A stretch of 64,000 bases of DNA from Actinomadura rupiterrae. Lineage in GTDB: Bacteria; Actinomycetota; Actinomycetes; Streptosporangiales; Streptosporangiaceae. The stretch covers positions 682,001 through 746,000 of the forward strand of contig NZ_JAMZEA010000005.1 in the NCBI RefSeq assembly GCF_024172125.1. Direction: 5' to 3'. A model generated the notes under the pieces. It made no database searches. It worked only from the letters and a program-made list of their open reading frames with translations, and was not told the origin of the DNA. Below are positions 1 through 64,000 of the stretch, one piece after another; position 1 is the stretch's first letter; every line of letters begins with the position of its first letter. The translations under genes were made by a program, and so were the position numbers.

Positions 1-1
1 G

Positions 2-316
2 CTGCGCGCGCACTGGACCGCGCCCGACGGCAGCACCCGCGTCGGCGTGCTGACGGCCTGGAAGAACGCCAAGGCGGGCTCGCACCACAGGATCTGGGTC
101 GACCTGCACGGCAACGCCACCACACCGCCGCGCCCGCACGGCCGGACGGTCACCGACACCGTCTACGCCGCGACGGGCGCCGGGCTGGCCGTGGCGCTGC
201 CCGTCTTCGGCGTCTACCTGGCGGTCCGCCGCCGCTGCGACCGCTACCGCGACACCCTGTGGGACGACGACTGGGCCCGCATGGACGCCGACGCCGGCCA
301 CAACCGCCCGTCCTGA
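2..316 (+). CDS. C-terminal part of an Rv1733c-like membrane protein (5' truncated by window edge)
   Basis: The frame is open from base 2 to the TGA ending at 316, so about 104 C-terminal residues are visible and the start lies outside the window. The visible part has an extracytoplasmic-looking stretch (W-T-A-P-D-G ... IWVDLHGNATTPP), one hydrophobic segment of about 20 residues (AATGAGLAVALPVFGVYLAV) and an Arg-rich tail ending in Asp-rich sequence. The pattern 'T-A-W-x-N-A ... H-x-I-W-V-D-x-x-G' followed by one membrane helix is typical of Rv1733c-family proteins, which span the membrane twice and have no known activity. The family call rests only on this pattern. Confidence 0.6.
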   Translation: MRAHWTAPDGSTRVGVLTAWKNAKAGSHHRIWVDLHGNATTPPRPHGRTVTDTVYAATGAGLAVALPVFGVYLAVRRRCDRYRDTLWDDDWARMDADAGHNRPS

Positions 317-421
317 CGCGCGGCGCACTGCGCCGCAAGCCCACCCCGCCGGACGAGCCGATGTGCAAGCGGCTGATCGGGTCCGGCTTGCCCGGATCTC
401 GCCGACTACGACGTCCGGTGA

Positions 422-946
422 CTAGAACTCCGAGGCCCATGCCGCCGAGGGCGGGGACTCGGGTTCGGGGTCGGCCATGATGCGGTCGATGATGCGGTCG
501 AGCGCGGCGAGATCGTCGGCGGGCAGGTCGTACATCGAGGGCGGCGGCGTCTTGAGGATGCGCTCGGCCTCGGCGGCGGCGGCCAGGCCCGGCTCGGTCG
601 CGCGGACGAGCTTGGACCGCCGGTCGGCCGGGTTCGGGATGCGCTCGACGAGCCCGCGCCCGGCCAGGTCGTCCACCACGAGGGTCGTGTAGGGGCGGTC
701 GGTGAGCAGCAGGTCCGCCAGGTCGCGCAGCGCGATCGGGCCGCGCGCCGCGACGCGCCGCAGCGCCTTGATGCGGAAGAAGCTCATGCCGAGCGCCTCG
801 GTCGCCTCCTGCCGCCGGTCGCCGTGCACGCGCAGCAGCACCTGCAGCTTCGTCCACGTCCGGCGGACCGGCTCGTCCTCGGCCGAGCCGGACGTCGCGG
901 ACGCGCCGGAGCCGGACGTCCCGGGGGTGGACGGGGTGCTCGTCAT
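422..946 (-). CDS. MarR-family transcriptional regulator
   Basis: 174-residue winged-helix regulator. A low-complexity Ser/Thr/Gly N-terminus (1-27) precedes a winged-helix core at about 50-120, including ALRDLADLLLTDRPYTTLVVDDL as recognition helix region and a wing with D-R-R-S-K, the usual MarR signature. The ATG overlaps the stop of the upstream MFS gene by 4 bp (ATGA), so the regulator is co-transcribed behind the pump it probably controls. The two palindromes ahead of the MFS gene are its likely operators. Such proteins normally repress an efflux gene until a phenolic or drug-like ligand binds. The ligand is not predictable. Confidence 0.9.
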   Translation of the reverse strand: MTSTPSTPGTSGSGASATSGSAEDEPVRRTWTKLQVLLRVHGDRRQEATEALGMSFFRIKALRRVAARGPIALRDLADLLLTDRPYTTLVVDDLAGRGLVERIPNPADRRSKLVRATEPGLAAAAEAERILKTPPPSMYDLPADDLAALDRIIDRIMADPEPESPPSAAWASEF

Positions 947-2445
947 GGGGTCCTCACCGGGGTCCTCGGCGTGTCGGTCGCGGTGGCGGCGGCGGTGCGC
1001 TCCGCGGTGCGGACGGCGCGCCGTCCGGTCGTGATGGTACCGAGGACCAGCACGGCGGCCGCGCAACCGGCCATGATCCAGTACGCGGGGCGGGCGGCGG
1101 CGACGAAGTCCGCGCCCGCGAGCGCCGGACGGCCCCCGCCGCCATGCGCGCCGCCGCCGTGCGCGGTCGAGGCGCCCGCGACGCCGAGGACCGCGCCGAA
1201 GACCGCGACGCCGAGGGCCTGCCCGATCTGCCGGCTGGTGGACGCGACGGCGGCGGCGACCCCGGCCTGCGCGCGCGGCATGCCGGAGACGGCGGTGTTG
1301 GTGATCGGCGAGTTGACCGTCCCGAACCCGATGCCGAACAGGATGTAGGCGGCGAACAGCGTGGAGTCGCGGGTCTCGCCGTCGAACGCGGCGAACAGCA
1401 GGGCGCTGGCCAGCATCGTCGCCCCGGCGATCTGGAGCGGCAGGCGCGGGCCGCGCGACCCGGTGAGCCGTCCGGAGAACGGCGCGACGATCCCGGTCAC
1501 CGCGGCCATGGGCAGCAGGTAGAGCCCGGCGTGCAGCGCGGTCAGCCCGCGCACGCTCTGCAGGTAGATCGAGTTGAGGAAGAGGAACCCGGCGAGCGCG
1601 GAGAACGCGCAGATCGCGATCAGCGTCGCGCCGGAGAACGGCAGACTGCGGAAGAACCGGACGTCGATCAGCGGCTCGGGGACGCGCAGCGCGTGCCGGA
1701 CGAACAGCGCGAGCGCGAGGGCGGCGGCCGCGGCGCAACCGAGCACCACCGGGGACGTCCAGCCCAGCTCGGCGCCCTCGATGATCGCGTAGGTGAGCGC
1801 GCCGAGCGTGACGATCATGAGCAGCTGGCCGGCCGGGTCCGGGCGGCGCGGGTGCGGCGCGCGCGACTCGGGCACGAACAGCCGGGTCAGGACGAGCGCG
1901 GCGAGCCCGATCGGCAGGTTCAGCCAGAAGATCGAGCGCCAGCCGACCGAGTCGACCAGGACGCCGCCGACCAGCGGTCCGGCGGCCATGCTGATCCCGA
2001 CCACGCCGCCCCAGACGCCGATCGCGCGGGCCCGCTCGCGCGGCTCGGTGAAGGTGTTGGTGATGATCGACATGGCCACCGGGTTGAGCATCGACCCGCC
2101 GGCCGCCTGCACGACCCGCGCCGCGACCAGCCAGCCGAGGCCGGGCGCGAGGCTGCACAGCAGCGACCCGGCCGTGAACAGGACGAGCCCGAACTGGAAG
2201 ACGCGGCGGCGGCCGAGCCGGTCCGCGGTCGAGCCGGAGGTGATCATCAGCCCGGCGACCACGATCAGGTAGGCGTCGATCGTCCACTGCAGCCCCGACA
2301 TCGAGGCGTGGAAGTCGCGCTGCATCGCGGGGATCGCGACGTTGAGGACGGTGTTGTCGATGCTGACCATCAGCAGGCTGAGGCAGCAGATCGCCAGCAC
2401 GAGCAGCCGGCGCCGGTGGCTGAGCTCGGGCACCCGGGCCTCCAT
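943..2445 (-). CDS. DHA2-type MFS drug-efflux transporter (EmrB/QacA family)
   Basis: 500-residue, about 14-helix proton-coupled antiporter of the plasma membrane. Motif A-like sequence (GSTADRLGRRRVF) follows helix 2, and an antiporter-type motif C (AAGPLVGGVLVDSVGW) lies in helix 5. Asp and Asn in helix 1 (SIDNTVLNVAIP) are typical of DHA2 pumps. The tail is Ala/Thr/Arg-rich. Start: the ATG at 2445 has no Shine-Dalgarno, but a GTG four codons later (2433) has GGAGG five bases upstream, so 2433 may be the true start. First gene of a two-gene operon with marR. Expected to export toxic hydrophobic compounds; substrate unknown. Confidence 0.92.
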   Translation of the reverse strand: MEARVPELSHRRRLLVLAICCLSLLMVSIDNTVLNVAIPAMQRDFHASMSGLQWTIDAYLIVVAGLMITSGSTADRLGRRRVFQFGLVLFTAGSLLCSLAPGLGWLVAARVVQAAGGSMLNPVAMSIITNTFTEPRERARAIGVWGGVVGISMAAGPLVGGVLVDSVGWRSIFWLNLPIGLAALVLTRLFVPESRAPHPRRPDPAGQLLMIVTLGALTYAIIEGAELGWTSPVVLGCAAAAALALALFVRHALRVPEPLIDVRFFRSLPFSGATLIAICAFSALAGFLFLNSIYLQSVRGLTALHAGLYLLPMAAVTGIVAPFSGRLTGSRGPRLPLQIAGATMLASALLFAAFDGETRDSTLFAAYILFGIGFGTVNSPITNTAVSGMPRAQAGVAAAVASTSRQIGQALGVAVFGAVLGVAGASTAHGGGAHGGGGRPALAGADFVAAARPAYWIMAGCAAAVLVLGTITTGRRAVRTAERTAAATATDTPRTPVRTP

Positions 2446-2446
2446 T

Positions 2447-2480
2447 GGTTGTAGGTCTATAACCGTTGTAACCGTACAAC
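2447..2480. promoter_or_regulatory. Two adjacent palindromic operators for the MarR regulator
   Basis: Site A, 2447-2464, is the imperfect dyad GGTTGTAGGTCTATAACC. Site B, 2465-2480, is the perfect dyad GTTGTA-ACCG-TACAAC. They abut each other directly upstream of the MFS start. Their length and symmetry suit a MarR dimer, and two sites next to the start would block initiation. Assignment to the downstream marR is inference from position. Confidence 0.7.
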
Positions 2481-2502
2481 CATTCTGGCCGCTCCGGTCA
2501 GG

Positions 2503-3438
2503 TCAGACTTGCGTGACCTTCACGACATTCCCTGGTGAACCGCTCGAACCGGAACCAGCCGCCGGGGCCGCCGGGACGACCAGGGGTGTCCCGGACTCCG
2601 GGTCGTCGATGACGCGGCAGCGCAGGCCGAACACCTCCGCCACCCGGTCCGCGGTGACGACCTCGGCGGGCGGGCCCTCGGCGACGATCCGCCCGTCCCG
2701 CATGGCGACCAGGTGGGTGGCGTAGCGGGCGGCCTGGTTCAGGTCGTGCAGGACGGCCACGACCGTGCGGCCCTCGGCGTGCAGCCGCGCGCACAGGTCG
2801 AGCACCTCGATCTGGTGCGCGATGTCGAGGAACGTGGTCGGCTCGTCCAGCAGCAGGAGGGACGTCTGCTGGGCGAGGGCCATCGCGATCCACACCCGCT
2901 GCCGCTGGCCGCCGGACAGCTCGTCCACGCCCCGGGACGCGAGCGCCGCCACGCCCGTCGCCTCCATCGACTCGGCGACGACCCGCTCGTCCTCGCGCGA
3001 CCACTGCCGCAGCAGGCCCTGGTGCGGGTACCGGCCGCGCGCGACCAGGTCCGCGACGGTGATGCCCTCCGGCGCGACGGACGACTGCGGGAGCAGGCCG
3101 AGCGTCCGCGCGAGCTTGCGCGCGGGCCAGGACGCGATCTTCTCACCGTCCAGTGTCACCGTCCCGGCCGTCGGGCGCAGCACGCGCGCGAGCGCGCGCA
3201 GGAGCGTGGACTTCCCGCACGCGTTCGGGCCTACGACGACGGTGAACGACGCGTCCGGGATGGCGACGTCCAGGCCCTCGGCGATGACGCGCCGGTCGTA
3301 GGCCAAGGTCAGCCCAGACGCGGCGAGCCTCGGAGCGGCGCTTTCGGCATGCGTCCCGGCGGCCGCGTCCGTGGCCTTCGCGGGGGTCGATGCGCCGGTC
3401 TTCGCGGTGATCGATGCGCCGGTCTTCGCGGGGGTCAC
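2503..3438 (-). CDS. Ferric-siderophore ABC transporter, ATP-binding protein
   Basis: 311 residues. Walker A GPNACGKST at 70-78, Q-loop LPQ near 117, signature LSGGQ at 174-178, Walker B LLLLDEP at 194-200 and H-loop His231 are all present, as in FepC/FecE. The GTG start overlaps the stop of the permease gene upstream (GTGA), preceded by AGGCAGGA. The first 35 residues are an Ala/Thr/Lys tail with two 8-residue repeats (TPAKTGAS, ITAKTGAS) encoded by a 24-bp tandem repeat at 3387-3434. Last of three genes that, with the binding protein across the divergent promoter, form a complete importer driving ferric-siderophore uptake. Confidence 0.93.
   Translation of the reverse strand: MTPAKTGASITAKTGASTPAKATDAAAGTHAESAAPRLAASGLTLAYDRRVIAEGLDVAIPDASFTVVVGPNACGKSTLLRALARVLRPTAGTVTLDGEKIASWPARKLARTLGLLPQSSVAPEGITVADLVARGRYPHQGLLRQWSREDERVVAESMEATGVAALASRGVDELSGGQRQRVWIAMALAQQTSLLLLDEPTTFLDIAHQIEVLDLCARLHAEGRTVVAVLHDLNQAARYATHLVAMRDGRIVAEGPPAEVVTADRVAEVFGLRCRVIDDPESGTPLVVPAAPAAGSGSSGSPGNVVKVTQV
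3387..3434. repeat. 24-bp tandem repeat in the siderophore ATPase gene
   Basis: TCGATGCGCCGGTCTTCGCGG occurs at 3387 and again at 3411, each within a 24-bp unit. The units encode ITAKTGAS and TPAKTGAS at the N-terminus of the leftward ATPase, close to its start codon (3438). Confidence 0.9.
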
Positions 3439-4562
3439 AGGCGTCCTGCCTTTCGTTCGGTGGAGAGCAGCCAGATCAGGTAGCCGCCGCCGAGCAGGCC
3501 GGTGACGACGCCGACGGGGAGCTGGTGGCCGGGGACGAGCCGCTGCCCGGCGAGGTCGGCGGCGGCGAGCATCGCCGCGCCGAGGCACGCGGAGGGCAGC
3601 GCGTTCGGTCCGGACGCGCGGGTCAGGCGGCGGGCGGGCTGCGGCGCGGTGAGCGCGACGAACGACACGGGTCCGGCGGCCGCCGCGGCGAGCGCCGCGA
3701 GCAGCACGGCCACGGCGAGGAGCAGGCCGCGGACGCGGTCCACCGGGACGCCGAGCGCGCGTGCCGCCTCGTCCCCCATTTCGAGCGTCCGCATCGCGCG
3801 CCCGCACGAGACGGTGATGGCGCCCGCTAGCGCGAGCATCACGAGCAGCGGGGCGGCCTGTTTCCAGTCGCGTCCGTCCAGGCTGCCCGTCAGCCACAGG
3901 ACGGCCCGCGCGGCCTCGGTGATCTGCGCCTTCGTGAGCAGGTAGCCGTTCACGCCGGTGAGGATCGCCGCGATCCCGACGCCCACGAGGACGAGCCGCT
4001 GCCCGTGCGCGCCGTTCCGTCCGACCAGCAGGACGATCAGCACGCCGGTCAGCACTCCGCCGATCACCGCGCCCGCCGCGAGCGCGAGGCTGCTCCCGCC
4101 CAGCAGGACGATCGCGACCAGCACCCCCATGGTCGACCCTTGCGTGAATCCGAGCAGGTCAGGACTGCCGAGCGGGTTCCGCGCGAGGGACTGGAACAGC
4201 GCGCCCGCGAGGCCGAGCGCCGCGCCGACGGCGAGCGCGGTCGCCGCGCGCGGCAGCCGCAGCTGGTTGACGATGAAGTCGGTGGACGCGTCGCCGTGCC
4301 CGAAAACGGCGCGCACGACCTCGCCGAAACTCAGCGGGTAGTCGCCGCCGCCGATCGCGAACACGCTCACGACCAGCGCGGCCACCGCGCACGCGGCGCC
4401 GACGAGCACCGCCCGCGCGTTCAGCTTGAGCGAGACCCCACCCGTCCTGACCAGCACCACCCCGCGGTTCGCCGCGCCGCCCGCCGCAGCGCCGCCCACC
4501 GCCGCGCCGCCCACCGCAGTGCCGTCGGCCGTAGTGCCGCTCGACACGCTGCTCCCGTTCAC
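3435..4562 (-). CDS. Ferric-siderophore ABC transporter permease (FecCD family, FepG-like)
   Basis: 375-residue polytopic membrane protein with the FecCD hallmark 'RLPRAATALAVGAALGLAGA ... FQSLARNPLGSPDLLG'. About nine to ten hydrophobic helices are visible after residue 50. The first 45 residues are an unusual Gly/Ala/Thr/Val-rich cytoplasmic extension with VGGAA-like repeats, absent from typical FepG proteins. Start overlaps the stop of the other permease by 4 bp, and its own stop overlaps the ATPase start, so the three genes are translationally coupled. Pairs with the second permease to form the channel. Confidence 0.93.
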   Translation of the reverse strand: MNGSSVSSGTTADGTAVGGAAVGGAAAGGAANRGVVLVRTGGVSLKLNARAVLVGAACAVAALVVSVFAIGGGDYPLSFGEVVRAVFGHGDASTDFIVNQLRLPRAATALAVGAALGLAGALFQSLARNPLGSPDLLGFTQGSTMGVLVAIVLLGGSSLALAAGAVIGGVLTGVLIVLLVGRNGAHGQRLVLVGVGIAAILTGVNGYLLTKAQITEAARAVLWLTGSLDGRDWKQAAPLLVMLALAGAITVSCGRAMRTLEMGDEAARALGVPVDRVRGLLLAVAVLLAALAAAAAGPVSFVALTAPQPARRLTRASGPNALPSACLGAAMLAAADLAGQRLVPGHQLPVGVVTGLLGGGYLIWLLSTERKAGRL

Positions 4563-5554
4563 AGTGCCGCCACCTTCCGGCGCCGGACGAAGAAGAGGAA
4601 GAACGGCCCGCCGAGCACGACCGTCAGGACGCCGACCTGCACCTCGCCGGGACGGGCGACGACGCGTCCGACGACGTCCGCCCCGAGCATCAGCACGGGC
4701 GCGGCGAGCGCGCTGTACGGGAGGAGGAACCGCAGGTCAGGGCCGGTGATCGCGCGGACGAGGTGCGGCACCATCAGGCCGAGGAACACCACCGGCCCGC
4801 ACGCGGCGGTCGCCGCGCCGCAGAGCAGCGTGACCGCGGCGATCCCGGTACCGCGCACCAGGGCGGGCCGCGCGCCGAGCGCCCGCGCCGTGTCGTCGCC
4901 CATCGCGAGCGCGTTCAGCGGGCGGGCCAGCACGACCGCGAGCACGACGCCGACCAGGACGAACGGCGTGACCTTCTGCACGGTGGAGGTCTGCGCGGCG
5001 GCGAGGCTGCCGACCGTCCAGAACCGCATCCGGTCGAGCGAGGCGGTGTCGAGGAGCTGGACGGCGCTGACGTAGGAGTACAGCGCCGCGTTGATCGCCG
5101 CTCCGGCGAGCGCGAGCCGCGCCGGGGTCGCGGCGCGCCCGCCGCCGATCCCGTACAGCAGGACGGCCACGGCGCCCGCCCCCGCGAACGCGAACCACAC
5201 GTACCCGGCGAACGACGTGACGCCGAGGAACGAGATCGCGGTGACGACCGCCGCGGACGCGCCGACGTTGATGCCGAGCAGCCCGGGGTCGGCGAGCGGG
5301 TTGCGGGTGAGCGACTGCATCAGCGCCCCGGCGAGGCCGAGCGCCACGCCGACGACGAGCCCGAGCAGCGTGCGCGGCAGCCGCATCTGGTGGACGACCG
5401 CGTACGCCTCGGTCCCGGAGTCGGTGAGGCCGCGCCACACCTCGTCCGGCCCGAGCGGGCGCGCCCCGACCGCGAGGCTCAGCGCGAGCACGGCCGCCAG
5501 CAGGACGGCGGCGGCGGCGAACCGCCGCGCGCGGGACAGGGGGGGCGGGCTCAC
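4559..5554 (-). CDS. Ferric-siderophore ABC transporter permease (FecCD family, FepD-like)
   Basis: 331 residues, about nine to ten membrane helices. FecCD signatures include 'MRLPRTLLGLVVGVALGLAG' followed by MQSLTRNPLADPGLLGINVG, and a late 'GLMVPHLVRAITGPDLR' loop that contacts the ATPase. It is the first gene of the leftward operon, about 100 bp from the iron box, so iron-replete repression by IdeR/DmdR is expected. The protein forms one half of the membrane channel for ferric siderophores; which siderophore cannot be told. Confidence 0.93.
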   Translation of the reverse strand: MSPPPLSRARRFAAAAVLLAAVLALSLAVGARPLGPDEVWRGLTDSGTEAYAVVHQMRLPRTLLGLVVGVALGLAGALMQSLTRNPLADPGLLGINVGASAAVVTAISFLGVTSFAGYVWFAFAGAGAVAVLLYGIGGGRAATPARLALAGAAINAALYSYVSAVQLLDTASLDRMRFWTVGSLAAAQTSTVQKVTPFVLVGVVLAVVLARPLNALAMGDDTARALGARPALVRGTGIAAVTLLCGAATAACGPVVFLGLMVPHLVRAITGPDLRFLLPYSALAAPVLMLGADVVGRVVARPGEVQVGVLTVVLGGPFFLFFVRRRKVAAL

Positions 5555-5652
5555 GGGCGACTCCTCGACTCCTGGACGGCGGACCGGACACCCGGCCCGG
5601 ACGGCCGGCGGGCCGGGCCGGCGGGGACCCGGCCATGGCCCTGGACAAAAAC

Positions 5653-5671
5653 TTAGGTTAGGTTAACCTAA
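5653..5671. promoter_or_regulatory. IdeR/DmdR-type iron box
   Basis: TTAGGTTAGGTTAACCTAA matches the 19-bp actinobacterial iron-box consensus (TTAGGTTAGSCTAACCTAA) at all but one position. It lies between the divergent permease and binding-protein genes and can control both. With Fe2+ bound, IdeR/DmdR/DtxR repressors bind such boxes as two dimers. Confidence 0.95.
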
Positions 5672-5676
5672 GTCCT

Positions 5677-5695
5677 GCCTATCGGACCGATAGGC
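5677..5695. promoter_or_regulatory. Perfect 19-bp palindrome next to the iron box
   Basis: GCCTATCGG-A-CCGATAGGC is a perfect 9+1+9 inverted repeat beginning 5 bp after the iron box and 37 bp before the binding-protein start. It does not resemble an iron box. It could be an operator for a second regulator or a 5'UTR hairpin. Function is inferred only from symmetry and position. Confidence 0.6.
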
Positions 5696-5731
5696 GTCCC
5701 CCGCAACCCCTGACCTCGGAGAACGCACGAC

Positions 5732-6754
5732 ATGACGAACCTCGCCTCCTCCCGCCTGTCCCGGCGCGGCCTGCTCGGCGCGGGCGGCGCGCTCGCCCTC
5801 GGCGCCGTCCTCGCCGCGTGCGGCGGAACCAGCGGCGACGCGAAGGGCGCCGACGGCGGCGCGTGGTCCTTCACCGACGACCGGGGCCAGAAGGCCGAGG
5901 CGAAGACGCGTCCGCGCCGCGTCGTCGCCTACGTCGGAGCCGCCGCCGCGCTCTGGGACTTCGGCGTGACCGACCGCATCGTCGGCGTGTACGGGCCGGC
6001 CAAGCGCAAGGACGGCAGCCGCGACCCGCAGGTGGGCGACGTGGACGTCAGCAAGGTCGAGGTCATCGGCAACGCGTACGGCGAGTTCAACATCGAGAAG
6101 TACGCGGCGCTGCGGCCCGAGCTGCTCGTGGACCACATGTTCGTCAAGCCGAACCTGTTCTACGTCCCCGCCGAGAGCAAGGACAAGATCTTCAAGCTGG
6201 CGCCGAGCGTCGGGATCCAGGCGGGCGACACCACGCTCACCACGCCCATCGAGCACTACGCCGCGCTCGCCACCGCGCTCGACGCGGACCTGCGCTCCCC
6301 CACCAACCTCGCCGCCAAGGACCGCTTCGACAAGGCCGTCGCGTCCCTGCGCCAGGCCGTCGCCGCGAACAAGGGCGTGAAGGTGCTCGCCGCGTCCGCG
6401 AGCCCCGACCTCTTCTACGCCTCGTCCCCGGCCAAGAACGCCGACCTGCAGTTCTTCAGGCAGCTGGGCGTCGAGGTCATCGTCCCGTCCAAGATCGACC
6501 AGACCGGCTATTTCGAGTCGCTGAGCTGGGAGAACGCCGGCAAGTACAAGGCGGACGTGATCCTGCTGGACGCCCGCACCCAGGCCCTCCAGCCAAAGGA
6601 CCTCGGGTCCAAGCCGTCCTGGGGCAACCTGCCCGCCGTGAAGGCGAACCAGGTGTTCGGCTGGGACCCCGAGCCCCGCTTCTCCTACGCGGGCTGCGCC
6701 CCGATCATCGAGCGGCTCGCCGAGACGATCAAGAACGCGAGGAAGGTGGCCTGA
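5732..6754 (+). CDS. Ferric-siderophore ABC transporter substrate-binding lipoprotein
   Basis: 340 residues. The N-terminus carries an Arg pair (SRRGLLG, residues 10-16), a hydrophobic core and lipobox LAAC with Cys30, so it is lipid-anchored and may use the Tat route. The mature part is a class III periplasmic-binding fold (Peripla_BP_2): 'RRVVAYVGAAAALWDFGV ... GVYGP' near the start and a two-lobe layout without a flexible hinge. Its stop overlaps the next ATG (TGATG). It captures ferric siderophore for the permease/ATPase genes across the iron-box promoter. Confidence 0.93.
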   Translation: MTNLASSRLSRRGLLGAGGALALGAVLAACGGTSGDAKGADGGAWSFTDDRGQKAEAKTRPRRVVAYVGAAAALWDFGVTDRIVGVYGPAKRKDGSRDPQVGDVDVSKVEVIGNAYGEFNIEKYAALRPELLVDHMFVKPNLFYVPAESKDKIFKLAPSVGIQAGDTTLTTPIEHYAALATALDADLRSPTNLAAKDRFDKAVASLRQAVAANKGVKVLAASASPDLFYASSPAKNADLQFFRQLGVEVIVPSKIDQTGYFESLSWENAGKYKADVILLDARTQALQPKDLGSKPSWGNLPAVKANQVFGWDPEPRFSYAGCAPIIERLAETIKNARKVA

Positions 6755-7548
6755 TGTTCCGCTTCTTCGACATGCCGGTGCTCCATGCCACGCGCCTCGG
6801 CCCGTCCATGGTCCGGATCACCCTCGCCGCGCCCGACGGCTTCGTCTCCGGCGGCCGCGACCAGCGCTTCAAGCTGTTCTTCCCGCACCCGCACCAGGAC
6901 CGCCCGGTCATGCCGGACGTCCCGGACGACGACTGGTTCGCCGCCTGGCGCGCGCTCGACCCGTCCGAGCGGGCCGTCATGCGCACCTTCACCGTCCGCG
7001 CCCAGCGCCCCGGCGAGGTGGACGTCGACTTCGCCCTGCACGGCGACCTCGGCCCCGCCTCCCGCTGGGCGAGCACGGCAGGCCCCGGCGACCGCCTCCT
7101 CGCCCTCGGCCCGACCGCCCCCGACAACGGCGGCGTCGAGTTCGCGCCCCCGCCCTCCGCCAGGACGATCCTGATCGCCGGGGACGAATCGGCCCTCCCC
7201 GCCATCGGCGCGAACCTGGAGTCCCTGCCGCCCGCCACCACCGCGCACGTCTACGTCCAGATCGCCCACGACGACGACCGCCAGGACCTCCCCCGCGACG
7301 TCACCTGGCTCGTCCGGAACCGCGACGAACCGCTGACCGAAGCCGTCCGCAAGGCCCCGCCCGCCGACTACGCCTGGATCGCGGGCGAGGCCGGCGCCGT
7401 CCGGACCATGCGCCGCCACCTCGTCAAAGACCGCGGCATGCCCCGCGAGTCCGTCGAGTTCATGGGCTACTGGCGGCAAGGCTCCACCGAGGAGACCCTC
7501 CTAGCCGAAACCCTTGCCGGCGCCACCCCCCACACCCCAGAAGACTGA
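6754..7548 (+). CDS. Siderophore-interacting protein (FAD-dependent ferric-siderophore reductase)
   Basis: 264-residue cytoplasmic flavoprotein of the SIP/ViuB family. FAD-binding motif M-R-T-F-T-V-R lies at about 85-91, and an NAD(P)H-binding SIP domain follows (TILIAGDESALPAI; WIAGEAGAVRTMRRHLVKD; ESVEFMGYWRQG), in the order and spacing of the family. It reduces ferric siderophore to release Fe2+ after import. It is coupled to the binding-protein gene by a TGATG overlap and ends at a hairpin 8 bp downstream. Presence in the operon completes the uptake-and-release pathway. Confidence 0.93.
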   Translation: MFRFFDMPVLHATRLGPSMVRITLAAPDGFVSGGRDQRFKLFFPHPHQDRPVMPDVPDDDWFAAWRALDPSERAVMRTFTVRAQRPGEVDVDFALHGDLGPASRWASTAGPGDRLLALGPTAPDNGGVEFAPPPSARTILIAGDESALPAIGANLESLPPATTAHVYVQIAHDDDRQDLPRDVTWLVRNRDEPLTEAVRKAPPADYAWIAGEAGAVRTMRRHLVKDRGMPRESVEFMGYWRQGSTEETLLAETLAGATPHTPED

Positions 7549-7555
7549 CCCTCAC

Positions 7556-7611
7556 CGTCCTCGCGCCGCTCACCCCGAACGAACACCCCAGCGGTAAGCG
7601 CCGCGAGGACG
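7556..7611. terminator. Long-loop inverted repeat between convergent genes
   Basis: CGTCCTCGCG (7556-7565) pairs perfectly with CGCGAGGACG (7602-7611) across a 36-nt loop that may add a short CCGC/GCGG pairing. It lies between the stop of the siderophore-reductase gene and the stop of the convergent membrane-protein gene, so it may terminate both. No T-run follows. Confidence 0.6.
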
Positions 7612-7640
7612 ACAGTTGTACGGCCGCCCGCCCCCCGGCC

Positions 7641-8585
7641 CTACCTGGAGGACGGCCCCTGGCGCTCCGGCCACGCGCACGCTAGGCCGGCGAGCGCGGC
7701 GAGGACGATGGTCAGCTGGAGTGTCGTCGCGCCCAAAGACGCGATCACCTCCGCGATCCCGTTCCATTTGTCGCGCACGATAGGGCCGCTGGCAAACCAC
7801 CCGCCCATGCTGGGATTTCCGCCCGTACTCCGGGCGATGAACGTCGGCCGGTTGTCCCAAAGTTCCTGAGCCAGGGGCATCAGCAGCAGGAGCGCTCCGG
7901 CCCCTCCCAGTGCCGCCGCCCGAACTCCGGCAAGGCGCCGGACCCGCGCGAACAGCAGCAAGGCCGCGCCCAGCGCGACGGCGATCAGCATGGTGGCGGC
8001 GTGTTGCCAGATGCCCCACCAGCCCATTTCCCGATGCAGCGCGGAGAGTCTCTGAGCGGCGTAGTTCGCTCCGATGGCCATCCCGGCCAATCCGGGAAGC
8101 GCCACGAGCAGGAGGCGTGGCCGGTTCCGGGTGCTCGCCGAGAACACGCCGGCCATCGCGGCGAGCAGTCCCGCACCGATCGCGGCCATGGTCGACATCT
8201 CGCTCCAGCTCGGGCCGCCGTTGTACGCCGCCATGTTCAGCTCGCCGAGCGGGTAGCGGTAGAGGTATCTCACCTCGCCATGCGCATGCCCGTGCCCATC
8301 CCCCGGCCAGGACCACGACGTCGCGAGATGGACGAGCTGGGCGAGCGCCGGTGCGATGCAGAGAAGCGCGGCGGAAGTGGTTCGGCGCGCCACGACGGCC
8401 ACCACCGCGGCACCGAAGACGAGCGCCAGGGCGAGCGGAACCTCCGCGCCTCTGTGCCCGCTCCCCAGCTCCCACCAGAGTCCGTCCGAGGCCAGGACGG
8501 AGTGCACGGAGAAGCCGAGGCCGAGGGCGGCGAGGAGTGTTGCGAGGGTGGCGAATGTGGTGGTGAGGAGCCTTGGGGAAGGCAT
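7641..8585 (-). CDS. Polytopic membrane protein of unknown function
   Basis: 314 residues with about seven hydrophobic segments: a first one near 7-33 (ATLATLLAALGLGFSVHSVL), pairs around 50-85, helices around 135-190 and the last near 280-305. A His-rich loop (GDGHGHAHGEVRYLYRYP) sits near residue 100, and several Trp/Met-rich extracytoplasmic stretches are visible (MGGWFASGPIVRDKWNG). I do not recognise a family. The His cluster could bind a metal, but that is speculation. Monocistronic, convergent with the siderophore operon, with a divergent acetyltransferase upstream. Confidence 0.75.
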   Translation of the reverse strand: MPSPRLLTTTFATLATLLAALGLGFSVHSVLASDGLWWELGSGHRGAEVPLALALVFGAAVVAVVARRTTSAALLCIAPALAQLVHLATSWSWPGDGHGHAHGEVRYLYRYPLGELNMAAYNGGPSWSEMSTMAAIGAGLLAAMAGVFSASTRNRPRLLLVALPGLAGMAIGANYAAQRLSALHREMGWWGIWQHAATMLIAVALGAALLLFARVRRLAGVRAAALGGAGALLLLMPLAQELWDNRPTFIARSTGGNPSMGGWFASGPIVRDKWNGIAEVIASLGATTLQLTIVLAALAGLACAWPERQGPSSR

Positions 8586-8713
8586 GGGTCATCACGATCC
8601 GTGCGCGGGGGAGCGACTGGACGGGCCTTGCGGGCGTCAACGAGATCATGCGGGCGCACCGTAACGCAACGGGGCGGTAGGCAGGGGTTCGCGCGGGTTG
8701 CGAAGATCTTGGG

Positions 8714-9259
8714 ATGAGCGTCAGCGATGGTTACCCCTCTCCTCTGCTGGTCGGGCTCGGGCTTGAGCTGCGGGCCTGGACGGATGCCGATCTCGCGGCG
8801 ATGGTCGCGCTGTTCGACAACCCGCAGTTCGCCCGGTGGACTCCGCTTGCCTCGCCGTTCGACATGGACGCGGCACGCGCCTACCTCGACAAGTCGCGGC
8901 GCGAGCGCGCGTCGGGGCGGCTGCTTCAGTTCGCCGTCACCACCGATGGGCGGACGCCGTTGGGCGAGGTCCTGTATGTCCGCAGGACGGACGAGCCGGT
9001 CTCGACGGTTGAGATCGCGTATGGGATCGGGCCCGAGCATCAGGGGCAGGGGTTGGCCAGTCGGGCCGTGCGGCTGCTGACGGGGCATGTGCAGGAGGTG
9101 CTCGCGCCGGAGCGGGTTGTGCTGAGGATCGCGCCGGACAATCTGCCCAGCCAGGGCGTCGCGCGGTCGGCCGGGTTCCGGCTTACGGACGACGCGCCCG
9201 TCCTGCGGCCGCGGCGGGAGGGGCCCGATATCGAGCTGATGACCTGGGTCCATCCCTGA
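8714..9259 (+). CDS. GNAT-family N-acetyltransferase (RimJ/RimL type)
   Basis: 181 residues with the RimJ/RimL layout: LELRAWTDADLAAMVALFDN at the start, a central beta-strand block, and the acetyl-CoA pyrophosphate loop GIGPEHQGQGLASRAV at about 113-128 (Q-x-x-G-x-G/A). The end (NLPSQGVARSAGFRL) matches the usual 'N-x-x-S-x-x-v-a-x-k-x-G-F' segment. It transfers acetyl groups to an amine of a protein N-terminus or small molecule; substrate not predictable. The ATG gives the family's usual length. Stands alone. Confidence 0.88.
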   Translation: MSVSDGYPSPLLVGLGLELRAWTDADLAAMVALFDNPQFARWTPLASPFDMDAARAYLDKSRRERASGRLLQFAVTTDGRTPLGEVLYVRRTDEPVSTVEIAYGIGPEHQGQGLASRAVRLLTGHVQEVLAPERVVLRIAPDNLPSQGVARSAGFRLTDDAPVLRPRREGPDIELMTWVHP

Positions 9260-9371
9260 GATTCGGTCTTGTTGGTGGACAGGAGTGGTAAAAGCGCTGG
9301 CCAGGGCGCGTCCGCGAGGGTGCGGGGCGAACGAGGATGGGGGGCGTTGGGCGAACTCTCAGGGGGTTTCC

Positions 9372-9728
9372 ATGCATCGCCTGATCTCGACCGTTCTGGC
9401 CGCCGGAGTCGTGCTGGCACCGGTGGCCGCGTACGCCGACGAACCGCCGTCGGAGGACGGCAACGGCAAGCTCACCGTGTACCAGCTGGACCGCGACGGG
9501 CGGATCCTCACGCAATCGGCGATCGCCGCTCAGGGCGGGCACGGGTGCGTCCGGATCCCGATGGTCGCGAACTCCGTCCGGGAGGTGTTCGACAACGACA
9601 GCGGCAGCACCGTCGACATCTACTTCAACGGTGCCTGCAGCGGCATCCCGATCGTGCGCGCGCCGTACGGGTCGAGGGCCAGCATCGGCACCGGGCACCT
9701 GGACGCGATGGGCGTCGTCTTCCGCTGA
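9372..9728 (+). CDS. Small secreted protein, unknown function
   Basis: 118 residues. A Sec signal peptide (MHRLISTVLAAGVVLAPVAAYA, cleavage after about residue 22) is followed by an acidic linker and a compact domain with two Cys (HGCVRIP and GACSGI) that probably form one disulfide. The chosen ATG has AGGGGG eight bases upstream; an upstream in-frame start at 9285 would bury the signal peptide. I do not recognise a family. The small beta-rich, one-disulfide style resembles many actinomycete extracellular proteins induced on sporulating or aerial growth, but nothing here proves that. Confidence 0.75.
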   Translation: MHRLISTVLAAGVVLAPVAAYADEPPSEDGNGKLTVYQLDRDGRILTQSAIAAQGGHGCVRIPMVANSVREVFDNDSGSTVDIYFNGACSGIPIVRAPYGSRASIGTGHLDAMGVVFR

Positions 9729-9756
9729 CCGCGGACGGGTCCGGGGCCGGCCGCGG

Positions 9757-10245
9757 TCAGCGGGGTTCAGGCCCGGACCCGCCCGGCGAGAGGCGGAGGG
9801 TCGCGGTGGGGACGGCGATCCTCACGATGTGGACGGTCAGCATCGTGCCGCCGCCGCCGAACATGATCGTGCCCTGCGGGCCGGCGTCCCCGGCGCCCAT
9901 GCCGCCGCCCGTGAACGTCCAGCGCATCGAGACGTGCTCGGGCGTGACGTCGGTGATGACGAGCGGTCCGGCCTCGAAGTGCTGGGCCAGTTCGATCTGG
10001 TCGCCCGCGCGCACCCGCACCTCGCACCGGCCCTCGCGGCAGGCCGCGAGGTTCGCGCCGTCCGCCGGGCCGGGCGATGGCGTGCCGGTGGGCGACGGCG
10101 TGGTGGACGGGAAGGGCATGGCGAGCGTCTGCGACGTCAGCGGCTGCGGTTGATGGGAGGACTCGTCGCCTCCGCGGCAGCCCGCGACGAGGGTGGTCAG
10201 GGACAGCGCGGCGGCGGCCGCGCCGAGGAGCGGTGGTACCCCCAT
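9757..10245 (-). CDS. Putative lipoprotein, unknown function
   Basis: 162 residues. The N-terminus has a hydrophobic stretch and lipobox LVAGC with Cys23, then a Ser/Thr/Pro-rich linker (about 28-60) and a C-terminal beta-rich domain with two close Cys (ACREGRCEV). It should be an anchored extracellular protein. GGAAG lies upstream of the ATG; the longer frame to 10431 adds an Arg-rich segment that would mask the signal. Convergent with the small secreted protein, 28 bp apart. No family recognised. Confidence 0.75.
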   Translation of the reverse strand: MGVPPLLGAAAAALSLTTLVAGCRGGDESSHQPQPLTSQTLAMPFPSTTPSPTGTPSPGPADGANLAACREGRCEVRVRAGDQIELAQHFEAGPLVITDVTPEHVSMRWTFTGGGMGAGDAGPQGTIMFGGGGTMLTVHIVRIAVPTATLRLSPGGSGPEPR

Positions 10246-10375
10246 GGCGGCTTCTTCCTTTCGGACCCCTGCCCCACCCCTTCCCCGGGCCCGCGCCGCC
10301 CGACACGCCCTGTGACCGTAAGGAAACAAAACCCGACGGACGCCGATCCGACCGAAACCCGACCTGCGGACGGTC

Positions 10376-11224
10376 CTATGCGGTTTCGGACGACCACTTC
10401 GCGAGCGCGGTGAGCCGCTCGCGCTCCTCATCGGTGGACGCGAAGTAGACGACCAGCTCGATGTCCGAGGACGCCGCCGGACGCAGCACGTGGAAGCCGA
10501 GCTCGATCGGCCCGATCCCGGGATGGTTGAGTGCCTTCGTCCCGGAGGTCTTCTCCATGACCTGCTGCTGCGGCCACCACTCGGCGAACTCCGGGGACGC
10601 GGTGGCGAGGCGTCCGATCAGGTTCTCCATGCGCGCGTCCCCGGGATGCTTGGCGCTCGCGTGGCGGAGCAGCGCGACCTGGCCCTGCGCGCCGGCCTTC
10701 CAGTCGGGATAGAGGTCGCGCATCCGCGGATCGGTCAGGACCAGCCACGCCATGTTCCGGTCACGGGGTTGGAGCGCGGAGAAGTCGGTGATCAGCGCCG
10801 CGCCGAGCCGGTTCCAGGCCAGCACGTCACGGCACGGGTTCAGCGCGAAGGCCGGCCCGGCGAACGAGTCGACAAGTTCCTGAAGGCCGCGCACGCTCGT
10901 CCCGCCGCCGGACGCGGGATGCGCGCGGGTCGGCGGGGCCTTCAGGTTGCGGGCGAGGGCCTGGAGGTGCGCGCGTTCGGTGCCGTCCAGGCCGAGCGCG
11001 GTGGCGATGGCGTCGATGACCTGCGCGGACGGCCGGACGCGGCCCTGCTCGACGCGCTGGTAGTGGTCCGGGCTGACCCCGGAGACGATGGCCAGCTCCT
11101 CGCGCCGCAGCCCCGGGACGCGCCGTCCGGACGACCGGGGCAGGCCGACCTGCTCGGGTGCGACGCGTCCCCGGTGGTGGCGCAGGAAAGCGGCGAACTC
11201 GTCGCGGGGGTCGTCCGGCGTCAT
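10376..11224 (-). CDS. XRE-type regulator with MmyB-like ligand-binding domain
   Basis: 282 residues. An N-terminal helix-turn-helix (about 10-75: FLRHHRGRVAPEQVGLP, then R-R-V-P-G-L-R-R-E-E-L-A, SGVSPDHYQRVEQGR) matches the MmyB-type actinobacterial regulators. The C-terminal two thirds (about 100-270) carry the MmyB-like ligand domain (ALNPCRDVLAWN; NMAWLVLTDPRMRDLYPDW; LGFHVLRPAASSDIELVVYF), which binds small hydrophobic molecules in that family. It is divergent from an MFS gene, which it probably represses, across a 101-bp region with two dyads. One of these includes both start codons. Confidence 0.92.
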   Translation of the reverse strand: MTPDDPRDEFAAFLRHHRGRVAPEQVGLPRSSGRRVPGLRREELAIVSGVSPDHYQRVEQGRVRPSAQVIDAIATALGLDGTERAHLQALARNLKAPPTRAHPASGGGTSVRGLQELVDSFAGPAFALNPCRDVLAWNRLGAALITDFSALQPRDRNMAWLVLTDPRMRDLYPDWKAGAQGQVALLRHASAKHPGDARMENLIGRLATASPEFAEWWPQQQVMEKTSGTKALNHPGIGPIELGFHVLRPAASSDIELVVYFASTDEERERLTALAKWSSETA

Positions 11225-11330
11225 GCGTCCACGGTGCCACGCCGCGGCGCCGGGAGGGTGGCCACGGCATGGCCAGGCACGTCCCGGCCTGCCCCTCCGC
11301 GCGCGGCGCACCGACCGTGGACGCATGACG
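11219..11330. promoter_or_regulatory. Divergent promoter region with a 17-bp inverted repeat over both start codons and an inner operator dyad
   Basis: CGTCATGCGTCCACGGT (11219-11235) and its exact reverse complement (11314-11330) bracket the intergenic region, so the two divergent genes share the same bases around their start codons. Inside, TGGCCA-CGGCA-TGGCCA (11259-11275) is a second dyad and the more likely binding site for the XRE regulator. Confidence 0.7.
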
Positions 11331-12515
11331 ATCACGGTGTCCCCGCACGCCAGGTCGGGGCTGTTCGCGCTGGTCGCGGCGAGCACCCTGGCGAACATGT
11401 ACTACAGCCAGCCGATCCTGGCCTCGCTCGCCGGCTCGCTGCACACGTCGCCGAGCCGGGCCGCGCTGGTCGTCGTGGCCACGCTCGCCGGGAACGGGGC
11501 GGCGCAGCTCCTCCTCGTCCCACTGGCCGACCTGGTGGAGCGGCGGCGGCTGGCGCAGATCCTGCTCGGAGTCCAGGCCGCGGCGATGCTGGTCCTCGCC
11601 GGATGCCACCAGCTGCCGGTCGCGATCGCGGCGAGCGTGGTGGTCGGGCTGGGCGGCGCGTCCGCGATGGTGCTGCTCTCCTACGCGGCGTCGCTCGTCC
11701 CGCTGCACGAGCGCGGCCGCGCGACCGGGACGGTCATGAGCGGCGTCCTGCTGGGGATCCTGTTCTCGCGCAGCATCAGCGGCTTCGTCAGCGGCGCGTT
11801 CAGCTGGCGGGTCACGTTCGCGGCCGGGGCGGTGCTGGTCGCGGGGTCGGCCGCCGTCCTGGCGACGTTCCCGGCCTCCCGGGCGGACGAGCCGCCATCG
11901 GGCTACCGGCGGCTCCTCGGCTCGGTGCTGGAGATCGCGGCGCGCGACCGGTTCGTCCAGCGGCGGATGCTGGTCGGCGTCCTCGGCTTCGTCTCGTTCA
12001 ACGTGCTCTGGACGGGCCTGACGCTGCTGCTCTCCGGGCCGTCCTACCGCTTCTCGGACCAGGCGATCGGGCTCTTCGGCATCATCGGCCTGGTCGGGGC
12101 GCTGATCGCCAAGAACGCGGGCACCTGGTTCGACCGCGGGCACGGCCCGCTGGTCTCCCGCCTCGGCTGGACGGCCACGGCGGTCGCGTGGGCCGTCTCC
12201 GCCGCGTCCGGCGGGGGCGGACGGACAGGTGCGGCCTGCGTGATCCTCGCCGTCGCGCTGCTCGACGCCGGGATGCAGGCGCAGCACATCACCAACCAGT
12301 CCACGCTCATCGCGGCGCGACCTGCGCAGACGGCCCGGGTGACGACCGCGTACATGTCCTCGAACGTCTTCGCCGGAGCGGTCGGGGGCGCGCTGGCTTC
12401 GGTGCTCTACCCGTCGTTCGGCTGGGACGCGCTCGCGGTGCTCGGCCTGACCTGCAGCGTCCTGGCCCTGCTGCTCCTGCGCACCGACCGCCGGGCTGCG
12501 GCGGTGCCGCGCTGA
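11325..12515 (+). CDS. MFS transporter (12-helix, drug/sugar-efflux-like)
   Basis: 396 residues, twelve hydrophobic helices. Helix 1 runs ALVAASTLANMYYSQPILASL and motif A-like sequence (PLADLVERRRLAQ) follows helix 2. Helix 4 to 5 has SYAASLVPLHERGRATGTVMSG. The fold resembles YnfM/AraJ-like exporters. It is divergent from the MmyB-type XRE regulator, so the pair looks like a ligand-induced efflux unit. A 13-bp perfect hairpin terminator lies 4 bp after the stop. The substrate cannot be read from sequence. Confidence 0.9.
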   Translation: MTITVSPHARSGLFALVAASTLANMYYSQPILASLAGSLHTSPSRAALVVVATLAGNGAAQLLLVPLADLVERRRLAQILLGVQAAAMLVLAGCHQLPVAIAASVVVGLGGASAMVLLSYAASLVPLHERGRATGTVMSGVLLGILFSRSISGFVSGAFSWRVTFAAGAVLVAGSAAVLATFPASRADEPPSGYRRLLGSVLEIAARDRFVQRRMLVGVLGFVSFNVLWTGLTLLLSGPSYRFSDQAIGLFGIIGLVGALIAKNAGTWFDRGHGPLVSRLGWTATAVAWAVSAASGGGGRTGAACVILAVALLDAGMQAQHITNQSTLIAARPAQTARVTTAYMSSNVFAGAVGGALASVLYPSFGWDALAVLGLTCSVLALLLLRTDRRAAAVPR

Positions 12516-12519
12516 ACGG

Positions 12520-12551
12520 GGGCCGCGAAGCCGGGCAAGGCTTCGCGGCCC
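12520..12551. terminator. Bidirectional terminator hairpin
   Basis: A 13-bp perfect stem, GGGCCGCGAAGCC (12520-12532) with GGCTTCGCGGCCC (12539-12551), has a 6-nt loop. It sits in the 43 bp between two convergent MFS genes and should terminate both. Confidence 0.85.
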
Positions 12552-12558
12552 GTAAGGG

Positions 12559-14289
12559 TCAGGTTTCGAGGGCGGAGAGTTCGGCGGTGAGGGCCTTGTC
12601 GTGGGCCTCGGCGTCCTCGCGGGCGCGGCGGGGGCTCCAGCGGCCGGTGACGATGAAGACGAACGGCAGGAAGACCGCCTGGCCCGCTACGCAGACCCAC
12701 CACCACGTCCGCCACTGCTTCGGACCGTCCGCGGCGGCCTTCTGGACGGCCGGACCGTGCTTCTTCAGCGTCGCGAGCTGCGGTTGCGCCTTCTGGACGG
12801 TCGCCAGCCCCCCAGCGCCGACCTCCTGCAGGGCGCGCGTCCGGACAGCCGGCGGGACCGATCCCGGCGGGTACTTCGCCAGCTCGGCGAAGAGCTCCGG
12901 ATGCGCCCGCATGACGGCGAGGGCGGGCGCCGCCTGCGCCTGCGCGGCCTTGACCTCCGCGCTGTGGTCGACCAGCGGCGTCACGGACGTCACGACGGCC
13001 GGGATGCACGCGGCGGACGCGGCGACGACGAGCCGCAGCAGCCACCCCCACACGGCGAGGCCGGTCGCGGTCGCGGCCGGGTTGTGCTTCTCGACGGTCT
13101 CGGTGAACGCCGCCATCCACGGCGCGTAGGTGAGTCCGCCGAAGACGCCGATCCCGACGAACAGCCAGGCGAAGGTGTAGTAGCCGGTGTGCGGATGGGT
13201 CGCGAGCATCGCGAACGTCGCGGTCACCGCGATGGACGCGAGGGCGCCGAACAGCATCAGCGGCTTCCGGACTTTCAGCGCGTCCGAAACCAGGCCGGTC
13301 ACGACGAGCGCGATCGCGTTGGCGGCCCAGTACCAGTTCGCGAGGCCGTTCGTCCGCTGCTCGCTGTAGCCGAACGTGGCGGAGAAGTAGATCACGAAGT
13401 TGCCGACCGCCGCGTAGTAGAGCAGCAGGTAGACGCTGACGGCGAAGGCGGAGCCGACGATGTCCGGGCGGAGCATCTGGCGCCAGTGGCCCTTGAGCGC
13501 GTGCTCGGGGTCGATGCCGCGCGCCCGCGCCTCGACCAGCGCGCGGTCGCGCAGGCTGACCATGATCTGGTCGCGCAGCCGCGGCGACAGCTCGCGCAGG
13601 CCGAACAGCGCGACCACGAAGACCGCGAGCGCGGTGATCCCGGCGTAGGTCAGCTCGTCCTGCCAGGTGGACGAGCCGAGCGTGTGGCTGGTGACGGTGG
13701 TGACGACGAGGCTGCCGACGACCGGTCCCATCGTCCAGTAGCCCATGGCGGTGGCGCGGCCGAGCTGCGGCGAGAAGTCCCTGATCAGCGCGGGTGTCGC
13801 GACCAGGACGATGCCCTCGACGAAGCTGAGCGCCGTGAACAGCGCCAGGTAGGTCGCCTTGTTCGGGGAGTGCGGCAGGACGAGCACGACCACCCCGGCG
13901 AGGAGCAGGCCGTACACGACCATGTTCGCCCGCCCCCAGCGGTCCGCCAGGCCCGCGACGAGCGAGGCGAACGCGCCCACCGCGTTCCCCACGACCGAGA
14001 TCGAGATGAAGAACGCGAAGGTCATGCCGTAGTGCGCCATGATCGACGTCGCCACGGCGTACTGGACGTAGAGCAGGTAGTACAGGACGACCGTGGTCGC
14101 CACGACGATCGCGAGGTAGGCGTAGCGGCGGGCGGAGTCGGGGTAGCGGGCGAGGTCGCGCCGCCACAGGCGGACGAGCGCGCCCTGCAGCGGGCTGCTG
14201 GTCGGCGGCCGTCCGGCGGCGCCGGTGGGTGAGTCGCCGGTGGGTGAGTCGCCGGTGGGTGAGTCGCCGGTGGGTGAGGAGACGGACAT
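12559..14289 (-). CDS. MFS transporter with a large extracytoplasmic insertion; partner of acyl-CoA synthetase
   Basis: 576 residues, about 12 helices. N-terminal residues 5-24 are four SPTGD-like repeats encoded by a 15-bp tandem repeat (14221-14280). Helix 2 is followed by LADRWGRANMVVYG (motif A). The C-terminus is odd: a hydrophilic Ala/Lys/Pro-rich helical insert of about 90 residues (437-526) separates the last two helices, followed by W-R-T-W-W-W and the final helix. It is divergent from an acyl-CoA synthetase across two TetR operators, so it probably imports a carboxylic acid or lipid that the synthetase activates. Other MFS roles remain possible. Confidence 0.88.
   Translation of the reverse strand: MSVSSPTGDSPTGDSPTGDSPTGAAGRPPTSSPLQGALVRLWRRDLARYPDSARRYAYLAIVVATTVVLYYLLYVQYAVATSIMAHYGMTFAFFISISVVGNAVGAFASLVAGLADRWGRANMVVYGLLLAGVVVLVLPHSPNKATYLALFTALSFVEGIVLVATPALIRDFSPQLGRATAMGYWTMGPVVGSLVVTTVTSHTLGSSTWQDELTYAGITALAVFVVALFGLRELSPRLRDQIMVSLRDRALVEARARGIDPEHALKGHWRQMLRPDIVGSAFAVSVYLLLYYAAVGNFVIYFSATFGYSEQRTNGLANWYWAANAIALVVTGLVSDALKVRKPLMLFGALASIAVTATFAMLATHPHTGYYTFAWLFVGIGVFGGLTYAPWMAAFTETVEKHNPAATATGLAVWGWLLRLVVAASAACIPAVVTSVTPLVDHSAEVKAAQAQAAPALAVMRAHPELFAELAKYPPGSVPPAVRTRALQEVGAGGLATVQKAQPQLATLKKHGPAVQKAAADGPKQWRTWWWVCVAGQAVFLPFVFIVTGRWSPRRAREDAEAHDKALTAELSALET
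14221..14280. repeat. 15-bp tandem repeat, four copies, inside the MFS gene
   Basis: GCCGGTGGGTGAGTC is repeated at 14221, 14236 and 14251, with a last copy (14266-14280) changed at two bases. It keeps the reading frame and encodes the SPTGD repeats at the N-terminus of the leftward MFS protein. Confidence 0.95.
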
Positions 14290-14437
14290 CTCAGCTCCCT
14301 GGGCTGGAGGTCCCCCGAAACGAACGAAACGGTCCCCGAAGTGCGAGTGCGCAGTCGCCGTGTGGAAGTGCGGTGGTGGAAGTGCGGTCACCGTAAGTCC
14401 GGACCCGCGGTGGCGGCAAGGGGTGGGCCGATATTGC

Positions 14438-14490
14438 ATACCAACTGGTCGGTATGGTGATATCGAGCACACATACCGGCCGGTCGGTAT
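14438..14490. promoter_or_regulatory. Two 18-bp TetR-type operators between MFS and acyl-CoA synthetase genes
   Basis: ATACCAACTGGTCGGTAT (14438-14455) and ATACCGGCCGGTCGGTAT (14473-14490) are near-identical dyads with centres 35 bp apart. The ATACCnnCnGGTCGGTAT pattern is typical of TetR-family regulators of fatty-acid genes. The tetR gene just downstream of the synthetase is the obvious candidate. Confidence 0.88.
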
Positions 14491-14506
14491 CACCGGGAGG
14501 GTGGTC

Positions 14507-16135
<1,629 letters not shown>

Positions 16136-16142
16136 CCGCGGG

Positions 16143-16718
16143 CTAGGCGCGGGCGGCCAGGAGGCCGTCGAGGAACAGCCCGACGTAGTGCTCGCTGACC
16201 TCCTCGGCCTTCAGCCGCCCGCCGGGCCGGTACCACGCGCCGATCTGGTGGACCGTCCCGAAGAAGAAGTTCACCACGATGTCGGCCGGCGTCCCGGCGC
16301 GGAACGTCCCGTCGGCCTGCCCCTCCTCGACCAGCGCCCGGAACCGCTCGTGGTACCGGCGCCGCTCGGCGCGGACGGCCGCCTGCCGCTCCGGCGACAG
16401 CAGGTGCGTCGACCGGAAGAACACGCGCAGGTCCTCAAGGTTGGCGAACGAGGTGTTCAGCACGTCCACGGCCGCCGCCCGGACCCGCTCCTCCACCGTG
16501 CCCGGCCCGTCCGCGATCTGCTCCAGGCGCTTGGTCTGCATGTCCAGCAGCCGGTGGTAGATCTCGTAGAGCAGCTCGTCCTTGGACCCGTAGTAGTGGT
16601 ACATCGCGCCCTTGGTGACGCCCGCCGCCTCCACGACCTCCTGGACGGACGTCCCCTCGTAGCCCTTCTCGGCGAACAGCCGCGTCGCGACGGCGACCAG
16701 CCGATCCTGAAGCGTCAC
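16143..16718 (-). CDS. TetR-family transcriptional regulator
   Basis: 191 residues from the GTG at 16718 (GGAAGG nine bases upstream). A GTG at 16754 would add 12 Arg/Pro-rich residues. The N-terminal helix-turn-helix spans about 5-50 (LVAVATRLFAEKGYEGTSVQ, GVTKGAMYHYYGSKDELLYE). The C-terminal ligand domain contains GAWYRPGGRLKAEEVSEHYV, as in KstR2/FadR-like regulators of lipid genes. It lies tail-to-tail with the acyl-CoA synthetase gene, 7 bp apart. It probably binds the two 18-bp operators and is released by an acyl-CoA. Confidence 0.92.
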   Translation of the reverse strand: MTLQDRLVAVATRLFAEKGYEGTSVQEVVEAAGVTKGAMYHYYGSKDELLYEIYHRLLDMQTKRLEQIADGPGTVEERVRAAAVDVLNTSFANLEDLRVFFRSTHLLSPERQAAVRAERRRYHERFRALVEEGQADGTFRAGTPADIVVNFFFGTVHQIGAWYRPGGRLKAEEVSEHYVGLFLDGLLAARA

Positions 16719-16778
16719 CCGGCCCCGCCTTCCCGGAACAGCGGCAGCAAGCACCTCGCATGGTAGCGCGGGGCCCGT

Positions 16779-17771
16779 TCACCGCGGGACGGCCACCAGC
16801 GCCATCGGCAGCGCCCACCCGCGGAAGTCGACCAGCGGCCGCAGCAGCTGCAGGTGCCCGCCGTGCACGGCCGTCTCGTACTTCCCGCAGAAGTCGCGCC
16901 GGTACCCGTCCGCCACCACCTTCTGGCAGGCGACCGGCCCGCCGTCCAGGTTCAGCGCGAGCCGCAGGTCGAGCCCGGCGCGCGGCAGGAACTCCGAGAG
17001 CGCCGGCAGCGAGAAGTAGGCGTCCCGCGTCGTCCCCACGATGATCCGCCCGGCGCCGTCCTGCCCGAGGAAGCTCCGGTTGGCCAACCACCGCTCGTCC
17101 TTGCCCGCCGTCCGCCCGCGGCCGTCCCCGCCGACCAGTATCGGGTAGGACACCATCGCCTGCCGGGCCCCGTCGAGCGCCCGCCGCCAGTCCGTCCCGG
17201 CCAGATCCACCAGCTTCGCGCCGGAGTCCCCCGCCACGAACGCCCCGTGCGCCGCCTGGTAATCCTGCGGCCCGAGCCGCCGCCCGTCACTCACCACAGG
17301 CGTGTCCGGAAACCCGTGCCGTCCGAAGTAGCTCCCGTTGACGACCACCGAAGCCCCGGTCGCCTTCATCCACCCGCCGACCCCGCGATCCCCCGCCGGA
17401 CGGTTCAGCACCCGAAACCGGTACCGCGCCGGATCAACCCTGGTGAGCAGCAACGCGTCCACGTCCTGCCCGCCCACCCGGACCGGCACCTCAGCGACAT
17501 CCAACCCCCCGGCCACCTGCCGCCACGACACCGCCCCCACCGCATCCGGCGTCCGCCGCCCCGCCAGCGAAACCCGCATCCCCGCAGACAACCGCGAGTC
17601 CCCCACCCCCACGTTCACCCACGTAGAGGCCCCCCGTCGCAACATCACATTAACCCCATACCACCCACCCTCCCCATACGCCACGGCCCCCACTCCCACC
17701 ACGACGAGCACGACCGCCGTCAGCACCGCGACCAACCACCACCAACTCCACCGAACCCGGCCAAGGATCAT
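16779..17771 (-). CDS. Membrane-anchored phosphodiester glycosidase family protein (NAGPA-like)
   Basis: 330 residues. A short basic N-terminus and one signal-anchor helix (WWWLVAVLTAVVLVVVGVGA, about 10-30) precede an extracytoplasmic domain. From residue 110 it shows NAGPA/DUF2233 features: VVVNGSYFGRHGFPDTPVVSDGR split across GSYF and P-V-V-S-D-G, then SYPILVGGDGR, R-S-F-L-G, GRIIVGTTRDAYFSLPALSEF, and the closing N-L-D-G-G-P. In the human uncovering enzyme this domain removes GlcNAc from a phosphodiester. Bacterial members are thought to act on cell-wall or polysaccharide phosphodiesters. The substrate here is unknown. Confidence 0.85.
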   Translation of the reverse strand: MILGRVRWSWWWLVAVLTAVVLVVVGVGAVAYGEGGWYGVNVMLRRGASTWVNVGVGDSRLSAGMRVSLAGRRTPDAVGAVSWRQVAGGLDVAEVPVRVGGQDVDALLLTRVDPARYRFRVLNRPAGDRGVGGWMKATGASVVVNGSYFGRHGFPDTPVVSDGRRLGPQDYQAAHGAFVAGDSGAKLVDLAGTDWRRALDGARQAMVSYPILVGGDGRGRTAGKDERWLANRSFLGQDGAGRIIVGTTRDAYFSLPALSEFLPRAGLDLRLALNLDGGPVACQKVVADGYRRDFCGKYETAVHGGHLQLLRPLVDFRGWALPMALVAVPR

Positions 17772-17855
17772 GCGAGATGAGACGCCGCCGACCTCACCCG
17801 AGTTCAGCGCTTGCCTTCGGCGAACGGCCGGGGCCCGCGCCCGGCTGCGGTGCCC

Positions 17856-18509
17856 TCACTGCTGGCGGGAGTCTTCGAGAATCCCGTTGATCACCGTGTC
17901 CGACATCGTCGGCGACTGGGGCTTGACTTCCACGTTCCACACAAAGGTGCCCTTGAGTCCGGTCATGAAGGTCCGGTTCTCAAAGGAGATTCCCCTGAGC
18001 AGTGGCATCTCGCGCGAGAGCTCGGTGATCTTGCCGGCATTGGCGTCGACCAGATCCTTATAACCGTGTGCGGTCGCGGCATCGGGCATCTCCACCCAGG
18101 AGACGGCGACCAGGACAAGGTCCCGGTCGATCTCGCCGAGCTGCACGAGCCCCCGCGCCATGCCCTTGCACGGATTCGTCCGGAGGAACTCCCGTACCCG
18201 CCCCTCAGAGCGCCCTGCACAGTCGGTCCCAAAGCTGATCGAGACCTTCGTGCCGTAATGACTGGCCTCCAACGCAACTCTGGCGCGAGTGATACCCGCT
18301 TGCGCGTCCGACGAGAGCGCGCCGCCGACCGCCCGAGGAGCGGCCGGTTTGCCCGCCTTCGGGGTCAGCAGTCCGTCGCCGGCCCAGCTCGCACCGCCGA
18401 TGACCACCGTGACACTGACGCCGGCTGCGGCAACCTTGCCGGGATTCCTCCGCCAATGCCCCCTCACATACCGTCCATTACGATAGTGCGGGCGCACCCA
18501 ATGCGACAT
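17856..18509 (-). CDS. Single-pass membrane protein of unknown function
   Basis: 217 residues from an ATG with GGGGAG four to five bases upstream. It begins with a basic, aromatic motif (SHWVRPHYRNGRYVRGHWRR) of the same style as the short 'YVRPHYRSNP' motif found near the ends of many unrelated bacterial proteins. A membrane helix follows (VAAAGVSVTVVIGGASWAG). The external domain has two Cys (T-D-C-A-G and N-P-C-K-G) and mixed alpha/beta sequence. No family recognised. It is followed by the NAGPA-like gene, 84 bp away on the same strand, but no operon can be claimed. Confidence 0.75.
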   Translation of the reverse strand: MSHWVRPHYRNGRYVRGHWRRNPGKVAAAGVSVTVVIGGASWAGDGLLTPKAGKPAAPRAVGGALSSDAQAGITRARVALEASHYGTKVSISFGTDCAGRSEGRVREFLRTNPCKGMARGLVQLGEIDRDLVLVAVSWVEMPDAATAHGYKDLVDANAGKITELSREMPLLRGISFENRTFMTGLKGTFVWNVEVKPQSPTMSDTVINGILEDSRQQ

Positions 18510-18665
18510 AGAACTCCCCAGACTTGACGCATGCGGGGTGTCATGAGTCACTATCCGTGCTTTTCTAGCACGCCCTCCAAATGCGCGCCCACTGTCCGGA
18601 CAGTGTCGAAACTGTAGTTCGTCCACATGCGGCTACCCGGCCGGCTCGCGAACGCTCCCGTGCCG

Positions 18666-19361
18666 TCAGGAGCGGTGGCGGGTGGCTATCTGGTTGATGA
18701 GGGGGGCGAGGAGGATGGCGTTGGGGGTTTCGTGGACGGCGACGGGGAGGGGTTTTTCGCGGCCGTGGACGAAGAGCCAGACGCGGCCGCCGTGGTCCTT
18801 CGCGCTCTGGATGGCCGTCCAGGGGAAGGAGTCGCGGCCTACGACTACGCCGCCGGGGTGGACGTGCGCCCGGCGGCTGAAGTCGATGGGCTGGCCGCGC
18901 CGGATCCGAGCGTCCATGCGGGCGAGGATGTCGGGTTCGACGCGTTCGCGTAGCAACCGCATCAGCGCGGTCCACGCCTCGGGGTCTTCCTTCTCCTTGT
19001 AGCGGCGGTAGAAGTCCGCGTGCACGTCGCCCCGGCTGCGGGACGGGTCCACGCCCGCCTTGAAGTTGTACTGGAAGTTGCCGCGGGTCGGGTCGTTCAG
19101 GCCCGAGCTGCCCTGGACCTTGCGCACCACCCAGTGGGACACCCACCGAATGTTCGCGATGGGGATCGTCCGGCCGTTCACGCCGAGGGTGTGCTGGTCG
19201 GCCCAGACGTGGAACTTGCGGTATTCCAGGTTGAACTGCGGGCCCCCGGGGGCTTGCGGCGCGTTCGGGGCGGGTTGGGCGTGGTCGGTCCAGACCGTTC
19301 CGTCCCACCAGCGGAGGCCGCCCCCGCCGTAGGGATCCGCATACCAACCCGGCTGACTCAT
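18666..19361 (-). CDS. DUF2510-containing protein
   Basis: 231 residues. The first 28 residues are a DUF2510 module (PGWYADPYGGGGLRWWDGTV), an actinobacterial motif often found at the N-terminus of membrane or signalling proteins. The rest is soluble alpha/beta sequence without a membrane helix. It contains a 'TLGVNGRTIPIANIRWVSHW' block resembling PH-like domains, and a similar second block near the end (VVVGRDSFPWTAIQSAKDHG). Two PH-like repeats after DUF2510 is my reading of this, at low certainty. Function unknown. A tRNA-Asn gene follows upstream on the same strand. Confidence 0.8.
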   Translation of the reverse strand: MSQPGWYADPYGGGGLRWWDGTVWTDHAQPAPNAPQAPGGPQFNLEYRKFHVWADQHTLGVNGRTIPIANIRWVSHWVVRKVQGSSGLNDPTRGNFQYNFKAGVDPSRSRGDVHADFYRRYKEKEDPEAWTALMRLLRERVEPDILARMDARIRRGQPIDFSRRAHVHPGGVVVGRDSFPWTAIQSAKDHGGRVWLFVHGREKPLPVAVHETPNAILLAPLINQIATRHRS

Positions 19362-19437
19362 GCCACCCTCCAGACGTGCGACGAGGCCGTCACCGTGGTG
19401 GTGACGGCCTCGGGCGCTCGCTCTGCGAGCGTGTGGG

Positions 19438-19510
19438 CTCCCGCGAGTGGACTCGAACCACTAACCTGCCGGTTAACAGCCGGCTGCTCTGCCGATTGAG
19501 CTACGCGGGA
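19438..19510 (-). tRNA. tRNA-Asn (anticodon GTT)
   Basis: 73-nt cloverleaf on the minus strand. The acceptor stem pairs TCCCGCG (from 19510) with CGCGGGA (to 19439), discriminator G at 19438. The D arm is GCTCAATCGGCAGAGC. The anticodon arm CCGGCTGTTAACCGG has GTT in the loop, and the T arm contains GGTTCGAGTCC. CCA is not encoded. No inverted or direct repeat typical of an integrated element is attached to it in this window. Confidence 0.97.
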
Positions 19511-19661
19511 TTGTCCCTGGTCTCCGGGGGTTTCGCCCCCTGGCGACAGGAATACATTAGCGCATCCGGGGAGTGGTTCGCGCATCTGAACCGGGGCGCG
19601 GGTGAGGCGTACGCGGGCGGGTATGGGTGGGTCACGGTTCGTGCAGTCCTGTGGGGGTGGG

Positions 19662-20081
19662 ATGAAGTACCGGGTGACGTTCGCGGTCGGGGTCGCGGTG
19701 GGGTACGTGCTGGGCACGAGGGCCGGGCGCGAGCGGTACGACCAGATCAGGAAGGCCTCGCAGCGGATGGCCGAGAGCCCTGCGGTGCAGGGGGCCGCGG
19801 AGGCGGTGCGGGAACGGGCCTCGGACGCGCGGGAGCGGGTGGCCGGGGCGGCCCGCGAGCGCGGCGGGCCGCTGGCGCGGTTCGCCGGGTCCTCGGACGG
19901 CGGCGCCTCGTCGCCGCGGCACGGCGGCGTCGGGCGCGCCGGCGGGATGAGCCGGACCGAGTCGCGGCCGGTCAGCACCCAGGGCGGACGGTCCGGGGTG
20001 TCGGGCGGGCAGGGCGGCGAGACGTCCAGCGCCTGGGTCGGGCCCGGGATGGAGGCGGGCCGGGAGGCCGAGGACTTCTAG
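19662..20081 (+). CDS. YtxH-like small membrane-associated protein
   Basis: 139 residues. One N-terminal hydrophobic segment (MKYRVTFAVGVAVGYVLGTR) with G-Y-x-x-G-x-R-A-G-R-E-R-Y is typical of YtxH-domain proteins. It is followed by an amphipathic Ala/Arg/Glu-rich helix (QRMAESPAVQGAAEAVRERA) and a disordered Gly/Ser/Arg tail. The ATG follows a G-rich ribosome-binding stretch. Its TAG stop shares the tetramer CTAG with the stop of the convergent neighbour. The role is unknown; YtxH-like proteins are membrane-stress or envelope-associated in other bacteria. Confidence 0.8.
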   Translation: MKYRVTFAVGVAVGYVLGTRAGRERYDQIRKASQRMAESPAVQGAAEAVRERASDARERVAGAARERGGPLARFAGSSDGGASSPRHGGVGRAGGMSRTESRPVSTQGGRSGVSGGQGGETSSAWVGPGMEAGREAEDF

Positions 20082-20575
20082 AGGCCGGTCGAGCGGCGGA
20101 GGTCTTCGAGGACCTGCTCGGCCTGGGCGCGCAGGCCGGGGTCGGCGGGGTCGAGGCCGGGGTCGAAGACGAAGGTCCAGCGGACCTCGCCGCCGCCGGG
20201 CGGGCGCCGGCCCGCGATGCGGACGCCTCCGCCGCCGGGCAGCTCGGCATGGTGCGAGACGGCGACCGTGGAGGTGACGCGCTCGCGGACGGTCTCGGGC
20301 ACCGAGCCGGCGTCGGTCAGCCGGACGTGGTGCTCCGGCCCGCCGAGGGTCTCCTGGACGTGCAGCCAGCCGTCCTTCCAGGACGCCTGGTCGACCTGCT
20401 CCCAGGGGACGCGGGCCAGGCCGTCCCCGGTCGGGACGTAGAGCGCCCGGGCCGTCGCGACGACGTGCGAGCCGCCGCGGGTGGGGGCGGTGGCGAGGAC
20501 GCGGTCGCCGCGCGGCAGGTCCAGCGCGGCGCGGACGTCCGCGGGGAGGGCTCGGGTCGACCTGGGGAGGCGCAT
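20078..20575 (-). CDS. Conserved soluble protein of unknown function (PH-like)
   Basis: 165 residues, no signal or membrane helix. The N-terminal part reads as beta-strands with 'GDRVLATAPTRGGSHVVATA' then ALYVP and 'RVPWEQVDQASWKDGWLHVQ', the style of bacterial PH-like domains. The C-terminal helix (LRAQAEQVLEDLRRST) closes it. I have seen this arrangement in short actinomycete proteins without assigned function. It sits 16 bp downstream of the glycosidase gene on the same strand, so the two are probably co-transcribed. Its stop overlaps that of the convergent YtxH-like gene. Confidence 0.8.
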   Translation of the reverse strand: MRLPRSTRALPADVRAALDLPRGDRVLATAPTRGGSHVVATARALYVPTGDGLARVPWEQVDQASWKDGWLHVQETLGGPEHHVRLTDAGSVPETVRERVTSTVAVSHHAELPGGGGVRIAGRRPPGGGEVRWTFVFDPGLDPADPGLRAQAEQVLEDLRRSTGL

Positions 20576-20591
20576 GATCCCCAGGGTAGTC

Positions 20592-21920
20592 TCACGCGGC
20601 CCGCGGGGCCCTCCTGGCCGCCAGCAGGTCCAGGACGAGACCGGCGGACCAGCTGTAGTCGTGGCTGCCGCGGCCTGTGCCGTCGAACGGGTCGAAGTAC
20701 TCGCGGAAGCCGGACTGCCGGACGAGCCGGAGCGTGGACCCGTACAGCAGGTCGGCGACGACGGTGAGGCCGTGGCCGAGGGCGCCGTGCCACAGCAGCC
20801 AGTTGGTGTTGATCCAGGTGGGGCCGCGCCAGTAGCCGCCGCGGTCGAACGCGGGCGCCTGGATGTCGCAGGTCGGCACGGGGTACCCGGCGGCACCGGC
20901 GAAGCGGGCGGACAGCAGCAGGTCGACGGTCTGGCGGACGGCCGCGGACGGCAGGTCCGGGTCGAGGAGCGGGACGAACGCGGCGACCGTGACGACCGGG
21001 AGGAGCCGGTCGTCCCGGAGGTCGCGGGCTCGGAAGCAGCCCTGCTCGGTGTCCCAGAGCCGTTCCAGGAGGGCGGTGTGGATGCGGGCCGCCCGGTCCA
21101 GGTGGGGACGCGTGTCCGCGCCCAGGAGCGCCGCGATTTCGGCCAGCGCATGTTCGGACGCCAAGTAGACGGCGTTGAACAGCGGGTCCTCTACGGCGAA
21201 CGGGTGGTCCTCGCGCATGTAGGCGGGGTCGTAGTCGTGCGCGCGCAGGAGGGCGACCAGGTGGACGTACCGGTCGTAGTCCTCGCCTGTAGGGAGGTCG
21301 CGCGGCGTCCTGGACGGCGAGTACGCGGCGGGCGGCAGGCGCAGGGCCCCTAGCGGACGGTCCCAGGTAGGGCTGTTGTCCATGCCCGATTCCCACGGAT
21401 GGCAGATCGCGGCCAAACCCGAGCCCGCCAGGTCGCGCGCCCGGGCCAGGTAGCGGTGCTGGGCGGCCAGGCACGGGTAGAGCCCGCGCAGGAAGTCCAG
21501 GCTGCGGATCGCGTCGGACGGCGGCGCGGACGCGTGCAGCCGGAGCGCCGCGAGCGCGTGCAGCGGCGGCTGGGTGAGGCCGGACGTCCGGACGCCGCGC
21601 GGCGCGCGGGAGCGGCCGCCGTCGCCGTGCCACAGCTCCGGACCCGGGAAGTAGGCGTGCCGGGCGAGGGTCTCGTTGAAGACCATGTGCGGGAGCAGGC
21701 CGTCCGCCCACTGGCCGCGGAACAGCGACAGCAGCTCGCGTTCGGCGCGGTCGCGGCGGTGCCGGGCGAGCCCCATCGCCACGAACGCCGAGTCCAGGCT
21801 CCACTGGTGCGGGTACAGGCCCGGGGACGGGACCGTCGCCGTCCCCGTCCAGTTGGCGTCCAGGACCCGTGCCGCGGCCTGCCACAGCGCGGTCTCGTCG
21901 CCGGTGAGACGGGAGCTCAT
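20592..21920 (-). CDS. GH63-like (MGH-type) glycoside hydrolase
   Basis: 442 residues, cytoplasmic (alpha/alpha)6-barrel-type sequence without signal peptide. Signature blocks of the bacterial mannosylglycerate/glucosylglycerate hydrolase group are visible: LYPHQWSLDSAFVAMGLARH near 35, GLLPHMVFN near 75, WESGMDNSPTWD near 175 and GYWRGPTWINTNWLLWHGA near 365. Retaining Asp and Glu in the D-N-S and R-G-P-T-W segments fits an inverting enzyme. Likely substrates are glucosylglycerate, mannosylglycerate or a similar alpha-glucoside used as compatible solute. That is inference by family. Followed by the PH-like gene in the same transcript. Confidence 0.85.
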   Translation of the reverse strand: MSSRLTGDETALWQAAARVLDANWTGTATVPSPGLYPHQWSLDSAFVAMGLARHRRDRAERELLSLFRGQWADGLLPHMVFNETLARHAYFPGPELWHGDGGRSRAPRGVRTSGLTQPPLHALAALRLHASAPPSDAIRSLDFLRGLYPCLAAQHRYLARARDLAGSGLAAICHPWESGMDNSPTWDRPLGALRLPPAAYSPSRTPRDLPTGEDYDRYVHLVALLRAHDYDPAYMREDHPFAVEDPLFNAVYLASEHALAEIAALLGADTRPHLDRAARIHTALLERLWDTEQGCFRARDLRDDRLLPVVTVAAFVPLLDPDLPSAAVRQTVDLLLSARFAGAAGYPVPTCDIQAPAFDRGGYWRGPTWINTNWLLWHGALGHGLTVVADLLYGSTLRLVRQSGFREYFDPFDGTGRGSHDYSWSAGLVLDLLAARRAPRAA

Positions 21921-22033
21921 GGGTGTCGCATGTCCTCCCGGCCGGTGCGGTTACCGCGATTGTGACCGCTCGGAAGCGTTCCGACGACCCTTTGCGGGGC
22001 GTAGCTTGTCTTCGTCCGGAGGGCTCTGTCCGT

Positions 22034-22058
22034 GATTGACCGCTGTCAGCGGTCGATC
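22034..22058 (-). terminator. Hairpin overlapping the DUF475 stop codon
   Basis: An 11-bp stem (22034-22044 with 22048-22058, one G-T pair) with a 3-nt loop includes the TGA of the leftward DUF475 gene. The position suits transcription termination. Confidence 0.6.
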
Positions 22059-23209
22059 ATCGAGGCGGGGTCGGCGGGCGCTCCGTCCGCCGCCGCCTCG
22101 GGTGTCCCGGCCTCATCCGCGGCCTCGTCGGCGGCCTCGGCCGCGGCCTCGCGCCGGTTGCGGACGACCGAGGACACGAACGACACCAGGATCAGGCCCG
22201 CGCCGATGCCGCCGGTCAGCCAGTCGGGCAGCTCGTGCCCGATGCTGATCATCATGCACACCGAGAGCGCGCCGATCGCCCAGTGCGCGCCGTGCTCCAG
22301 GTAGACGTACTCGTGCAGGGTGCCCTTGCGGACGAGGTAGACCGTCAGGGACCGGATGTACATCGCGCCGACGCCGAGGCCGAGCGCGATGACGATCGGG
22401 TCGGTGCTGATCGCGAACGCGCCGATCACGCCGTCGAACGAGAACGACGCGTCCAGCACCTCCAGGTACAGGAACAGGAAGAATCCGGCCTTGCCGACGG
22501 CGAGCGCGGCACTGCTCGGGCCGCCGCGGCGGGCGGGGGCGCCGGGGGCGCCGGCGGCGTCGGCCTCGTCCGCGGTCTCCTCGATGCCGGCGTCGGAGAA
22601 CATCTCACCCAGGCCGTCCACCAGGATGTAGGTGATCATGCCGAGCACCCCGGCGATCATCACCTCGGCCGGGTCGTCGGCGACCAGCCCGGACACCGCG
22701 GCCAGCACGCCGCCGGTGACCACGACGGGCAGCTGGTCGAGCCGTCCGAACCGGGCCAGCGCCGCCTCGACCGGACCGAGCCAGCGCAGCTCCCGGTCCT
22801 CGAACACCCAGTTCAGGAACAGCATCAGCAGGAACGCGCCGCCGAACCCGGCGATCATCGGGTAGGCGTCCCGCATGATCGCCTCGTACCGGTGCGGCTC
22901 GGACAGCGCCAGGTCGAACGCCCGCAGCGGGCTCAGCTTCGCGGTCAGCGCCACGATGACCAGCGGGAACACCAGGCGCATGCCGAACACCGCGATCGCG
23001 ATGCCGACGGTCAGGAAGACCTTCTGCCAGAACGGCGCCATCCGGTCGAGGACCTTGGCGTTCACCACGGCGTTGTCGAACGACAGCGAGATCTCCAGGA
23101 CGGCCAGGATCGCCACCAGGGCGAGCGCTTCCGGGCCCTGGTAGGCCAGCGCGACGAGCAGGGCCACCACCGTGAGGGCGGCGGACCAGCCGAAGGTGCG
23201 AAGGATCAT
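22046..23209 (-). CDS. DUF475 / TerC-like integral membrane protein
   Basis: 387 residues, about nine helices. TerC-superfamily features are present: acidic intramembrane motif EISLSFDNAVVNAKVLDRM near 42-60 and a second one, LEVLDASFSFDGVIGAFAIS near 245-265. The two halves look like an internal duplication. Charged linkers and an Ala/Glu/Asp-rich cytoplasmic tail (last 40 residues) complete it. TerC-like proteins move metal ions, manganese in characterised cases, or serve envelope stress. DUF475 itself has no proven substrate. It lies directly downstream of terD on the same strand, a pairing expected of tellurite/stress clusters. Confidence 0.9.
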   Translation of the reverse strand: MILRTFGWSAALTVVALLVALAYQGPEALALVAILAVLEISLSFDNAVVNAKVLDRMAPFWQKVFLTVGIAIAVFGMRLVFPLVIVALTAKLSPLRAFDLALSEPHRYEAIMRDAYPMIAGFGGAFLLMLFLNWVFEDRELRWLGPVEAALARFGRLDQLPVVVTGGVLAAVSGLVADDPAEVMIAGVLGMITYILVDGLGEMFSDAGIEETADEADAAGAPGAPARRGGPSSAALAVGKAGFFLFLYLEVLDASFSFDGVIGAFAISTDPIVIALGLGVGAMYIRSLTVYLVRKGTLHEYVYLEHGAHWAIGALSVCMMISIGHELPDWLTGGIGAGLILVSFVSSVVRNRREAAAEAADEAADEAGTPEAAADGAPADPASMIDR

Positions 23210-23249
23210 GGCCCCGGTTTCCGTGTCGAGGGTCGATAGGGGGTGCGGT

Positions 23250-23325
23250 TCATCGGGCCGCCAGGCTGCGGGCGGGTCATCGGGCCGCCGGGCCGTGGGC
23301 GGGTCATCGGGCCGCCAGGCCGTGG
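23250..23325. repeat. 27-bp tandem repeat copying the terD 3' end
   Basis: TCATCGGGCCGCC(A/G)GGC... repeats with a period of 27 bp at 23250, 23277 and 23304. The third copy is partial and is the actual end of terD (codons for H-G-L-A-A-R and stop). The other two are untranslated copies including the stop triplet, between terD and the DUF475 gene. Confidence 0.9.
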
Positions 23326-23951
23326 TCGAGGACGATCTCGCGCAGGCCGCCGGGATGGCCGCGGCCCACCGCGCGGAACCGCCAGCCGCCGCCGTGCCGG
23401 TCCAGCTCGCCCATCACGACGGCCGTCGCGCCGTCCTGGCCCGCGGGCAGGTCGTAGCGGGCCAGCTCGGCGCCGTCCGGCCGCCGCGCGAGCCGGACGA
23501 ACACCCCGCCGACCTGGCCGAAGTGCTGGCCGCGGTTGGCCGCGTCGAAGATAGAGACGGGGAAGGCGATGCGGGCGCAGCGCTCCGGGACGGCGGCGAG
23601 GTCCACGCCGATGGTCTCGCCCTCGGTATGGACGCCGGCGGTCTCGCCGCCGGCGTGCTTGCCGCTGGCGTGCCTGCCGCCGGCGTGCTTGCCGTGGTGC
23701 TCGACCGAGCCGTCCGGGCTGCGCGGGTTGTTGAAGTGGACGAAGTGGTCCTCGGACAGGACGGCACCGGCGCCGTCCAGCATGAGGGCCGAGGCGTCCA
23801 GGTCGAAGTCGGCGCGGGACTCCTCCGGCGGCGTCCAGCCGAAACCGACCGAAAGCGCGGACGCAGCGGGTCCGGAAGACGCAGCGGGTCCGGAAGACGC
23901 AGCGGGTCCGGAAAGGGGGACGGCGTCGCCACCGGTGAGCGGTGCACCCAT
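23304..23951 (-). CDS. TerD-family protein with His-rich insertion
   Basis: 215 residues. TerD landmarks: VGFGWTPPEESRADFDLDAS near 36, DHFVHFNNPRSPDGSVEHHG near 68-88, IGVDLAAVPERCARIAFPVS and the late G-A-T-A-V-V-M-G-E-L. These bind Ca2+ in TerD/CABP proteins. Two oddities: a GPAASS hexapeptide repeated at the N-terminus (18-bp tandem repeat, 23861-23914) and a GKHAG/GRHAS/GKHAG insertion beside VEHHG giving five His within about 20 residues where TerD normally has a short loop. It probably acts with DUF475 in a stress or metal response. Confidence 0.88.
   Translation of the reverse strand: MGAPLTGGDAVPLSGPAASSGPAASSGPAASALSVGFGWTPPEESRADFDLDASALMLDGAGAVLSEDHFVHFNNPRSPDGSVEHHGKHAGGRHASGKHAGGETAGVHTEGETIGVDLAAVPERCARIAFPVSIFDAANRGQHFGQVGGVFVRLARRPDGAELARYDLPAGQDGATAVVMGELDRHGGGWRFRAVGRGHPGGLREIVLDHGLAAR
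23861..23914. repeat. 18-bp tandem repeat, three copies, in terD
   Basis: ACGCAGCGGGTCCGGAAG recurs at 23861, 23879 and 23897 (last copy changed at the final base). It encodes the GPAASS repeats near the TerD N-terminus and keeps frame. Confidence 0.95.
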
Positions 23952-24041
23952 GACGGACCACTTCCTCGGAGTCGGCGGACGCGCCGCGAGCGACGGCGGA
24001 GCCGGGCCGCACGACGCTCTTGGACGCTCTCGCGATGCTAT

Positions 24042-24060
24042 CCGTTCCCGCGCGGAACGG
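24042..24060 (-). terminator. Hairpin between efeB and terD
   Basis: CCGTTCC-CGCGC-GGAACGG is a perfect 7-bp stem with a 5-nt loop, 37 bp after the efeB stop on the minus strand and about 90 bp before terD. It has no T-run and is plausible as the end of the efeOB transcript. Confidence 0.55.
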
Positions 24061-24096
24061 GTTCGCACGGCCCGTCCCGCCTGTTCCGCCTTCCCC

Positions 24097-25380
24097 TTAC
24101 GCGAACAGGGTTTCGCCCCAGTAGCCGCCCTCGCGGACGCCCGGCGGGCAGGCGTAGACGCCCGACCCGACGTGCTGGATGTACTCGTTCATCGCGTCCG
24201 TCGCCAGGTTGTTCTGGACGCGGATGAAGCCGGTGCGCGGGTCCCGCTGGAAGGCGATGAAGAACAGGCCCGCGTCGAGGCGGCCGAGGCCGTCCGAGCC
24301 GTCGGTGAACGAGTAGCCGCGGCGCAGGATCCGGGTGCCGCCGTTGGAGTCCGGGTGCGCGAGCCGGACGTGCGCGGTCGGCTTCAGCTTGGCGAGGTCG
24401 ACCTCGTCGTGCTCGCGCCGCTGCCCGGCCGGGGCGCCCTCGTTCTTGTCCCGGCCGATCACGTCCTGCTGCTCGCCGAGGGACGTGCGGTCCCAGGTCT
24501 CGATGTGCATCCGGATGCGGCGCGCGACGAGGTAGGTGCCGCCCGCCATCCAGTCCGAACCGTCCGACTTGGACGCCCAGATGTGCTTGTCCAGCGCGGT
24601 CGTCTCGGTGCCGGCGACGTTGCGGGTGCCGTCCTTGAAACCGAACATGTTGCGCGGGGTCTGCGCGTCCGGGGTGGTGGAGGACGTCTTGCCGAACCCG
24701 AGCTGCGACCAGCGGACCGCGACGACGCCGAACCCGATGCGCGCCAGGTTGCGGATCGCGTGCACCGCGACCTGCGGGTCGTCCGCGCATGCCTGGACGA
24801 CGATGTCGCCGCCGCAGCGGTTCGGGTCGAGGTTGTCGCCGGGGAACTGCGGCAGGTCGACCAGCGCGGCCGGGCGCTTGGACTTGATGCCGAACCGGTC
24901 CTTGCCGTCCTTCTCGAACAGCGTCGGGCCGAAGCCGACGGTCAGCGTCAGCCGGGACGGCGGCAGGCCGAGCGCCTCGCCCGTGTCGTCCGGCGGGGAC
25001 ACCGCGGGGCCGCCGACCGCGCCCGCGCCGACCGGCTTCCCGGCGGTCATGGCGGCGGCCGCGGCGGTCCAGTCCTTCAGCATCCGGACGAGCTTGGCGC
25101 GGTCGCTCGTGACGACGTCGAACGCGGCGAAGTGCAGCCGGTCCTGGACGGGCGTCGCGATACCGGCCTGGTGCGGGCCGTGGAACGGCACCGCGGACGT
25201 GCTGTCGTTCTTGGTGTCGTCGTCGGTCGCGGACGCGACGCGCTCGATCCCGACACCGGCCGCGGCGCCGACGAGCAGGCTCGCGCCGCCGAAGCCGAGC
25301 ATCCGCCGCCGGGAGAGCCTCCCGCGCGCCTCGTCGCCGTCCTTCTCCCGACCGTCCTTCGCCTCTTCGGCCCTGGTCAC
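24097..25380 (-). CDS. efeB: Tat-secreted Dyp-type heme peroxidase EfeB
   Basis: 427 residues. The twin-arginine signal RLSRRRMLGFGG with hydrophobic stretch to about residue 50 directs export of a folded, heme-loaded enzyme. Dyp features: FGFKDGTRN near 245 (the GxxDG motif with the distal Asp), the proximal heme His region near 330, and catalytic Arg in the 'RRGYSF' block. EfeB works with EfeO in iron acquisition. Proposed activities are heme deferrochelation or oxidation of Fe2+. The GTG start overlaps the efeO stop (GTGA). efeU, the usual permease, is not adjacent. Confidence 0.93.
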   Translation of the reverse strand: MTRAEEAKDGREKDGDEARGRLSRRRMLGFGGASLLVGAAAGVGIERVASATDDDTKNDSTSAVPFHGPHQAGIATPVQDRLHFAAFDVVTSDRAKLVRMLKDWTAAAAAMTAGKPVGAGAVGGPAVSPPDDTGEALGLPPSRLTLTVGFGPTLFEKDGKDRFGIKSKRPAALVDLPQFPGDNLDPNRCGGDIVVQACADDPQVAVHAIRNLARIGFGVVAVRWSQLGFGKTSSTTPDAQTPRNMFGFKDGTRNVAGTETTALDKHIWASKSDGSDWMAGGTYLVARRIRMHIETWDRTSLGEQQDVIGRDKNEGAPAGQRREHDEVDLAKLKPTAHVRLAHPDSNGGTRILRRGYSFTDGSDGLGRLDAGLFFIAFQRDPRTGFIRVQNNLATDAMNEYIQHVGSGVYACPPGVREGGYWGETLFA

Positions 25381-26522
25381 TTGGCCACCACTCCCGCGAG
25401 CTTGGACAGGGGCTCGCCGAGGGCGTTCACCGCGTCGGCGAGCGTCTTGCGGTCGTTCGGGCCGACGGTGTCGTAGGAGACGTACCCGTCGCCCTTCCTG
25501 TACTTGTCGAGCAGCTTCTCCACGGCGGCGAAGTTGTCGTCGAGGTCCTTGGCGAGCTGCGCGTCCTTCTGCTGGACGACCGGACGGAGCAGGTCGTAGA
25601 CCTTCTTCGCGCCGTCCACGTTGCCCTTGAAGTCCCAGAGGTCGGTGTGGCTGAACGCCTCCTCCTCACCGGTGACCTTGCCGGTGGCGACCTCGTCGAG
25701 CAGCTCCTTCGCGCCGTGCGCCATGTCGTTGACCGGGTCGAGCGTCAGCGTCGCCATCTGGCCCTTGAGGTTCTTCAGGTCGGCCATCAGCCGGTCGGCG
25801 TACTGCTCCTTGCCCTTGACCGAGCCGTCCTTCCAGAGCGCCTTCTCCAGCAGGTGCCAGCCGGACCAGTTCGGCTTCTCGGCGGGCTTCAGGTCGGCCT
25901 CGCGCGCGTCGACCCGCGGGTCGATGTCGCCGAACTTCTCCGCGACCGGCTCGATCGTCTCCCAGCCCATCCGGGACGGCGCGTAGAGCTCCTTGGCCTT
26001 CGCCACGTCGCCCGCCTTGACCGCGTCGGCGAACTTCTGCGTCTTGGCGATCGTCCCGTCCACCTGCGCGAGGACGAACGACTTGTACTCGCCGACCGCC
26101 TGGTTCAGGCGCGGGTCGGCCGCCCCGGCGGTGCCGCCCGAGCCGGTGACCTTGATGTCCTGGGTCGGGCCCTTGCCGGTCTGACCCGCGCTGCACAGCG
26201 CCTTGTAGTCGCCGGCGGCCAGGTTCACCACGAAGTTGACCGCCGTGCCCGGGCCGATGTTCTCCCGCTCGGCGAGGATCTTGCCGTCCGGGCGGAGGAT
26301 CTCGAACTCGTTCGCCTGCGAGCCCTTGTTGACCACCCGGAAGGTGATCTTGCCCGCGGGCAGCTCCTTCTTGGCGACCTCGCAGGCGCTGTCGGACGCG
26401 GTCACCTTGATCGCGCCGCCGCCGTCCTTCCCGCCACCGTCGTCACCGCCGCCGCAGGCCGCGAGCAGGGACGCCGAGAGGGCGGTGGCGCCCGCGAGGG
26501 CGAGGACGGGGGTGGGACGCAT
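25377..26522 (-). CDS. efeO: Iron uptake lipoprotein EfeO (cupredoxin plus M75 domain)
   Basis: 381 residues. Lipobox LLAAC with Cys23 anchors it outside. An N-terminal cupredoxin domain (about 35-130: FRVVNKGSQANEFEILRPDG, ALCSAG) is followed by an imelysin/M75 domain (from about 140) with GWETIEPVAEKFGDIDP and WSGWHLLEKALW, containing the HxxE-like metal site. It binds Fe2+/Fe3+ for delivery to the EfeU permease. The start lies behind an iron-box-like promoter. efeB is translationally coupled behind it. A third gene for EfeU is missing here. Confidence 0.94.
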   Translation of the reverse strand: MRPTPVLALAGATALSASLLAACGGGDDGGGKDGGGAIKVTASDSACEVAKKELPAGKITFRVVNKGSQANEFEILRPDGKILAERENIGPGTAVNFVVNLAAGDYKALCSAGQTGKGPTQDIKVTGSGGTAGAADPRLNQAVGEYKSFVLAQVDGTIAKTQKFADAVKAGDVAKAKELYAPSRMGWETIEPVAEKFGDIDPRVDAREADLKPAEKPNWSGWHLLEKALWKDGSVKGKEQYADRLMADLKNLKGQMATLTLDPVNDMAHGAKELLDEVATGKVTGEEEAFSHTDLWDFKGNVDGAKKVYDLLRPVVQQKDAQLAKDLDDNFAAVEKLLDKYRKGDGYVSYDTVGPNDRKTLADAVNALGEPLSKLAGVVAK

Positions 26523-26545
26523 GGGGACTCCAGGACGGTCATTGG

Positions 26546-26588
26546 TTAGGCTTGCCTAAATTAGCTGAACCTAACCAGAGGCCGTCAA
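26546..26588 (-). promoter_or_regulatory. efeO promoter with iron-box-like operator
   Basis: On the minus strand a -35 TTGACG (26588-26583) and -10-like GCTAAT (26565-26560) are 17 bp apart. Overlapping the -10 is a 19-mer CTAAATTAGCTGAACCTAA (26556-26574) matching the actinobacterial iron box at 14 positions. Next to it lies the dyad TTAGGC-TT-GCCTAA (26546-26559). Iron repression by IdeR/DmdR is likely. Confidence 0.75.
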
Positions 26589-26667
26589 GTCGCGCCCCGG
26601 ACAGTGAGCAAAACCACCCCTCCCCCGATATAAGCCGACGGAGACCGAGATGGTGGAACGAACCGGG

Positions 26668-27123
26668 TCAGCGTCCGGGGTCGCGGAGGCCGATCGTGAG
26701 GTTGCGCGCCGCCATCGGCGGCCCGCCCGGAGCCGGCTCCCCGCCGAACGGCGGCACCGCGCCCTGCTGCTGGTACTGCTGCGGCTGGTTCTGGACGTTC
26801 TGGACGGGCTCGACCCACACGGCCGTCCCGTACGCGCACACCTCGTGCCCGCCCCCGTGGCCGAGCGGCACCGCGTCCAGCCGCATCCCCACCACGGCGT
26901 TCGCGCCCTTGCGGCGCGCGTCGTCGGCCAGCCGCTCGACGGCCTGGCGCCGCGCGGCGAGCAACCCCGCCGCGGCCTGCTCCCCGGTACCCATCCGGAA
27001 CGTCCCGCTGGACCCGTCCCCCGGCGCCGCCGCCTGATCTGCCTGGACGGCCACCCCCAGCACCTCACCGAGCATCCCGCGAATCGCGTACCCGGCCAGC
27101 GCGTCAGTCGTCACGATCAGCAT
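26668..27123 (-). CDS. YbjQ/UPF0145-family heavy-metal-binding-domain protein
   Basis: 151 residues from the ATG at 27123. The core (1-100: MLIVTTDALAGYAIRGMLGE, ARRQAVERLADDARRKGANA, VVGMRLDAV, EVCAYGTAVWVEP) matches the YbjQ fold, a pentameric soluble protein of unknown role. The C-terminal 45 residues are a Gln/Pro/Gly-rich disordered tail, which the family usually lacks. The gene stands between the efeO promoter and the end of the sigma-factor operon and shows no operon link to either. Confidence 0.85.
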   Translation of the reverse strand: MLIVTTDALAGYAIRGMLGEVLGVAVQADQAAAPGDGSSGTFRMGTGEQAAAGLLAARRQAVERLADDARRKGANAVVGMRLDAVPLGHGGGHEVCAYGTAVWVEPVQNVQNQPQQYQQQGAVPPFGGEPAPGGPPMAARNLTIGLRDPGR

Positions 27124-27290
27124 GGCACGACACGCTACCCCCCTCTTCCGACACAAGCGTCAACTCACCACCTCAACCCACGATTCACCTGTCCTCGGAC
27201 ACCGGTGCGTGCCCGCGCGACGACCGCCCGCGCACAGGCACGAGCGCGGGCACAGGCACGAGCACAGGCGCGGGCGCGGGCACGCCGGAC

Positions 27291-27320
27291 GGGCCGCGCC
27301 CTCCTGGGAGGACGCGGCCC
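27291..27320 (-). terminator. Strong hairpin after the sigma-factor gene
   Basis: A 13-bp stem with one C-A mismatch and a 2-nt loop joins 27291-27304 and 27307-27320, 28 bp after the sigma-factor stop on the minus strand. It fits termination of the dnaG-sigma transcript. A GC-rich stretch of short direct repeats (GCACAGGCACGAGC-like, 27231-27285) follows. Confidence 0.7.
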
Positions 27321-27347
27321 GGGGGTGGCGGGTGGGATAAAGGAGCG

Positions 27348-28505
<1,158 letters not shown>

Positions 28506-28570
28506 GGGGACAGTCTGCGTTATGGAGGGCCTAGATCACAGGACCCATTTTGCGGTCTCTTGACTTACCG

Positions 28571-30619
28571 CTATCCAAGCCCGCGCTCCCGCAACACCCG
28601 TCTCTGCTGCTCAAGCGCGACAAGATCACCGAAGAGCCGATGGTATTCCTCGGCCTGCTCGGCCGGATTCAGCCGTCCGAGTTTAGATTTGACGTCCGCG
28701 ATCTGCCGGGTGAGCAGGCGTTCCTGGATTCGGGCCAGCAGTGCGGCGGCATAACGGTCATCCGATTCGGACGCGGACTGTGTCGGCTCGACTCCGAGCA
28801 TGGTGATCAGGTCTCTGACCTGCGTGTTCGCCGCCTGCTCCAGCAGCCGGGAGATCCACTCGGCCGGATCCGCCGCCGACGCGACCCCGCCGACCGCCCC
28901 CACGACACCCCGGACCGTCGCGAACTGGGGCACCAGAAACGCCTCGCCCGGAACCACGTCGAACCCCGGCCCGACCACCGCCGGACGCTGCACTACCAGC
29001 TTCAACAGCTCCCGCTCCAGCAGGACGCCGGGGTCGTGCGGGTCGTAGGTCGGCATTTCGGACCGGCCCGAATCCGCGCCCGCCTCGTCCTGCCCCTGGC
29101 CCTGCCCGGACGTCCCGTAACCGCCGGACGACCCGGCCGACGCGCCGCCTCCGTTGAAGCCCTGACCGCCGCCGTAACCGCCGCCGTTCCGGCCGCCCGC
29201 GCCGTTCCCGTTGCCGTTCGCGCCGCCGCGCTGGCCGTTGCCGCCGCCCTGCCCCGGACGGCCCTGGCCGTTGCGGCGGGCCTGCTCGCGCTGGGACAGG
29301 TCGCGGACGCGCTGGAGCACGAAACGCTCGTCCATGATGCCGAGCCACCGGTCGAGGCTGACCGCGTACATCTGCCGGAGCGCCCGGTCCTTGATGCGCG
29401 CGACGACCGGCGCGGCCGCGTCGAGCGCGGCGAGCCGCCCCTCGGCCGTGTTCAGGTTGTGCTCGCCGATCCGCGACCGCACGACGAACTCGAACAGCGG
29501 CGTGCGCGAGGCCACCAGGTCGCGCACGGCCGCCTCGCCATGGCGGACGCGCAGGTCGCAGGGGTCCAGGCCGTCCGGCTGGACGGCCACGAAGGTCTGC
29601 GTGACGAACTTCTGCTCGCCCTCGAACGCGCGCAGCGCGGCCTTCTGCCCGGCCGCGTCGCCGTCGAAGGTGAAGATCACCTCGCCGCGGAACTCGTCCT
29701 GGTCCATCAGCAGCCGGCGGAGGATCTTGATGTGCTCGTCCCCGAAGGACGTCCCGCAGGTCGCGACGGCCGTGGGCACGCCGGACAGGTGGCAGGCCAT
29801 CACGTCGGTGTAGCCCTCGACGACGACCGCCTGCCGGGACCGCGCGATCTCCTTCTTCGCCAGGTCGGCCCCGTACAGGACGTTCGACTTGTGGAAGATC
29901 GGCGTCTCGGGGGTGTTCAGGTACTTCGGGCCGTCGTCGTCCTCGTAGAGCTTGCGCGCGCCGAACCCGACGACATCGCCCGACAGGTCGCGGATCGGCC
30001 ACATCAGGCGGCCGCGGAACCGGTCCATCGGGCCGCGGCGGCCCTCCTTGGCCAGCCCGCCGGCGATCAGCTCGGCATCGGCGAACCCGCGTCCCCGCAG
30101 GTGGCGGACGAGGCCCTCCCACTCGCGCGGCGCGAACCCGACCCCGAACCGCTCGGCGTCGGCCGCCTCGAAGCCGCGCCCGGACAGGAACTGCCGCCCG
30201 ATCATGCCCTCGGGCGCGCGCAGGTTCTCGGCGAAGAACTCGGCCGCCGCCCTGTGCGCCTCGACCAGCCGCGCGCGCTGCCCCTGGTCGCGGCGGGGCT
30301 CGAACGCGCCGCCCTCCTCGTACCGGAGCTGGATGCCCGCCTTGGCGGCCAGCCGCTCGACGGCCTCGGTGAAGCCGAGGTGGTCCATCTCCTGGACGAA
30401 CTTGATGACGTCCCCGCCGGCCCCGCAGCCGAAGCAATACCAGAGGCCACGAGCCGGGGTGACGTTGAACGAGGGCGACTTCTCATCGTGGAACGGGCAA
30501 AGGCCCTTGAGGTTGCCCCCGCCCGCGCTCCGCAGCTGGAGGTACTCGCCGATCACGGCGTCGATCGACGATCGCTCCCGTACGAGCGCTATGTCCTCAT
30601 TGCGAATCCGGCCTGCCAC
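28571..30619 (-). CDS. dnaG: DNA primase
   Basis: 682 residues from the GTG at 30619 (V-A-G-R-I-R-N-E-D-I, the usual actinobacterial start). The zinc finger has Cys41, His44, Cys62 and Cys65. The catalytic core carries KSNVLYG and the TOPRIM motif VVVEGYTDVMA near 265, with the second acidic cluster FDGDAAGQKAA. The C-terminal DnaB-binding region follows a striking Gly/Asn/Gln-rich linker of about 80 residues (NGQGRPGQGGGNGQRGG-like). It makes RNA primers on the lagging strand. The sigma gene follows 65 bp later; dgt, its common neighbour, is 16.7 kb upstream here. Confidence 0.95.
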   Translation of the reverse strand: MAGRIRNEDIALVRERSSIDAVIGEYLQLRSAGGGNLKGLCPFHDEKSPSFNVTPARGLWYCFGCGAGGDVIKFVQEMDHLGFTEAVERLAAKAGIQLRYEEGGAFEPRRDQGQRARLVEAHRAAAEFFAENLRAPEGMIGRQFLSGRGFEAADAERFGVGFAPREWEGLVRHLRGRGFADAELIAGGLAKEGRRGPMDRFRGRLMWPIRDLSGDVVGFGARKLYEDDDGPKYLNTPETPIFHKSNVLYGADLAKKEIARSRQAVVVEGYTDVMACHLSGVPTAVATCGTSFGDEHIKILRRLLMDQDEFRGEVIFTFDGDAAGQKAALRAFEGEQKFVTQTFVAVQPDGLDPCDLRVRHGEAAVRDLVASRTPLFEFVVRSRIGEHNLNTAEGRLAALDAAAPVVARIKDRALRQMYAVSLDRWLGIMDERFVLQRVRDLSQREQARRNGQGRPGQGGGNGQRGGANGNGNGAGGRNGGGYGGGQGFNGGGASAGSSGGYGTSGQGQGQDEAGADSGRSEMPTYDPHDPGVLLERELLKLVVQRPAVVGPGFDVVPGEAFLVPQFATVRGVVGAVGGVASAADPAEWISRLLEQAANTQVRDLITMLGVEPTQSASESDDRYAAALLARIQERLLTRQIADVKSKLGRLNPAEQAEEYHRLFGDLVALEQQRRVLRERGLG

Positions 30620-30833
30620 AGCGAACGAGTCTAGGCGCGCGCCCGGACATTCCGCGCCGCTTGCCCGACCTCGCCCACCCCTGGCCGCCCCCGCCATGGA
30701 GCAGCCGCCCACAAGGCAGGAGCCTCAGAGCCTGCGCCCAGCTGCCCGCTGCCACCCGACCAGCAGCCGAAACTCCTGTCGAACACCTCGCTCCCTCGGA
30801 GGGGGAACGCCTAGCAACGCATGGCCGATCTTG

Positions 30834-31892
30834 TCACTTCGGTAGACGGGCAACGAGGATGTTGTCTTCCAGAGCCCATTCGCCATGTCCCTCGGGGCTG
30901 ATACTGAAGAGGTCCTTGCGACCATCGACGGGCCCACGGACATCTCGGACGACCCAGCCCTTACGGCTGAACGCCTTGCTGGACACCTCGAATCGCCGGC
31001 GGTGCTCCTCAAGCAGGAAGAACGCTGGGGAAAGATCTTCCGTGACGAAGTGGACCCTGAAGATCGAGCTCGGTAGGCGGCCAGGGAAGCCTTCCCGCAC
31101 CTGCTCGGTGATCCCATAGGTCCCGATGCCGAGCCGCGTGCTGACCGTCCTGACGTACTCCAGGATCTCCCGCTTGGCGCAGTTGAGCATCACCGTCCCG
31201 TCCTTCGCCACATGACCGTCCGCCGCGAGGTATCCGGCCAACCACCCGTACAGATAGGGGACGGACTCCTGCATGGGCGGGAGCGATTTGAAGAACCGTG
31301 GCAGGTGGTGCACCAGCAGCTGATGCGGAGCCCTGGTCTCGGTCACGACGCTGTTCGAGAACCACTTGAGCAGAGGCCGGTCTTTCGCCGGGTCCAGCTG
31401 CGCCATGCTTCCGGTGCCGTTGAGCGTGCCGTCACCGAACGTGATGCCGTGGGCGATCCCGAAAGGTGAAGGAGTCGTCTGCCGGACACCGTTGCGGGGG
31501 AAGACGACCGCGAGCCTGTCCCCCTCTTTCAGGTGACCGGTCGGGACCAGGGCCCTTTGCTTGCGCGACGGGCCCGTTCTCAGGAGCCATGACTGCCCGG
31601 GAGCAGCCTGCAAGATCTTGGTCTGCCGATTTCGCCCGACGACCACGCTGAGAACCGGCCCGGCTCCGCAAGGCGCGAAGGTCACATCGTGCCAGCAGGC
31701 GTCCCGGCCCAGTACCTGGTGCTGCTTCCCGTCGCACAGCTCGCGAATAGCCCGGCATCCCGCTTTCGTAAGGATCTTGGTGGCTCCTGCCCAGCCGCCG
31801 GTCAGGAGTTCCTCGGAGGAACCTGGCCAGGAGCGGCGAGAGGAGGTCGCTTCCGAATACATGTCTGTGACGCTACGACTACCCTCTGACAT
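30834..31892 (-). CDS. Free-standing LAGLIDADG homing endonuclease with degenerate intein (Hint) domain
   Basis: 352 residues from the ATG at 31892 (AGGAGA just upstream). The layout is that of an intein: Hint-N (about 32-130: GATKILTKAGCRAIREL, LSVVVGRNRQTKIL, HLKEGDRLAVVF), two LAGLIDADG motifs (FGIAHGITFGDG at 144-155; YGWLAGYLAADGH at 215-227, both Asp kept) and Hint-C (GHGEWALEDNILV at 336-347). Splicing residues look lost: Trp34 where Cys1 is expected, the block-B T-x-x-H seems to read A-A-P-G-Q, and no His-Asn-Cys end; it stops in ARLPK. No host protein flanks it. Probably a nuclease gene derived from an intein, lying upstream of dnaG on the same strand. Confidence 0.85.
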   Translation of the reverse strand: MSEGSRSVTDMYSEATSSRRSWPGSSEELLTGGWAGATKILTKAGCRAIRELCDGKQHQVLGRDACWHDVTFAPCGAGPVLSVVVGRNRQTKILQAAPGQSWLLRTGPSRKQRALVPTGHLKEGDRLAVVFPRNGVRQTTPSPFGIAHGITFGDGTLNGTGSMAQLDPAKDRPLLKWFSNSVVTETRAPHQLLVHHLPRFFKSLPPMQESVPYLYGWLAGYLAADGHVAKDGTVMLNCAKREILEYVRTVSTRLGIGTYGITEQVREGFPGRLPSSIFRVHFVTEDLSPAFFLLEEHRRRFEVSSKAFSRKGWVVRDVRGPVDGRKDLFSISPEGHGEWALEDNILVARLPK

Positions 31893-31986
31893 TCTCCTCT
31901 CTCTGAGCAAGGGTTCGCATCCCGGAGAAGATCAGGACGAAGCCGAGGGCCTGGCGCCACCAGCGGATTTCATGTTTCTCCGTCAT
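31879..31986 (-). CDS. Possible 35-residue membrane peptide overlapping the endonuclease start
   Basis: A short frame begins with ATG at 31986 (M-T-E-K-H-E-I-R-W-W) and has one hydrophobic segment (WRQALGFVLIFSGM). It ends with a TAG 14 bases inside the endonuclease gene. This overlap would let ribosomes reinitiate at the endonuclease ATG, whose AGGAGA lies within this frame. No strong Shine-Dalgarno precedes it, so it may not be translated. Confidence 0.3.
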   Translation of the reverse strand: MTEKHEIRWWRQALGFVLIFSGMRTLAQREENVRG

Positions 31987-32044
31987 GTCCCGGACGCTAC
32001 GAAGCGCTGCCCGCGACGGTCGTCCCCCAGCGCGGCCCGGCCTC

Positions 32045-32061
32045 GTCCCCCCGTGGGGGAC
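32045..32061. promoter_or_regulatory. Dyad upstream of the two-component genes
   Basis: GTCCCCC-CGT-GGGGGAC is a perfect 7-bp inverted repeat, with a nearby partial copy (GTCGTCCCCC at about 32021). It lies about 120 bp before the kinase frame. It may be a site for the NarL-type response regulator, but that is only positional inference. A -10-like TACGCT (32108-32113) precedes a GTG at 32119. Confidence 0.4.
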
Positions 32062-32179
32062 AAAGCCCCCTCCCCCGGCACGATGACCGGTCCGCACCGC
32101 CTTCCGTACGCTGCGGGCGTGAGCCTGGGGCGGTGGGGGCGCTGATCGCGAGGTTGATCGGCGGTGGCGGTGGGTCGGG

Positions 32180-33210
32180 GTGGACGCGTTCGTCGGGTAC
32201 GCGTCAGCGACGATCGCGATCGGGCCGTCCGACGCCACGGCCTCGGTGTTCCACGGGCCGGTGGTGGTGCGCGTGGCGGCCGTGGTGTGGTTCGCGGCGT
32301 TCGCCGGGCGCCGGTTCGCTCCGGTCATCGCGTTATGGGCGGCGGCGGGCGCGACGGTCTCGGTGGCTGTGGCAGGGCATCCGCTGACGAACCTGTCGGC
32401 GGCGTCCGCCTTGGCGCTGGCGACGGTCGCGCAGAGTCGTCCTCGTGCGCGCGCGGTGGAGATCGCGGCATTGCCCGTAGCGGCGGTGCTGGCGGCGCTC
32501 GCTTCTGTGAGCTTCCCTGCGCTGGTGCTCGGGGCGGTATTGCATGGAGCTTGCTGGTTCGTCGGGGACACGACGCGGGTCATGCGCCTGCGCGAGGAGG
32601 AGCGGGCGGCGGCCGTCCGGCGCAGCACGCTGGCCGAGGAGCGGGCGCGGATGGCGCGCGAACTGCACGACGCCGTTGGACATGCCGTGACGGTGATGGT
32701 GACGCAGGCGGGCGCGGCCCGGCTCGCGCTGGGCGGCGAGCGCGCCGAGGTGCGGGACGCGCTGCGCCAGGTCGAGCGGTCGGCCGGGAGGCGCTCGCCG
32801 ACATGGACCGCGTTCTTGGGCTCCTGGACGACGATCCGCCCCCGCTGTCGGAGGTCGTGTGCCGGCTGCTCGGCGGCCTGCCCGGAGGGCTGCGCTCGGA
32901 ACTGGTCACGAACGGGCCGGTGGACGACGCGGGCCAGGCGGTCGCCTGGGCGGTGCGCCGGATCGTCCAGGAGGCGCTGACCAATGTCGTCCGGCATGCG
33001 TCCGCCTCGTGCGTGCGCGTGGAGCTGTCCTACGGGGACGGGATGGAAGTGGTCGTGGTGGACGACGGCGTAACGGCGACGGCCGCCGGGTCGGGGCGCG
33101 GCCTGGACGGGATGCGCGACCGGGCCGCCCGGCTCGGCGGCACCTGCGAGGCGGGTCCCGGGCCGTCCGGTGGCTGGCGCGTGGCGGCGCGCTTCCCGGA
33201 GGCGGCGTGA
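32180..33210 (+). pseudogene. Frameshifted NarL-type sensor histidine kinase
   Basis: The N-terminal half reads in one frame from the GTG at 32180: about five membrane helices, then the dimerization/phosphoacceptor segment EERARMARELHDAVGHAVTV with the His. At about 32786-32790 the coding continues one base back: EALADMDRVLGLLDDDPPP, then the HATPase with N-box (QEALTNVVRHA), V-V-D-D-G and GRGLDGMRDRAARLGG, ending at 33210. One G appears missing from a G-run (GCCGGGAGG). An internal SD-like GGGAGG and an ATG at 32803 could give a separate C-terminal half. The true N-terminus may start at 32119 behind a second shift. Sequencing error cannot be excluded. Confidence 0.8.
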
Positions 33211-33857
33211 TCAGGGTCCTGCTGGCGGACGACGAGGAGCTGATGCGCGGCGGCCTGCGGATGATGCTCGGCACCCAGCCGGACATCACGGTCGTCGGCG
33301 AGGGCGCCGACGGGGCGCGGGCGGTGCTGATGGCTCGGGAGCTGCGTCCGGACGTGGTGCTCATGGACGTCCGCATGCCGGTGCTGGACGGCGTGGCCGC
33401 GACGGCGCGGATCACAGCCGCCGAGGACCCGCCGCGGGTGCTGGTGCTGACGACGTTCGAGCTGGACGAGTACGTGTTCGCGGCGGTGCGCGCGGGCGCA
33501 AGCGCGTTCCTGCTGAAGCGGACGGAGCCGGAGACGCTCATCGAGGGCGTCCGGACGGTCGCGGCGGGCGAGGGGCTGCTCGGGCCGTCGGTGACGCGGC
33601 GCCTGCTGGCCGAATTCGCGCGTGTCTCCCCCGCGCCGCCTCCGCAAGCCGTGCAGCGCAGGCTGGGCCGGCTCACCGCGCGCGAGAGCGAGGTGCTGGG
33701 CCTGGTCGCGCGCGGCCTGTCGAACGCGGAGATCTCGGCGCGCCTGCACATTGGCGAGGTGACGACGAAGGCGCACGTCAGGCGCGTCCTGGCGAAGCTG
33801 GAGCTGCGCGACCGGATCCAGGCCGTCGGCTTCGCGCACGACCACGGCCTCGCCTGA
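33207..33857 (+). CDS. LuxR/NarL-family response regulator
   Basis: 216 residues. Receiver domain 1-120 with acidic pocket Asp8/Asp9, phosphoacceptor Asp54 (VVLMDVRMPVLDG), Thr near 80 (LVLTTFELDEYVF) and Lys (AFLLKR) near 104. A GerE-type helix-turn-helix at 150-210 (RLTARESEVLGLVARGLSNA; KAHVRRVLAKLELRDRIQAV) binds DNA. The GTG overlaps the kinase stop (GTGA). With the kinase broken, this regulator may be orphaned, use another kinase or be under relaxed control. Confidence 0.93.
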   Translation: MIRVLLADDEELMRGGLRMMLGTQPDITVVGEGADGARAVLMARELRPDVVLMDVRMPVLDGVAATARITAAEDPPRVLVLTTFELDEYVFAAVRAGASAFLLKRTEPETLIEGVRTVAAGEGLLGPSVTRRLLAEFARVSPAPPPQAVQRRLGRLTARESEVLGLVARGLSNAEISARLHIGEVTTKAHVRRVLAKLELRDRIQAVGFAHDHGLA

Positions 33858-33864
33858 AGCGGGG

Positions 33865-35265
33865 TCAGGTCAGGACGTGGCGGAGGCGGTGAAGGGCTTC
33901 GGGGAGGTCGTCCAGGGTGATGGCGCCGTAGCCGAAGACCAGGCCGTTCACCGGGGGCTCGGTGACGGCGAAGTCGGAGAGCGGGAAGAGCGCCACGCCT
34001 TCGGCCTCGGCGGCGCGGACGGTCCGGATGTCGGAGGGGCCGGATAGCGTCGCGCTCAGGTGGAGACCGGCCGCGGACGGGATGGGGGTGAGGCGGTCGG
34101 CGAAGTCGGCGGCGAGGGCCGCGGCGATGTGCTCGTGGCGCTCCTCGTAGACGCGGCGGGACCGGCGGATGTGGCGGGCGAGGAGCCCCTCGTCGATGAA
34201 GCGCGCCAGGGCGGCCTGGACGGGCGGGTCGCCGTGCCAGGACGTGACGTGCCGGGCCATCCGGAGCGCCTCGTGCAGGGCGGGCGGCGCGACCAGGTAG
34301 CCGAGCCGCAGCACCGGGCGCATCAGCTTGGAGAAGGTGCCGAGGTAGAGGACGCGCCCGTCCTCGTCCAGGGACTGGAGCGGCTCGACCGGGCGGCCGC
34401 CGTAGCGGAACTCGGTGTCGTAGTCGTCCTCGATGACGACGACGTCGCGGCGGCGGGCCCAGTCGAGCAGGGCGCGGCGGCGCGGCAGCGACATCGGCAT
34501 GCCCATCGGGAACTGGTGGGACGGGGTGAGGTAGACGGCGCGGGCGTCGGGCGGGAGGGCGTCCACGCGCAGGCCCTCGGCGTCCACGGGGACGCCGGTC
34601 ACGCGCAGGCCCTGCGAGCGGAACAGCGTCGCGGCGGGCGGGTAGCCGGGGTCCTCGACGGCGACGACGTCGCCCGGTTCGAGCAGCACGCGCCCGATCA
34701 GGTCGAGCGCCTGCTGGATGCCGGACGTCACGACCACGTCGGACGCGCTCGCCCGGACCGACCGCGACACTCCCGCATGCCGCGCGATCGCCTCGCGCAG
34801 CACGGGCAGCCCGGCCGGGTCGCCGATGTCGTAGATCTTGGGACGCAGCTCGCCCGCGACCAGCCGCCGCCACGACTCGTAGGGGAACAGCCGCGTGTCG
34901 GGGAGGCCGGCGCGCAGGTCGTACGGGACGTCCCGGAGCCGGTCGGGCCAGGCGCGCAGGCCCGTCCAGACCTCGCGCGGGCGGAGCGGCGACGCGGCGG
35001 ACGGGCGGCGCGCCGGCGTCGGGACGGCCGACTCGCGGACGAACGTGCCCGCGCCGACGCGCGCCTCCAGGTAGCCCTCGGCGGCGAGCCGCTCGTAGAC
35101 GACCGAGACGGTGCCGCGCGACACGGCGAGGCGGCGGGCCAGCTCGCGGGTCGGCGGCAGCGCCTCACCCGCGCGCAGCCGCCCGTCCAGGACGGCGTCC
35201 CTGAGCTGCCGGTACAGGCTTCCGGTGAGGTCGCGGCGGTCGTCCAGGGTGATGTGCAGCTCCAC
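33865..35265 (-). CDS. MocR/PdxR-type regulator (GntR HTH fused to aminotransferase domain)
   Basis: 466 residues. The N-terminal GntR winged helix (1-75: LTGSLYRQLRDAVLDGRLRA; LPPTRELARRLAVSRGTVSV) is fused to a fold-type I aminotransferase domain (115-460). The PLP lysine is in YLGTFSKLMRPVLRLGY, and substrate-site motifs DYDTEFRYGGRP and SGIQQALDLI are present. Such proteins bind PLP or an amino compound and switch nearby genes; catalysis is usually lost. Divergent from the DinB-like gene, with ATTGGCCT/ATTGGCTC direct repeats between them. Confidence 0.92.
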   Translation of the reverse strand: MELHITLDDRRDLTGSLYRQLRDAVLDGRLRAGEALPPTRELARRLAVSRGTVSVVYERLAAEGYLEARVGAGTFVRESAVPTPARRPSAASPLRPREVWTGLRAWPDRLRDVPYDLRAGLPDTRLFPYESWRRLVAGELRPKIYDIGDPAGLPVLREAIARHAGVSRSVRASASDVVVTSGIQQALDLIGRVLLEPGDVVAVEDPGYPPAATLFRSQGLRVTGVPVDAEGLRVDALPPDARAVYLTPSHQFPMGMPMSLPRRRALLDWARRRDVVVIEDDYDTEFRYGGRPVEPLQSLDEDGRVLYLGTFSKLMRPVLRLGYLVAPPALHEALRMARHVTSWHGDPPVQAALARFIDEGLLARHIRRSRRVYEERHEHIAAALAADFADRLTPIPSAAGLHLSATLSGPSDIRTVRAAEAEGVALFPLSDFAVTEPPVNGLVFGYGAITLDDLPEALHRLRHVLT

Positions 35266-35279
35266 GCCGCGCAGTCTAG

Positions 35280-35311
35280 ATTGGCCTAGTAAGGCAGGTC
35301 GATATTGGCTC
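35280..35311. promoter_or_regulatory. Direct repeat, candidate MocR operator
   Basis: ATTGGCCT (35280-35287) and ATTGGCTC (35304-35311) are direct repeats with a 24-bp period in the 82 bp between the divergent MocR and DinB-like genes. MocR/PdxR proteins commonly bind such direct repeats about two helical turns apart. The assignment is positional. Confidence 0.6.
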
Positions 35312-35347
35312 TGTACGTGGGCCTTTGAGGGTCCCTACGGTGGACGC

Positions 35348-35965
35348 ATGGACGTGCTGACCGACCTGCTCACCTCGGATTTCCGCGACCTGGACCGCCG
35401 GGCGCTCGACTTCTTCGCCTCCCTGACCGCCAAGATCGGGCCCGCCGATCTCGCCCGCCCGACGCCCTGCCCGGACTGGACGCTGTACGGCCTGCTGCGG
35501 CACCAGGTCAGCCAGGACATCGGCTTCGCGGCGGCGGCGCGCGGCGAGGGCGGCACCCTCGCGGAGTGGCGGGGCGGCTCGCTCGGCGACGACCCGCACG
35601 CGGCGGTCGTCGCGTCCGGTCGGCTGGTCACGGAGGCGTTCGCGGACGACGGCGTCCTGACCCGCGAGTTCGCCCTGCCGGAGGTGCGCGACGGCGGCGC
35701 GTTCCCCGGCGCTCTGGCGATCACGTTCCACGTGGTCGACCTGGTCGTGCACGCCTGGGACGTCGCGGCCACGCTCGGCCTCCCCTGGGAGCCGGACGCG
35801 GACCTGGTCGAGGCGTCGCTGAAGGTCGCCCAGATCGTCCCGGACGATCCGGAGTCGCGCCGTCCGGGCGAGAGCTTCGGCCCGTCCCTTCCCGCGGACG
35901 GCCCCGACCTGCGCGAGCGCCTCCTCCGCATGCTCGGCCGCGACCCGCACTGGCGCCCGGCCTGA
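35348..35965 (+). CDS. TIGR03086-family protein (DinB-like, mycothiol-dependent-enzyme fold)
   Basis: 205 residues. The pattern 'P-T-P-C-P-D-W-T-L-Y-G-L-L-R-H' (PTPCPDWTLYGLLRHQV) near 40 and 'FHVVDLVVHAWDVAATLGLP' near 127 define the TIGR03086/maleylpyruvate-isomerase-like group of DinB proteins. The three His positions (RHQV; FHVVD; VHAWD) fit the metal-binding triad. Enzymes of this fold use mycothiol, the actinobacterial thiol; the actual reaction here is unknown. Divergent from mocR, which may control it. Confidence 0.85.
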   Translation: MDVLTDLLTSDFRDLDRRALDFFASLTAKIGPADLARPTPCPDWTLYGLLRHQVSQDIGFAAAARGEGGTLAEWRGGSLGDDPHAAVVASGRLVTEAFADDGVLTREFALPEVRDGGAFPGALAITFHVVDLVVHAWDVAATLGLPWEPDADLVEASLKVAQIVPDDPESRRPGESFGPSLPADGPDLRERLLRMLGRDPHWRPA

Positions 35966-35992
35966 TCCCGAACCGGCGTCCGACCGGCGACG

Positions 35993-36367
35993 CTAGTCGT
36001 CTTCGGGGACGCCCTTGCCGCTGTAGAAGGAGATCTTCCATTTGATCTTCTTCTGCTGGGCGCGGAGCAGCCGGATCTGCGCCTCGACGCGGCGGTCGTG
36101 GTCCTGGAGGAGTTCGAGGCGCTCGGCGAAGGTCTCCTGGCCGCCGCGGGCCAGCTCGGAGTAGCGGAGCATCTCGGCGATGGGCATGCCGGTCTCGCGC
36201 AGGCAGCGCAGCATGCCGAGCCAGCTGAGGTCGTCGTCGCTGAACACCCGCCGTCCGGACGCGTTGCGCGCGATCCCGCCCAGCAGGCCGATCTTCTCGT
36301 AGTACCGGAGCGTGTCGATGCTGAAACCGCTCTTCTCGGCGGTCTCGGCCGGGGAGTAGGAACTCAC
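35993..36367 (-). CDS. MerR-family transcriptional regulator
   Basis: 124 residues. The winged helix (about 4-70) reads SPAETAEKSGFSIDTLRYYE, KIGLL, then N-A-S-G-R-R-V-F-S-D-D-D-L-S-W-L. A coiled-coil dimer helix (80-110: TFAERLELLQDHDRRVEAQI) and a basic tail follow. No Cys is present, so it is not a metal or SoxR-type sensor; the length fits small-molecule MerR proteins. The GTG start lies at the predicted transcription start. It probably controls itself and the divergent F420-oxidoreductase through two 20-bp palindromes, each inside a 19-bp promoter spacer. Confidence 0.92.
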   Translation of the reverse strand: MSSYSPAETAEKSGFSIDTLRYYEKIGLLGGIARNASGRRVFSDDDLSWLGMLRCLRETGMPIAEMLRYSELARGGQETFAERLELLQDHDRRVEAQIRLLRAQQKKIKWKISFYSGKGVPEDD

Positions 36368-36373
36368 CGGGTC

Positions 36374-36444
36374 AGGATTTCACCTGGAGTCCGCTCCAGG
36401 TCAACAGGGGCCCTTGACCTGGAGTGCGCTCCAGGTCCGAGACT
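36374..36444. promoter_or_regulatory. Divergent MerR-type promoters with two 20-bp palindromes
   Basis: Palindromes ACCTGGAGTCCGCTCCAGGT (36382-36401) and ACCTGGAGTGCGCTCCAGGT (36417-36436) have centres 35 bp apart. Each fills an unusually long 19-bp spacer: rightward -35 TTGACC at 36414-36419 with -10-like GAGACT at 36439-36444; leftward -35 TTGACC at 36404-36399 with -10-like AATCCT at 36379-36374. Both predicted start sites fall on or next to a start codon. Confidence 0.85.
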
Positions 36445-36451
36445 CGGAACC

Positions 36452-37321
36452 ATGCGCATCGGACTTCAGGTACCCAGCTTCACCTTCCCCGGCGGCCCCG
36501 AGCGGATCGCGCCGGAGTTCGCCCGGATCGCCCGCGACGCCGACCAGGGCGGGCTCGACTCGCTGTGGGTGATGGACCACTTCTTCCAGATCCAGTCGGT
36601 CGGCCCCGCCGAGGACCCCATGCTGGAGGGCTACTCGGCGCTCGCCTACGCGGCGGCGCTCACCGAGCGCATCACGCTCGGCACGATGGTGACCGGGGTG
36701 AGCTACCGGTCCCCCGGCCTGCTGGTCAAGACCGTCACCACGCTGGACGTGCTGTCCGGCGGGCGCGCCTGGCTCGGTGTCGGCGCGGCGTGGAACGACG
36801 AGGAGTCGCGCGGCCTCGGCCTGTACTTCCCGCCGACGGCCGAGCGGTTCGAGCTGCTGGAGGACACGCTCCGGCTCGCCCACCAGATGTGGAAGGGCGA
36901 CGACGCGCCGTTCCACGGCGCGAAGGTCACCGCGGAGCGCCCGCTGAACTCGCCGCAGTCGGTGCGGCGCCCGCACCCGCCGATCCTGGTCGGCGGCATG
37001 GGCGAGAAGAAGACGCTGCGGTTCGTCGCGAAGTACGCCGACGCCTGCAACATCTTCGACGGCGACCAACTCCCGCATAAGCTGGACGTGCTGCGCGAGC
37101 ACTGCGAGCGCGAGGGCCGGGACTACGCCGAGATCGAGAAGACGTCCCTGACCCTGCTCCCGGACGACGCGTCCCCGGCCCAGGCCCTCGACACGGCCGG
37201 ACGCCTCGCCGAGGCGGGCATCGACCAGGTGATCTTCTCCCAGCGTCCCGGCACCGACATCGCGGGCGTCCTCTCCGAGGCCCGTTCCCAAGCCGAAAAG
37301 ATCGTCCCCGCGGGCCGCTGA
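36452..37321 (+). CDS. LLM-class F420-dependent oxidoreductase
   Basis: 289 residues, luciferase-like TIM barrel. Family marks: MRIGLQVPSFTFPGG, GLDSLWVMDHFFQ near 37-49, TLGTMVTGVSYRSPGLLVK near 80-98, GAAWNDEESRGLGLYFPPTA, and the Rv1855c-like PHPPILVGGMGEKKTLRFVA. Such proteins use F420H2 (or FMNH2 in relatives) to reduce or oxidise small carbonyl or enoyl compounds; substrate unknown. The ATG is 7 bases from the -10 end, so the mRNA is probably leaderless. Controlled by the divergent MerR protein. Confidence 0.9.
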   Translation: MRIGLQVPSFTFPGGPERIAPEFARIARDADQGGLDSLWVMDHFFQIQSVGPAEDPMLEGYSALAYAAALTERITLGTMVTGVSYRSPGLLVKTVTTLDVLSGGRAWLGVGAAWNDEESRGLGLYFPPTAERFELLEDTLRLAHQMWKGDDAPFHGAKVTAERPLNSPQSVRRPHPPILVGGMGEKKTLRFVAKYADACNIFDGDQLPHKLDVLREHCEREGRDYAEIEKTSLTLLPDDASPAQALDTAGRLAEAGIDQVIFSQRPGTDIAGVLSEARSQAEKIVPAGR

Positions 37322-37359
37322 CCTCCGGCCCGCGGCGCCGGGGCTTTAGGGTCGGGGAT

Positions 37360-38649
37360 ATGCGTTCGTTCCGCCAGACCGGGACCGTCGTCACCGGCCA
37401 CCGCTTCCTCGTCCCGCTCGATCACGACGCCCCGGACGGGCCGCGGATCGAGGTGTTCGCCCGCGAGGTCGTCGCGACCGCGCACGCCGGTCGCGGCGAC
37501 CTGCCGTGGCTGCTGTTCCTTCAGGGCGGGCCGGGGTACGGCGGGCCGCGGTTCGCCGGCCGGGAGGGCTGGCTCGACCGGGCGCTGGAGGACTACCGCG
37601 TCCTGCTGCTGGACCAGCGCGGCACCGGGCTGTCCACGCCGGTGACGGCGCGGCGGGTCGCGGCGCTCGGCAAGCCGGAGGAGCAGGCCCGCTACCTGGC
37701 CCGGTTCCGCGCCGACTCGATCGTGCTGGATGCCGAGCTGGTCCGGCGCGAGCTGCTCGGCGACGTCCCGTGGACGGTCCTCGGGCAGAGCTTCGGCGGG
37801 TTCTGCGCGCACACCTACCTGTCGTTCGCGGCGGAGGGCGTCCGGGAGGCGCTGGTCACGGGCGGGACGCCCGGCCTGACCGCCACCGCCGAGGACGTCT
37901 ACCGGCGGACGTACCCGCGCGTCGCCGCCAAGAACGCCGCCTTCTACGAGCGCTACCCGGACGACGTGGACCTCGTCCGCGACATCGCGCGCCGCCTCGC
38001 GGGGCACGACGAGCGGCTGCCGAACGGGCGCCGCCTCACGGTCGAGGGCTTCCAGTCGCTCGGCCTGATGCTCGGCACCGGGACCGGCGCGGACCGCCTG
38101 CACTACCTGCTCGAACTCGCCTTCGCCGACGGCGGGCCCGAGCTGTCGCCGGTCTTCCTGGAGGAGGTCGGGACGCACCTGAGCCACACCGACGCGCCGA
38201 TCCACATCGTCCTGCACGAGCCGCTCTACGCGCAGGGCGGGCAGTCGACCCGCTGGGCGGCGCAGCGCCTCCGCGCCGAGTTCCCCGAGTTCGCCCCGGA
38301 CCCGGACGGCCCCGGGCCGCTGCTGTTCACCGGCGAGATGATCTATCCCTGGATGGTCGCGGACGACCCGTCCCTCGCCCCGCTCCGCGAGGCCGCCGAC
38401 CTGCTCGCCGAGCGCGCCGACTGGCCCGCCCTGTACGACCCGGCCCGGCTGCGCGGCAACGAGGTCCCGGTGTCCGCCGCCGTCTACCACGACGACATGT
38501 ACGTCGATTTCGGCCTGTCCATGGAGACGATCGGCGCCGTCCCCAACGCACGGGCCTGGGTGACCAACAAGTGGGAGCACGACGGGCTGCGGGTGAGCGG
38601 CGGCAAGGTCCTCGACCGCCTGATCCGGATGTCCCGCGGCGAGGCCTGA
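37360..38649 (+). CDS. Alpha/beta hydrolase, S33 proline iminopeptidase-like
   Basis: 429 residues. The oxyanion-hole motif LQGGPGYGGPR is near 54-64, LLDQRGTGLS near 83-92, nucleophile elbow GQSFGGFCAHT near 143 (Ser), and a late His in KWEHDGLR. The order and spacing match prolyl aminopeptidases, which release N-terminal proline from peptides. No signal peptide, so it is cytoplasmic. It lies 38 bp behind the F420-oxidoreductase and ends 3 bp from the convergent oligopeptide-transport operon, a sensible peptide-use pairing. Confidence 0.9.
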   Translation: MRSFRQTGTVVTGHRFLVPLDHDAPDGPRIEVFAREVVATAHAGRGDLPWLLFLQGGPGYGGPRFAGREGWLDRALEDYRVLLLDQRGTGLSTPVTARRVAALGKPEEQARYLARFRADSIVLDAELVRRELLGDVPWTVLGQSFGGFCAHTYLSFAAEGVREALVTGGTPGLTATAEDVYRRTYPRVAAKNAAFYERYPDDVDLVRDIARRLAGHDERLPNGRRLTVEGFQSLGLMLGTGTGADRLHYLLELAFADGGPELSPVFLEEVGTHLSHTDAPIHIVLHEPLYAQGGQSTRWAAQRLRAEFPEFAPDPDGPGPLLFTGEMIYPWMVADDPSLAPLREAADLLAERADWPALYDPARLRGNEVPVSAAVYHDDMYVDFGLSMETIGAVPNARAWVTNKWEHDGLRVSGGKVLDRLIRMSRGEA

Positions 38650-38652
38650 CCG

Positions 38653-40317
38653 TCAGGTCGCGGGCGTGAGGGCGGCCAGCTTCGGGACGGCGGCCAGGAG
38701 GGCCCGGGTGTAGGGGTCCTCGGGCTGGTCGTAGACGGTGTCGACGTCGCCGAGGGTGACGACGCGTCCGGCGCGCATGACCGCGACGCGGTCGCTGACC
38801 TGCCGGACCACGGCGAGGTCGTGCGATACGAACAGCAGCGCGAGGTCGCGTTCGGCGCGCAGCTCGGCGAGCAGCGCGAGGATCTGCGCCTGCGTCGAGA
38901 CGTCCAGGGACGTCACGGGCTCGTCGCAGACCAGCAGGCGCGGGTCCGGCGCGAGCGCGCGGGCGATGCCGACGCGCTGGCGCTGCCCGCCGGAGAATTC
39001 GTGCGGGTAGGCGCCGTAGCGGTCCGGGTCGAGTCCGACGCGGTCCATCAGGTCGCGGGCGCGGCGCTCGGCGTCGGGCTCGCCGAGGACGCGCAGCGGG
39101 TCGGCGATGCTGTCGCCGACCGTGCGGCGCGGGTTGAGCGAGGCCAGCGGGTCCTGGAACACCATCTGCAGGTCGCGGCGCAGGGGGCGCAGCTCGCGGG
39201 CGGGGAGCCGGGTGACGTCGCGTCCGGCGAACTCGATCGTCCCGGCGGACGGCGCGAGCAGCCGGACGATCAGCCGCGCGAGGGTCGTCTTGCCGCTGCC
39301 GCTCTCCCCCACGACGCCGAGCACCTCGCCGGGAGCGACCTCCAGAGACACGCCGTCCACGGCCGGAACCACGCGCCGCCGCAATGGCGGTCCGAGCCGG
39401 AACTCCCGGCGTAGCCCGCTGATGCGCAGCAGCGATTCCTGGGGACTGTCCGCCTGTTCGGGCGGCGGCGTCCGCGACGTCACCACGGCCGGGCGCGGGG
39501 TGTCCAGGCGTGGGACGGCTTCGAGCAGCTCCCGCGTGTAGGCGGCGGACGGCGTGCGCAGGACGGTCTCGACCGGGCCGTGCTCGACGGTCTTCCCGGC
39601 GCGCATGACCAGGATGTCGTCGGCGGTCTCGGCGACCACGCCGAAGTCGTGGCTGACCAGCAGCAGCGCCATGCCGGTCTCCTCGCGCAGCTCGTCCAGC
39701 AGGGTGAGCAGCCGGGCCTGGACGGTCACGTCGAGGGCGGTGGTCGGCTCGTCCGCGACGAGCACGCGCGGTTCGAGGGCCAGCGCCATCGCGATCAGCG
39801 CGCGCTGGACCATGCCGCCGGAGAACTCGTGCGGATGGGCGCGGGCGCGGCGCGACGCGTCCGGGATGCCGACGCGGTCCAGTACCTCGACGGCCTTGGC
39901 GGCGGCGGCGCGGCGGGTCGCGCCGGTGTGCACGCGGTAGACCTCGGCGATCTGGTCGCCGACGCGCAGGTAGGGGTCGAGCGAGGACAGCGGGTCCTGG
40001 AAGACCATGGCGATCCGGCCGCCGCGCAGCCGCCGCAGCTCGGCGTCGGACGCGGCGAGCACGTCCGTGCCGTCCACCCGGACCTCGCCGGTGACGTCCG
40101 CGCCGGTGTGCAGGCGGGACAGGGCGAGCGCGAGGCTGCTCTTGCCGGACCCCGACTCGCCGACCACGCCGAGCGCGCGGCCGGGTTCGAGGTCGAAGGA
40201 GACGCCGCCGACCGCCTCGCGGTCGCCGAACCGCACCCGCAGGTCGCGGACGGAGAGGACGGGGGCCGTGGCAGCTTCGCCCACCGGGGTCATGGGGGCT
40301 TCGCTCACCGGGGTCAT
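38653..40317 (-). CDS. Oligopeptide/dipeptide ABC transporter, fused double ATP-binding protein (DppD-DppF)
   Basis: 554 residues with two nucleotide-binding domains in one chain. The first (about 20-265) has GESGSGKSS, FSGGM and VLVADEPTTALDV; the second (about 300-540) has GESGSGKTT, FSGGQRQRVGIARAL and LLVCDEPVTSLDV, each with oligo/dpp C-terminal extensions (DPYTRALLAA). Fusion of DppD and DppF is common in actinomycetes. The ATG overlaps the permease stop (ATGA). A 24-bp tandem copy of the start region gives a second in-frame ATG (codon 9), so initiation may occur at either. Confidence 0.93.
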   Translation of the reverse strand: MTPVSEAPMTPVGEAATAPVLSVRDLRVRFGDREAVGGVSFDLEPGRALGVVGESGSGKSSLALALSRLHTGADVTGEVRVDGTDVLAASDAELRRLRGGRIAMVFQDPLSSLDPYLRVGDQIAEVYRVHTGATRRAAAAKAVEVLDRVGIPDASRRARAHPHEFSGGMVQRALIAMALALEPRVLVADEPTTALDVTVQARLLTLLDELREETGMALLLVSHDFGVVAETADDILVMRAGKTVEHGPVETVLRTPSAAYTRELLEAVPRLDTPRPAVVTSRTPPPEQADSPQESLLRISGLRREFRLGPPLRRRVVPAVDGVSLEVAPGEVLGVVGESGSGKTTLARLIVRLLAPSAGTIEFAGRDVTRLPARELRPLRRDLQMVFQDPLASLNPRRTVGDSIADPLRVLGEPDAERRARDLMDRVGLDPDRYGAYPHEFSGGQRQRVGIARALAPDPRLLVCDEPVTSLDVSTQAQILALLAELRAERDLALLFVSHDLAVVRQVSDRVAVMRAGRVVTLGDVDTVYDQPEDPYTRALLAAVPKLAALTPAT

Positions 40318-40321
40318 GCGA
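40274..40321. repeat. 24-bp tandem duplication of a translation start
   Basis: Two 24-bp units (40274-40297, 40298-40321) each hold a GGGGTCAT segment, that is, a start codon for the leftward ATPase gene. They differ at three positions and encode MTPVSEAP and MTPVGEAA. Confidence 0.9.
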
Positions 40322-41303
40322 GCTTCACTCTCGGGTCGATGGCGGCGTGCAGCAGGTCCGCGACGGCGTTGGCGAGCACGACGGCGGTCCCGGCGAGCAG
40401 CGTGACGCCGGTGATGACGGGCAGGTCGACGCTGGTCGAGGCCTCGACGGCGAGCTTGCCGATGCCGGGCAGGCCGAACATGCTCTCGGTGAGCATCGCC
40501 GACACGATGATCGTGGCGAGCTCCACGGCGGTGATGGTCGCGACCGGGGCGAGCGCGCCGCGCAGCGCGTGCCGCCGGACGACCTGCCGCTCGGGCACGC
40601 CGTACGCGCGGAACGTCCGGATGTGGTCCTCGGCGAGCGTCTCCAGCGTGCCCGCGCGGGCGACGCGGGCGAACAGCGCCGCCTCGATGAGCGCCAGCGC
40701 GCACCACGGCAGGACGAGGTTGCGCGCCCATTCCGCCGGGTTCTCGGTCAGCGGCACGTAGCTGGGGAACGGCAGCACCTTCAGCCAGGCGCAGAACACC
40801 AGCAGCAGGATCAGCCCGATCAGGAACACCGGCGTCGAGAACCCGAGCAGCGTCACGCCGGTGAGCAGGCGCTCCACGAACGTCCCGCGCCGCAGCGCCG
40901 ACAGCAGTCCCGCGCCGACGCCGAGCACCAGCGCCAGGACGAGCGCGCCGAGCGTCAGCGACGCCGACACCGGCAGCCGGTCCAGCAGCAGGTTCGTCAC
41001 GGGCTGGTCGGACTGGAACGAGTAGCCGAGGCAGGGCGCGGCGCAATGGTTCACGTCCGGTCCGGACGAGTAGTCGCGGCCGACCACGACACCTTGCAGG
41101 AAGTGCCAGTACTGGAGGTAGACCGCCTGGTCGAGGCCGAGCTTGTGCCGGGTGACGACGAGCTGGTCCGGCCCGCAGCGCTTGCCGCACGCGAGCACGG
41201 CCGGGTCGCCGGGCATCAGGTAGAACAGGCCGTAGACGATCGCCGACATCACCAGCAGCACCGCGACCGTCGCGAGCAGGCGCCGCACCAGGAACCAGAT
41301 CAC
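40314..41303 (-). CDS. Oligopeptide/dipeptide ABC transporter permease (DppB type)
   Basis: 329 residues, six helices. The N-terminal helix (MIWFLVRRLLATVAVLLVMS) and large external loop (35-100, with four Cys) are DppB/OppB features. The EAA loop reads RAYGVPERQVVRRHALRGAL, then TEYMFGLPGIGKL-type sequence (TESMFGLPGIGKLAVEAST). It pairs with the DppC-like gene 25 bp upstream. The four Cys in the external loop (C-G-K-R-C and CAAPC) are more than usual and may form disulfides. Confidence 0.92.
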   Translation of the reverse strand: MIWFLVRRLLATVAVLLVMSAIVYGLFYLMPGDPAVLACGKRCGPDQLVVTRHKLGLDQAVYLQYWHFLQGVVVGRDYSSGPDVNHCAAPCLGYSFQSDQPVTNLLLDRLPVSASLTLGALVLALVLGVGAGLLSALRRGTFVERLLTGVTLLGFSTPVFLIGLILLLVFCAWLKVLPFPSYVPLTENPAEWARNLVLPWCALALIEAALFARVARAGTLETLAEDHIRTFRAYGVPERQVVRRHALRGALAPVATITAVELATIIVSAMLTESMFGLPGIGKLAVEASTSVDLPVITGVTLLAGTAVVLANAVADLLHAAIDPRVKLA

Positions 41304-41328
41304 GCGCCCGTCCTTCTCAACGTGGTGC

Positions 41329-42318
41329 TCATACGCGGGTGCTCCGGGGGTCCAGGGCGCGGCGGACGCCGTCGGCGAACAGGGAGAAGGCCAGCAGGGT
41401 CACCAGCAGCAGCCCGCCGGGGACGATCACGTAGGCCGGGTCGGTCTGGAACCAGGTGGTCGAGGTGGAGAGCATCTGCCCCCAGGACGGCGTCGGCGGC
41501 CGGACGCCGGCGCCGAGGAACGACAGGCCCGCCTCGCTGACGATGTTGCTCGGCACCTTGAGCGCGGCGAGCACCATGAGCGGCGTGGTCAGGCCGGGCA
41601 GGATCTCGCGCAGCGCGATCCGGACGGGCCCGACACCCGCCAGGCGCGCGGCGTCCACGTAATCGCGGGTGCGCAGGGACATCGCCTGCGCGCGGGTGAC
41701 GCGGGCGACGTTGCCCCAGTTCACGGCCGTGATCGCCAGCGCGACCAGGACGGGCCGGGGCACCGACTGCGGGACGATCGCCAGCAGCGCGAGGGCCAGC
41801 AGCAGCGACGGGAACGCGATCGCGATCTCGATCACGCGTCCGGCGACCGCGTCCACCCGGGGGCCGCCGAGCCCGGCGGCGAGGCCGATCGCGATGCCGA
41901 CGACCAGCTCCAGGGCGGTCGCGGCGAGCGCGACGCCGAGCGAGACGCGGGCGCCGTAGACGATCCGGGCGAACACGTCCCGGCCGGTGCCCGGCTCGAC
42001 GCCGAGCCAGTGGTCCGCGCCGATCCCGCCGAACGCGCCGTGCGGGACGCCGCCGCGCGCCGAGTCGAGCAGCTGGCTGTGGAAGGTCGTCGCGTCCTGG
42101 CCCTCCAGCGCGGTGAGCAGCGGCGCGGCGAGCGCGACCAGGACCAGCAGGCCGACCAGGACGAGCGCGGCGAGGGCGGAGCGGTCGGCGCGGAGCCGCC
42201 GCCAGGCCCCGCCGCGCCGGGACGGAACCGGGTCCGTCCCGGCGGCGGGTACCGGCTCCTCGCCGGGGGCGAGTACCGGGTCCGCGCCAGCGGCAAGCTC
42301 GCTGTCGAACAGGGTCAC
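41329..42318 (-). CDS. Oligopeptide/dipeptide ABC transporter permease (DppC type)
   Basis: 329 residues. A Pro/Glu-rich N-terminus (1-35) with 'ADPVLAPGEEPVPAAGTDPV' repeats precedes the first helix (ALAALVLVGLLVLVALAAPL). The external segment HWLGVEPGTGRDVFARIVYG and EAA loop RTRDYVDAARLAGVGPVRIA, then SFLGAGVRPPTPSWGQML, are standard for DppC/OppC. Second gene of the operon, 10 bp after the binding-protein gene. It forms the peptide channel with the DppB-like permease. Confidence 0.92.
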   Translation of the reverse strand: MTLFDSELAAGADPVLAPGEEPVPAAGTDPVPSRRGGAWRRLRADRSALAALVLVGLLVLVALAAPLLTALEGQDATTFHSQLLDSARGGVPHGAFGGIGADHWLGVEPGTGRDVFARIVYGARVSLGVALAATALELVVGIAIGLAAGLGGPRVDAVAGRVIEIAIAFPSLLLALALLAIVPQSVPRPVLVALAITAVNWGNVARVTRAQAMSLRTRDYVDAARLAGVGPVRIALREILPGLTTPLMVLAALKVPSNIVSEAGLSFLGAGVRPPTPSWGQMLSTSTTWFQTDPAYVIVPGGLLLVTLLAFSLFADGVRRALDPRSTRV

Positions 42319-42328
42319 GGCGCGGCCG

Positions 42329-44029
42329 TCACTTCACCGAGACGGACGCGATGTCGTACCAGCCGCGCCACTCGTCCACGTAGGCGTTCTTCACGTCCTT
42401 GCCGAACAGCGCGACGGTCTTCGGGTGGTACAGCGGGACGACCAGAGCCTGCTTGCCGATCGTCGCGTCCAGCGCACCCCAGGCGGGCGCGGCCTGCGCG
42501 GCGTCGGTGATCGTGTTGATCCGGTCGATCTCCTTGTTCACCGCCGGGTCGTTCAGCTGCGCGAGGTTGAAGTTGCCGCCGCTGGTGATGATCTGCCGGC
42601 CATCGAAGATCGGGATGAGGAACGGCCCGCCGGCGGGCCAGTCGGTGCCCCAGGTCTGGAGGCTGAGCGCGGGCTGCGTGGACGGCTTGCCGGTGACGTT
42701 GCGGTAGTCGTCGTCGCTGAACGGCTTCGGCTTCACGGTGATCCCGGCCTGCTTCAGCGCGTCCTGGACGGCGGGCGCGACCTTCGGGCCGATGCCGTCG
42801 GTGTCGACGTTCGGGTAGGCGAGGTCGACGGTGAGGCCGCTGCCGTATCCGGCCTGAGCGAGCAGCGCCTTGGCCTTGGCCGGGTCGCCGGACTGGCCCG
42901 CGGGGAAGTAGTCGTACGGCTGCTGCCCGAACGCCTTGCCGTCCGGCAGGAACGTGGTCGCCGGGGACGCCAGCTCGCTGCCGCCGATCGCGTTGATCAC
43001 CGACTGCCGGTTGATCGCGTACGCGACGGCCTGCCGGACGCGGACGTCGTTGAACGGCTTCTTGGTGGTGTCGAACGCGAGGTACTTGGTCTCGCCGAAC
43101 ACGCCGCGCGCGACGCGCTTGGCGAGGTTCGGGTCGCCGCCGACGCGGGCGAGCTGCTCGGGTCCGACGGAGGTGTCGGTGGTGATCGCCTTCGCGTCCG
43201 CGCCGGACCCGCTGGACAGCCGCTGGTTGATCACCGTCGCGTCCAGCCCGGCGGTCACCTCGATCCGGTCCGGGCAGGCGAGCCGCTGGCCGTCCACCGC
43301 GCGCGACCAGGACGGGTTCCGGACGAGCACCAGCTTCTTGCCGACCTCGTACTTCGCGACCCTGTACGGGCCGCTGGAGACGGGCGCGTTCTGGTACTTC
43401 ACGCCGGTGTCCTTGGCCTTCGGGACGGGCGCGAACTGGGTGGCGGTCGCGAGGTAGGGGAAGTCGCCGTGCGGCGCGCGGAGCTTGAAGACGATCGTCT
43501 TGTCGTCCGGCGTCTCGATCGACTTGAGGTCGCCGCCCTTGTACGGGCCCTTGTAGCCGGTGCCGTCCACCAGCCAGTCGTGCAGGTAGGGCGCGCCGCC
43601 GGGCAGGTCCGGCGAGAACGAGCGCTCGATGCCGTACTTGACGTCCTTGGACGTGATGGGCGTGCCGTCCTCGAACTTCAGGCCGTCCCGCAGCGTGTAC
43701 TTCCAGGTCTTGGCGTTGTCGCTGGGCGTACCGAGGTCGGTGGCCAGGTCCGGGACGGGCTTGGTGCCGTCCTGGCCGGGGACGCGCTTGCGCGTGGTGA
43801 GCGTCCGGTAGACCAGCGACGGGAGTGCGCCGCCGCCGGAGGTGTAGAGCGTCGCCGGGTCGAACTTGCCGAGCCCGCCCTGGTTCAGCACGGTCAGCGT
43901 GCCGCCCTGGCAGGTCTTCGGGTCGAACGCCGCGCCGCCGCCGGAGCCGGAGCCCCCGCCGCAGCCGGCCACGGCGGACGTGGCCGCCAGCAGCGCGGAT
44001 CCCAGCAGGACGAACGGTCGCAGCCTCAT
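42329..44029 (-). CDS. Oligopeptide/dipeptide ABC transporter substrate-binding lipoprotein
   Basis: 566 residues from the ATG at 44029 (codon 14 of a longer frame that would mask the signal). Lipobox AVAGC with Cys23 and a Gly/Ser linker precede a class II (SBP_bac_5) domain: LVYRTLTTRK, WKYTLRDGLKFEDGTPITSK, FAPVPKAK, and the late 'VRQAVAYAINRQSVI' block. It binds peptides or related nickel-peptide or sugar-peptide ligands outside the cell. First gene of a five-domain operon (binding protein, C, B, fused D-F), all close-packed on the minus strand. Confidence 0.93.
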   Translation of the reverse strand: MRLRPFVLLGSALLAATSAVAGCGGGSGSGGGAAFDPKTCQGGTLTVLNQGGLGKFDPATLYTSGGGALPSLVYRTLTTRKRVPGQDGTKPVPDLATDLGTPSDNAKTWKYTLRDGLKFEDGTPITSKDVKYGIERSFSPDLPGGAPYLHDWLVDGTGYKGPYKGGDLKSIETPDDKTIVFKLRAPHGDFPYLATATQFAPVPKAKDTGVKYQNAPVSSGPYRVAKYEVGKKLVLVRNPSWSRAVDGQRLACPDRIEVTAGLDATVINQRLSSGSGADAKAITTDTSVGPEQLARVGGDPNLAKRVARGVFGETKYLAFDTTKKPFNDVRVRQAVAYAINRQSVINAIGGSELASPATTFLPDGKAFGQQPYDYFPAGQSGDPAKAKALLAQAGYGSGLTVDLAYPNVDTDGIGPKVAPAVQDALKQAGITVKPKPFSDDDYRNVTGKPSTQPALSLQTWGTDWPAGGPFLIPIFDGRQIITSGGNFNLAQLNDPAVNKEIDRINTITDAAQAAPAWGALDATIGKQALVVPLYHPKTVALFGKDVKNAYVDEWRGWYDIASVSVK

Positions 44030-44157
44030 CGGGGGTGCCTCTTTCCGACTTTCCGAGCGTGCGCCCACGGGGGTTCGGGGCGCGCGGCATGACCGTAACC
44101 CCGGTTCCGGCGTTTTGCAACTTTCCCTACCTTTTTAGTTGAGTAGCGGCACGGGAA

Positions 44158-44184
44158 AACCCCTTCCGGATTCCGGAAGGGGTT
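44158..44184 (-). terminator. Rho-independent terminator after gtrA
   Basis: A perfect 12-bp stem (AACCCCTTCCGG, 44158-44169; 44173-44184) with a 3-nt loop is followed on the minus strand by TTTTCCC. It is 45 bp after the GtrA stop and insulates the oligopeptide operon downstream. Confidence 0.85.
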
Positions 44185-44228
44185 CGGAGGGGGTCGGGAA
44201 GGCGTCCAGGCGTCCAGGCGTCCGCGCG

Positions 44229-44702
44229 TCAGGCCGCGGCGGGGGTGAACACCCACTTGCGGTACGACCAGTAGCGGAACCACGAGCCGAGGCCGAGCCC
44301 GGCGAGCAGGCCGAGGTTGTAGGCGATGCCGCCGTGCAGCTGCAGCGAGTAGTAGACGAAGCCCGTGCAGAGCACCTGGATCAGCATGCCGATGCCGTTG
44401 AGCGCGAAAAAGATCACGAACTCGCGGCCGGAGCCGTCGCTGTCGCGGCGGCGGAACGTCCAGTACCGGTTCGCCAGGTAGGACGTCACGGTCGATACCA
44501 GGGTCGGGATGACCACGCTGGTGACCGGCGAGCCGCCGAGCCACGCCCGCAGCAGGTTCGCGCCGCCGATCGTGATCACCGTGCCGACGAACCCCACGAA
44601 GCCGAAACTGAGCAGTTCGCTCAGGAACGGCCGGTAGGGACGCACGGCCAGGGCCACTTTGTTGGGCCTTGACCGCTGCAAGGTGCTCACTTGCCGGAAC
44701 AT
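44229..44702 (-). CDS. GtrA-family membrane protein
   Basis: 157 residues, four helices: LSFGFVGFVGTVITIGGANL, VIPTLVSTVTSYLANRYWTF (with the family's N-R-x-W-T-F), FALNGIGMLIQVLCTGFVYY and LGLLAGLGLGSWFRYWSYRK (with the 'F-x-x-x-r-x-W-V-F' end: RKWVFTP). GtrA proteins are thought to flip polyprenyl-linked sugars for cell-surface glycosylation. The ATG at 44702 is preferred over an upstream TTG at 44732 lacking a ribosome-binding site. It is followed by a terminator, and the MFS gene upstream is separate. Confidence 0.88.
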   Translation of the reverse strand: MFRQVSTLQRSRPNKVALAVRPYRPFLSELLSFGFVGFVGTVITIGGANLLRAWLGGSPVTSVVIPTLVSTVTSYLANRYWTFRRRDSDGSGREFVIFFALNGIGMLIQVLCTGFVYYSLQLHGGIAYNLGLLAGLGLGSWFRYWSYRKWVFTPAAA

Positions 44703-44748
44703 TACCCGACAGGTCCGGATGGATCCCCGCAAGGGTGATCACAGAAGG

Positions 44749-45981
44749 TCAACGATCGGCCGCCCGCGTCACCCCCGCGAGCAGCGCGATCATGCCCGCC
44801 AGCGCCGCCGGGACGGCCAGCGCCCACGGCAGCCCGACCGCCTGCGCGACGAACCCGATCACCGGAGGACCGCCCAGCAGGCCGAGGTAGCCGGTCGCCG
44901 TCACCCGCGCTATCCCGTGCGCCGCCGGAATCCCGGGCAGGTTCCCGGCCGCGCTGAACGTGACCGGCGCCACCGCCGCCACGCCAAGCCCGAACAAGGT
45001 GAAACCGGCTACAGCCGCCCAGGGCACGCCCGCCGCGAGCCCGCCGGCGAGTCCCGCGCACGCCACCAGCGACCCGGCGCGCAGCACCTTCACGGCTCCG
45101 AACCGTCCGACCACGCGGTCTCCGGCGAGGCGTCCGGCGGTCATCGCCACCGCGCACCCCGCGTAGCCGAGCCCGGCGAACCCGGCTCCGGCGCCCAGCG
45201 ACTCCTTCAGGTAGACGGCGCTCCAGTCCGCCATCGCGCCTTCCCCGACAAAGGAGCAGAGCCCGACGATCCCCAGCAGGGCCAGCAGGACCCCGGCTCC
45301 CTTCCCGGACGAGGCCGGAGGAGCCTCCGAACCGTCCTCAGAGGCCGTGACGGGGTCGGAGACGGTCGTGGAGGCGCCTTCGTCCAGCAAGGAATTGGAA
45401 CGGTCCAGGAGGGCGCGTGCGCCCGCCTGGAGGAGCGCGACGAGCAGCAGGCCCAGCACGCTCAGGTGGACGGCCACGGGCACATGCGCGTGCGCGGCCG
45501 CGGACCCGATCACCGCCGCGACCAGCGTCCCGATGCTGTAGACCCCGTGCAGCCCGGACATGATCGGACGTCCGTACCCGCGCTCGACCGCCACGCCCTG
45601 GGCGTTCATCGCCACGTCCATGAGGCCGAGGGACGCGCCGAGCAGCACCAGGGCGCCGACCAGCATCGGCAGGTTCAGCGAGAGACCGAGCGCCACCGGG
45701 GCGAGCGCGGCGGCCGTCCCGGCCACCAGCACGGTCGTCCGGCTGCCCCACCGTGCGACCGTCCGGCCCGCGACCCGCGTGGCCAGCACCACCCCGACCG
45801 GCGAGCCGAGCAGCGCCAGCCCGAGCGTGCCCGCGCCGAGCCCGAGGTGCTCCTTGATCTGCGGGATCCGCGCCACCCACGCCGCCGCGGAGAGCCCGTG
45901 CACCAGGAAGGCCACGGTCACCGCGCGGCGCGCGGAACGCAGGTCGGCGCGGGCTCCGGCGGCGAGTGCGGTCACCCCCAC
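44749..45981 (-). CDS. MFS transporter (Bcr/FucP-like small-substrate type)
   Basis: 410 residues, 12 helices with a long cytoplasmic loop (about 205-235, Ser/Glu-rich) between the halves. N-terminal helix VTVAFLVHGLSAAAWVARIP and motif A-like GRTVARWGSRTTVLVAG are present. 'GLHGVYSIGTLVAAVIGSAA' and 'LGYAGCAVAMTAGRLAGDRV' place it in the YbjJ/FucP-like group of inner-membrane MFS proteins. GTG start. It precedes the GtrA gene by 46 bp on the same strand. Substrate unknown. Confidence 0.88.
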   Translation of the reverse strand: MGVTALAAGARADLRSARRAVTVAFLVHGLSAAAWVARIPQIKEHLGLGAGTLGLALLGSPVGVVLATRVAGRTVARWGSRTTVLVAGTAAALAPVALGLSLNLPMLVGALVLLGASLGLMDVAMNAQGVAVERGYGRPIMSGLHGVYSIGTLVAAVIGSAAAHAHVPVAVHLSVLGLLLVALLQAGARALLDRSNSLLDEGASTTVSDPVTASEDGSEAPPASSGKGAGVLLALLGIVGLCSFVGEGAMADWSAVYLKESLGAGAGFAGLGYAGCAVAMTAGRLAGDRVVGRFGAVKVLRAGSLVACAGLAGGLAAGVPWAAVAGFTLFGLGVAAVAPVTFSAAGNLPGIPAAHGIARVTATGYLGLLGGPPVIGFVAQAVGLPWALAVPAALAGMIALLAGVTRAADR

Positions 45982-46045
45982 ACCCTATGACCAAGATCAC
46001 CCACCATGCCCGCTCTGTCCACTCAGGCCCAGGCCGGCTCGGTGG

Positions 46046-47272
46046 TCAGGCGAGATCGGCCAGGGGCACCTTGGGGTCGGCCAGGCGGGCGCGGTCGGGG
46101 GTGGCGCCGCCGGCGATCAGGGCGCGGAGGTCGTCGGTGACGTCCCAGACGTTGACGTTCATGGCGGCGACCACGCGGCCCGCCTTGAGCCAGAACGCGA
46201 TGAACTCCAGGGCGTCGGTCTCTCCCCGGTAGACGATCTCGTCGTAGTCGCCGGGCGAAGCCAGGCCCGACATCTCCATGCCGAGCTCGTACTGGTCGGT
46301 GAAGAAGTACGGGACCGCGCTGTGCACGGCCTCCTGGCCGAGCATGCCGCGCGCCGCGACCGGTCCGCCGTCCAGGGCGTTCGCCCAGTGCTCCACGCGC
46401 ACGCGCCGTCCCAGGACGGGGTGGTAGAACGCGGCCACGTCCCCGGCGGCGTAGATGTCCGGATCGGACGTGCGGAGGCTCGCGTCGGTCAGGACGCCGT
46501 CGGAGACGTCCAGGCCCGCGTCCTCGGCCAAGCCGGTGTTCGGGCGCGCCCCGATCCCGGCGATGACGACGTCCGCCGGGATCTCCGCCCCGCCGGACGT
46601 GACGACCGCCGACACCTGGCCCGCGCCCCAGAAGCCCGCCACGCTCTGGTCGAAGCGCAGGTCCACGCCGTGCCGCCGGTGCAGGCCCGCGAAGACCTCG
46701 CCCAGCTCGGGGCCGAGGTGGCGGTGCAGCGGGCCCGGCTCGGGCTCGATGATCGTCACGTCGTTGCCGTACTCGCGGGCCGCCGCGGCCGTCTCCAGCC
46801 CGATCCAGCCCGCCCCGGCCACCACCACGCGCCGCCCGCCGGGGGACAGGGCCTCGCGCAGCACCGCGGAGTCGGCCATCGTCCGGAGGTAGTGGATGCC
46901 CTGGAGCTTCCCGCCCGGCACCTCCAGCCGGCGCGGGGACGCGCCCGTGGCCAGCAGCAGCCGGTCGTAAGGCAGCCGCTCCCCCGTCGACAGTACGACC
47001 TGGTGCTCCACGCGATCGATGGACGTCGCGGACGTCCCCACCCGCAGCTCCACCTGGTTCGCCTCGTACCACTCCGCCGGGTGGACGTGCGCCGACTCCC
47101 GCTCGTCCTTCCCCAGCAGGAAGCCCTTGGACAGCGGCGGGCGCTCGTAGGGACGCTCGATCTCCTCCCCCACCAGGACGATCCGGCCGTCGAAGCCCTC
47201 GTTCCGCAACGTCTCCGCTGCCTTGGCGCCGGCCAGGCTCGCTCCGACTATGACGAACGTCTGCTGGGGCAT
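46046..47272 (-). CDS. Ferredoxin/rubredoxin-type NAD(P)/FAD reductase
   Basis: 408 residues from the ATG at 47272 (AAGGAGA six bases upstream). FAD-binding GASLAGAKAAETLR at 9-22, the second dinucleotide motif VVVAGAGWIGLETAAAARE at about 145-163, the FAD motif YAAGDVA near 285, and a C-terminal reductase dimer domain (ALEFIAFWLKAGRVVAAMNV). This is the class that reduces ferredoxins for cytochrome P450 or dioxygenase systems. It lies 49 bp behind dgt on the same strand, a placement I recall from other actinomycetes where dnaG follows next. Confidence 0.9.
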   Translation of the reverse strand: MPQQTFVIVGASLAGAKAAETLRNEGFDGRIVLVGEEIERPYERPPLSKGFLLGKDERESAHVHPAEWYEANQVELRVGTSATSIDRVEHQVVLSTGERLPYDRLLLATGASPRRLEVPGGKLQGIHYLRTMADSAVLREALSPGGRRVVVAGAGWIGLETAAAAREYGNDVTIIEPEPGPLHRHLGPELGEVFAGLHRRHGVDLRFDQSVAGFWGAGQVSAVVTSGGAEIPADVVIAGIGARPNTGLAEDAGLDVSDGVLTDASLRTSDPDIYAAGDVAAFYHPVLGRRVRVEHWANALDGGPVAARGMLGQEAVHSAVPYFFTDQYELGMEMSGLASPGDYDEIVYRGETDALEFIAFWLKAGRVVAAMNVNVWDVTDDLRALIAGGATPDRARLADPKVPLADLA

Positions 47273-47321
47273 GGCGGGTCTCCTTAGCGTGGGCTCCCGG
47301 ACACGGGCCGTTCTTAACTCA

Positions 47322-48584
47322 CTACGCCGACTCCCCAGGGGAGACAAGGGCGCGGTGCCGCGCCACGGCGGAGGTGTCGGTGAGGGACGCGATCTGGTCG
47401 ACGACGGCGCGCAGCCGCCCGGCGTCGTCCGGCGCGGCCTCGAACGCCTCGCGGAAGATCGGGTCCAGCGTGCCGGGCGCGCCGGCCGACATCCGGTCGG
47501 CCAGGTCGAGGATCAGCTCGCGCTGGCGGGCCCGCTCGGTCTCGTGGCTGATCCACACGTGGTGCGCCGTGATGCCCTTGAGGACGGCGTTCTCCAGCCG
47601 CTGCTCGCGCGGGACGATCAGGTCGGCCGCGTACCGGGTGAGCGGACGGTCCCCATAGGCGGCGCGCGTCGCCTGCTCGGCCGCCACGCAGAACCGTCCG
47701 ATGAGGGAACTGGTGAGGTTCTTCAACGCGGCGAGGGTGCGCATCGAGCCGTCGTAGCGGTCCGGCCAGTACGGCTCGGCGAGCAGGTCCGTGAAGCGCT
47801 CCTCCAGCTCGGCGACGTCCGCGGCGACCTGGGAGCCCGCGCAGTACAGCTTGGCGGCCGTCTCGCACACCAGCCGCCGCTCGGCGGGGTCGGCGAGCCG
47901 GGCGAAGTCGATGTGCCCGGCGACCAGCGCGTCCTCCAGGTCGTGGACGGAGTAGGCGACGTCGTCGCTCCAGTCCATGACCTGGGCCTCGAAGCACGCG
48001 CGGCCCTCGGGGGCGCCCTCGCGCACCCAGCGCGCGTAGCCCAGGTCGTCCGCGTAGATGCCGAACTTCCCGTCCACGGCGTCCGACTGTGGCCACGGGT
48101 ACTTCATCGCCGCGTCGAGCGCCGCGCGGGTCAGGTTGAGGCCGACACTGCTCCCGTCTTCGGCGAACGACTTCGGTTCCAGCCTGGTCAGGACGCGGAG
48201 GCTCTGCGCGTTGCCCTCGAAACCGCCGCAGTCGGCCGCCACGGCGTCCAGGGCGGCCTCGCCGTTGTGGCCGAACGGCGGGTGGCCGATGTCGTGCGAC
48301 AGGCACGCGGTCTCGACCAGGTCGGGATCGCAGCCCAGGGACTTGCCCAGCTCCCGCCCGACCTGGGCGCACTCCAGCGAGTGGGTCAGCCGGGTGCGCA
48401 GGATCTGCACGTTCCCGGACGGTTCGGGCGCGCCCGGCGAGGCGACCTGGGTCTTGGCGGCCAGCCGGCGGAGCGCGGCGCTGTGCAGCACCCGCGCGCG
48501 GTCGCGCTCGAAAGCGGTTCGGTCGCGGCGCTTGGGCGGTTCGGGGGCCCGCCGCGCGCGGTCACGGTCGGTGTATACGCTCAT
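47322..48584 (-). CDS. dgt: dGTP triphosphohydrolase (dGTPase)
   Basis: 420 residues. The HD-domain site is complete: [18 protein letters not shown] (His), [17 protein letters not shown] (His-Asp, His) and the later Asp in [20 protein letters not shown]. Length and blocks match actinobacterial dgt, which hydrolyses dGTP to deoxyguanosine and triphosphate and helps balance dNTPs. The ATG follows GGGAGG by only 2 bp; no other start fits. In many actinomycetes dgt is next to dnaG. Here dnaG is 16.7 kb downstream. Confidence 0.93.
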
Positions 48585-48731
48585 CTCCTCCCAGCGTACG
48601 CACCCGACCCGGATTCCCGCCGAATCCCCCGTCCCTCCGCGATCTCCCGCCCCCGTCCACCCCCCGATCCCCTTCACCTCCCGATCATCAAGGCCAGGGA
48701 ACATGACCACCAGGCAGCCAGGGTCCGGCCG

Positions 48732-50405
48732 ATGACCACCACGCTGCGCGCCGTCCTCGCGCTCACCCTCCTCGCCGGCTTCTACCTCCTCGTCGGGCTC
48801 GTCATCGCGGTCGCCGTGACCGCCGACGCGCTCTTCCTCATGCACCCCTCGCACCTCGCCGCGCTCAAGGTGGTGATCGTGCTGACCGTGGCGGCGCTCG
48901 CCCTGCTGCGCGCGCTGTTCATGGTCGGCCGCGGCAAGGACGGCGCGGACCAGTACGGACGGGCCGTCACCCCCGAGCAGGAGCCGGAGCTGTGGCGCGA
49001 GGTCACCGCGCTGGCCGGCGCCGTCGGCACCGCGCCGCCGGACGAGATTCGGATCGTCCCGGACGTGAACGCCGCCGTCATGGAGGAGACGTCCTGGCTC
49101 GGCCTGCGCGCCAAGCGCCGCCGGATGTTCGTCGGGCTGCCGCTGCTGAGCCTGCTCACCCGGTCCGAGCTGGCGTCGGTCCTCGGGCACGAGCTGGGCC
49201 ACTACAGCGGCTCGCACACCCGGCTCGGCCAGCCGACCTACCGGGGTCGGGTCGCGCTGATCAGGGCGATCGGCGGGCTCGGCAACCATCCGGTCATCCA
49301 GCGGCTGTTCGTCTGGTACGCCAAGCTGTACTTCCGGATCTCCGAGGCGGTGTCGCGGCGGCAGGAGCTGGAGGCGGACGAGTTCGCCGTCCGGATCGCC
49401 GGGCGCCGCGCCGCGTCCGAGGCGCTCACCAAGGTGCACATCGCGGGCGCGGCCTGGAAGGCGTACGGGTCGGAGTACCTGCCGATGATCGGCGCGGCGA
49501 AGGCCCGGCCGACCGAGCTGTACGGCGGGCTGCGGCGCCTGCTGGACGGCCAGCGCGACCGGTTCCTCAACGAGGCGAACAGCGCCGAGACCTCCCCGTA
49601 CGACTCGCACCCGAGCCTGCCGGAGCGGCTCGCCGCGATCTCCCGGCTGGCCGAGAGCCCCGTCCGGGTGGACGACCGGTCCGCGTGGACGGTGCTGCGC
49701 GACCCCGCCGGGGCCGAGCGGGCGATCGAGGCCGAGCTCTGGTCGGACGAGGCGCGCGCGCTGCCCGCCGTCCCGTGGGAGGAGCTGACCGCCCGCGCGC
49801 TCTACAACGCGGGCAACGCCGAGGCCGTCAGCGACCTGCTGGTGGCGGCGCAGCGGATCAACGGCGCGGCCGAGCCGACCCTCGGCGGGGCGTTCGCCGC
49901 CCTCGCCGCCGGGCGGATCCCCGAGCTGGCCGCGGGGCTGCGCGAGCTGGGCTGGCAGGGCAGCGGCGACGACCGCGCCCTGGTCGAGAACGTGCTGGTC
50001 CGCGCGGTGCAGGGGGTCCTCGTCGAGACCCGCAAGGCGCGCTGGATCCTGTCCTGGGAGGGTCCGGCCACGCTCCGGGACGCCTCGGGCGCCGAGGTGG
50101 ACGTCAAGGACCTCGCCGCCCGCGTCGTCGCGGACCCGGCCGCGTCCGGGGAGCTGCGCGCCCTGCTGGAGCGCTACGGCGTCCCGGCGGAGCACCACCC
50201 GGCCTTCCTGGCCGCGCGGCAGCCCCCCGCGCAGGCCGCGCAGATAGCGCCGCCCTCTCCGCAGCCACCGCCGCCCCACCCGCAGGCGCCGCCCCACCCG
50301 CAGGCGCCGCCGCCCCACCCGCAGGCGCCGCCGCCCCACCCGCAGGCGCCGCCGCCCCACCCGCAGGCGCCGCCGCCCCACCCGGAGGCGCCCGCGCCGC
50401 GGTAG
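48732..50405 (+). CDS. M48-family membrane metalloprotease with Pro/His repeat tail
   Basis: 557 residues. Two N-terminal helices ([39 protein letters not shown]) anchor it. The protease domain (about 75-330) has zinc motif [12 protein letters not shown] and the third ligand in [11 protein letters not shown], with [18 protein letters not shown] and [12 protein letters not shown] later. The C-terminal part (350-510) is alpha-helical and unlike HtpX. The last 50 residues are a PPPHPQA repeat (21-bp tandem unit, 50268-50390), six copies. It probably degrades damaged membrane proteins. Stands alone. Confidence 0.88.
50268..50390. repeat. 21-bp tandem repeat in the M48 protease gene
   Basis: CCGCCGCCCCACCCGCAGGCG starts at 50268, then an 18-bp short copy at 50289, then full copies at 50307, 50328 and 50349 and a final variant at 50370. 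It encodes PPPHPQA repeats and is in frame throughout. Confidence 0.95.
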
Positions 50406-50409
50406 GAGG

Positions 50410-51192
50410 TCAGCGGCTCGGCGGGGTGCTCGGCGTGCCGGTGTTGTCCGGGACGACGCCCTTGATCGTCTCCTCCGGCGTGTGCACGCTCTTGCCGAAC
50501 AGCACGTAGGACAGGTACCCGCCGGTCTCGCGGACGATGTAGTGGAACTGGGTGTCGCGGGTCTGCACGCTCGGGCCGCTGCGGGTCGGCGAGCCGGCGG
50601 GGTCGATGCCGTTGTCCGACGCCATCCGCTTGGCCCGCAGCTCGTGCCACGGGTCGGTGACGATCACGCCGGAGCGCAGCCCGAGCCGCTTGAACTCGGC
50701 CCCGACGGCCTTGAGGCTCTGCAGCGTGTCCCGGCCGACCGGGACGGAGATCACCTTGTCGGCCGGCAGGCCGCCCTGCCGGATCAGCCAGCGGCGGCCG
50801 GAGTCGCCTTCGGTGAAGTTGTCGCCGGGGGCCTTGCCGCCGACCGTGACGATGCGCGGCGCGACCCCGTGCTGGTAGAGGTCCAGCGCGTGCTGGAGCC
50901 GCCACTTCAGGGTCGCCTGCGGGACGCCGTTGTACTGCGCCGCGCCGAGCACGATGATCGCGTCCGAGCGGGGCCGCTCGTCCTGGCGCGCCTGGTACCA
51001 GACCCGCAGGCCGACGGTGAGCGGGGTCGCGACGATGATGCCGAGCAGCGCGCCGATCACGCCGACGGTGACGACGAACCAGCGCGGCCGGGGTCTGCGG
51101 CGTTTGCGGCCGCGCTTGCGCCCGGTCCCCTCGGCGGGGGTCCGGTCCTCGAACTCGGGCTCGTTCTCCGGCACGTCCAGTTCCATCGTCAT
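50410..51192 (-). CDS. YdcF/SanA-type DUF218 membrane protein
   Basis: 260 residues from the ATG at 51192 (a GTG at 51204 is the alternative). An acidic then Arg/Lys-rich N-terminus precedes one helix ([20 protein letters not shown]). The DUF218 domain follows: [41 protein letters not shown] and [17 protein letters not shown]. coli SanA/YdcF members affect envelope permeability, and the domain may bind a nucleotide-like ligand. Tail-to-tail with the M48 gene, 4 bp apart. Molecular role unknown. Confidence 0.88.
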
Positions 51193-51237
51193 CGCACCTG
51201 ACACGCTAGTTAGACGACGGCGGACACGCGAACGGTT

Positions 51238-51277
51238 CGCCCGGCCCGTCCGGTAAGAAAACCGGACGGACCGGGCG
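51238..51277 (-). terminator. Strong hairpin after ppdK
   Basis: A 17-position stem with one C-A mismatch joins 51238-51254 and 51261-51277 (CCGTCCGGT with ACCGGACGG at its tip), loop AAGAAA. It lies 28 bp after the ppdK stop on the minus strand. Confidence 0.8.
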
Positions 51278-51305
51278 CATGATCACCGCCTGCCGCTGCG
51301 CGCGG

Positions 51306-53996
51306 TCAGCGGCTGTCGCTGCCGGCCGTCTCGATCGCGGCGCGGCCCGCCTCCAGCCGCGCGACCGGGACGCGGAACGGCGAGCAGGACACGTAGTCGA
51401 GCCCGACCTCGTGGCAGAAGTGCACCGAGTCCGGGTCGCCGCCGTGCTCGCCGCAGATGCCGAGCTTCAGGCCCGGGCGTGTCGCGCGGCCCTCCTCGAC
51501 GGCGATCCGGACGAGCCGCCCGACGCCCTCGCGGTCCAGCGTCTCGAACGGCGACACGCCGAAGATGCCCAGTTCGAGGTAGCGGGAGAAGAACGCGGCC
51601 TCCACGTCGTCCCGGGAGAAGCCCCAGGTCATCTGCGTGAGGTCGTTGGTGCCGAAGGAGAAGAACTCGGCCGCCTCGGCGATCTGCCCGGCGGTGAGCG
51701 CGGCCCGCGGGACCTCGATCATCGTGCCGATCAGCGCCGGGACGTCCACCCCGGTCCGCGCCGCGACGTCCTTCAGGATGCCCTCGGCCTCCTCGCGGAC
51801 GGCCTCCAGCTCCTGCACCGCGCCGACGAGCGGGATCATGATCTCCGGGCGCGGGTCGCCGCCCGCGGACCGGCGCGCGGCGGCCGCCTCGGCGATCGCC
51901 CTGACCTGCATGCCGAAAAGTCCGGGAATCACCAAACCGAGCCGCACACCGCGCAGTCCGAGCATAGGGTTCTGCTCGTGCAGCCGGGTGACGGCCTCCA
52001 GCAGGCGGCGGTCCTGCGGATCGGCGTCCGCGCCGGCCAGCGCCACCTTCACCGACAGCTCGGTGAGGTCGGGGAGGAACTCGTGCAGCGGGGGGTCGAT
52101 GAGCCGGATCGTCACCGGCAGCCCGTCCATCGCCTCGAAGATCCCCTCGAAGTCCGCGCGCTGCAGCGGCTCCAGGGCGTCCAGGGCGGCCTGCCGCTCG
52201 TCGCCGGTCTCGGCGAGGATCAGCTTCTCGACCAGCTGCCGCCGGTCGCCGAGGAACATGTGCTCGGTCCGGCACAGGCCGATGCCCTGCGCGCCGAACC
52301 GGCGGGCGCGCGCGGCGTCCTCGGGGTTGTCGGCGTTCGCGCGGACGCTCATCCGGGCCCGGGCGTCCGCGTGAGCCATGACACGGTCCACGGCGACCAC
52401 CAGCTCGTCGCCGTCGGAAGCGGACAGCCTGCCCTCGAAGTACTGGACGACCGGCGAGTCCTCGACCGGCACCTCGCCCAGGTAGACCGCGCCGCTGGTG
52501 CCGTCGATGGAGATCACGTCGCCCTCGGACACGACGACGTCGCCCGGCGCGGTGAACTTCCCGCCCTTGACGTCGACGTCCAGCTCCTCGGCGCCGCAGA
52601 CGCAGGTCTTGCCCATGCCGCGGGCGACGACGGCGGCGTGCGAGGTCTTGCCGCCGCGGGAGGTGAGGACGCCGCGCGCGGCGACCATGCCCGCCAGGTC
52701 GTCGGGGTTGGTCTCGCGCCGGACGAGGATGACGTCCTCGCCGCGCTCGGCGGCGGCCACGGCCGCGTCGCTGGTGAACACGGCCTTGCCGACGGCCGCG
52801 CCGGGGGACGCGTTCATGCCCTTGGTCAGCGTCTTGGCGTCCTTCGCGGCGGACGAGTCGAAGCGCGGGAACATCAGGTTGGCGAGCTGGTCGCCGGTGA
52901 TCCGGGAGGCGGCCTCGTCGGCGTCGATGAGGCCCTGGTCGAGCAGCTGGCAGGCGATGCGGAACGCCGCGGCGGCGGTCCGCTTGCCTACTCGGGTCTG
53001 GAGCATCCACAGCCTGCCGCGCTCGATCGTGAACTCGATGTCGCACATGTCGCGGTAGTGGTTCTCCAGCGTCTCCATGATCTCGAGCAGCTGGTCGTAG
53101 GAGGTCTTGTCGATCCGCTCCAGCTCGGTGAGCGGGACGGTGTTGCGGATGCCCGCCACGACGTCCTCGCCCTGCGCGTTCTGCAGGTAGTCGCCGTAGA
53201 CGCCCTGGTGCCCGGACGCGGGGTCGCGGGTGAAGGCGACGCCGGTGCCGGAGTCCATGCCGAGGTTGCCGAAGACCATCGAGCAGATGTTGACCGCGGT
53301 GCCGAGGTCGACCGGGATCCGCTCCTGCCGCCGGTACAGGATGGCGCGCGGCGCGTTCCAGGAGTCGAACACGGCGAGCATCGCCAGGTTCATCTGCTCG
53401 CGCGGGTCGGTCGGGAAGTCGCGTCCGGTCTCGTCCTTGACGATCTTCTTGAAGGTGCCGACGAGGGTGCGGTAGTCCTCGGCGTCCAGCTCCGCGTCCG
53501 TGCTGACGCCCTTGGCGCGCTTGGCGTCCTCCAGGGCGTCCTCGAACAGCTCGCCGTCCAGGTCGAGGACGGTCTTGCCGAACATCTGGATCAGCCGCCG
53601 GTAGGAGTCCCAGGCGAACCGCTCGTCGCCCGCCTGGGCCGCCAGGCCCGCGACGGACGCGTCGTTGAGGCCGATGTTGAGGACGGTCTCCATCATCCCG
53701 GGCATGGAGAACTTCGCCCCGGACCGGACGCTGACCAGCAGCGGGTCGTCCGGCTGGCCGAGCTTCTTGCCCATCGCCGACTCCAGCGCGGCGAGGTGCT
53801 CGTCGATCTCGGTCTCGAGCCCCTCGGGGAGGGTGCCGTGCTCGAGGTAGTGCCTGCAGGACTCGGTCGTGATCGTGAAGCCGGGCGGCACGGGCAGCCC
53901 GAGATTGGTCATCTCGGCCAGGTTGGCGCCCTTGCCTCCCAGCAGATCCTTGAGGTCCTTGTTGCCCTCAGTGAAGTCGTACACGAACTTCGGCAC
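51306..53996 (-). CDS. ppdK: Pyruvate, phosphate dikinase
   Basis: 896 residues, full family length. ATP-grasp N-terminal part (GGKGANLAEMTNLGLPVPPG; SVRSGAKFSMPGMMETVLNI), swivelling phosphohistidine domain with catalytic His in TSRGGKTSHAAVVARGMGKT, and C-terminal PEP/pyruvate barrel ending FFSFGTNDLTQMTWGFSRDD and GICGEHGGDP. It interconverts pyruvate + ATP + Pi with PEP + AMP + PPi and links glycolysis and gluconeogenesis. GTG start has AAGGAG six bases upstream. The long leader (up to about 180 nt) holds an 8-bp GC hairpin. Confidence 0.96.
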   Translation of the reverse strand: MPKFVYDFTEGNKDLKDLLGGKGANLAEMTNLGLPVPPGFTITTESCRHYLEHGTLPEGLETEIDEHLAALESAMGKKLGQPDDPLLVSVRSGAKFSMPGMMETVLNIGLNDASVAGLAAQAGDERFAWDSYRRLIQMFGKTVLDLDGELFEDALEDAKRAKGVSTDAELDAEDYRTLVGTFKKIVKDETGRDFPTDPREQMNLAMLAVFDSWNAPRAILYRRQERIPVDLGTAVNICSMVFGNLGMDSGTGVAFTRDPASGHQGVYGDYLQNAQGEDVVAGIRNTVPLTELERIDKTSYDQLLEIMETLENHYRDMCDIEFTIERGRLWMLQTRVGKRTAAAAFRIACQLLDQGLIDADEAASRITGDQLANLMFPRFDSSAAKDAKTLTKGMNASPGAAVGKAVFTSDAAVAAAERGEDVILVRRETNPDDLAGMVAARGVLTSRGGKTSHAAVVARGMGKTCVCGAEELDVDVKGGKFTAPGDVVVSEGDVISIDGTSGAVYLGEVPVEDSPVVQYFEGRLSASDGDELVVAVDRVMAHADARARMSVRANADNPEDAARARRFGAQGIGLCRTEHMFLGDRRQLVEKLILAETGDERQAALDALEPLQRADFEGIFEAMDGLPVTIRLIDPPLHEFLPDLTELSVKVALAGADADPQDRRLLEAVTRLHEQNPMLGLRGVRLGLVIPGLFGMQVRAIAEAAAARRSAGGDPRPEIMIPLVGAVQELEAVREEAEGILKDVAARTGVDVPALIGTMIEVPRAALTAGQIAEAAEFFSFGTNDLTQMTWGFSRDDVEAAFFSRYLELGIFGVSPFETLDREGVGRLVRIAVEEGRATRPGLKLGICGEHGGDPDSVHFCHEVGLDYVSCSPFRVPVARLEAGRAAIETAGSDSR

Positions 53997-54317
53997 GGGG
54001 AGCTCCTTCTCGCTCCGGTTCCACCCAACGACAGGGCGGGGTCTCCCCCGCCCGGACCGTCCGCGGTGTCGTACAAGATCGCGTTTGTCCAGGCAGTAGG
54101 AGCTTCGCCCTGTTTGCGGGGACTGTACCCGCGGATTCGCCGCTCGCTCGGCGCCCGTCGCCCCGTGGCCCGTTTCCCCAGCTCAGGAGCATTGTAATGG
54201 CCTATACCAATAACGACTTAAGACGCCTCCCCGGCAGGAAGCGCCCGATACCCCCGCCGGGGAATCCCACGGCGGCCCCGGCCCGATCCATGGCCGGGCC
54301 ATTGCCGAAGGGAGGGA
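53997..54317. promoter_or_regulatory. Intergenic region between divergent ppdK and trehalase genes
   Basis: This 321-bp region has no gene. It holds an 8-bp GC hairpin (GGGCGGGG 54034-54041 with CCCCGCCC 54046-54053) in the presumed ppdK leader. A good minus-strand -10 (TACAAT, 54196-54191) lies in an AT-richer patch at 54190-54222. A 13-bp palindrome ATGGCC-G-GGCCAT (54290-54302) sits just upstream of the trehalase ribosome-binding site. The -10 has no convincing -35. Roles of the hairpin and palindrome are inferred from position. Confidence 0.5.
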
Positions 54318-56231
54318 ATGATGGACCACAGAGGAGGTGAGGCCGTGAGGCCGAAGGTCGCCGGTGGCCGGGCGGGAGAGCCGTTCGCTCCGATCGCCGA
54401 CTACGGGTTCCTGTCGGACTGCGAGACGACCGCGCTGGTCGCCCCGAGCGGGAACATCGAGTGGATGTGCCTGCCCAAGATGGACTCGCCCAGCGTGTTC
54501 GGCTCCATCCTGGACCGCGACGCCGGGTACTTCCGGGTGGGCCCGGCGGGTGTCGAGGTGCCCGCCGCGCAGCGGTACATCCCGGGCACGATGGTCATGG
54601 AGACCACCTGGTGGGTGCACGGGGGGTGGATCGTGGTGACCGACGCCCTGCTGATGGGGCCCTGGCACCACGAGACGGAGCGGTCCCACACGCACCGCCG
54701 CGCCCCCACCGACTACGACGCCGACCACGTCCTGCTGCGCATGGTGCGCTGCGTGAACGGCCAGGCCCAGGTCCGGCTCGACTGCATGCCGGTGTTCGAC
54801 TACGGCCAGACCCCGGCCCGCTGGGAGCACTCCGGCGCCGGCTACCACGAGGCCATCGCGCGCGGGAACGGTGTCGCGCTGCGCCTGACGACGGACATGA
54901 ACGTCGGGTTCGAGGGCTCCCTCGCCACGTCCCGGACGCTGCTCAAGCAGGGCGACGCCCGGTTCGTCGCGCTGTCCTGGAGCGAGCACGAGCCGCCCGC
55001 CACCTACGAGGAGGCGCAGGACCGGCTGGTCTGGACCGTCCACCACTGGCAGCACTGGCTGGACCGCGGCCGGTTCCCCGACCACCCCTGGCGCAGCCAC
55101 CTGCAGCGCAGCGCGCTGACGCTGAAGGGGCTGACGTTCGCGCCGTCCGGGGCGGTCGCGGCGGCGGCGACGACCTCGCTGCCCGAGACGCCCGGCGGCG
55201 AGCGCAACTGGGACTACCGCTACACCTGGATCCGCGACTCCACGATGGCCCTGTGGGCGTTCTACACGCTGGGCTACGACTGGGAGGCCAACGACTTCTT
55301 CTACTTCATCACCGACGTCGCCGAGGCCGCCGAGGGCAAGCTCCAGATCATGTACGGCCTGGACGGCCGGGAGGAGCTGCCCGAGTCCACGCTGGACCAC
55401 CTGAGCGGGTACGACGGCGCCCGGCCGGTGCGCATCGGCAACGAGGCGTACGTGCAGAACCAGCACGACGTCTGGGGCGCGATCATCGGGTCGGTCTACA
55501 TGTTCGTGCGCAAGCGCGACCGGCTGGACGACCGGCTCTGGAAGATCGTGGTGAAGCAGGTCGAGGACGCGCTGGACAACTGGCGGCAGCCGGACGCCGG
55601 GATGTGGGAGGTGCGCGGCGAGCCGCAGCACTTCACCTCGTCCAAGATGTTCTGCTGGGTCGCGGCCGACCGCGGCGCGCGGCTCGCCCGCATCCGCGGC
55701 GACCACGACCGGGCCCGGCGCTGGCAGGCGGCGGCCGACGAGATCCACGCCGACGTCCTGGCGAACGCGCTGGACGACCGGGGCGTGTTCGTCGCGCACT
55801 ACGGCGCGGACGCGCTGGACGCCTCGGCACTGCTGATCCCGCTGCTGGGCTTCCTGCCGCCGGACGACAAGCGGGTCCGCGAGACGGTGCTCGCCATCGC
55901 CGACGAGCTGTCCGAGGACGACCTGGTGCTGCGGTACCGGGCGAGCGAGACCGACGACGGTTTCGACTCCGAGGAGGGCACCTTCACGATCTGCTCGTTC
56001 TGGCTGGTCAGCGCGCTGGTGATGATCGGCGAGGTGGAGCGGGCGAAGGCGCTGTGCGAGAAGCTGCTGAGCTACGCCAGCCCCTTGCAGCTGTACGCCG
56101 AGGAGATCGACCCGCACACCGGGCGGCACCTGGGCAACTTCCCGCAGGCGTTCACCCACCTGGCCCTGATCAACGCGGTCATGCAGGTGATCCAGGCCGA
56201 GGAGCGGGAGCAGGAGCCCCCGCTGGCCTGA
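54318..56231 (+). CDS. Glycoside hydrolase family 15 trehalase (alpha,alpha-trehalase)
   Basis: 637 residues from a double ATG (54318, 54321) behind AGGGAGG. Two-domain GH15 layout: an N-terminal beta-sandwich (about 20-250: PFAPIADYGFLSDCETTALV, GNIEWMCLPKMDSPSVFGS), then the (alpha/alpha)6 barrel with ERNWDYRYTWIRDSTMALWA near 296, GWEANDF-type sequence YDWEANDFFYFITDV, and a late catalytic Glu in D-G-F-D-S-E-E-G-T-F. Mycobacterial-type GH15 trehalases hydrolyse trehalose to two glucose and need Mg2+ and Pi. Other GH15 glucan hydrolases share the fold. No signal peptide. Confidence 0.9.
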   Translation: MMDHRGGEAVRPKVAGGRAGEPFAPIADYGFLSDCETTALVAPSGNIEWMCLPKMDSPSVFGSILDRDAGYFRVGPAGVEVPAAQRYIPGTMVMETTWWVHGGWIVVTDALLMGPWHHETERSHTHRRAPTDYDADHVLLRMVRCVNGQAQVRLDCMPVFDYGQTPARWEHSGAGYHEAIARGNGVALRLTTDMNVGFEGSLATSRTLLKQGDARFVALSWSEHEPPATYEEAQDRLVWTVHHWQHWLDRGRFPDHPWRSHLQRSALTLKGLTFAPSGAVAAAATTSLPETPGGERNWDYRYTWIRDSTMALWAFYTLGYDWEANDFFYFITDVAEAAEGKLQIMYGLDGREELPESTLDHLSGYDGARPVRIGNEAYVQNQHDVWGAIIGSVYMFVRKRDRLDDRLWKIVVKQVEDALDNWRQPDAGMWEVRGEPQHFTSSKMFCWVAADRGARLARIRGDHDRARRWQAAADEIHADVLANALDDRGVFVAHYGADALDASALLIPLLGFLPPDDKRVRETVLAIADELSEDDLVLRYRASETDDGFDSEEGTFTICSFWLVSALVMIGEVERAKALCEKLLSYASPLQLYAEEIDPHTGRHLGNFPQAFTHLALINAVMQVIQAEEREQEPPLA

Positions 56232-56250
56232 CCCGGCCCTGACGGTCGAG

Positions 56251-56283
56251 GGGCCGGAGCGGACACTACGTCCACTCCGGCCC
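56251..56283. terminator. Bidirectional terminator between trehalase and 5'-nucleotidase
   Basis: A 14-bp stem with one C-A mismatch (56251-56264 with 56270-56283) and a 5-nt loop, followed on the plus strand by TTTCC. It lies between the convergent stops. Confidence 0.85.
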
Positions 56284-56309
56284 TTTCCGTTGCCGCTTGC
56301 CGCCTGCCG

Positions 56310-58088
56310 TCAGCCGTTGACGCGGTCGAGCGGGGCGGGCGTCAGGGTCGGGTGCGCGCGCAGGTAGGCGACGAACGCCTCGTGGTCGGCGGGCGCGTTG
56401 CGGTACGGGTCGGTGAAGCCGGTCAGCGCCGGGTAGCCGTCCGCGCCGATCAGCATGTAGGCGAGCGCCGCGACGCGGTAGGTGCGGGCGGGGTCGAGCG
56501 GCTTGCCGTCGATCAGGACGTCCTTGGCATCGACGCGCTGCCCGTCCGGACGGCTCGCGTCGTACCGGTAGCGGACGTTCGCCGAAACCGCCAGCGGCGC
56601 GAACCTGCCCTTCTGCCACTGCTGTTCGAGCGCCTGCCGGATCTTCTCGCCGGTCAGCCCGACGGTGAGGATCGGGTTGCCGTAGCCGTAGGCGCGCCAC
56701 GCCTCGCCGAAGGTGATCCGGCCGTCGGCGTCCCCGGCGGACGTGCCCTTCGCGACGGGCAGGTCCGCGGCGAGGGCCGTGCTGCCCTGGGCGGGCTTGG
56801 TGGCGACGAGGGCGAGGTCGGCGCGTCCGGCGGGGCCGCGGTTCGCCGTCCAGTACTGGACGTCCGCGGCGAGGTCGCCGAGCGTGCTCTCGCCCTGCGG
56901 GTTCGCGGCGCGGGTGAAGTCGCCGGTCTGGGTGGCGAGGGGTTCGGCGGCGCGGCGGTTCCCGCGCCCGGTCCAGTAGTCGGCGATCCGCTGGACCTCG
57001 CGGTCGGGGGCGATGTCGCGGGTCACCGGGTGGTTGGCGGAGCGGGTCGCGGAACGGTCCACCTCGCCGGTGCGCGGGTCGAGCTTCAGGTCGATCTCGC
57101 TGATCAGGCGCCCGTGGTTGAGGCCCTCGATCACCGGGCGCGGGTCCCCCGCGGGGTCGGGCAGCGAGCAGTTGAAGCCCGCGTGCCAGTGGCCGGTGAC
57201 GATCGCGTCGATGTCCGGGGACGCCTTCCGGGCGAAGTCGATCACCGGCCCGGACGGGTTGGCGCACGCGTTGAACCCGCCGCCGGCCGTCCCGCCGTCG
57301 TGCACGTTCGCCACGATCGCGCGGACCCCGCGCCGGCGCAGCTCGGCGGCGTACCGGTCCGCGGTCTCCAGCAGCGGCAGCGAGCGCAGTCCGGGCTGGT
57401 AGGACGTGCTGCCGACCGGCGTGTCCGGGACGGTCAGGTCGATGAAGCCGACCGGAATCCGCCTGCCGTTCGCGCCGCGCACCCACTCGATGTTGTAGGG
57501 CTTCAGGATGGGCTTTCCTGACCGGGCGTCCACGATGTTGCCCGTGTAGAACGGGAACTTCGCGCCGCGGAACCGGTGGCCGGTCGAGTCGGTGAAGCAG
57601 CTGTCGACGTCGCGGACGCCGAAGCAGCGCCCCTTCATCATGTGGTCCTTGAGGTTGGACGCCGAGACGTCCAGCTCGTGGTTGCCGACCGTGGAGAACC
57701 GGACACCGAGCTTGTTCAGCACCTCGATCGTGGGTTCGTCGCCGAACGCGTCCACCTCGAACGGCCAGCCGCTGAAGTTGTCACCGGCCGAGAACAGGAT
57801 CGAGTTGCGCTGCCCGGCGCGGAGCCGCTGCAGGTGGGCGGCGTTGTAGGCGGCGCCGCCGACGGTGAGCCTCGTCCCGTCCGGGAGCTGGACCTGGCCG
57901 TTCGCGGCGTCGTTGTAGGGCTGGAGGTAGCCGTGGAAGTCGGTGATCGACAGCAGCTGGACGTCCACCGGCGCGGGCGCGGCGAGGGCCGCCGGGGCCT
58001 GGACCGTTCCGATCGCCGTGGCCACCGCCAGCGGGACCGCCAGGGCGGCGGCGGCCCTTCGGGCCCTTCCGAGTCGTGCCGTACGCAT
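56310..58088 (-). CDS. Secreted bifunctional metallophosphatase/5'-nucleotidase
   Basis: 592 residues. A Sec/Tat-like signal (RRAAAALAVPLAVATAIG, to about residue 38, cleavage near ALAAPA) directs export. The metallophosphatase domain (45-330) has metal motifs D-F-H-G-Y, GDNFSGWPF, TVGNHELDVS and GHWHAGFNC. The C-terminal 5'-nucleotidase domain (360-570: TLGDLAADVQYWTAN; ITFGEAWRAYGYGNPILTVG; MLIGADGYPAL) binds the nucleobase. No C-terminal cell-wall anchor is seen. It dephosphorylates extracellular nucleotides to salvage nucleosides and phosphate. Stands alone behind a long regulatory region. Confidence 0.93.
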   Translation of the reverse strand: MRTARLGRARRAAAALAVPLAVATAIGTVQAPAALAAPAPVDVQLLSITDFHGYLQPYNDAANGQVQLPDGTRLTVGGAAYNAAHLQRLRAGQRNSILFSAGDNFSGWPFEVDAFGDEPTIEVLNKLGVRFSTVGNHELDVSASNLKDHMMKGRCFGVRDVDSCFTDSTGHRFRGAKFPFYTGNIVDARSGKPILKPYNIEWVRGANGRRIPVGFIDLTVPDTPVGSTSYQPGLRSLPLLETADRYAAELRRRGVRAIVANVHDGGTAGGGFNACANPSGPVIDFARKASPDIDAIVTGHWHAGFNCSLPDPAGDPRPVIEGLNHGRLISEIDLKLDPRTGEVDRSATRSANHPVTRDIAPDREVQRIADYWTGRGNRRAAEPLATQTGDFTRAANPQGESTLGDLAADVQYWTANRGPAGRADLALVATKPAQGSTALAADLPVAKGTSAGDADGRITFGEAWRAYGYGNPILTVGLTGEKIRQALEQQWQKGRFAPLAVSANVRYRYDASRPDGQRVDAKDVLIDGKPLDPARTYRVAALAYMLIGADGYPALTGFTDPYRNAPADHEAFVAYLRAHPTLTPAPLDRVNG

Positions 58089-58374
58089 GCGCCATGTCCG
58101 TTTCGTCGAGTGCGGGGTACGGCACGCAGATGATCATTTCCAGGTGACGCGGACCCCACGGCGGGACCGACGGCGCATGAACAGCCGATCGTGACACCAA
58201 GTCACATACGGCCCATTGGGCTTGAAATTGCCCAATCCCCCAACGTAACCCGACTTTGAACATGAGCGAGTGTCACATTCCGGCCATAACAACCTCGGTC
58301 AGACTTCTTTTCGGACGAGAGAGATGAAGTTACCTTCGCGTTGCCCACCCCGTAACCGGACAAAGGAGCATCCG
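58089..58374. promoter_or_regulatory. Divergent regulatory region between 5'-nucleotidase and secreted protein
   Basis: No gene in these 286 bp. It contains ATTGGGC-TTGAAATT-GCCCAAT (58215-58236), an inverted repeat of 7-bp arms, and a relatively AT-rich stretch (58250-58340). The GTG of the rightward gene is preceded by AAAGGAG. No PHO box that I can defend is present, so phosphate control of the nucleotidase is not shown. Confidence 0.5.
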
Positions 58375-59061
58375 GTGGCGCAAATCAGGAAATCGTTCAT
58401 GCTGGCCGCGGCCGCGGCCGCGCTCGTCGTCGGCTCCGCCACGGCGGCGACGGCGGCCGGGACCGGCATCCACTCCGGCTCGGCGACCGGCCCCCTCTTC
58501 GGCGGCAACGTGAAGGGCTCGCTGCTCGGCACGGCCACCGTCAGCACCTCCGTCGGCGGGGGTTCCTGCAACCAGTCCACCATGCTCGGCTCGGTGCACT
58601 CCGACGGCACCGCCCTGACGATCAACTCCGCGACGTTCACCAACAACCCCGGGCCGGCCTGCCCGGGCGGCGGCGGCACCGTCACGGTCACCGCGCAGAG
58701 CCTGCCGTGGAGCGGCGGGAACGTCACCTACGACGGCGCGCACACCGGCGGCCGGGACGCCACCGTCACCATCGCCGGGTTCAAGGTCCGCGCCGACGCC
58801 AGCATCTTCGGCGGCATCACCTGCTACTACGGCGGCAGCGTCACCGCCAACGGCTACAACCCGAACAACCCCAACCGGCCCGACACCACGGTCGCGCAGG
58901 CCCAGATCAAGCTGGCCAACGCCACCATCAACAAGATCTCGACCGGCAGCAACTTCCTGTGCCCGTCCACCGCCACGGTGACCGCCGCCTACCAGCTCCA
59001 GGGCGAGAGCTCGCCGGGCTCCGGCAACTACAGCCTCCAGCTGTGGGTGGCCGCCTCCTAG
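58375..59061 (+). CDS. Secreted protein of unknown function
   Basis: 228 residues from GTG (AAAGGAG, 6-7 bases upstream). Signal peptide MAQIRKSFMLAAAAAALVVG to about residue 29 (ATAAG). The mature protein is Gly/Thr/Ser/Asn-rich beta sequence with four Cys (GGSCNQS, GPACPGG, ITCYYGG, FLCPST) able to make two disulfides. It contains GYNPNNPNRPD, a surface loop. Style and size match actinomycete secreted beta proteins with no assigned family. A strong terminator follows at 59129. Confidence 0.8.
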   Translation: MAQIRKSFMLAAAAAALVVGSATAATAAGTGIHSGSATGPLFGGNVKGSLLGTATVSTSVGGGSCNQSTMLGSVHSDGTALTINSATFTNNPGPACPGGGGTVTVTAQSLPWSGGNVTYDGAHTGGRDATVTIAGFKVRADASIFGGITCYYGGSVTANGYNPNNPNRPDTTVAQAQIKLANATINKISTGSNFLCPSTATVTAAYQLQGESSPGSGNYSLQLWVAAS

Positions 59062-59128
59062 TCCCCCCGCCCGCACACCATCGGCGGGCGCGCCCACCCC
59101 GCGGCTGAACGCGGGCGCGCCACGCGAA

Positions 59129-59159
59129 AGGGGCCGTCTCCCCCACGGAGACGGCCCCT
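59129..59159. terminator. Bidirectional terminator (perfect 13-bp stem)
   Basis: AGGGGCCGTCTCC (59129-59141) pairs with GGAGACGGCCCCT (59147-59159) across a 5-nt loop; CTCTTC follows. It sits between the secreted-protein stop and the convergent glyS stop. Confidence 0.9.
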
Positions 59160-59217
59160 CTTCAGCTCGGCGTTCTGCCCGGCGGCTCGGCGCCGCTTCG
59201 CGCGGTGGTCTCGTCGG

Positions 59218-60606
59218 CTAGCAGCCGACGAGCTGCGCGGCGAGGAAAGACTCGACCTGGCCGAGGGAGATGCGCTCCTGACTCATCGTGTCCCGCTCCC
59301 GGACGGTCACCGCGTCGTCCTCAAGGGTGTCGAAGTCGACGGTGACGCAGAACGGGGTGCCGATCTCGTCCTGGCGGCGGTAGCGGCGGCCGATCGCGCC
59401 CGCGTCGTCGAAGTCGACGTTCCAGTTCTTGCGCAGCCGCGCGGCGAGGTCGCGGGCCTTCGGCGACAGGTCGGTGTTGCGGGACAGCGGCAGCACCGCG
59501 ACCTTGACCGGGGCGAGCCGCCGGTCGAGCCGCATGACCGTGCGCTTCTCCAGCTTGCCCTTGGCGTTCGGCGCCTCGTCCTCGGCGTAGGCGTCCATCA
59601 TGAACGTCAGGGTGCAGCGGTCGACGCCCGCCGCGGGCTCGATCACGTACGGGACGAACCGCTCGCCGGCCTCCTGGTCGAAGAACGACAGGTCCTGGCC
59701 GGACGCCTTGGCATGCGTGGTCAGGTCGAAGTCGGTGCGGTTCGCGACGCCCTCCAGCTCGCCCCACTCCTTGCCGGAGAAGCCGAACCGGTACTCGATG
59801 TCGACGGTCCGCTTGGAGTAGTGGGACAGCTTGTCCTTCGGGTGGTCGAACAGCCGCAGGTTGTCCTTCTTGATGCCGAGGTCGGTGTACCAGGCGAACC
59901 GCTCGTCGATCCAGTACTGGTGCCACTCCTCGTCGCTGCCCGGCTTGACGAAGAACTCCATCTCCATCTGCTCGAACTCGCGGGTGCGGAAGATGAAGTT
60001 GCCCGGGGTGATCTCATTGCGGAACGACTTGCCGATCTGGCCGATGCCGAACGGGATCTTGCGGCGGGCGGACTGCTGCACGTTCAGGTAGTTGATGAAG
60101 ATGCCCTGCGCGGTCTCCGGGCGCAGGTAGGCCAGGCCCGACTCGTCCTCGATCGCGCCGAGGTAGGTGCGGAGCATGCCGTTGAACATCTTGGGCTCGG
60201 TGAACGCGCCCTTGACACCGCAGTTCGGGCAGGTGACGTCGGCCAGGCCGTTCGCCGGCTCGTGGCCGTGCTTCTCCTCGTAGGCCTCGGTGAGGTGGTC
60301 GGCGCGGAACCGCTTGTGGCAGGACTGGCACTCGGTCAGCGGGTCGACGAACTCGCGGACGTGGCCGCTGGCCTCCCAGACCTCGCGGGCCAGGATCACC
60401 GAGGAGTCGAGGCCCACCACGTCGTCGCGGCCCTGCACGACCGACTTCCACCACTGGCGCTTGACGTTGTTCTTCAGCTCGACGCCCAGCGGGCCGTAGT
60501 CCCAGGAGGAGCGCAGACCGCCGTAGATCTCGCTGGACGGGAACACCAGGCCCCGTCGCTTGCTGAGATTGATGATCGTGTCCATCACGTCGGAACGGCG
60601 TGCCAT
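59218..60606 (-). CDS. glyS: Glycine--tRNA ligase (eukaryote-like alpha2 type)
   Basis: 462 residues. Class II motifs: motif 1 region [20 protein letters not shown] near 24-43, motif 2 [20 protein letters not shown] near 195, and motif 3 near [16 protein letters not shown] zinc ribbon (CQSCHKRF and CPNCGVKG, about 93-132) and anticodon-binding domain from about 365 are present. It charges tRNA-Gly. The 281 bp upstream show no T-box. The C-terminus ends F-L-A-A-Q-L-V-G-C. Housekeeping gene near znuA. Confidence 0.96.
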
Positions 60607-60887
60607 CAGCGTTTCTCCATCCGGCTGGCGGTCGGCGGGATTGTTCGTAGCGCGCCCCGCCGCGCAAGGCGGAAGGGCGGCGAGCGTGATCCCCGTTGGT
60701 TCGTGCGCGGCCCATCTGGTGCCCGGGCCGCTTCGTGCTCAGGCTGCTGCGATGCTCACGGAGCGGCGCTCCGGGCAGCCCTCCCCAGCTTAGGGCACCG
60801 GTCGCGGCGGCCGAACTCGATATCCCGCCGCCCGATACCAGGCCGAGATGCGGCGGTGCCCGCACGCCGCAAGGCGTCGGTGTCCGC

Positions 60888-62405
60888 TCAGTAGACGCGG
60901 CCGTCCACCACGTTGCTGTCCACGTAGAGGGTCACCCCGCCGTGGCTCTCCCTGTGGTCGCCCCGGTACTGCTTGATCCGGCGATGCGGGGACCACCACC
61001 GGTTGGGCAGGACGGAACTGCCGTAGACGCTCGCTTTACCGTCCCAGTGCGCGAACCAGATCGAGCGCGGCTTCACGAAGCCCTTGGCCCAGCCCAGGTC
61101 GCGGATGCCGGTGCTCGCCCCGCTGTAGATCCCGGCCGGGTAGTCGCGCGCGCCCAGGGCGAGGGTCCAGGCCTGTAGGAAGCGGAGGACGGCCGTCCGG
61201 CAGGGGCCGTGGCTGCGGTACGCCTCCATGTCGTAGTAGATCGGCTTGCTCCGGGGGATGCCGAGCGCGCGCGCACGAGCGACGGCATCGGCCGCCGCGG
61301 CCCGGGCGGCCCGCTCGGGCCGCCTGGCGTCGAAGCGGGCGCGGTGCCGGGTGCAGGGCGCCTGCGGCCCGACGTAGGTGGGGATCAGCCGGTACCCCAT
61401 GGCCCGGACGGCCCGGACCCACCCGGCGTTCAGGTGCGGTTGCGCGCAGCCGCGCGAGACCCCGCCGATGTAGACGTTAGCGACCGAGTAGGCGCTCCGC
61501 CAGGCCCGCATGGCCCGCAGGGACGGCGCGGCGCACGCGTCGAACCCGCGTCCGGACGCCCATTCCCGCTGCGGCTCCCGCCTCGTCCGGGCGGCGGCCT
61601 GGTCGGCGTACTGGTCCACTTCGGGGAGGACGTAGGCCGGACGCGGCGCCGGGTCGTGCGGCCACTGCGAACCGGGATCACGCGGCCACTGCGAACCGGG
61701 GTCGTCGGGCCACTGCGAACCAGGGGCGTGCGGCCACTGGGACTCGGGGTCATGCGTCCAGCCGGCGCTGAGCCGCGTCGAGCGCAGGACGCGCCGGAGG
61801 GCGGCCGGATGCTCGCCGTACAGGCCGGTGATCGTCACGCCCGCCTCCGGAAGCGGCACGCGGACGACGCCGTCCCGCCTCGCGGGCAGCGCCATCGACG
61901 CCAGCCGGTCCGGCCGGACAGGGCCGGTGCGGCGGATCGTCGAGGGCGAGGCCGCCGCCGGGCCTGGACGCGTTGGCCGGATCAGCACCGCCTCGGCGCC
62001 GCCGACCACGCGAGCCGGGCAGGACGACTGCTCCCCCGGCGTCCCGAGGTAGATCGCGCGCCGGTCGAGCCGCACGCAGGCGCCCGGCTCGGCGTCCAGC
62101 CGGTGCACCTCCCAGCCCCGCGGCACCGGCACCTCGACACCCCGGTAGACCACCACGCGCCGCCCCGACGAGGCACGGCCCGCGGACGCCTCCGGAGCGC
62201 GGGCAACGGCACGCGCCGACCCGGTAGCAGTGCGCTCCAACCCGGTGGCGGTGCGCGCCGACCCGGTGGCGGCGGGTGCCGACGCGGCGGCGGGTGGCGG
62301 TGCGTCGGCCGCGCCGGCGGCGGTGGGCGCCGGTACGGCTACGGCGAGGCCCGCGGCCAGCGGCGCGAGTCCCAGCACGACGATCGGCATGGCGGCTGGA
62401 CGCAC
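60888..62405 (-). CDS. Secreted Rv2525c-like glycoside-hydrolase-like (DUF1906) protein
   Basis: 505 residues from the GTG at 62405 (AGGGG six bases upstream). Signal peptide to about residue 32, then an Ala/Thr-rich linker. The middle domain (80-225) is unassigned. A linker of DPGSQWPH-like repeats (24-bp unit, about four copies, 61650-61745) follows. The C-terminal domain (290-505) is the Rv2525c-like glycoside-hydrolase-like domain: F-D-A-C-A-A-P, VYIGGVSRGCAQPHLNAGWV, YRLIPTYVGPQAPC, PIYYDMEAY, WFAHWDGKASV and V-D-S-N-V-V-D-G. It probably acts on the cell envelope; activity is unproven in the family. Confidence 0.88.
   Translation of the reverse strand: MRPAAMPIVVLGLAPLAAGLAVAVPAPTAAGAADAPPPAAASAPAATGSARTATGLERTATGSARAVARAPEASAGRASSGRRVVVYRGVEVPVPRGWEVHRLDAEPGACVRLDRRAIYLGTPGEQSSCPARVVGGAEAVLIRPTRPGPAAASPSTIRRTGPVRPDRLASMALPARRDGVVRVPLPEAGVTITGLYGEHPAALRRVLRSTRLSAGWTHDPESQWPHAPGSQWPDDPGSQWPRDPGSQWPHDPAPRPAYVLPEVDQYADQAAARTRREPQREWASGRGFDACAAPSLRAMRAWRSAYSVANVYIGGVSRGCAQPHLNAGWVRAVRAMGYRLIPTYVGPQAPCTRHRARFDARRPERAARAAAADAVARARALGIPRSKPIYYDMEAYRSHGPCRTAVLRFLQAWTLALGARDYPAGIYSGASTGIRDLGWAKGFVKPRSIWFAHWDGKASVYGSSVLPNRWWSPHRRIKQYRGDHRESHGGVTLYVDSNVVDGRVY
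61650..61745. repeat. 24-bp tandem repeat in the DUF1906 protein gene
   Basis: Four 24-bp units (starts at 61650, 61674, 61698 and 61722), each containing GGCCACTG-type sequence, encode D-P-G-S-Q-W-P-H repeats. The copies have diverged by several bases, so this is an older expansion than the others in the window. Confidence 0.9.
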
Positions 62406-62542
62406 GTCGATCCCCTCTCCCCGGTGAGCGCCCGCGGTCGCGGGCCGCGCGCCTCTCATGATCTTCAGGGGGCGCGCGCGGGCGGCGGGGCGCGCCGGGA
62501 ATTTCCCCGATCTTTGGCCCGGCGTGCTGGGAGGATGGCGGA

Positions 62543-62821
62543 ATGATCGCGATCACCCGGTTCCGGGTCCCGGCCGAGCGCGCCGCGGACTTCACCGCCG
62601 AGATGAAGGCCCTGCTGTCCGACCTCGCCGCCGGTCCGGGCCACCGCGCGGGGCGGCTCGCCCGGACCGTGGACGACCCGGAGCTGTGGGCGCTGATCAC
62701 CGAGTGGGACGGCGCGGGCTACTACCGGCGCGCGCTCGGCGTCACCTCCGTCCGGATGCGGCTTTACCCGCTCGCGGCGATGGCGATCGACGAGCCCGGC
62801 GCGTACGAGGAGGTGCTCTGA
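62543..62821 (+). CDS. Antibiotic biosynthesis monooxygenase (ABM) domain protein
   Basis: 92 residues, a single dimeric alpha/beta-barrel ABM domain: MIAITRFRVPAERAADFTAE, GRLARTVDDPELWALITEWD and the middle W-D-G-A-G-Y-Y. The Trp/Tyr/Asp pattern is typical. Such proteins oxidise polyketide quinols or degrade heme (IsdG-like) or act in quinone redox. With no partner genes its role is unknown. It lies between the DUF1906 and znuA genes. Confidence 0.85.
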   Translation: MIAITRFRVPAERAADFTAEMKALLSDLAAGPGHRAGRLARTVDDPELWALITEWDGAGYYRRALGVTSVRMRLYPLAAMAIDEPGAYEEVL

Positions 62822-62873
62822 GGCCGAACCGGTCCGCTCCGGAACGCCTGTTGCGTCCGCCACATCCGTGATG

Positions 62874-62895
62874 ACGGTTTTGACAACCGTTTTCA
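62874..62895. promoter_or_regulatory. Zur box ahead of znuA
   Basis: TGACAACCGTTTTCA (62881-62895) is a near-perfect dyad (TGAnAACnGTTnTCA) of the actinobacterial Zur type, partly overlapped by ACGGTTTTGACAACCGT (62874-62890). It lies 19 bp before the znuA start. With zinc bound, Zur should repress the operon. Confidence 0.85.
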
Positions 62896-62914
62896 TTTTG
62901 TCCAGACTTGGGGT

Positions 62915-63874
62915 GTGTTCACCAAGCCTGCCGACCGCCGTGCCTCCCGCCCCGCGAGGCGCCGCGCGCTCCCCCTCGTCCCCCTGACCGCCGTCGCCCT
63001 CGCCGGGACGCTCGGCCTGACCGCCTGCGGGTCCGGCTCCGCCGGGAGCGGCGGGCGGACCAAGGTCGTCGCGGGCTTCTACCCGATGGCGTGGCTCGCC
63101 CAGAAGATCGGCGGTGACCACGTCAAGGTGCAGACGCTGACCAAGCCCGGCGCCGAGCCGCACGACCTGGAGCTCACCCCCCGCCAGATCGCGGACGTGG
63201 GGAGCGCCGACCTCACCCTCTACGTCAAGGGCGTCCAGCCCGCCGTGGACGACGCGGTGGCCAAGCGCGCCAAGGGCAAGTCGTTCGACGCGGTGTCCGC
63301 CGTCAAGACCCTCCCGGCGCGCGACCTCGGCGAGGAGGGCGAAGGGCACCACACCGACTACGACCCGCACGTCTGGGTCGACCCGGGACGCATGGCCGCC
63401 ATCGCCAAGGGCGTCGGCGACCACCTCGCCAAGGCCGACTCCAGGAACGCCGCCGACTACCGGACCCGCACGGACGCGCTGGTCAAGCAGCTGAACGACC
63501 TCGACACCGCGTTCCAGACCGGCCTGAAGACCTGCAAGCGCAAGACGGTCGTCACCTCGCACGCCGCGTTCGGGTACCTCGCCGACCACTACGGCCTCAC
63601 CCAGGTCCCGATCGCGGGCGTGGACCCGAACGCCGAACCGTCCCCGAAGCGGCTCGCGCAGCTCGCCGACGAGGTGCGCAAGACCGGCGCGACCACCGTG
63701 TTCACCGAGACGCTCGTCAGCCCCAAGGTCGCCCAGACGCTGGCCCGGGAGGCGGGCGTGAAGACCGCCGTGCTCGACCCGGTCGAGGGCGTGAAGCCCG
63801 GCTCGTCCGACGACTACCTCTCGGTGCTGCGCCGCGACCTCGACATCCTCCGTCCCGCACTGGAGTGCTCGTGA
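62915..63874 (+). CDS. znuA: Zinc ABC transporter substrate-binding lipoprotein
   Basis: 319 residues. Lipobox LTACG with Cys38, after a long Arg-rich N-terminus that may include the signal. The cluster A-I/ZnuA domain follows: VVAGFYPMAWLAQKIGG, PGAEPHDLELTPRQIADVG (the first His), a His-rich GEGHHTDYDPHVWVDPGR loop with metal-binding His, TSHAAFGYLADHYGLT, and the late Asp region (VLDPVEG). It captures Zn2+ outside the cell. The Zur box precedes it and the ATPase gene follows with a 4-bp overlap (GTGA). The GTG at 62913 is out of frame. Confidence 0.93.
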   Translation: MFTKPADRRASRPARRRALPLVPLTAVALAGTLGLTACGSGSAGSGGRTKVVAGFYPMAWLAQKIGGDHVKVQTLTKPGAEPHDLELTPRQIADVGSADLTLYVKGVQPAVDDAVAKRAKGKSFDAVSAVKTLPARDLGEEGEGHHTDYDPHVWVDPGRMAAIAKGVGDHLAKADSRNAADYRTRTDALVKQLNDLDTAFQTGLKTCKRKTVVTSHAAFGYLADHYGLTQVPIAGVDPNAEPSPKRLAQLADEVRKTGATTVFTETLVSPKVAQTLAREAGVKTAVLDPVEGVKPGSSDDYLSVLRRDLDILRPALECS

Positions 63875-64000
63875 CCCCGCCCCCCTTCGCCATGACCGAT
63901 GGACCCCCGTTCGCCATGACCGATGGACGTGTTCGCCTGGACGGCCGGGAGGTGCTGTCCGGGATCGACCTGCGGGTCGAGTCCGGTGACGTGCTGGCCC
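63871..64000 (+). CDS. znuC: Zinc ABC transporter ATP-binding protein, N-terminal part (cut by window edge)
   Basis: The GTG at 63871 overlaps the znuA stop. 43 codons are visible, ending in VRLDGREVLSGIDLRVESGD, the usual start of an ABC ATPase before Walker A. A 24-bp tandem repeat (63880-63903, 63904-63927) repeats P-F-A-M-T-D-G, so three in-frame starts exist (GTG 63871, ATG 63892, ATG 63916). It powers zinc import with znuA and, presumably, a permease beyond the window. Confidence 0.85.
   Translation, partial: MTPPPFAMTDGPPFAMTDGRVRLDGREVLSGIDLRVESGDVLA
63880..63927. repeat. 24-bp tandem repeat over the znuC start region
   Basis: Two 24-bp units (CCCCCCTTCGCCATGACC... and its copy, one mismatch) each carry an in-frame ATG. 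This duplicates a potential translation start, just as at 40274-40321. Confidence 0.9.

Follow-up and report, generated by a model that had tools for sequence, protein, structure and literature searches.

A stand-alone LAGLIDADG endonuclease gene of DnaG-intein descent beside an intein-free dnaG in Actinomadura rupiterrae

The window analysed in this work, a stretch of 64,000 nucleotides from Actinomadura rupiterrae, carries on its minus strand an intact dnaG and, 214 bp upstream of it, a gene that has the makeup of an intein and stands by itself (Table 1). The gene opens with an ATG at 31892 and closes with a stop codon at 30834–30836, with no in-frame extein on either side. An earlier, sequence-only reading of this DNA had placed the gene at these coordinates and at this distance from dnaG on the same strand, and had noted its own start, its Shine-Dalgarno sequence and the missing host protein; all of this agrees with what we find. 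The product of dnaG is complete, with zinc ribbon, catalytic core, Toprim and DnaB-binding domains all present. The upstream neighbours in the window lie on the plus strand and include a histidine kinase (HisKA_3) and a second gene which we take to be a response regulator. Within the A. rupiterrae genome the endonuclease gene finds no match other than itself.

Table 1. Coordinates of the endonuclease gene, its parts and dnaG in the window
Feature	Position	Strand	Basis
Intein-derived free-standing LAGLIDADG endonuclease gene, 352 aa	30834–31892	minus	open reading frame, relatives, structure model
GAGGAG, Shine-Dalgarno-like	31894–31899	minus	sequence
Leader, residues 1–32, outside the intein homology	31797–31892	minus	alignment
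Hint-N remnant, residues 33–138, with Gly33 for Cys1 and A97-P-G-Q100 for block B	31479–31796	minus	
Double LAGLIDADG endonuclease domain, residues 139–308	30969–31478	minus	alignment, Pfam
Hint-C remnant, residues 309–349, with Arg349 for the terminal Asn	30846–30968	minus	
Residues 350–352 and stop codon, past the intein homology	30834–30845	minus	
dnaG, 682 aa, GTG start, intact, intein-free	28571–30619	minus	
TAGACT, probable dnaG -10 element	30628–30633	minus	by eye, 61 aligned upstream regions of carriers and non-carriers
Empty intein insertion site in dnaG, TAT/TGC, immediately 5′ of the codon for the first Cys in CFGC; presumed target of homing	30436–30437	minus	

The intergenic region offers a few further details. 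Judged from the aligned sequences, the TAGACT motif is probably the -10 element of dnaG, and a GGATGTC-like block, also seen by eye, lies 5′ of it in most members of the genus. A promoter and terminator scan, which covers actinomycete promoters poorly, gave no match. Seen by eye, the leader of the endonuclease gene faintly resembles the N-extein of DnaG, from which it could conceivably derive.

Homology of the protein to DnaG inteins runs from end to end across residues 33–349, and the order of Hint-N, two LAGLIDADG motifs and Hint-C that had been proposed from the sequence appears both in the alignment with these inteins and in an AlphaFold2 model (mean pLDDT 87.5; residues 1–25 mostly below 50). 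Structural comparison matches the model to PI-SceI and to PI-PfuI, the latter over 302 residues at Z 22.4 and an rmsd of 3.1, and the LAGLIDADG domains of WhiA are also among its structure matches. The alignment used for the structure work held 42 sequences, with L149, one of the 42 loci described below, left out. In the superpositions with 1dq3, 2cw7 and 1lwt, the first aligned pair joins model residue 33 to residue 1 of the intein, and residue 349 pairs with the last intein residue. The Cys1 position is therefore occupied by Gly33, one residue away from the Trp34 proposed earlier, and the sequence alignment gives the same assignment; all 47 intein rows of our tree have Cys there. The Thr and His of the block B motif T-x-x-H, present in 47/47 intein rows, are replaced as had been suspected. 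At the C-terminus, alignment and structure agree on Arg349 in place of the terminal Asn and on Leu350 at the +1 position. The loss of the C-terminal splicing residues was thus read correctly, while the expected ending was not, for related inteins terminate in Gly-Asn/Cys (Arg-Asn/Cys in one) and not in His-Asn-Cys. Splice residues in an intact state, with flanking extein, were not found for the window gene.

The nuclease part is in a different condition. Both LAGLIDADG Asp residues are retained as the earlier reading had it: Asp154 in FGDG (codon at 31431–31433, minus strand) and Asp225 in AADG (31218–31220, minus strand), at sites where Asp is found in 44/47 and 46/47 inteins, respectively. 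Pfam recognizes LAGLIDADG_3 alone (PF14528; 28.6 bits against a cut-off of 22.5), with no other domain up to E 1. There is no Pfam match to a C-terminal zinc finger, and the protein stops three residues past the intein end.

Relatives of this protein are overwhelmingly in-frame inteins. An alignment-query scan of a collection of 84,980 species, which worked through two conserved peptides and is for that reason not exhaustive, returned 42 loci; 41 of them are DnaG inteins at one and the same place, the zinc site of the primase, in Actinomycetota and Alphaproteobacteria, and the 42nd is a stand-alone gene in Actinomadura barringtoniae. Matches to in-frame inteins reach E 2.9e-120 and up to 62% identity, and with the same arrangement present in a second species the finding is not a product of chance. 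Sampling by rank gives a similar picture. Matches occur in 25 of the 297 genomes of the order sample, the window's own included, and the flanks of the other 24 identify 20 DnaG inteins, three inteins of a sister type, L018 among them, and one fragment. Within the family, 35 of 341 genomes have a match: two stand-alone genes, 23 DnaG inteins, four RtcB-type inteins, the intein L054 described below, one fragment and four weak same-genus matches near E 3e-4, which we treated as chance. The class sample of 394 genomes yielded nine matches, again with the window's own among them, and no further stand-alone copy. The stand-alone gene is present in 2 of the 65 genomes of the genus.

The DnaG inteins start with Cys after the primase sequence ...GL[WY][HYF] or its equivalent and end in ...LTGN/CFGC, so that the insertion point precedes the leading Cys of the second zinc-binding pair. 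DnaG as such is tabulated as a known intein host in the accessible part of PMC5874633. Several of these inteins (L015, L016, L017, L020, L021, L023 and L024) have decayed in the opposite direction, with the endonuclease eroded or deleted and the splice junctions kept; they can be as short as 154 aa. A sister type of intein sits in the RNA ligase RtcB, as Pfam identifies for L018 (PF01139) and as the flanks suggest for L019, L022 (on the N side), L053 and L164, the frame of the last appearing split in two. The 36% relative L054 is an in-frame intein within another enzyme gene. On the Skermanella rosea plasmid NZ_CP086115.1, the coordinates of a 39% relative (L166, 3001–3912) place it within a MobF relaxase gene and in its frame, and this intein type therefore also occurs in a conjugation protein.

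Other searches returned little. A close-protein scan of viral contigs found no relative; neither did a single-protein scan of the genome contigs in which the alignment query found the 42 loci. Phage records contained 13 weak matches at 22.7–28.8% identity, several of them in annotated ribonucleotide reductase genes. NCBIfam and PHROGs yielded no family for the window protein. A PDB sequence search with the single protein gave no match, and a PDB profile search gave two weak ones, PI-PfuI (0.0038) and 2gj2 (0.065). No stand-alone relative lacking intein ancestry was found, the only other copy, that of A. barringtoniae, being of intein ancestry too. The check proposed in the earlier reading, to look among relatives for the protein as an in-frame intein, gave such inteins at 41 of 42 loci, and the idea of an escape from a nearby replication gene not only fits but can be made sharper: it is from the intein family of dnaG, the very gene next door, that the stand-alone gene stems.

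In A. barringtoniae (genome G297, locus L121) the stand-alone copy lies 39 bp upstream of a dnaG that is likewise intein-free. It has Gly, Ala, Gln and Ala at Cys1, at the Thr and His of block B and at the terminal Asn, so that the first three replacements are the same in both copies, and it keeps both catalytic Asp residues. The assembly is rated 7% contaminated, though the contig that carries the gene is 700 kb long and has dnaG and sigA next to it. In several non-carriers, the sequence upstream of dnaG aligns into the last 45 nt or less of the A. barringtoniae gene, so that the end of this gene, stop codon included, seems to consist of the original upstream sequence of dnaG. Together with two other genes, the endonuclease gene separates dnaG from what is its direct neighbour in 14 of 59 non-carriers. 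These two genes (L028, 6426–7822), one of them presumably GrpB-like, are flanked by the endonuclease gene on one side and, on the other, by the divergent gene that usually neighbours dnaG. The genes on the far, upstream side are unlike in the two carriers, so the far-side homology that a clean co-conversion would require is not evident. In the dnaG of A. barringtoniae (L028, 3443–5305), 22 of the first 133 codons have A or T as third base, the maximum among 61 genomes (median 6), and the rate for the gene as a whole is 0.171, compared with 0.078 for dnaG of the window. Judged by 396 nt of dnaG, the carriers are not close to each other: the window is nearest to L073 and L072 and A. barringtoniae to L077, all three without the stand-alone gene.

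The two halves of the gene differ in conservation. Identity between the copies is 43% in the splicing part and 75% in the endonuclease part. Against 21 DnaG inteins, the endonuclease half of the copies has 50–79% identity and the Hint segments 30–54%, which makes the identity of Hint minus that of endonuclease -34 and -28 points on average for the two copies; the same difference among 210 pairs of inteins has a mean of +1.0 (sd 7.4, range -13.3 to 22.2). By simple counting, and with dS near saturation, dN/dS between the copies is 0.14 for the endonuclease half, where four intein pairs give 0.12–0.14, and 0.47 for Hint, where the intein pairs give 0.11–0.20. Of the 143 base differences between the endonuclease halves, 82 are at third positions. 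The Hint comparison of the A. barringtoniae copy with L002 shows the opposite trend, with a dN/dS of 0.11, at a saturated dS of 3.62. We read the eroded Hint part next to a constrained endonuclease as the release of splicing, and not of the nuclease, from selection. The view that this is an intein which lost splicing and kept its endonuclease and a start of its own, first put forward from the sequence, is in this way supported by alignment, trees, identity gap, dN/dS and leader. As to age, the carriers differ at a dS of 1.27 in the endonuclease gene, compared with 0.68 in dnaG and 0.50 in sigA; a recent horizontal transfer between the two species, which was also considered, is not supported, the gene's dS exceeding the other two. 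Presence in 2 of 65 genomes at such an age implies many losses, or reacquisition from unseen lineages.

Whether the two copies go back to one escape or to two was approached from several sides. Over the first 33 nt of the window copy's leader, 25 are identical to the leader of the other copy, a likeness that begins exactly at the ATG; the best match to the leader in the upstream regions of 59 non-carriers is 20 of 33. Eight Hint residues are common to both copies and occur in none of the 47 intein rows, among them the Gly, Ala and Gln at Cys1 and block B, and seven other compared pairs have no such exclusive residues (0 each). The full-length tree was built from 49 rows, without the short inteins L020, L021 and L024 and without those missed by the pattern, among them L004, L023, L151, L053 and L054. 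In it the copies group together (100/99) within the DnaG inteins of Actinomycetota, beside the intein of Actinoallomurus spadix (join with L002, 94/77). This pairing could come in part from an attraction of fast-evolving Hint domains. With the endonuclease only, both copies fall inside the Actinomycetota DnaG-intein group (groups of 23 and 27 rows at 92/90 and 87/92) and are not paired: that of A. barringtoniae goes with L003 (83/91), while the position of the window copy is not settled by the tree. The A. barringtoniae copy has two exclusive endonuclease residues in common with L003 and one with L120, and the two copies have none with each other. Two separate escapes, each of a DnaG intein and each ending at this position next to dnaG, would agree with this endonuclease-only grouping, with the two residues in common with L003 and with the different upstream genes of the carriers. 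Such a double event is, however, quite improbable in our estimate, given a common leader from the same ATG that is absent upstream of dnaG in the 59 non-carriers, eight exclusive Hint residues that include the Cys1 and block B changes, and a monophyly of the copies that the endonuclease half does not reject (p-AU 0.245). A single escape for both copies is favoured.

The insertion site in dnaG is empty in all 61 genus genomes from which the start of dnaG and its upstream region were extracted, carriers included; the four others of the 65 (G303, G151, G278 and G301), in which dnaG lies at or across a contig end, were omitted, and they have no match to the stand-alone gene. From the empty site to the 3′ end of the endonuclease gene the distance is 397 bp in the window and 222 bp in A. 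barringtoniae. Each carrier has a silent base at the site that occurs in 1 of 61 genomes, namely TAT at -1 in the window and TTT at +6 in A. barringtoniae. Third bases are richer in A/T in the carriers, and these bases do not exceed what the carriers' own third-base A/T rate would give (P 0.49 and 0.38); an A/T-ending codon is also found there in 2 of the 59 non-carriers; the silent-base excess is kept as a lead only, because its significance disappeared under this A/T control. A duplicated fragment of dnaG on the far side of the gene was not found by blastn of dnaG against 9.2 kb and 6.7 kb. The best matches, barring an overlapping promoter stretch in G297, had E 3.9e-4 over 44 nt and 2.6e-4 over 34 nt, on the opposite strand; tblastn of dnaG on the far sides gave nothing below 0.04 among the matches listed.

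Descent of the gene from the DnaG intein family is strongly supported. We further think it likely that it is an escaped DnaG intein that now acts as a stand-alone homing endonuclease beside dnaG, its ancestral target gene. The ancestor would have carried the widespread intein in its DNA primase, just ahead of the leading Cys of the CFGC zinc motif, and a copy of the whole intein would have landed just upstream of the dnaG promoter. The relocated copy would then have gained a start codon and leader and lost its splicing residues, dnaG now being free of the intein, and the gene would now make a stand-alone LAGLIDADG endonuclease. This enzyme is envisaged to cut the empty intein site in the dnaG alleles of cells that lack the gene. 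Repair from carrier DNA would copy the adjoining endonuclease gene along, as the site is only 397 or 222 bp from the 3′ end of the gene, and splicing would not be needed. Carriers would escape their own cut, perhaps through silent changes of the site. Nuclease activity, dnaG as the target, homing and self-protection are the parts of this account that we infer.

The same origin could also have ended in domestication, with homing ceased and the protein now serving the dnaG locus as a host nuclease or as a regulator that binds DNA, like HO or like WhiA, a regulator derived from a LAGLIDADG protein. Both species have retained the adjacency to dnaG with copies of considerable age (dS 1.27) and no sign of recent transfer, which speaks for this, as do the WhiA domains among the structure matches and a leftover Hint domain that is still somewhat constrained at a dN/dS of 0.47. 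It is nevertheless an unlikely outcome: a gene found in 2 of 65 genomes is not distributed like one with a host function, the catalytic Asp pair is kept with the endonuclease constrained as in inteins, and WhiA, as far as the accessible part of PMC7282813 goes, is reported to have lost cleavage. A decaying relic, that is, a dead endonuclease pseudogene on its way to being lost, would suit the patchy distribution (2/65) and the heavily eroded Hint half. We regard a relic as very improbable in view of the full-length open frames of both copies after a dS of about 1.3, the endonuclease dN/dS of 0.14 with 82 of 143 differences at third positions, the Asp pair and the confidently modelled intein part. 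Hardly credible at all is a still-splicing intein with exteins that escaped notice, or else an intein-bearing dnaG disrupted by an error of assembly or of frame. The intein fold with both Hint halves speaks for it, but an unbroken, full dnaG follows 214 bp downstream, both copies have other residues at Cys1, at the Thr and His of block B and at the terminal Asn, and an independent assembly shows the same arrangement. The escaped homing endonuclease remains our preferred reading.

Several known systems resemble this gene in part. With DnaG inteins it shares the LAGLIDADG domain, and it differs from them by its place outside dnaG, its own start and the loss of splicing residues. WhiA (DUF199) has the LAGLIDADG fold in common with the window protein and is a protein to which a DNA-binding domain has been added. 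It is described as a regulator without cleavage in the accessible part of PMC7282813, whereas the window protein keeps the Asp pair and the Hint halves. The yeast WHO elements, according to the same part of that source (PMC7282813), adjoin FBA1 and home without splicing, and resistance to them stems from allele differences of the host gene. The likeness to WHO and HO as described there consists of a stand-alone, intein-related endonuclease without exteins and with motif G lost; WHO genes also adjoin their host gene, as both stand-alone copies adjoin dnaG here. Unlike WHO in that account, the present gene has no zinc finger and no duplicated host fragment, and it is a single copy and not a cluster. 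Its source intein is the neighbouring gene's own, while VDE and WHO have different host genes (PMC7282813, accessible part), and cleavage by the window protein is a prediction from its sequence, unlike that by yeast WHO and HO. The gene could be a bacterial counterpart of WHO, arisen independently of yeast, which abandoned splicing and spreads by cutting the dnaG site and co-conversion with silent-site self-protection; we put this forward tentatively, as a possibility a little short of probable. Such an element might also mobilise, in trans, the endonuclease-less DnaG mini-inteins at the same site.

For co-conversion without splicing, the homing of the T4 seg genes is the nearer parallel and the yeast WHO elements the more distant one. 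The free-standing endonucleases of T4 (SegF, SegG) carry out intronless homing from cut sites hundreds or thousands of bp from the gene, as covered in the accessible part of PMC2988022, and they are likewise encoded by intergenic genes near the gene that is cut, which here would be dnaG. According to that part of the source, the T4 enzymes are of the GIY-YIG or HNH kind, of phage and non-intein origin, and their homing has been shown; homing in the present case is what the arrangement suggests. A stand-alone prokaryotic LAGLIDADG gene is also known from the Haloferax glycosylation islands (PMC5867893); it belongs to LAGLIDADG family 2 (pfam03161), and the accessible part of that source claims no intein ancestry for it. 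A search of the largely open-access literature on stand-alone intein-derived nucleases, WHO elements and DnaG inteins found no bacterial precedent, and the accessible parts of PMC3229294, PMC2988022, PMC5867893, PMC8966425, PMC8987985 and PMC7282813 contain no bacterial case like this one. DnaG inteins are already known, and it is their stand-alone bacterial descendant that is apparently without precedent in the literature searched.

How homing endonucleases move between a splicing host and an independent existence has yet to be settled. For the step inwards, in which a free nuclease joins an intron, there are phage models; the exit of an intein to a free nuclease is, to our knowledge, known mainly from yeast HO and WHO. 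In these related actinomycetes, intact inteins, a free nuclease and nuclease-less inteins are all found at one gene. With both states of one intein, and decay in opposite directions, at the same gene, the exit step becomes directly testable: the same presumed target is served by two architectures.
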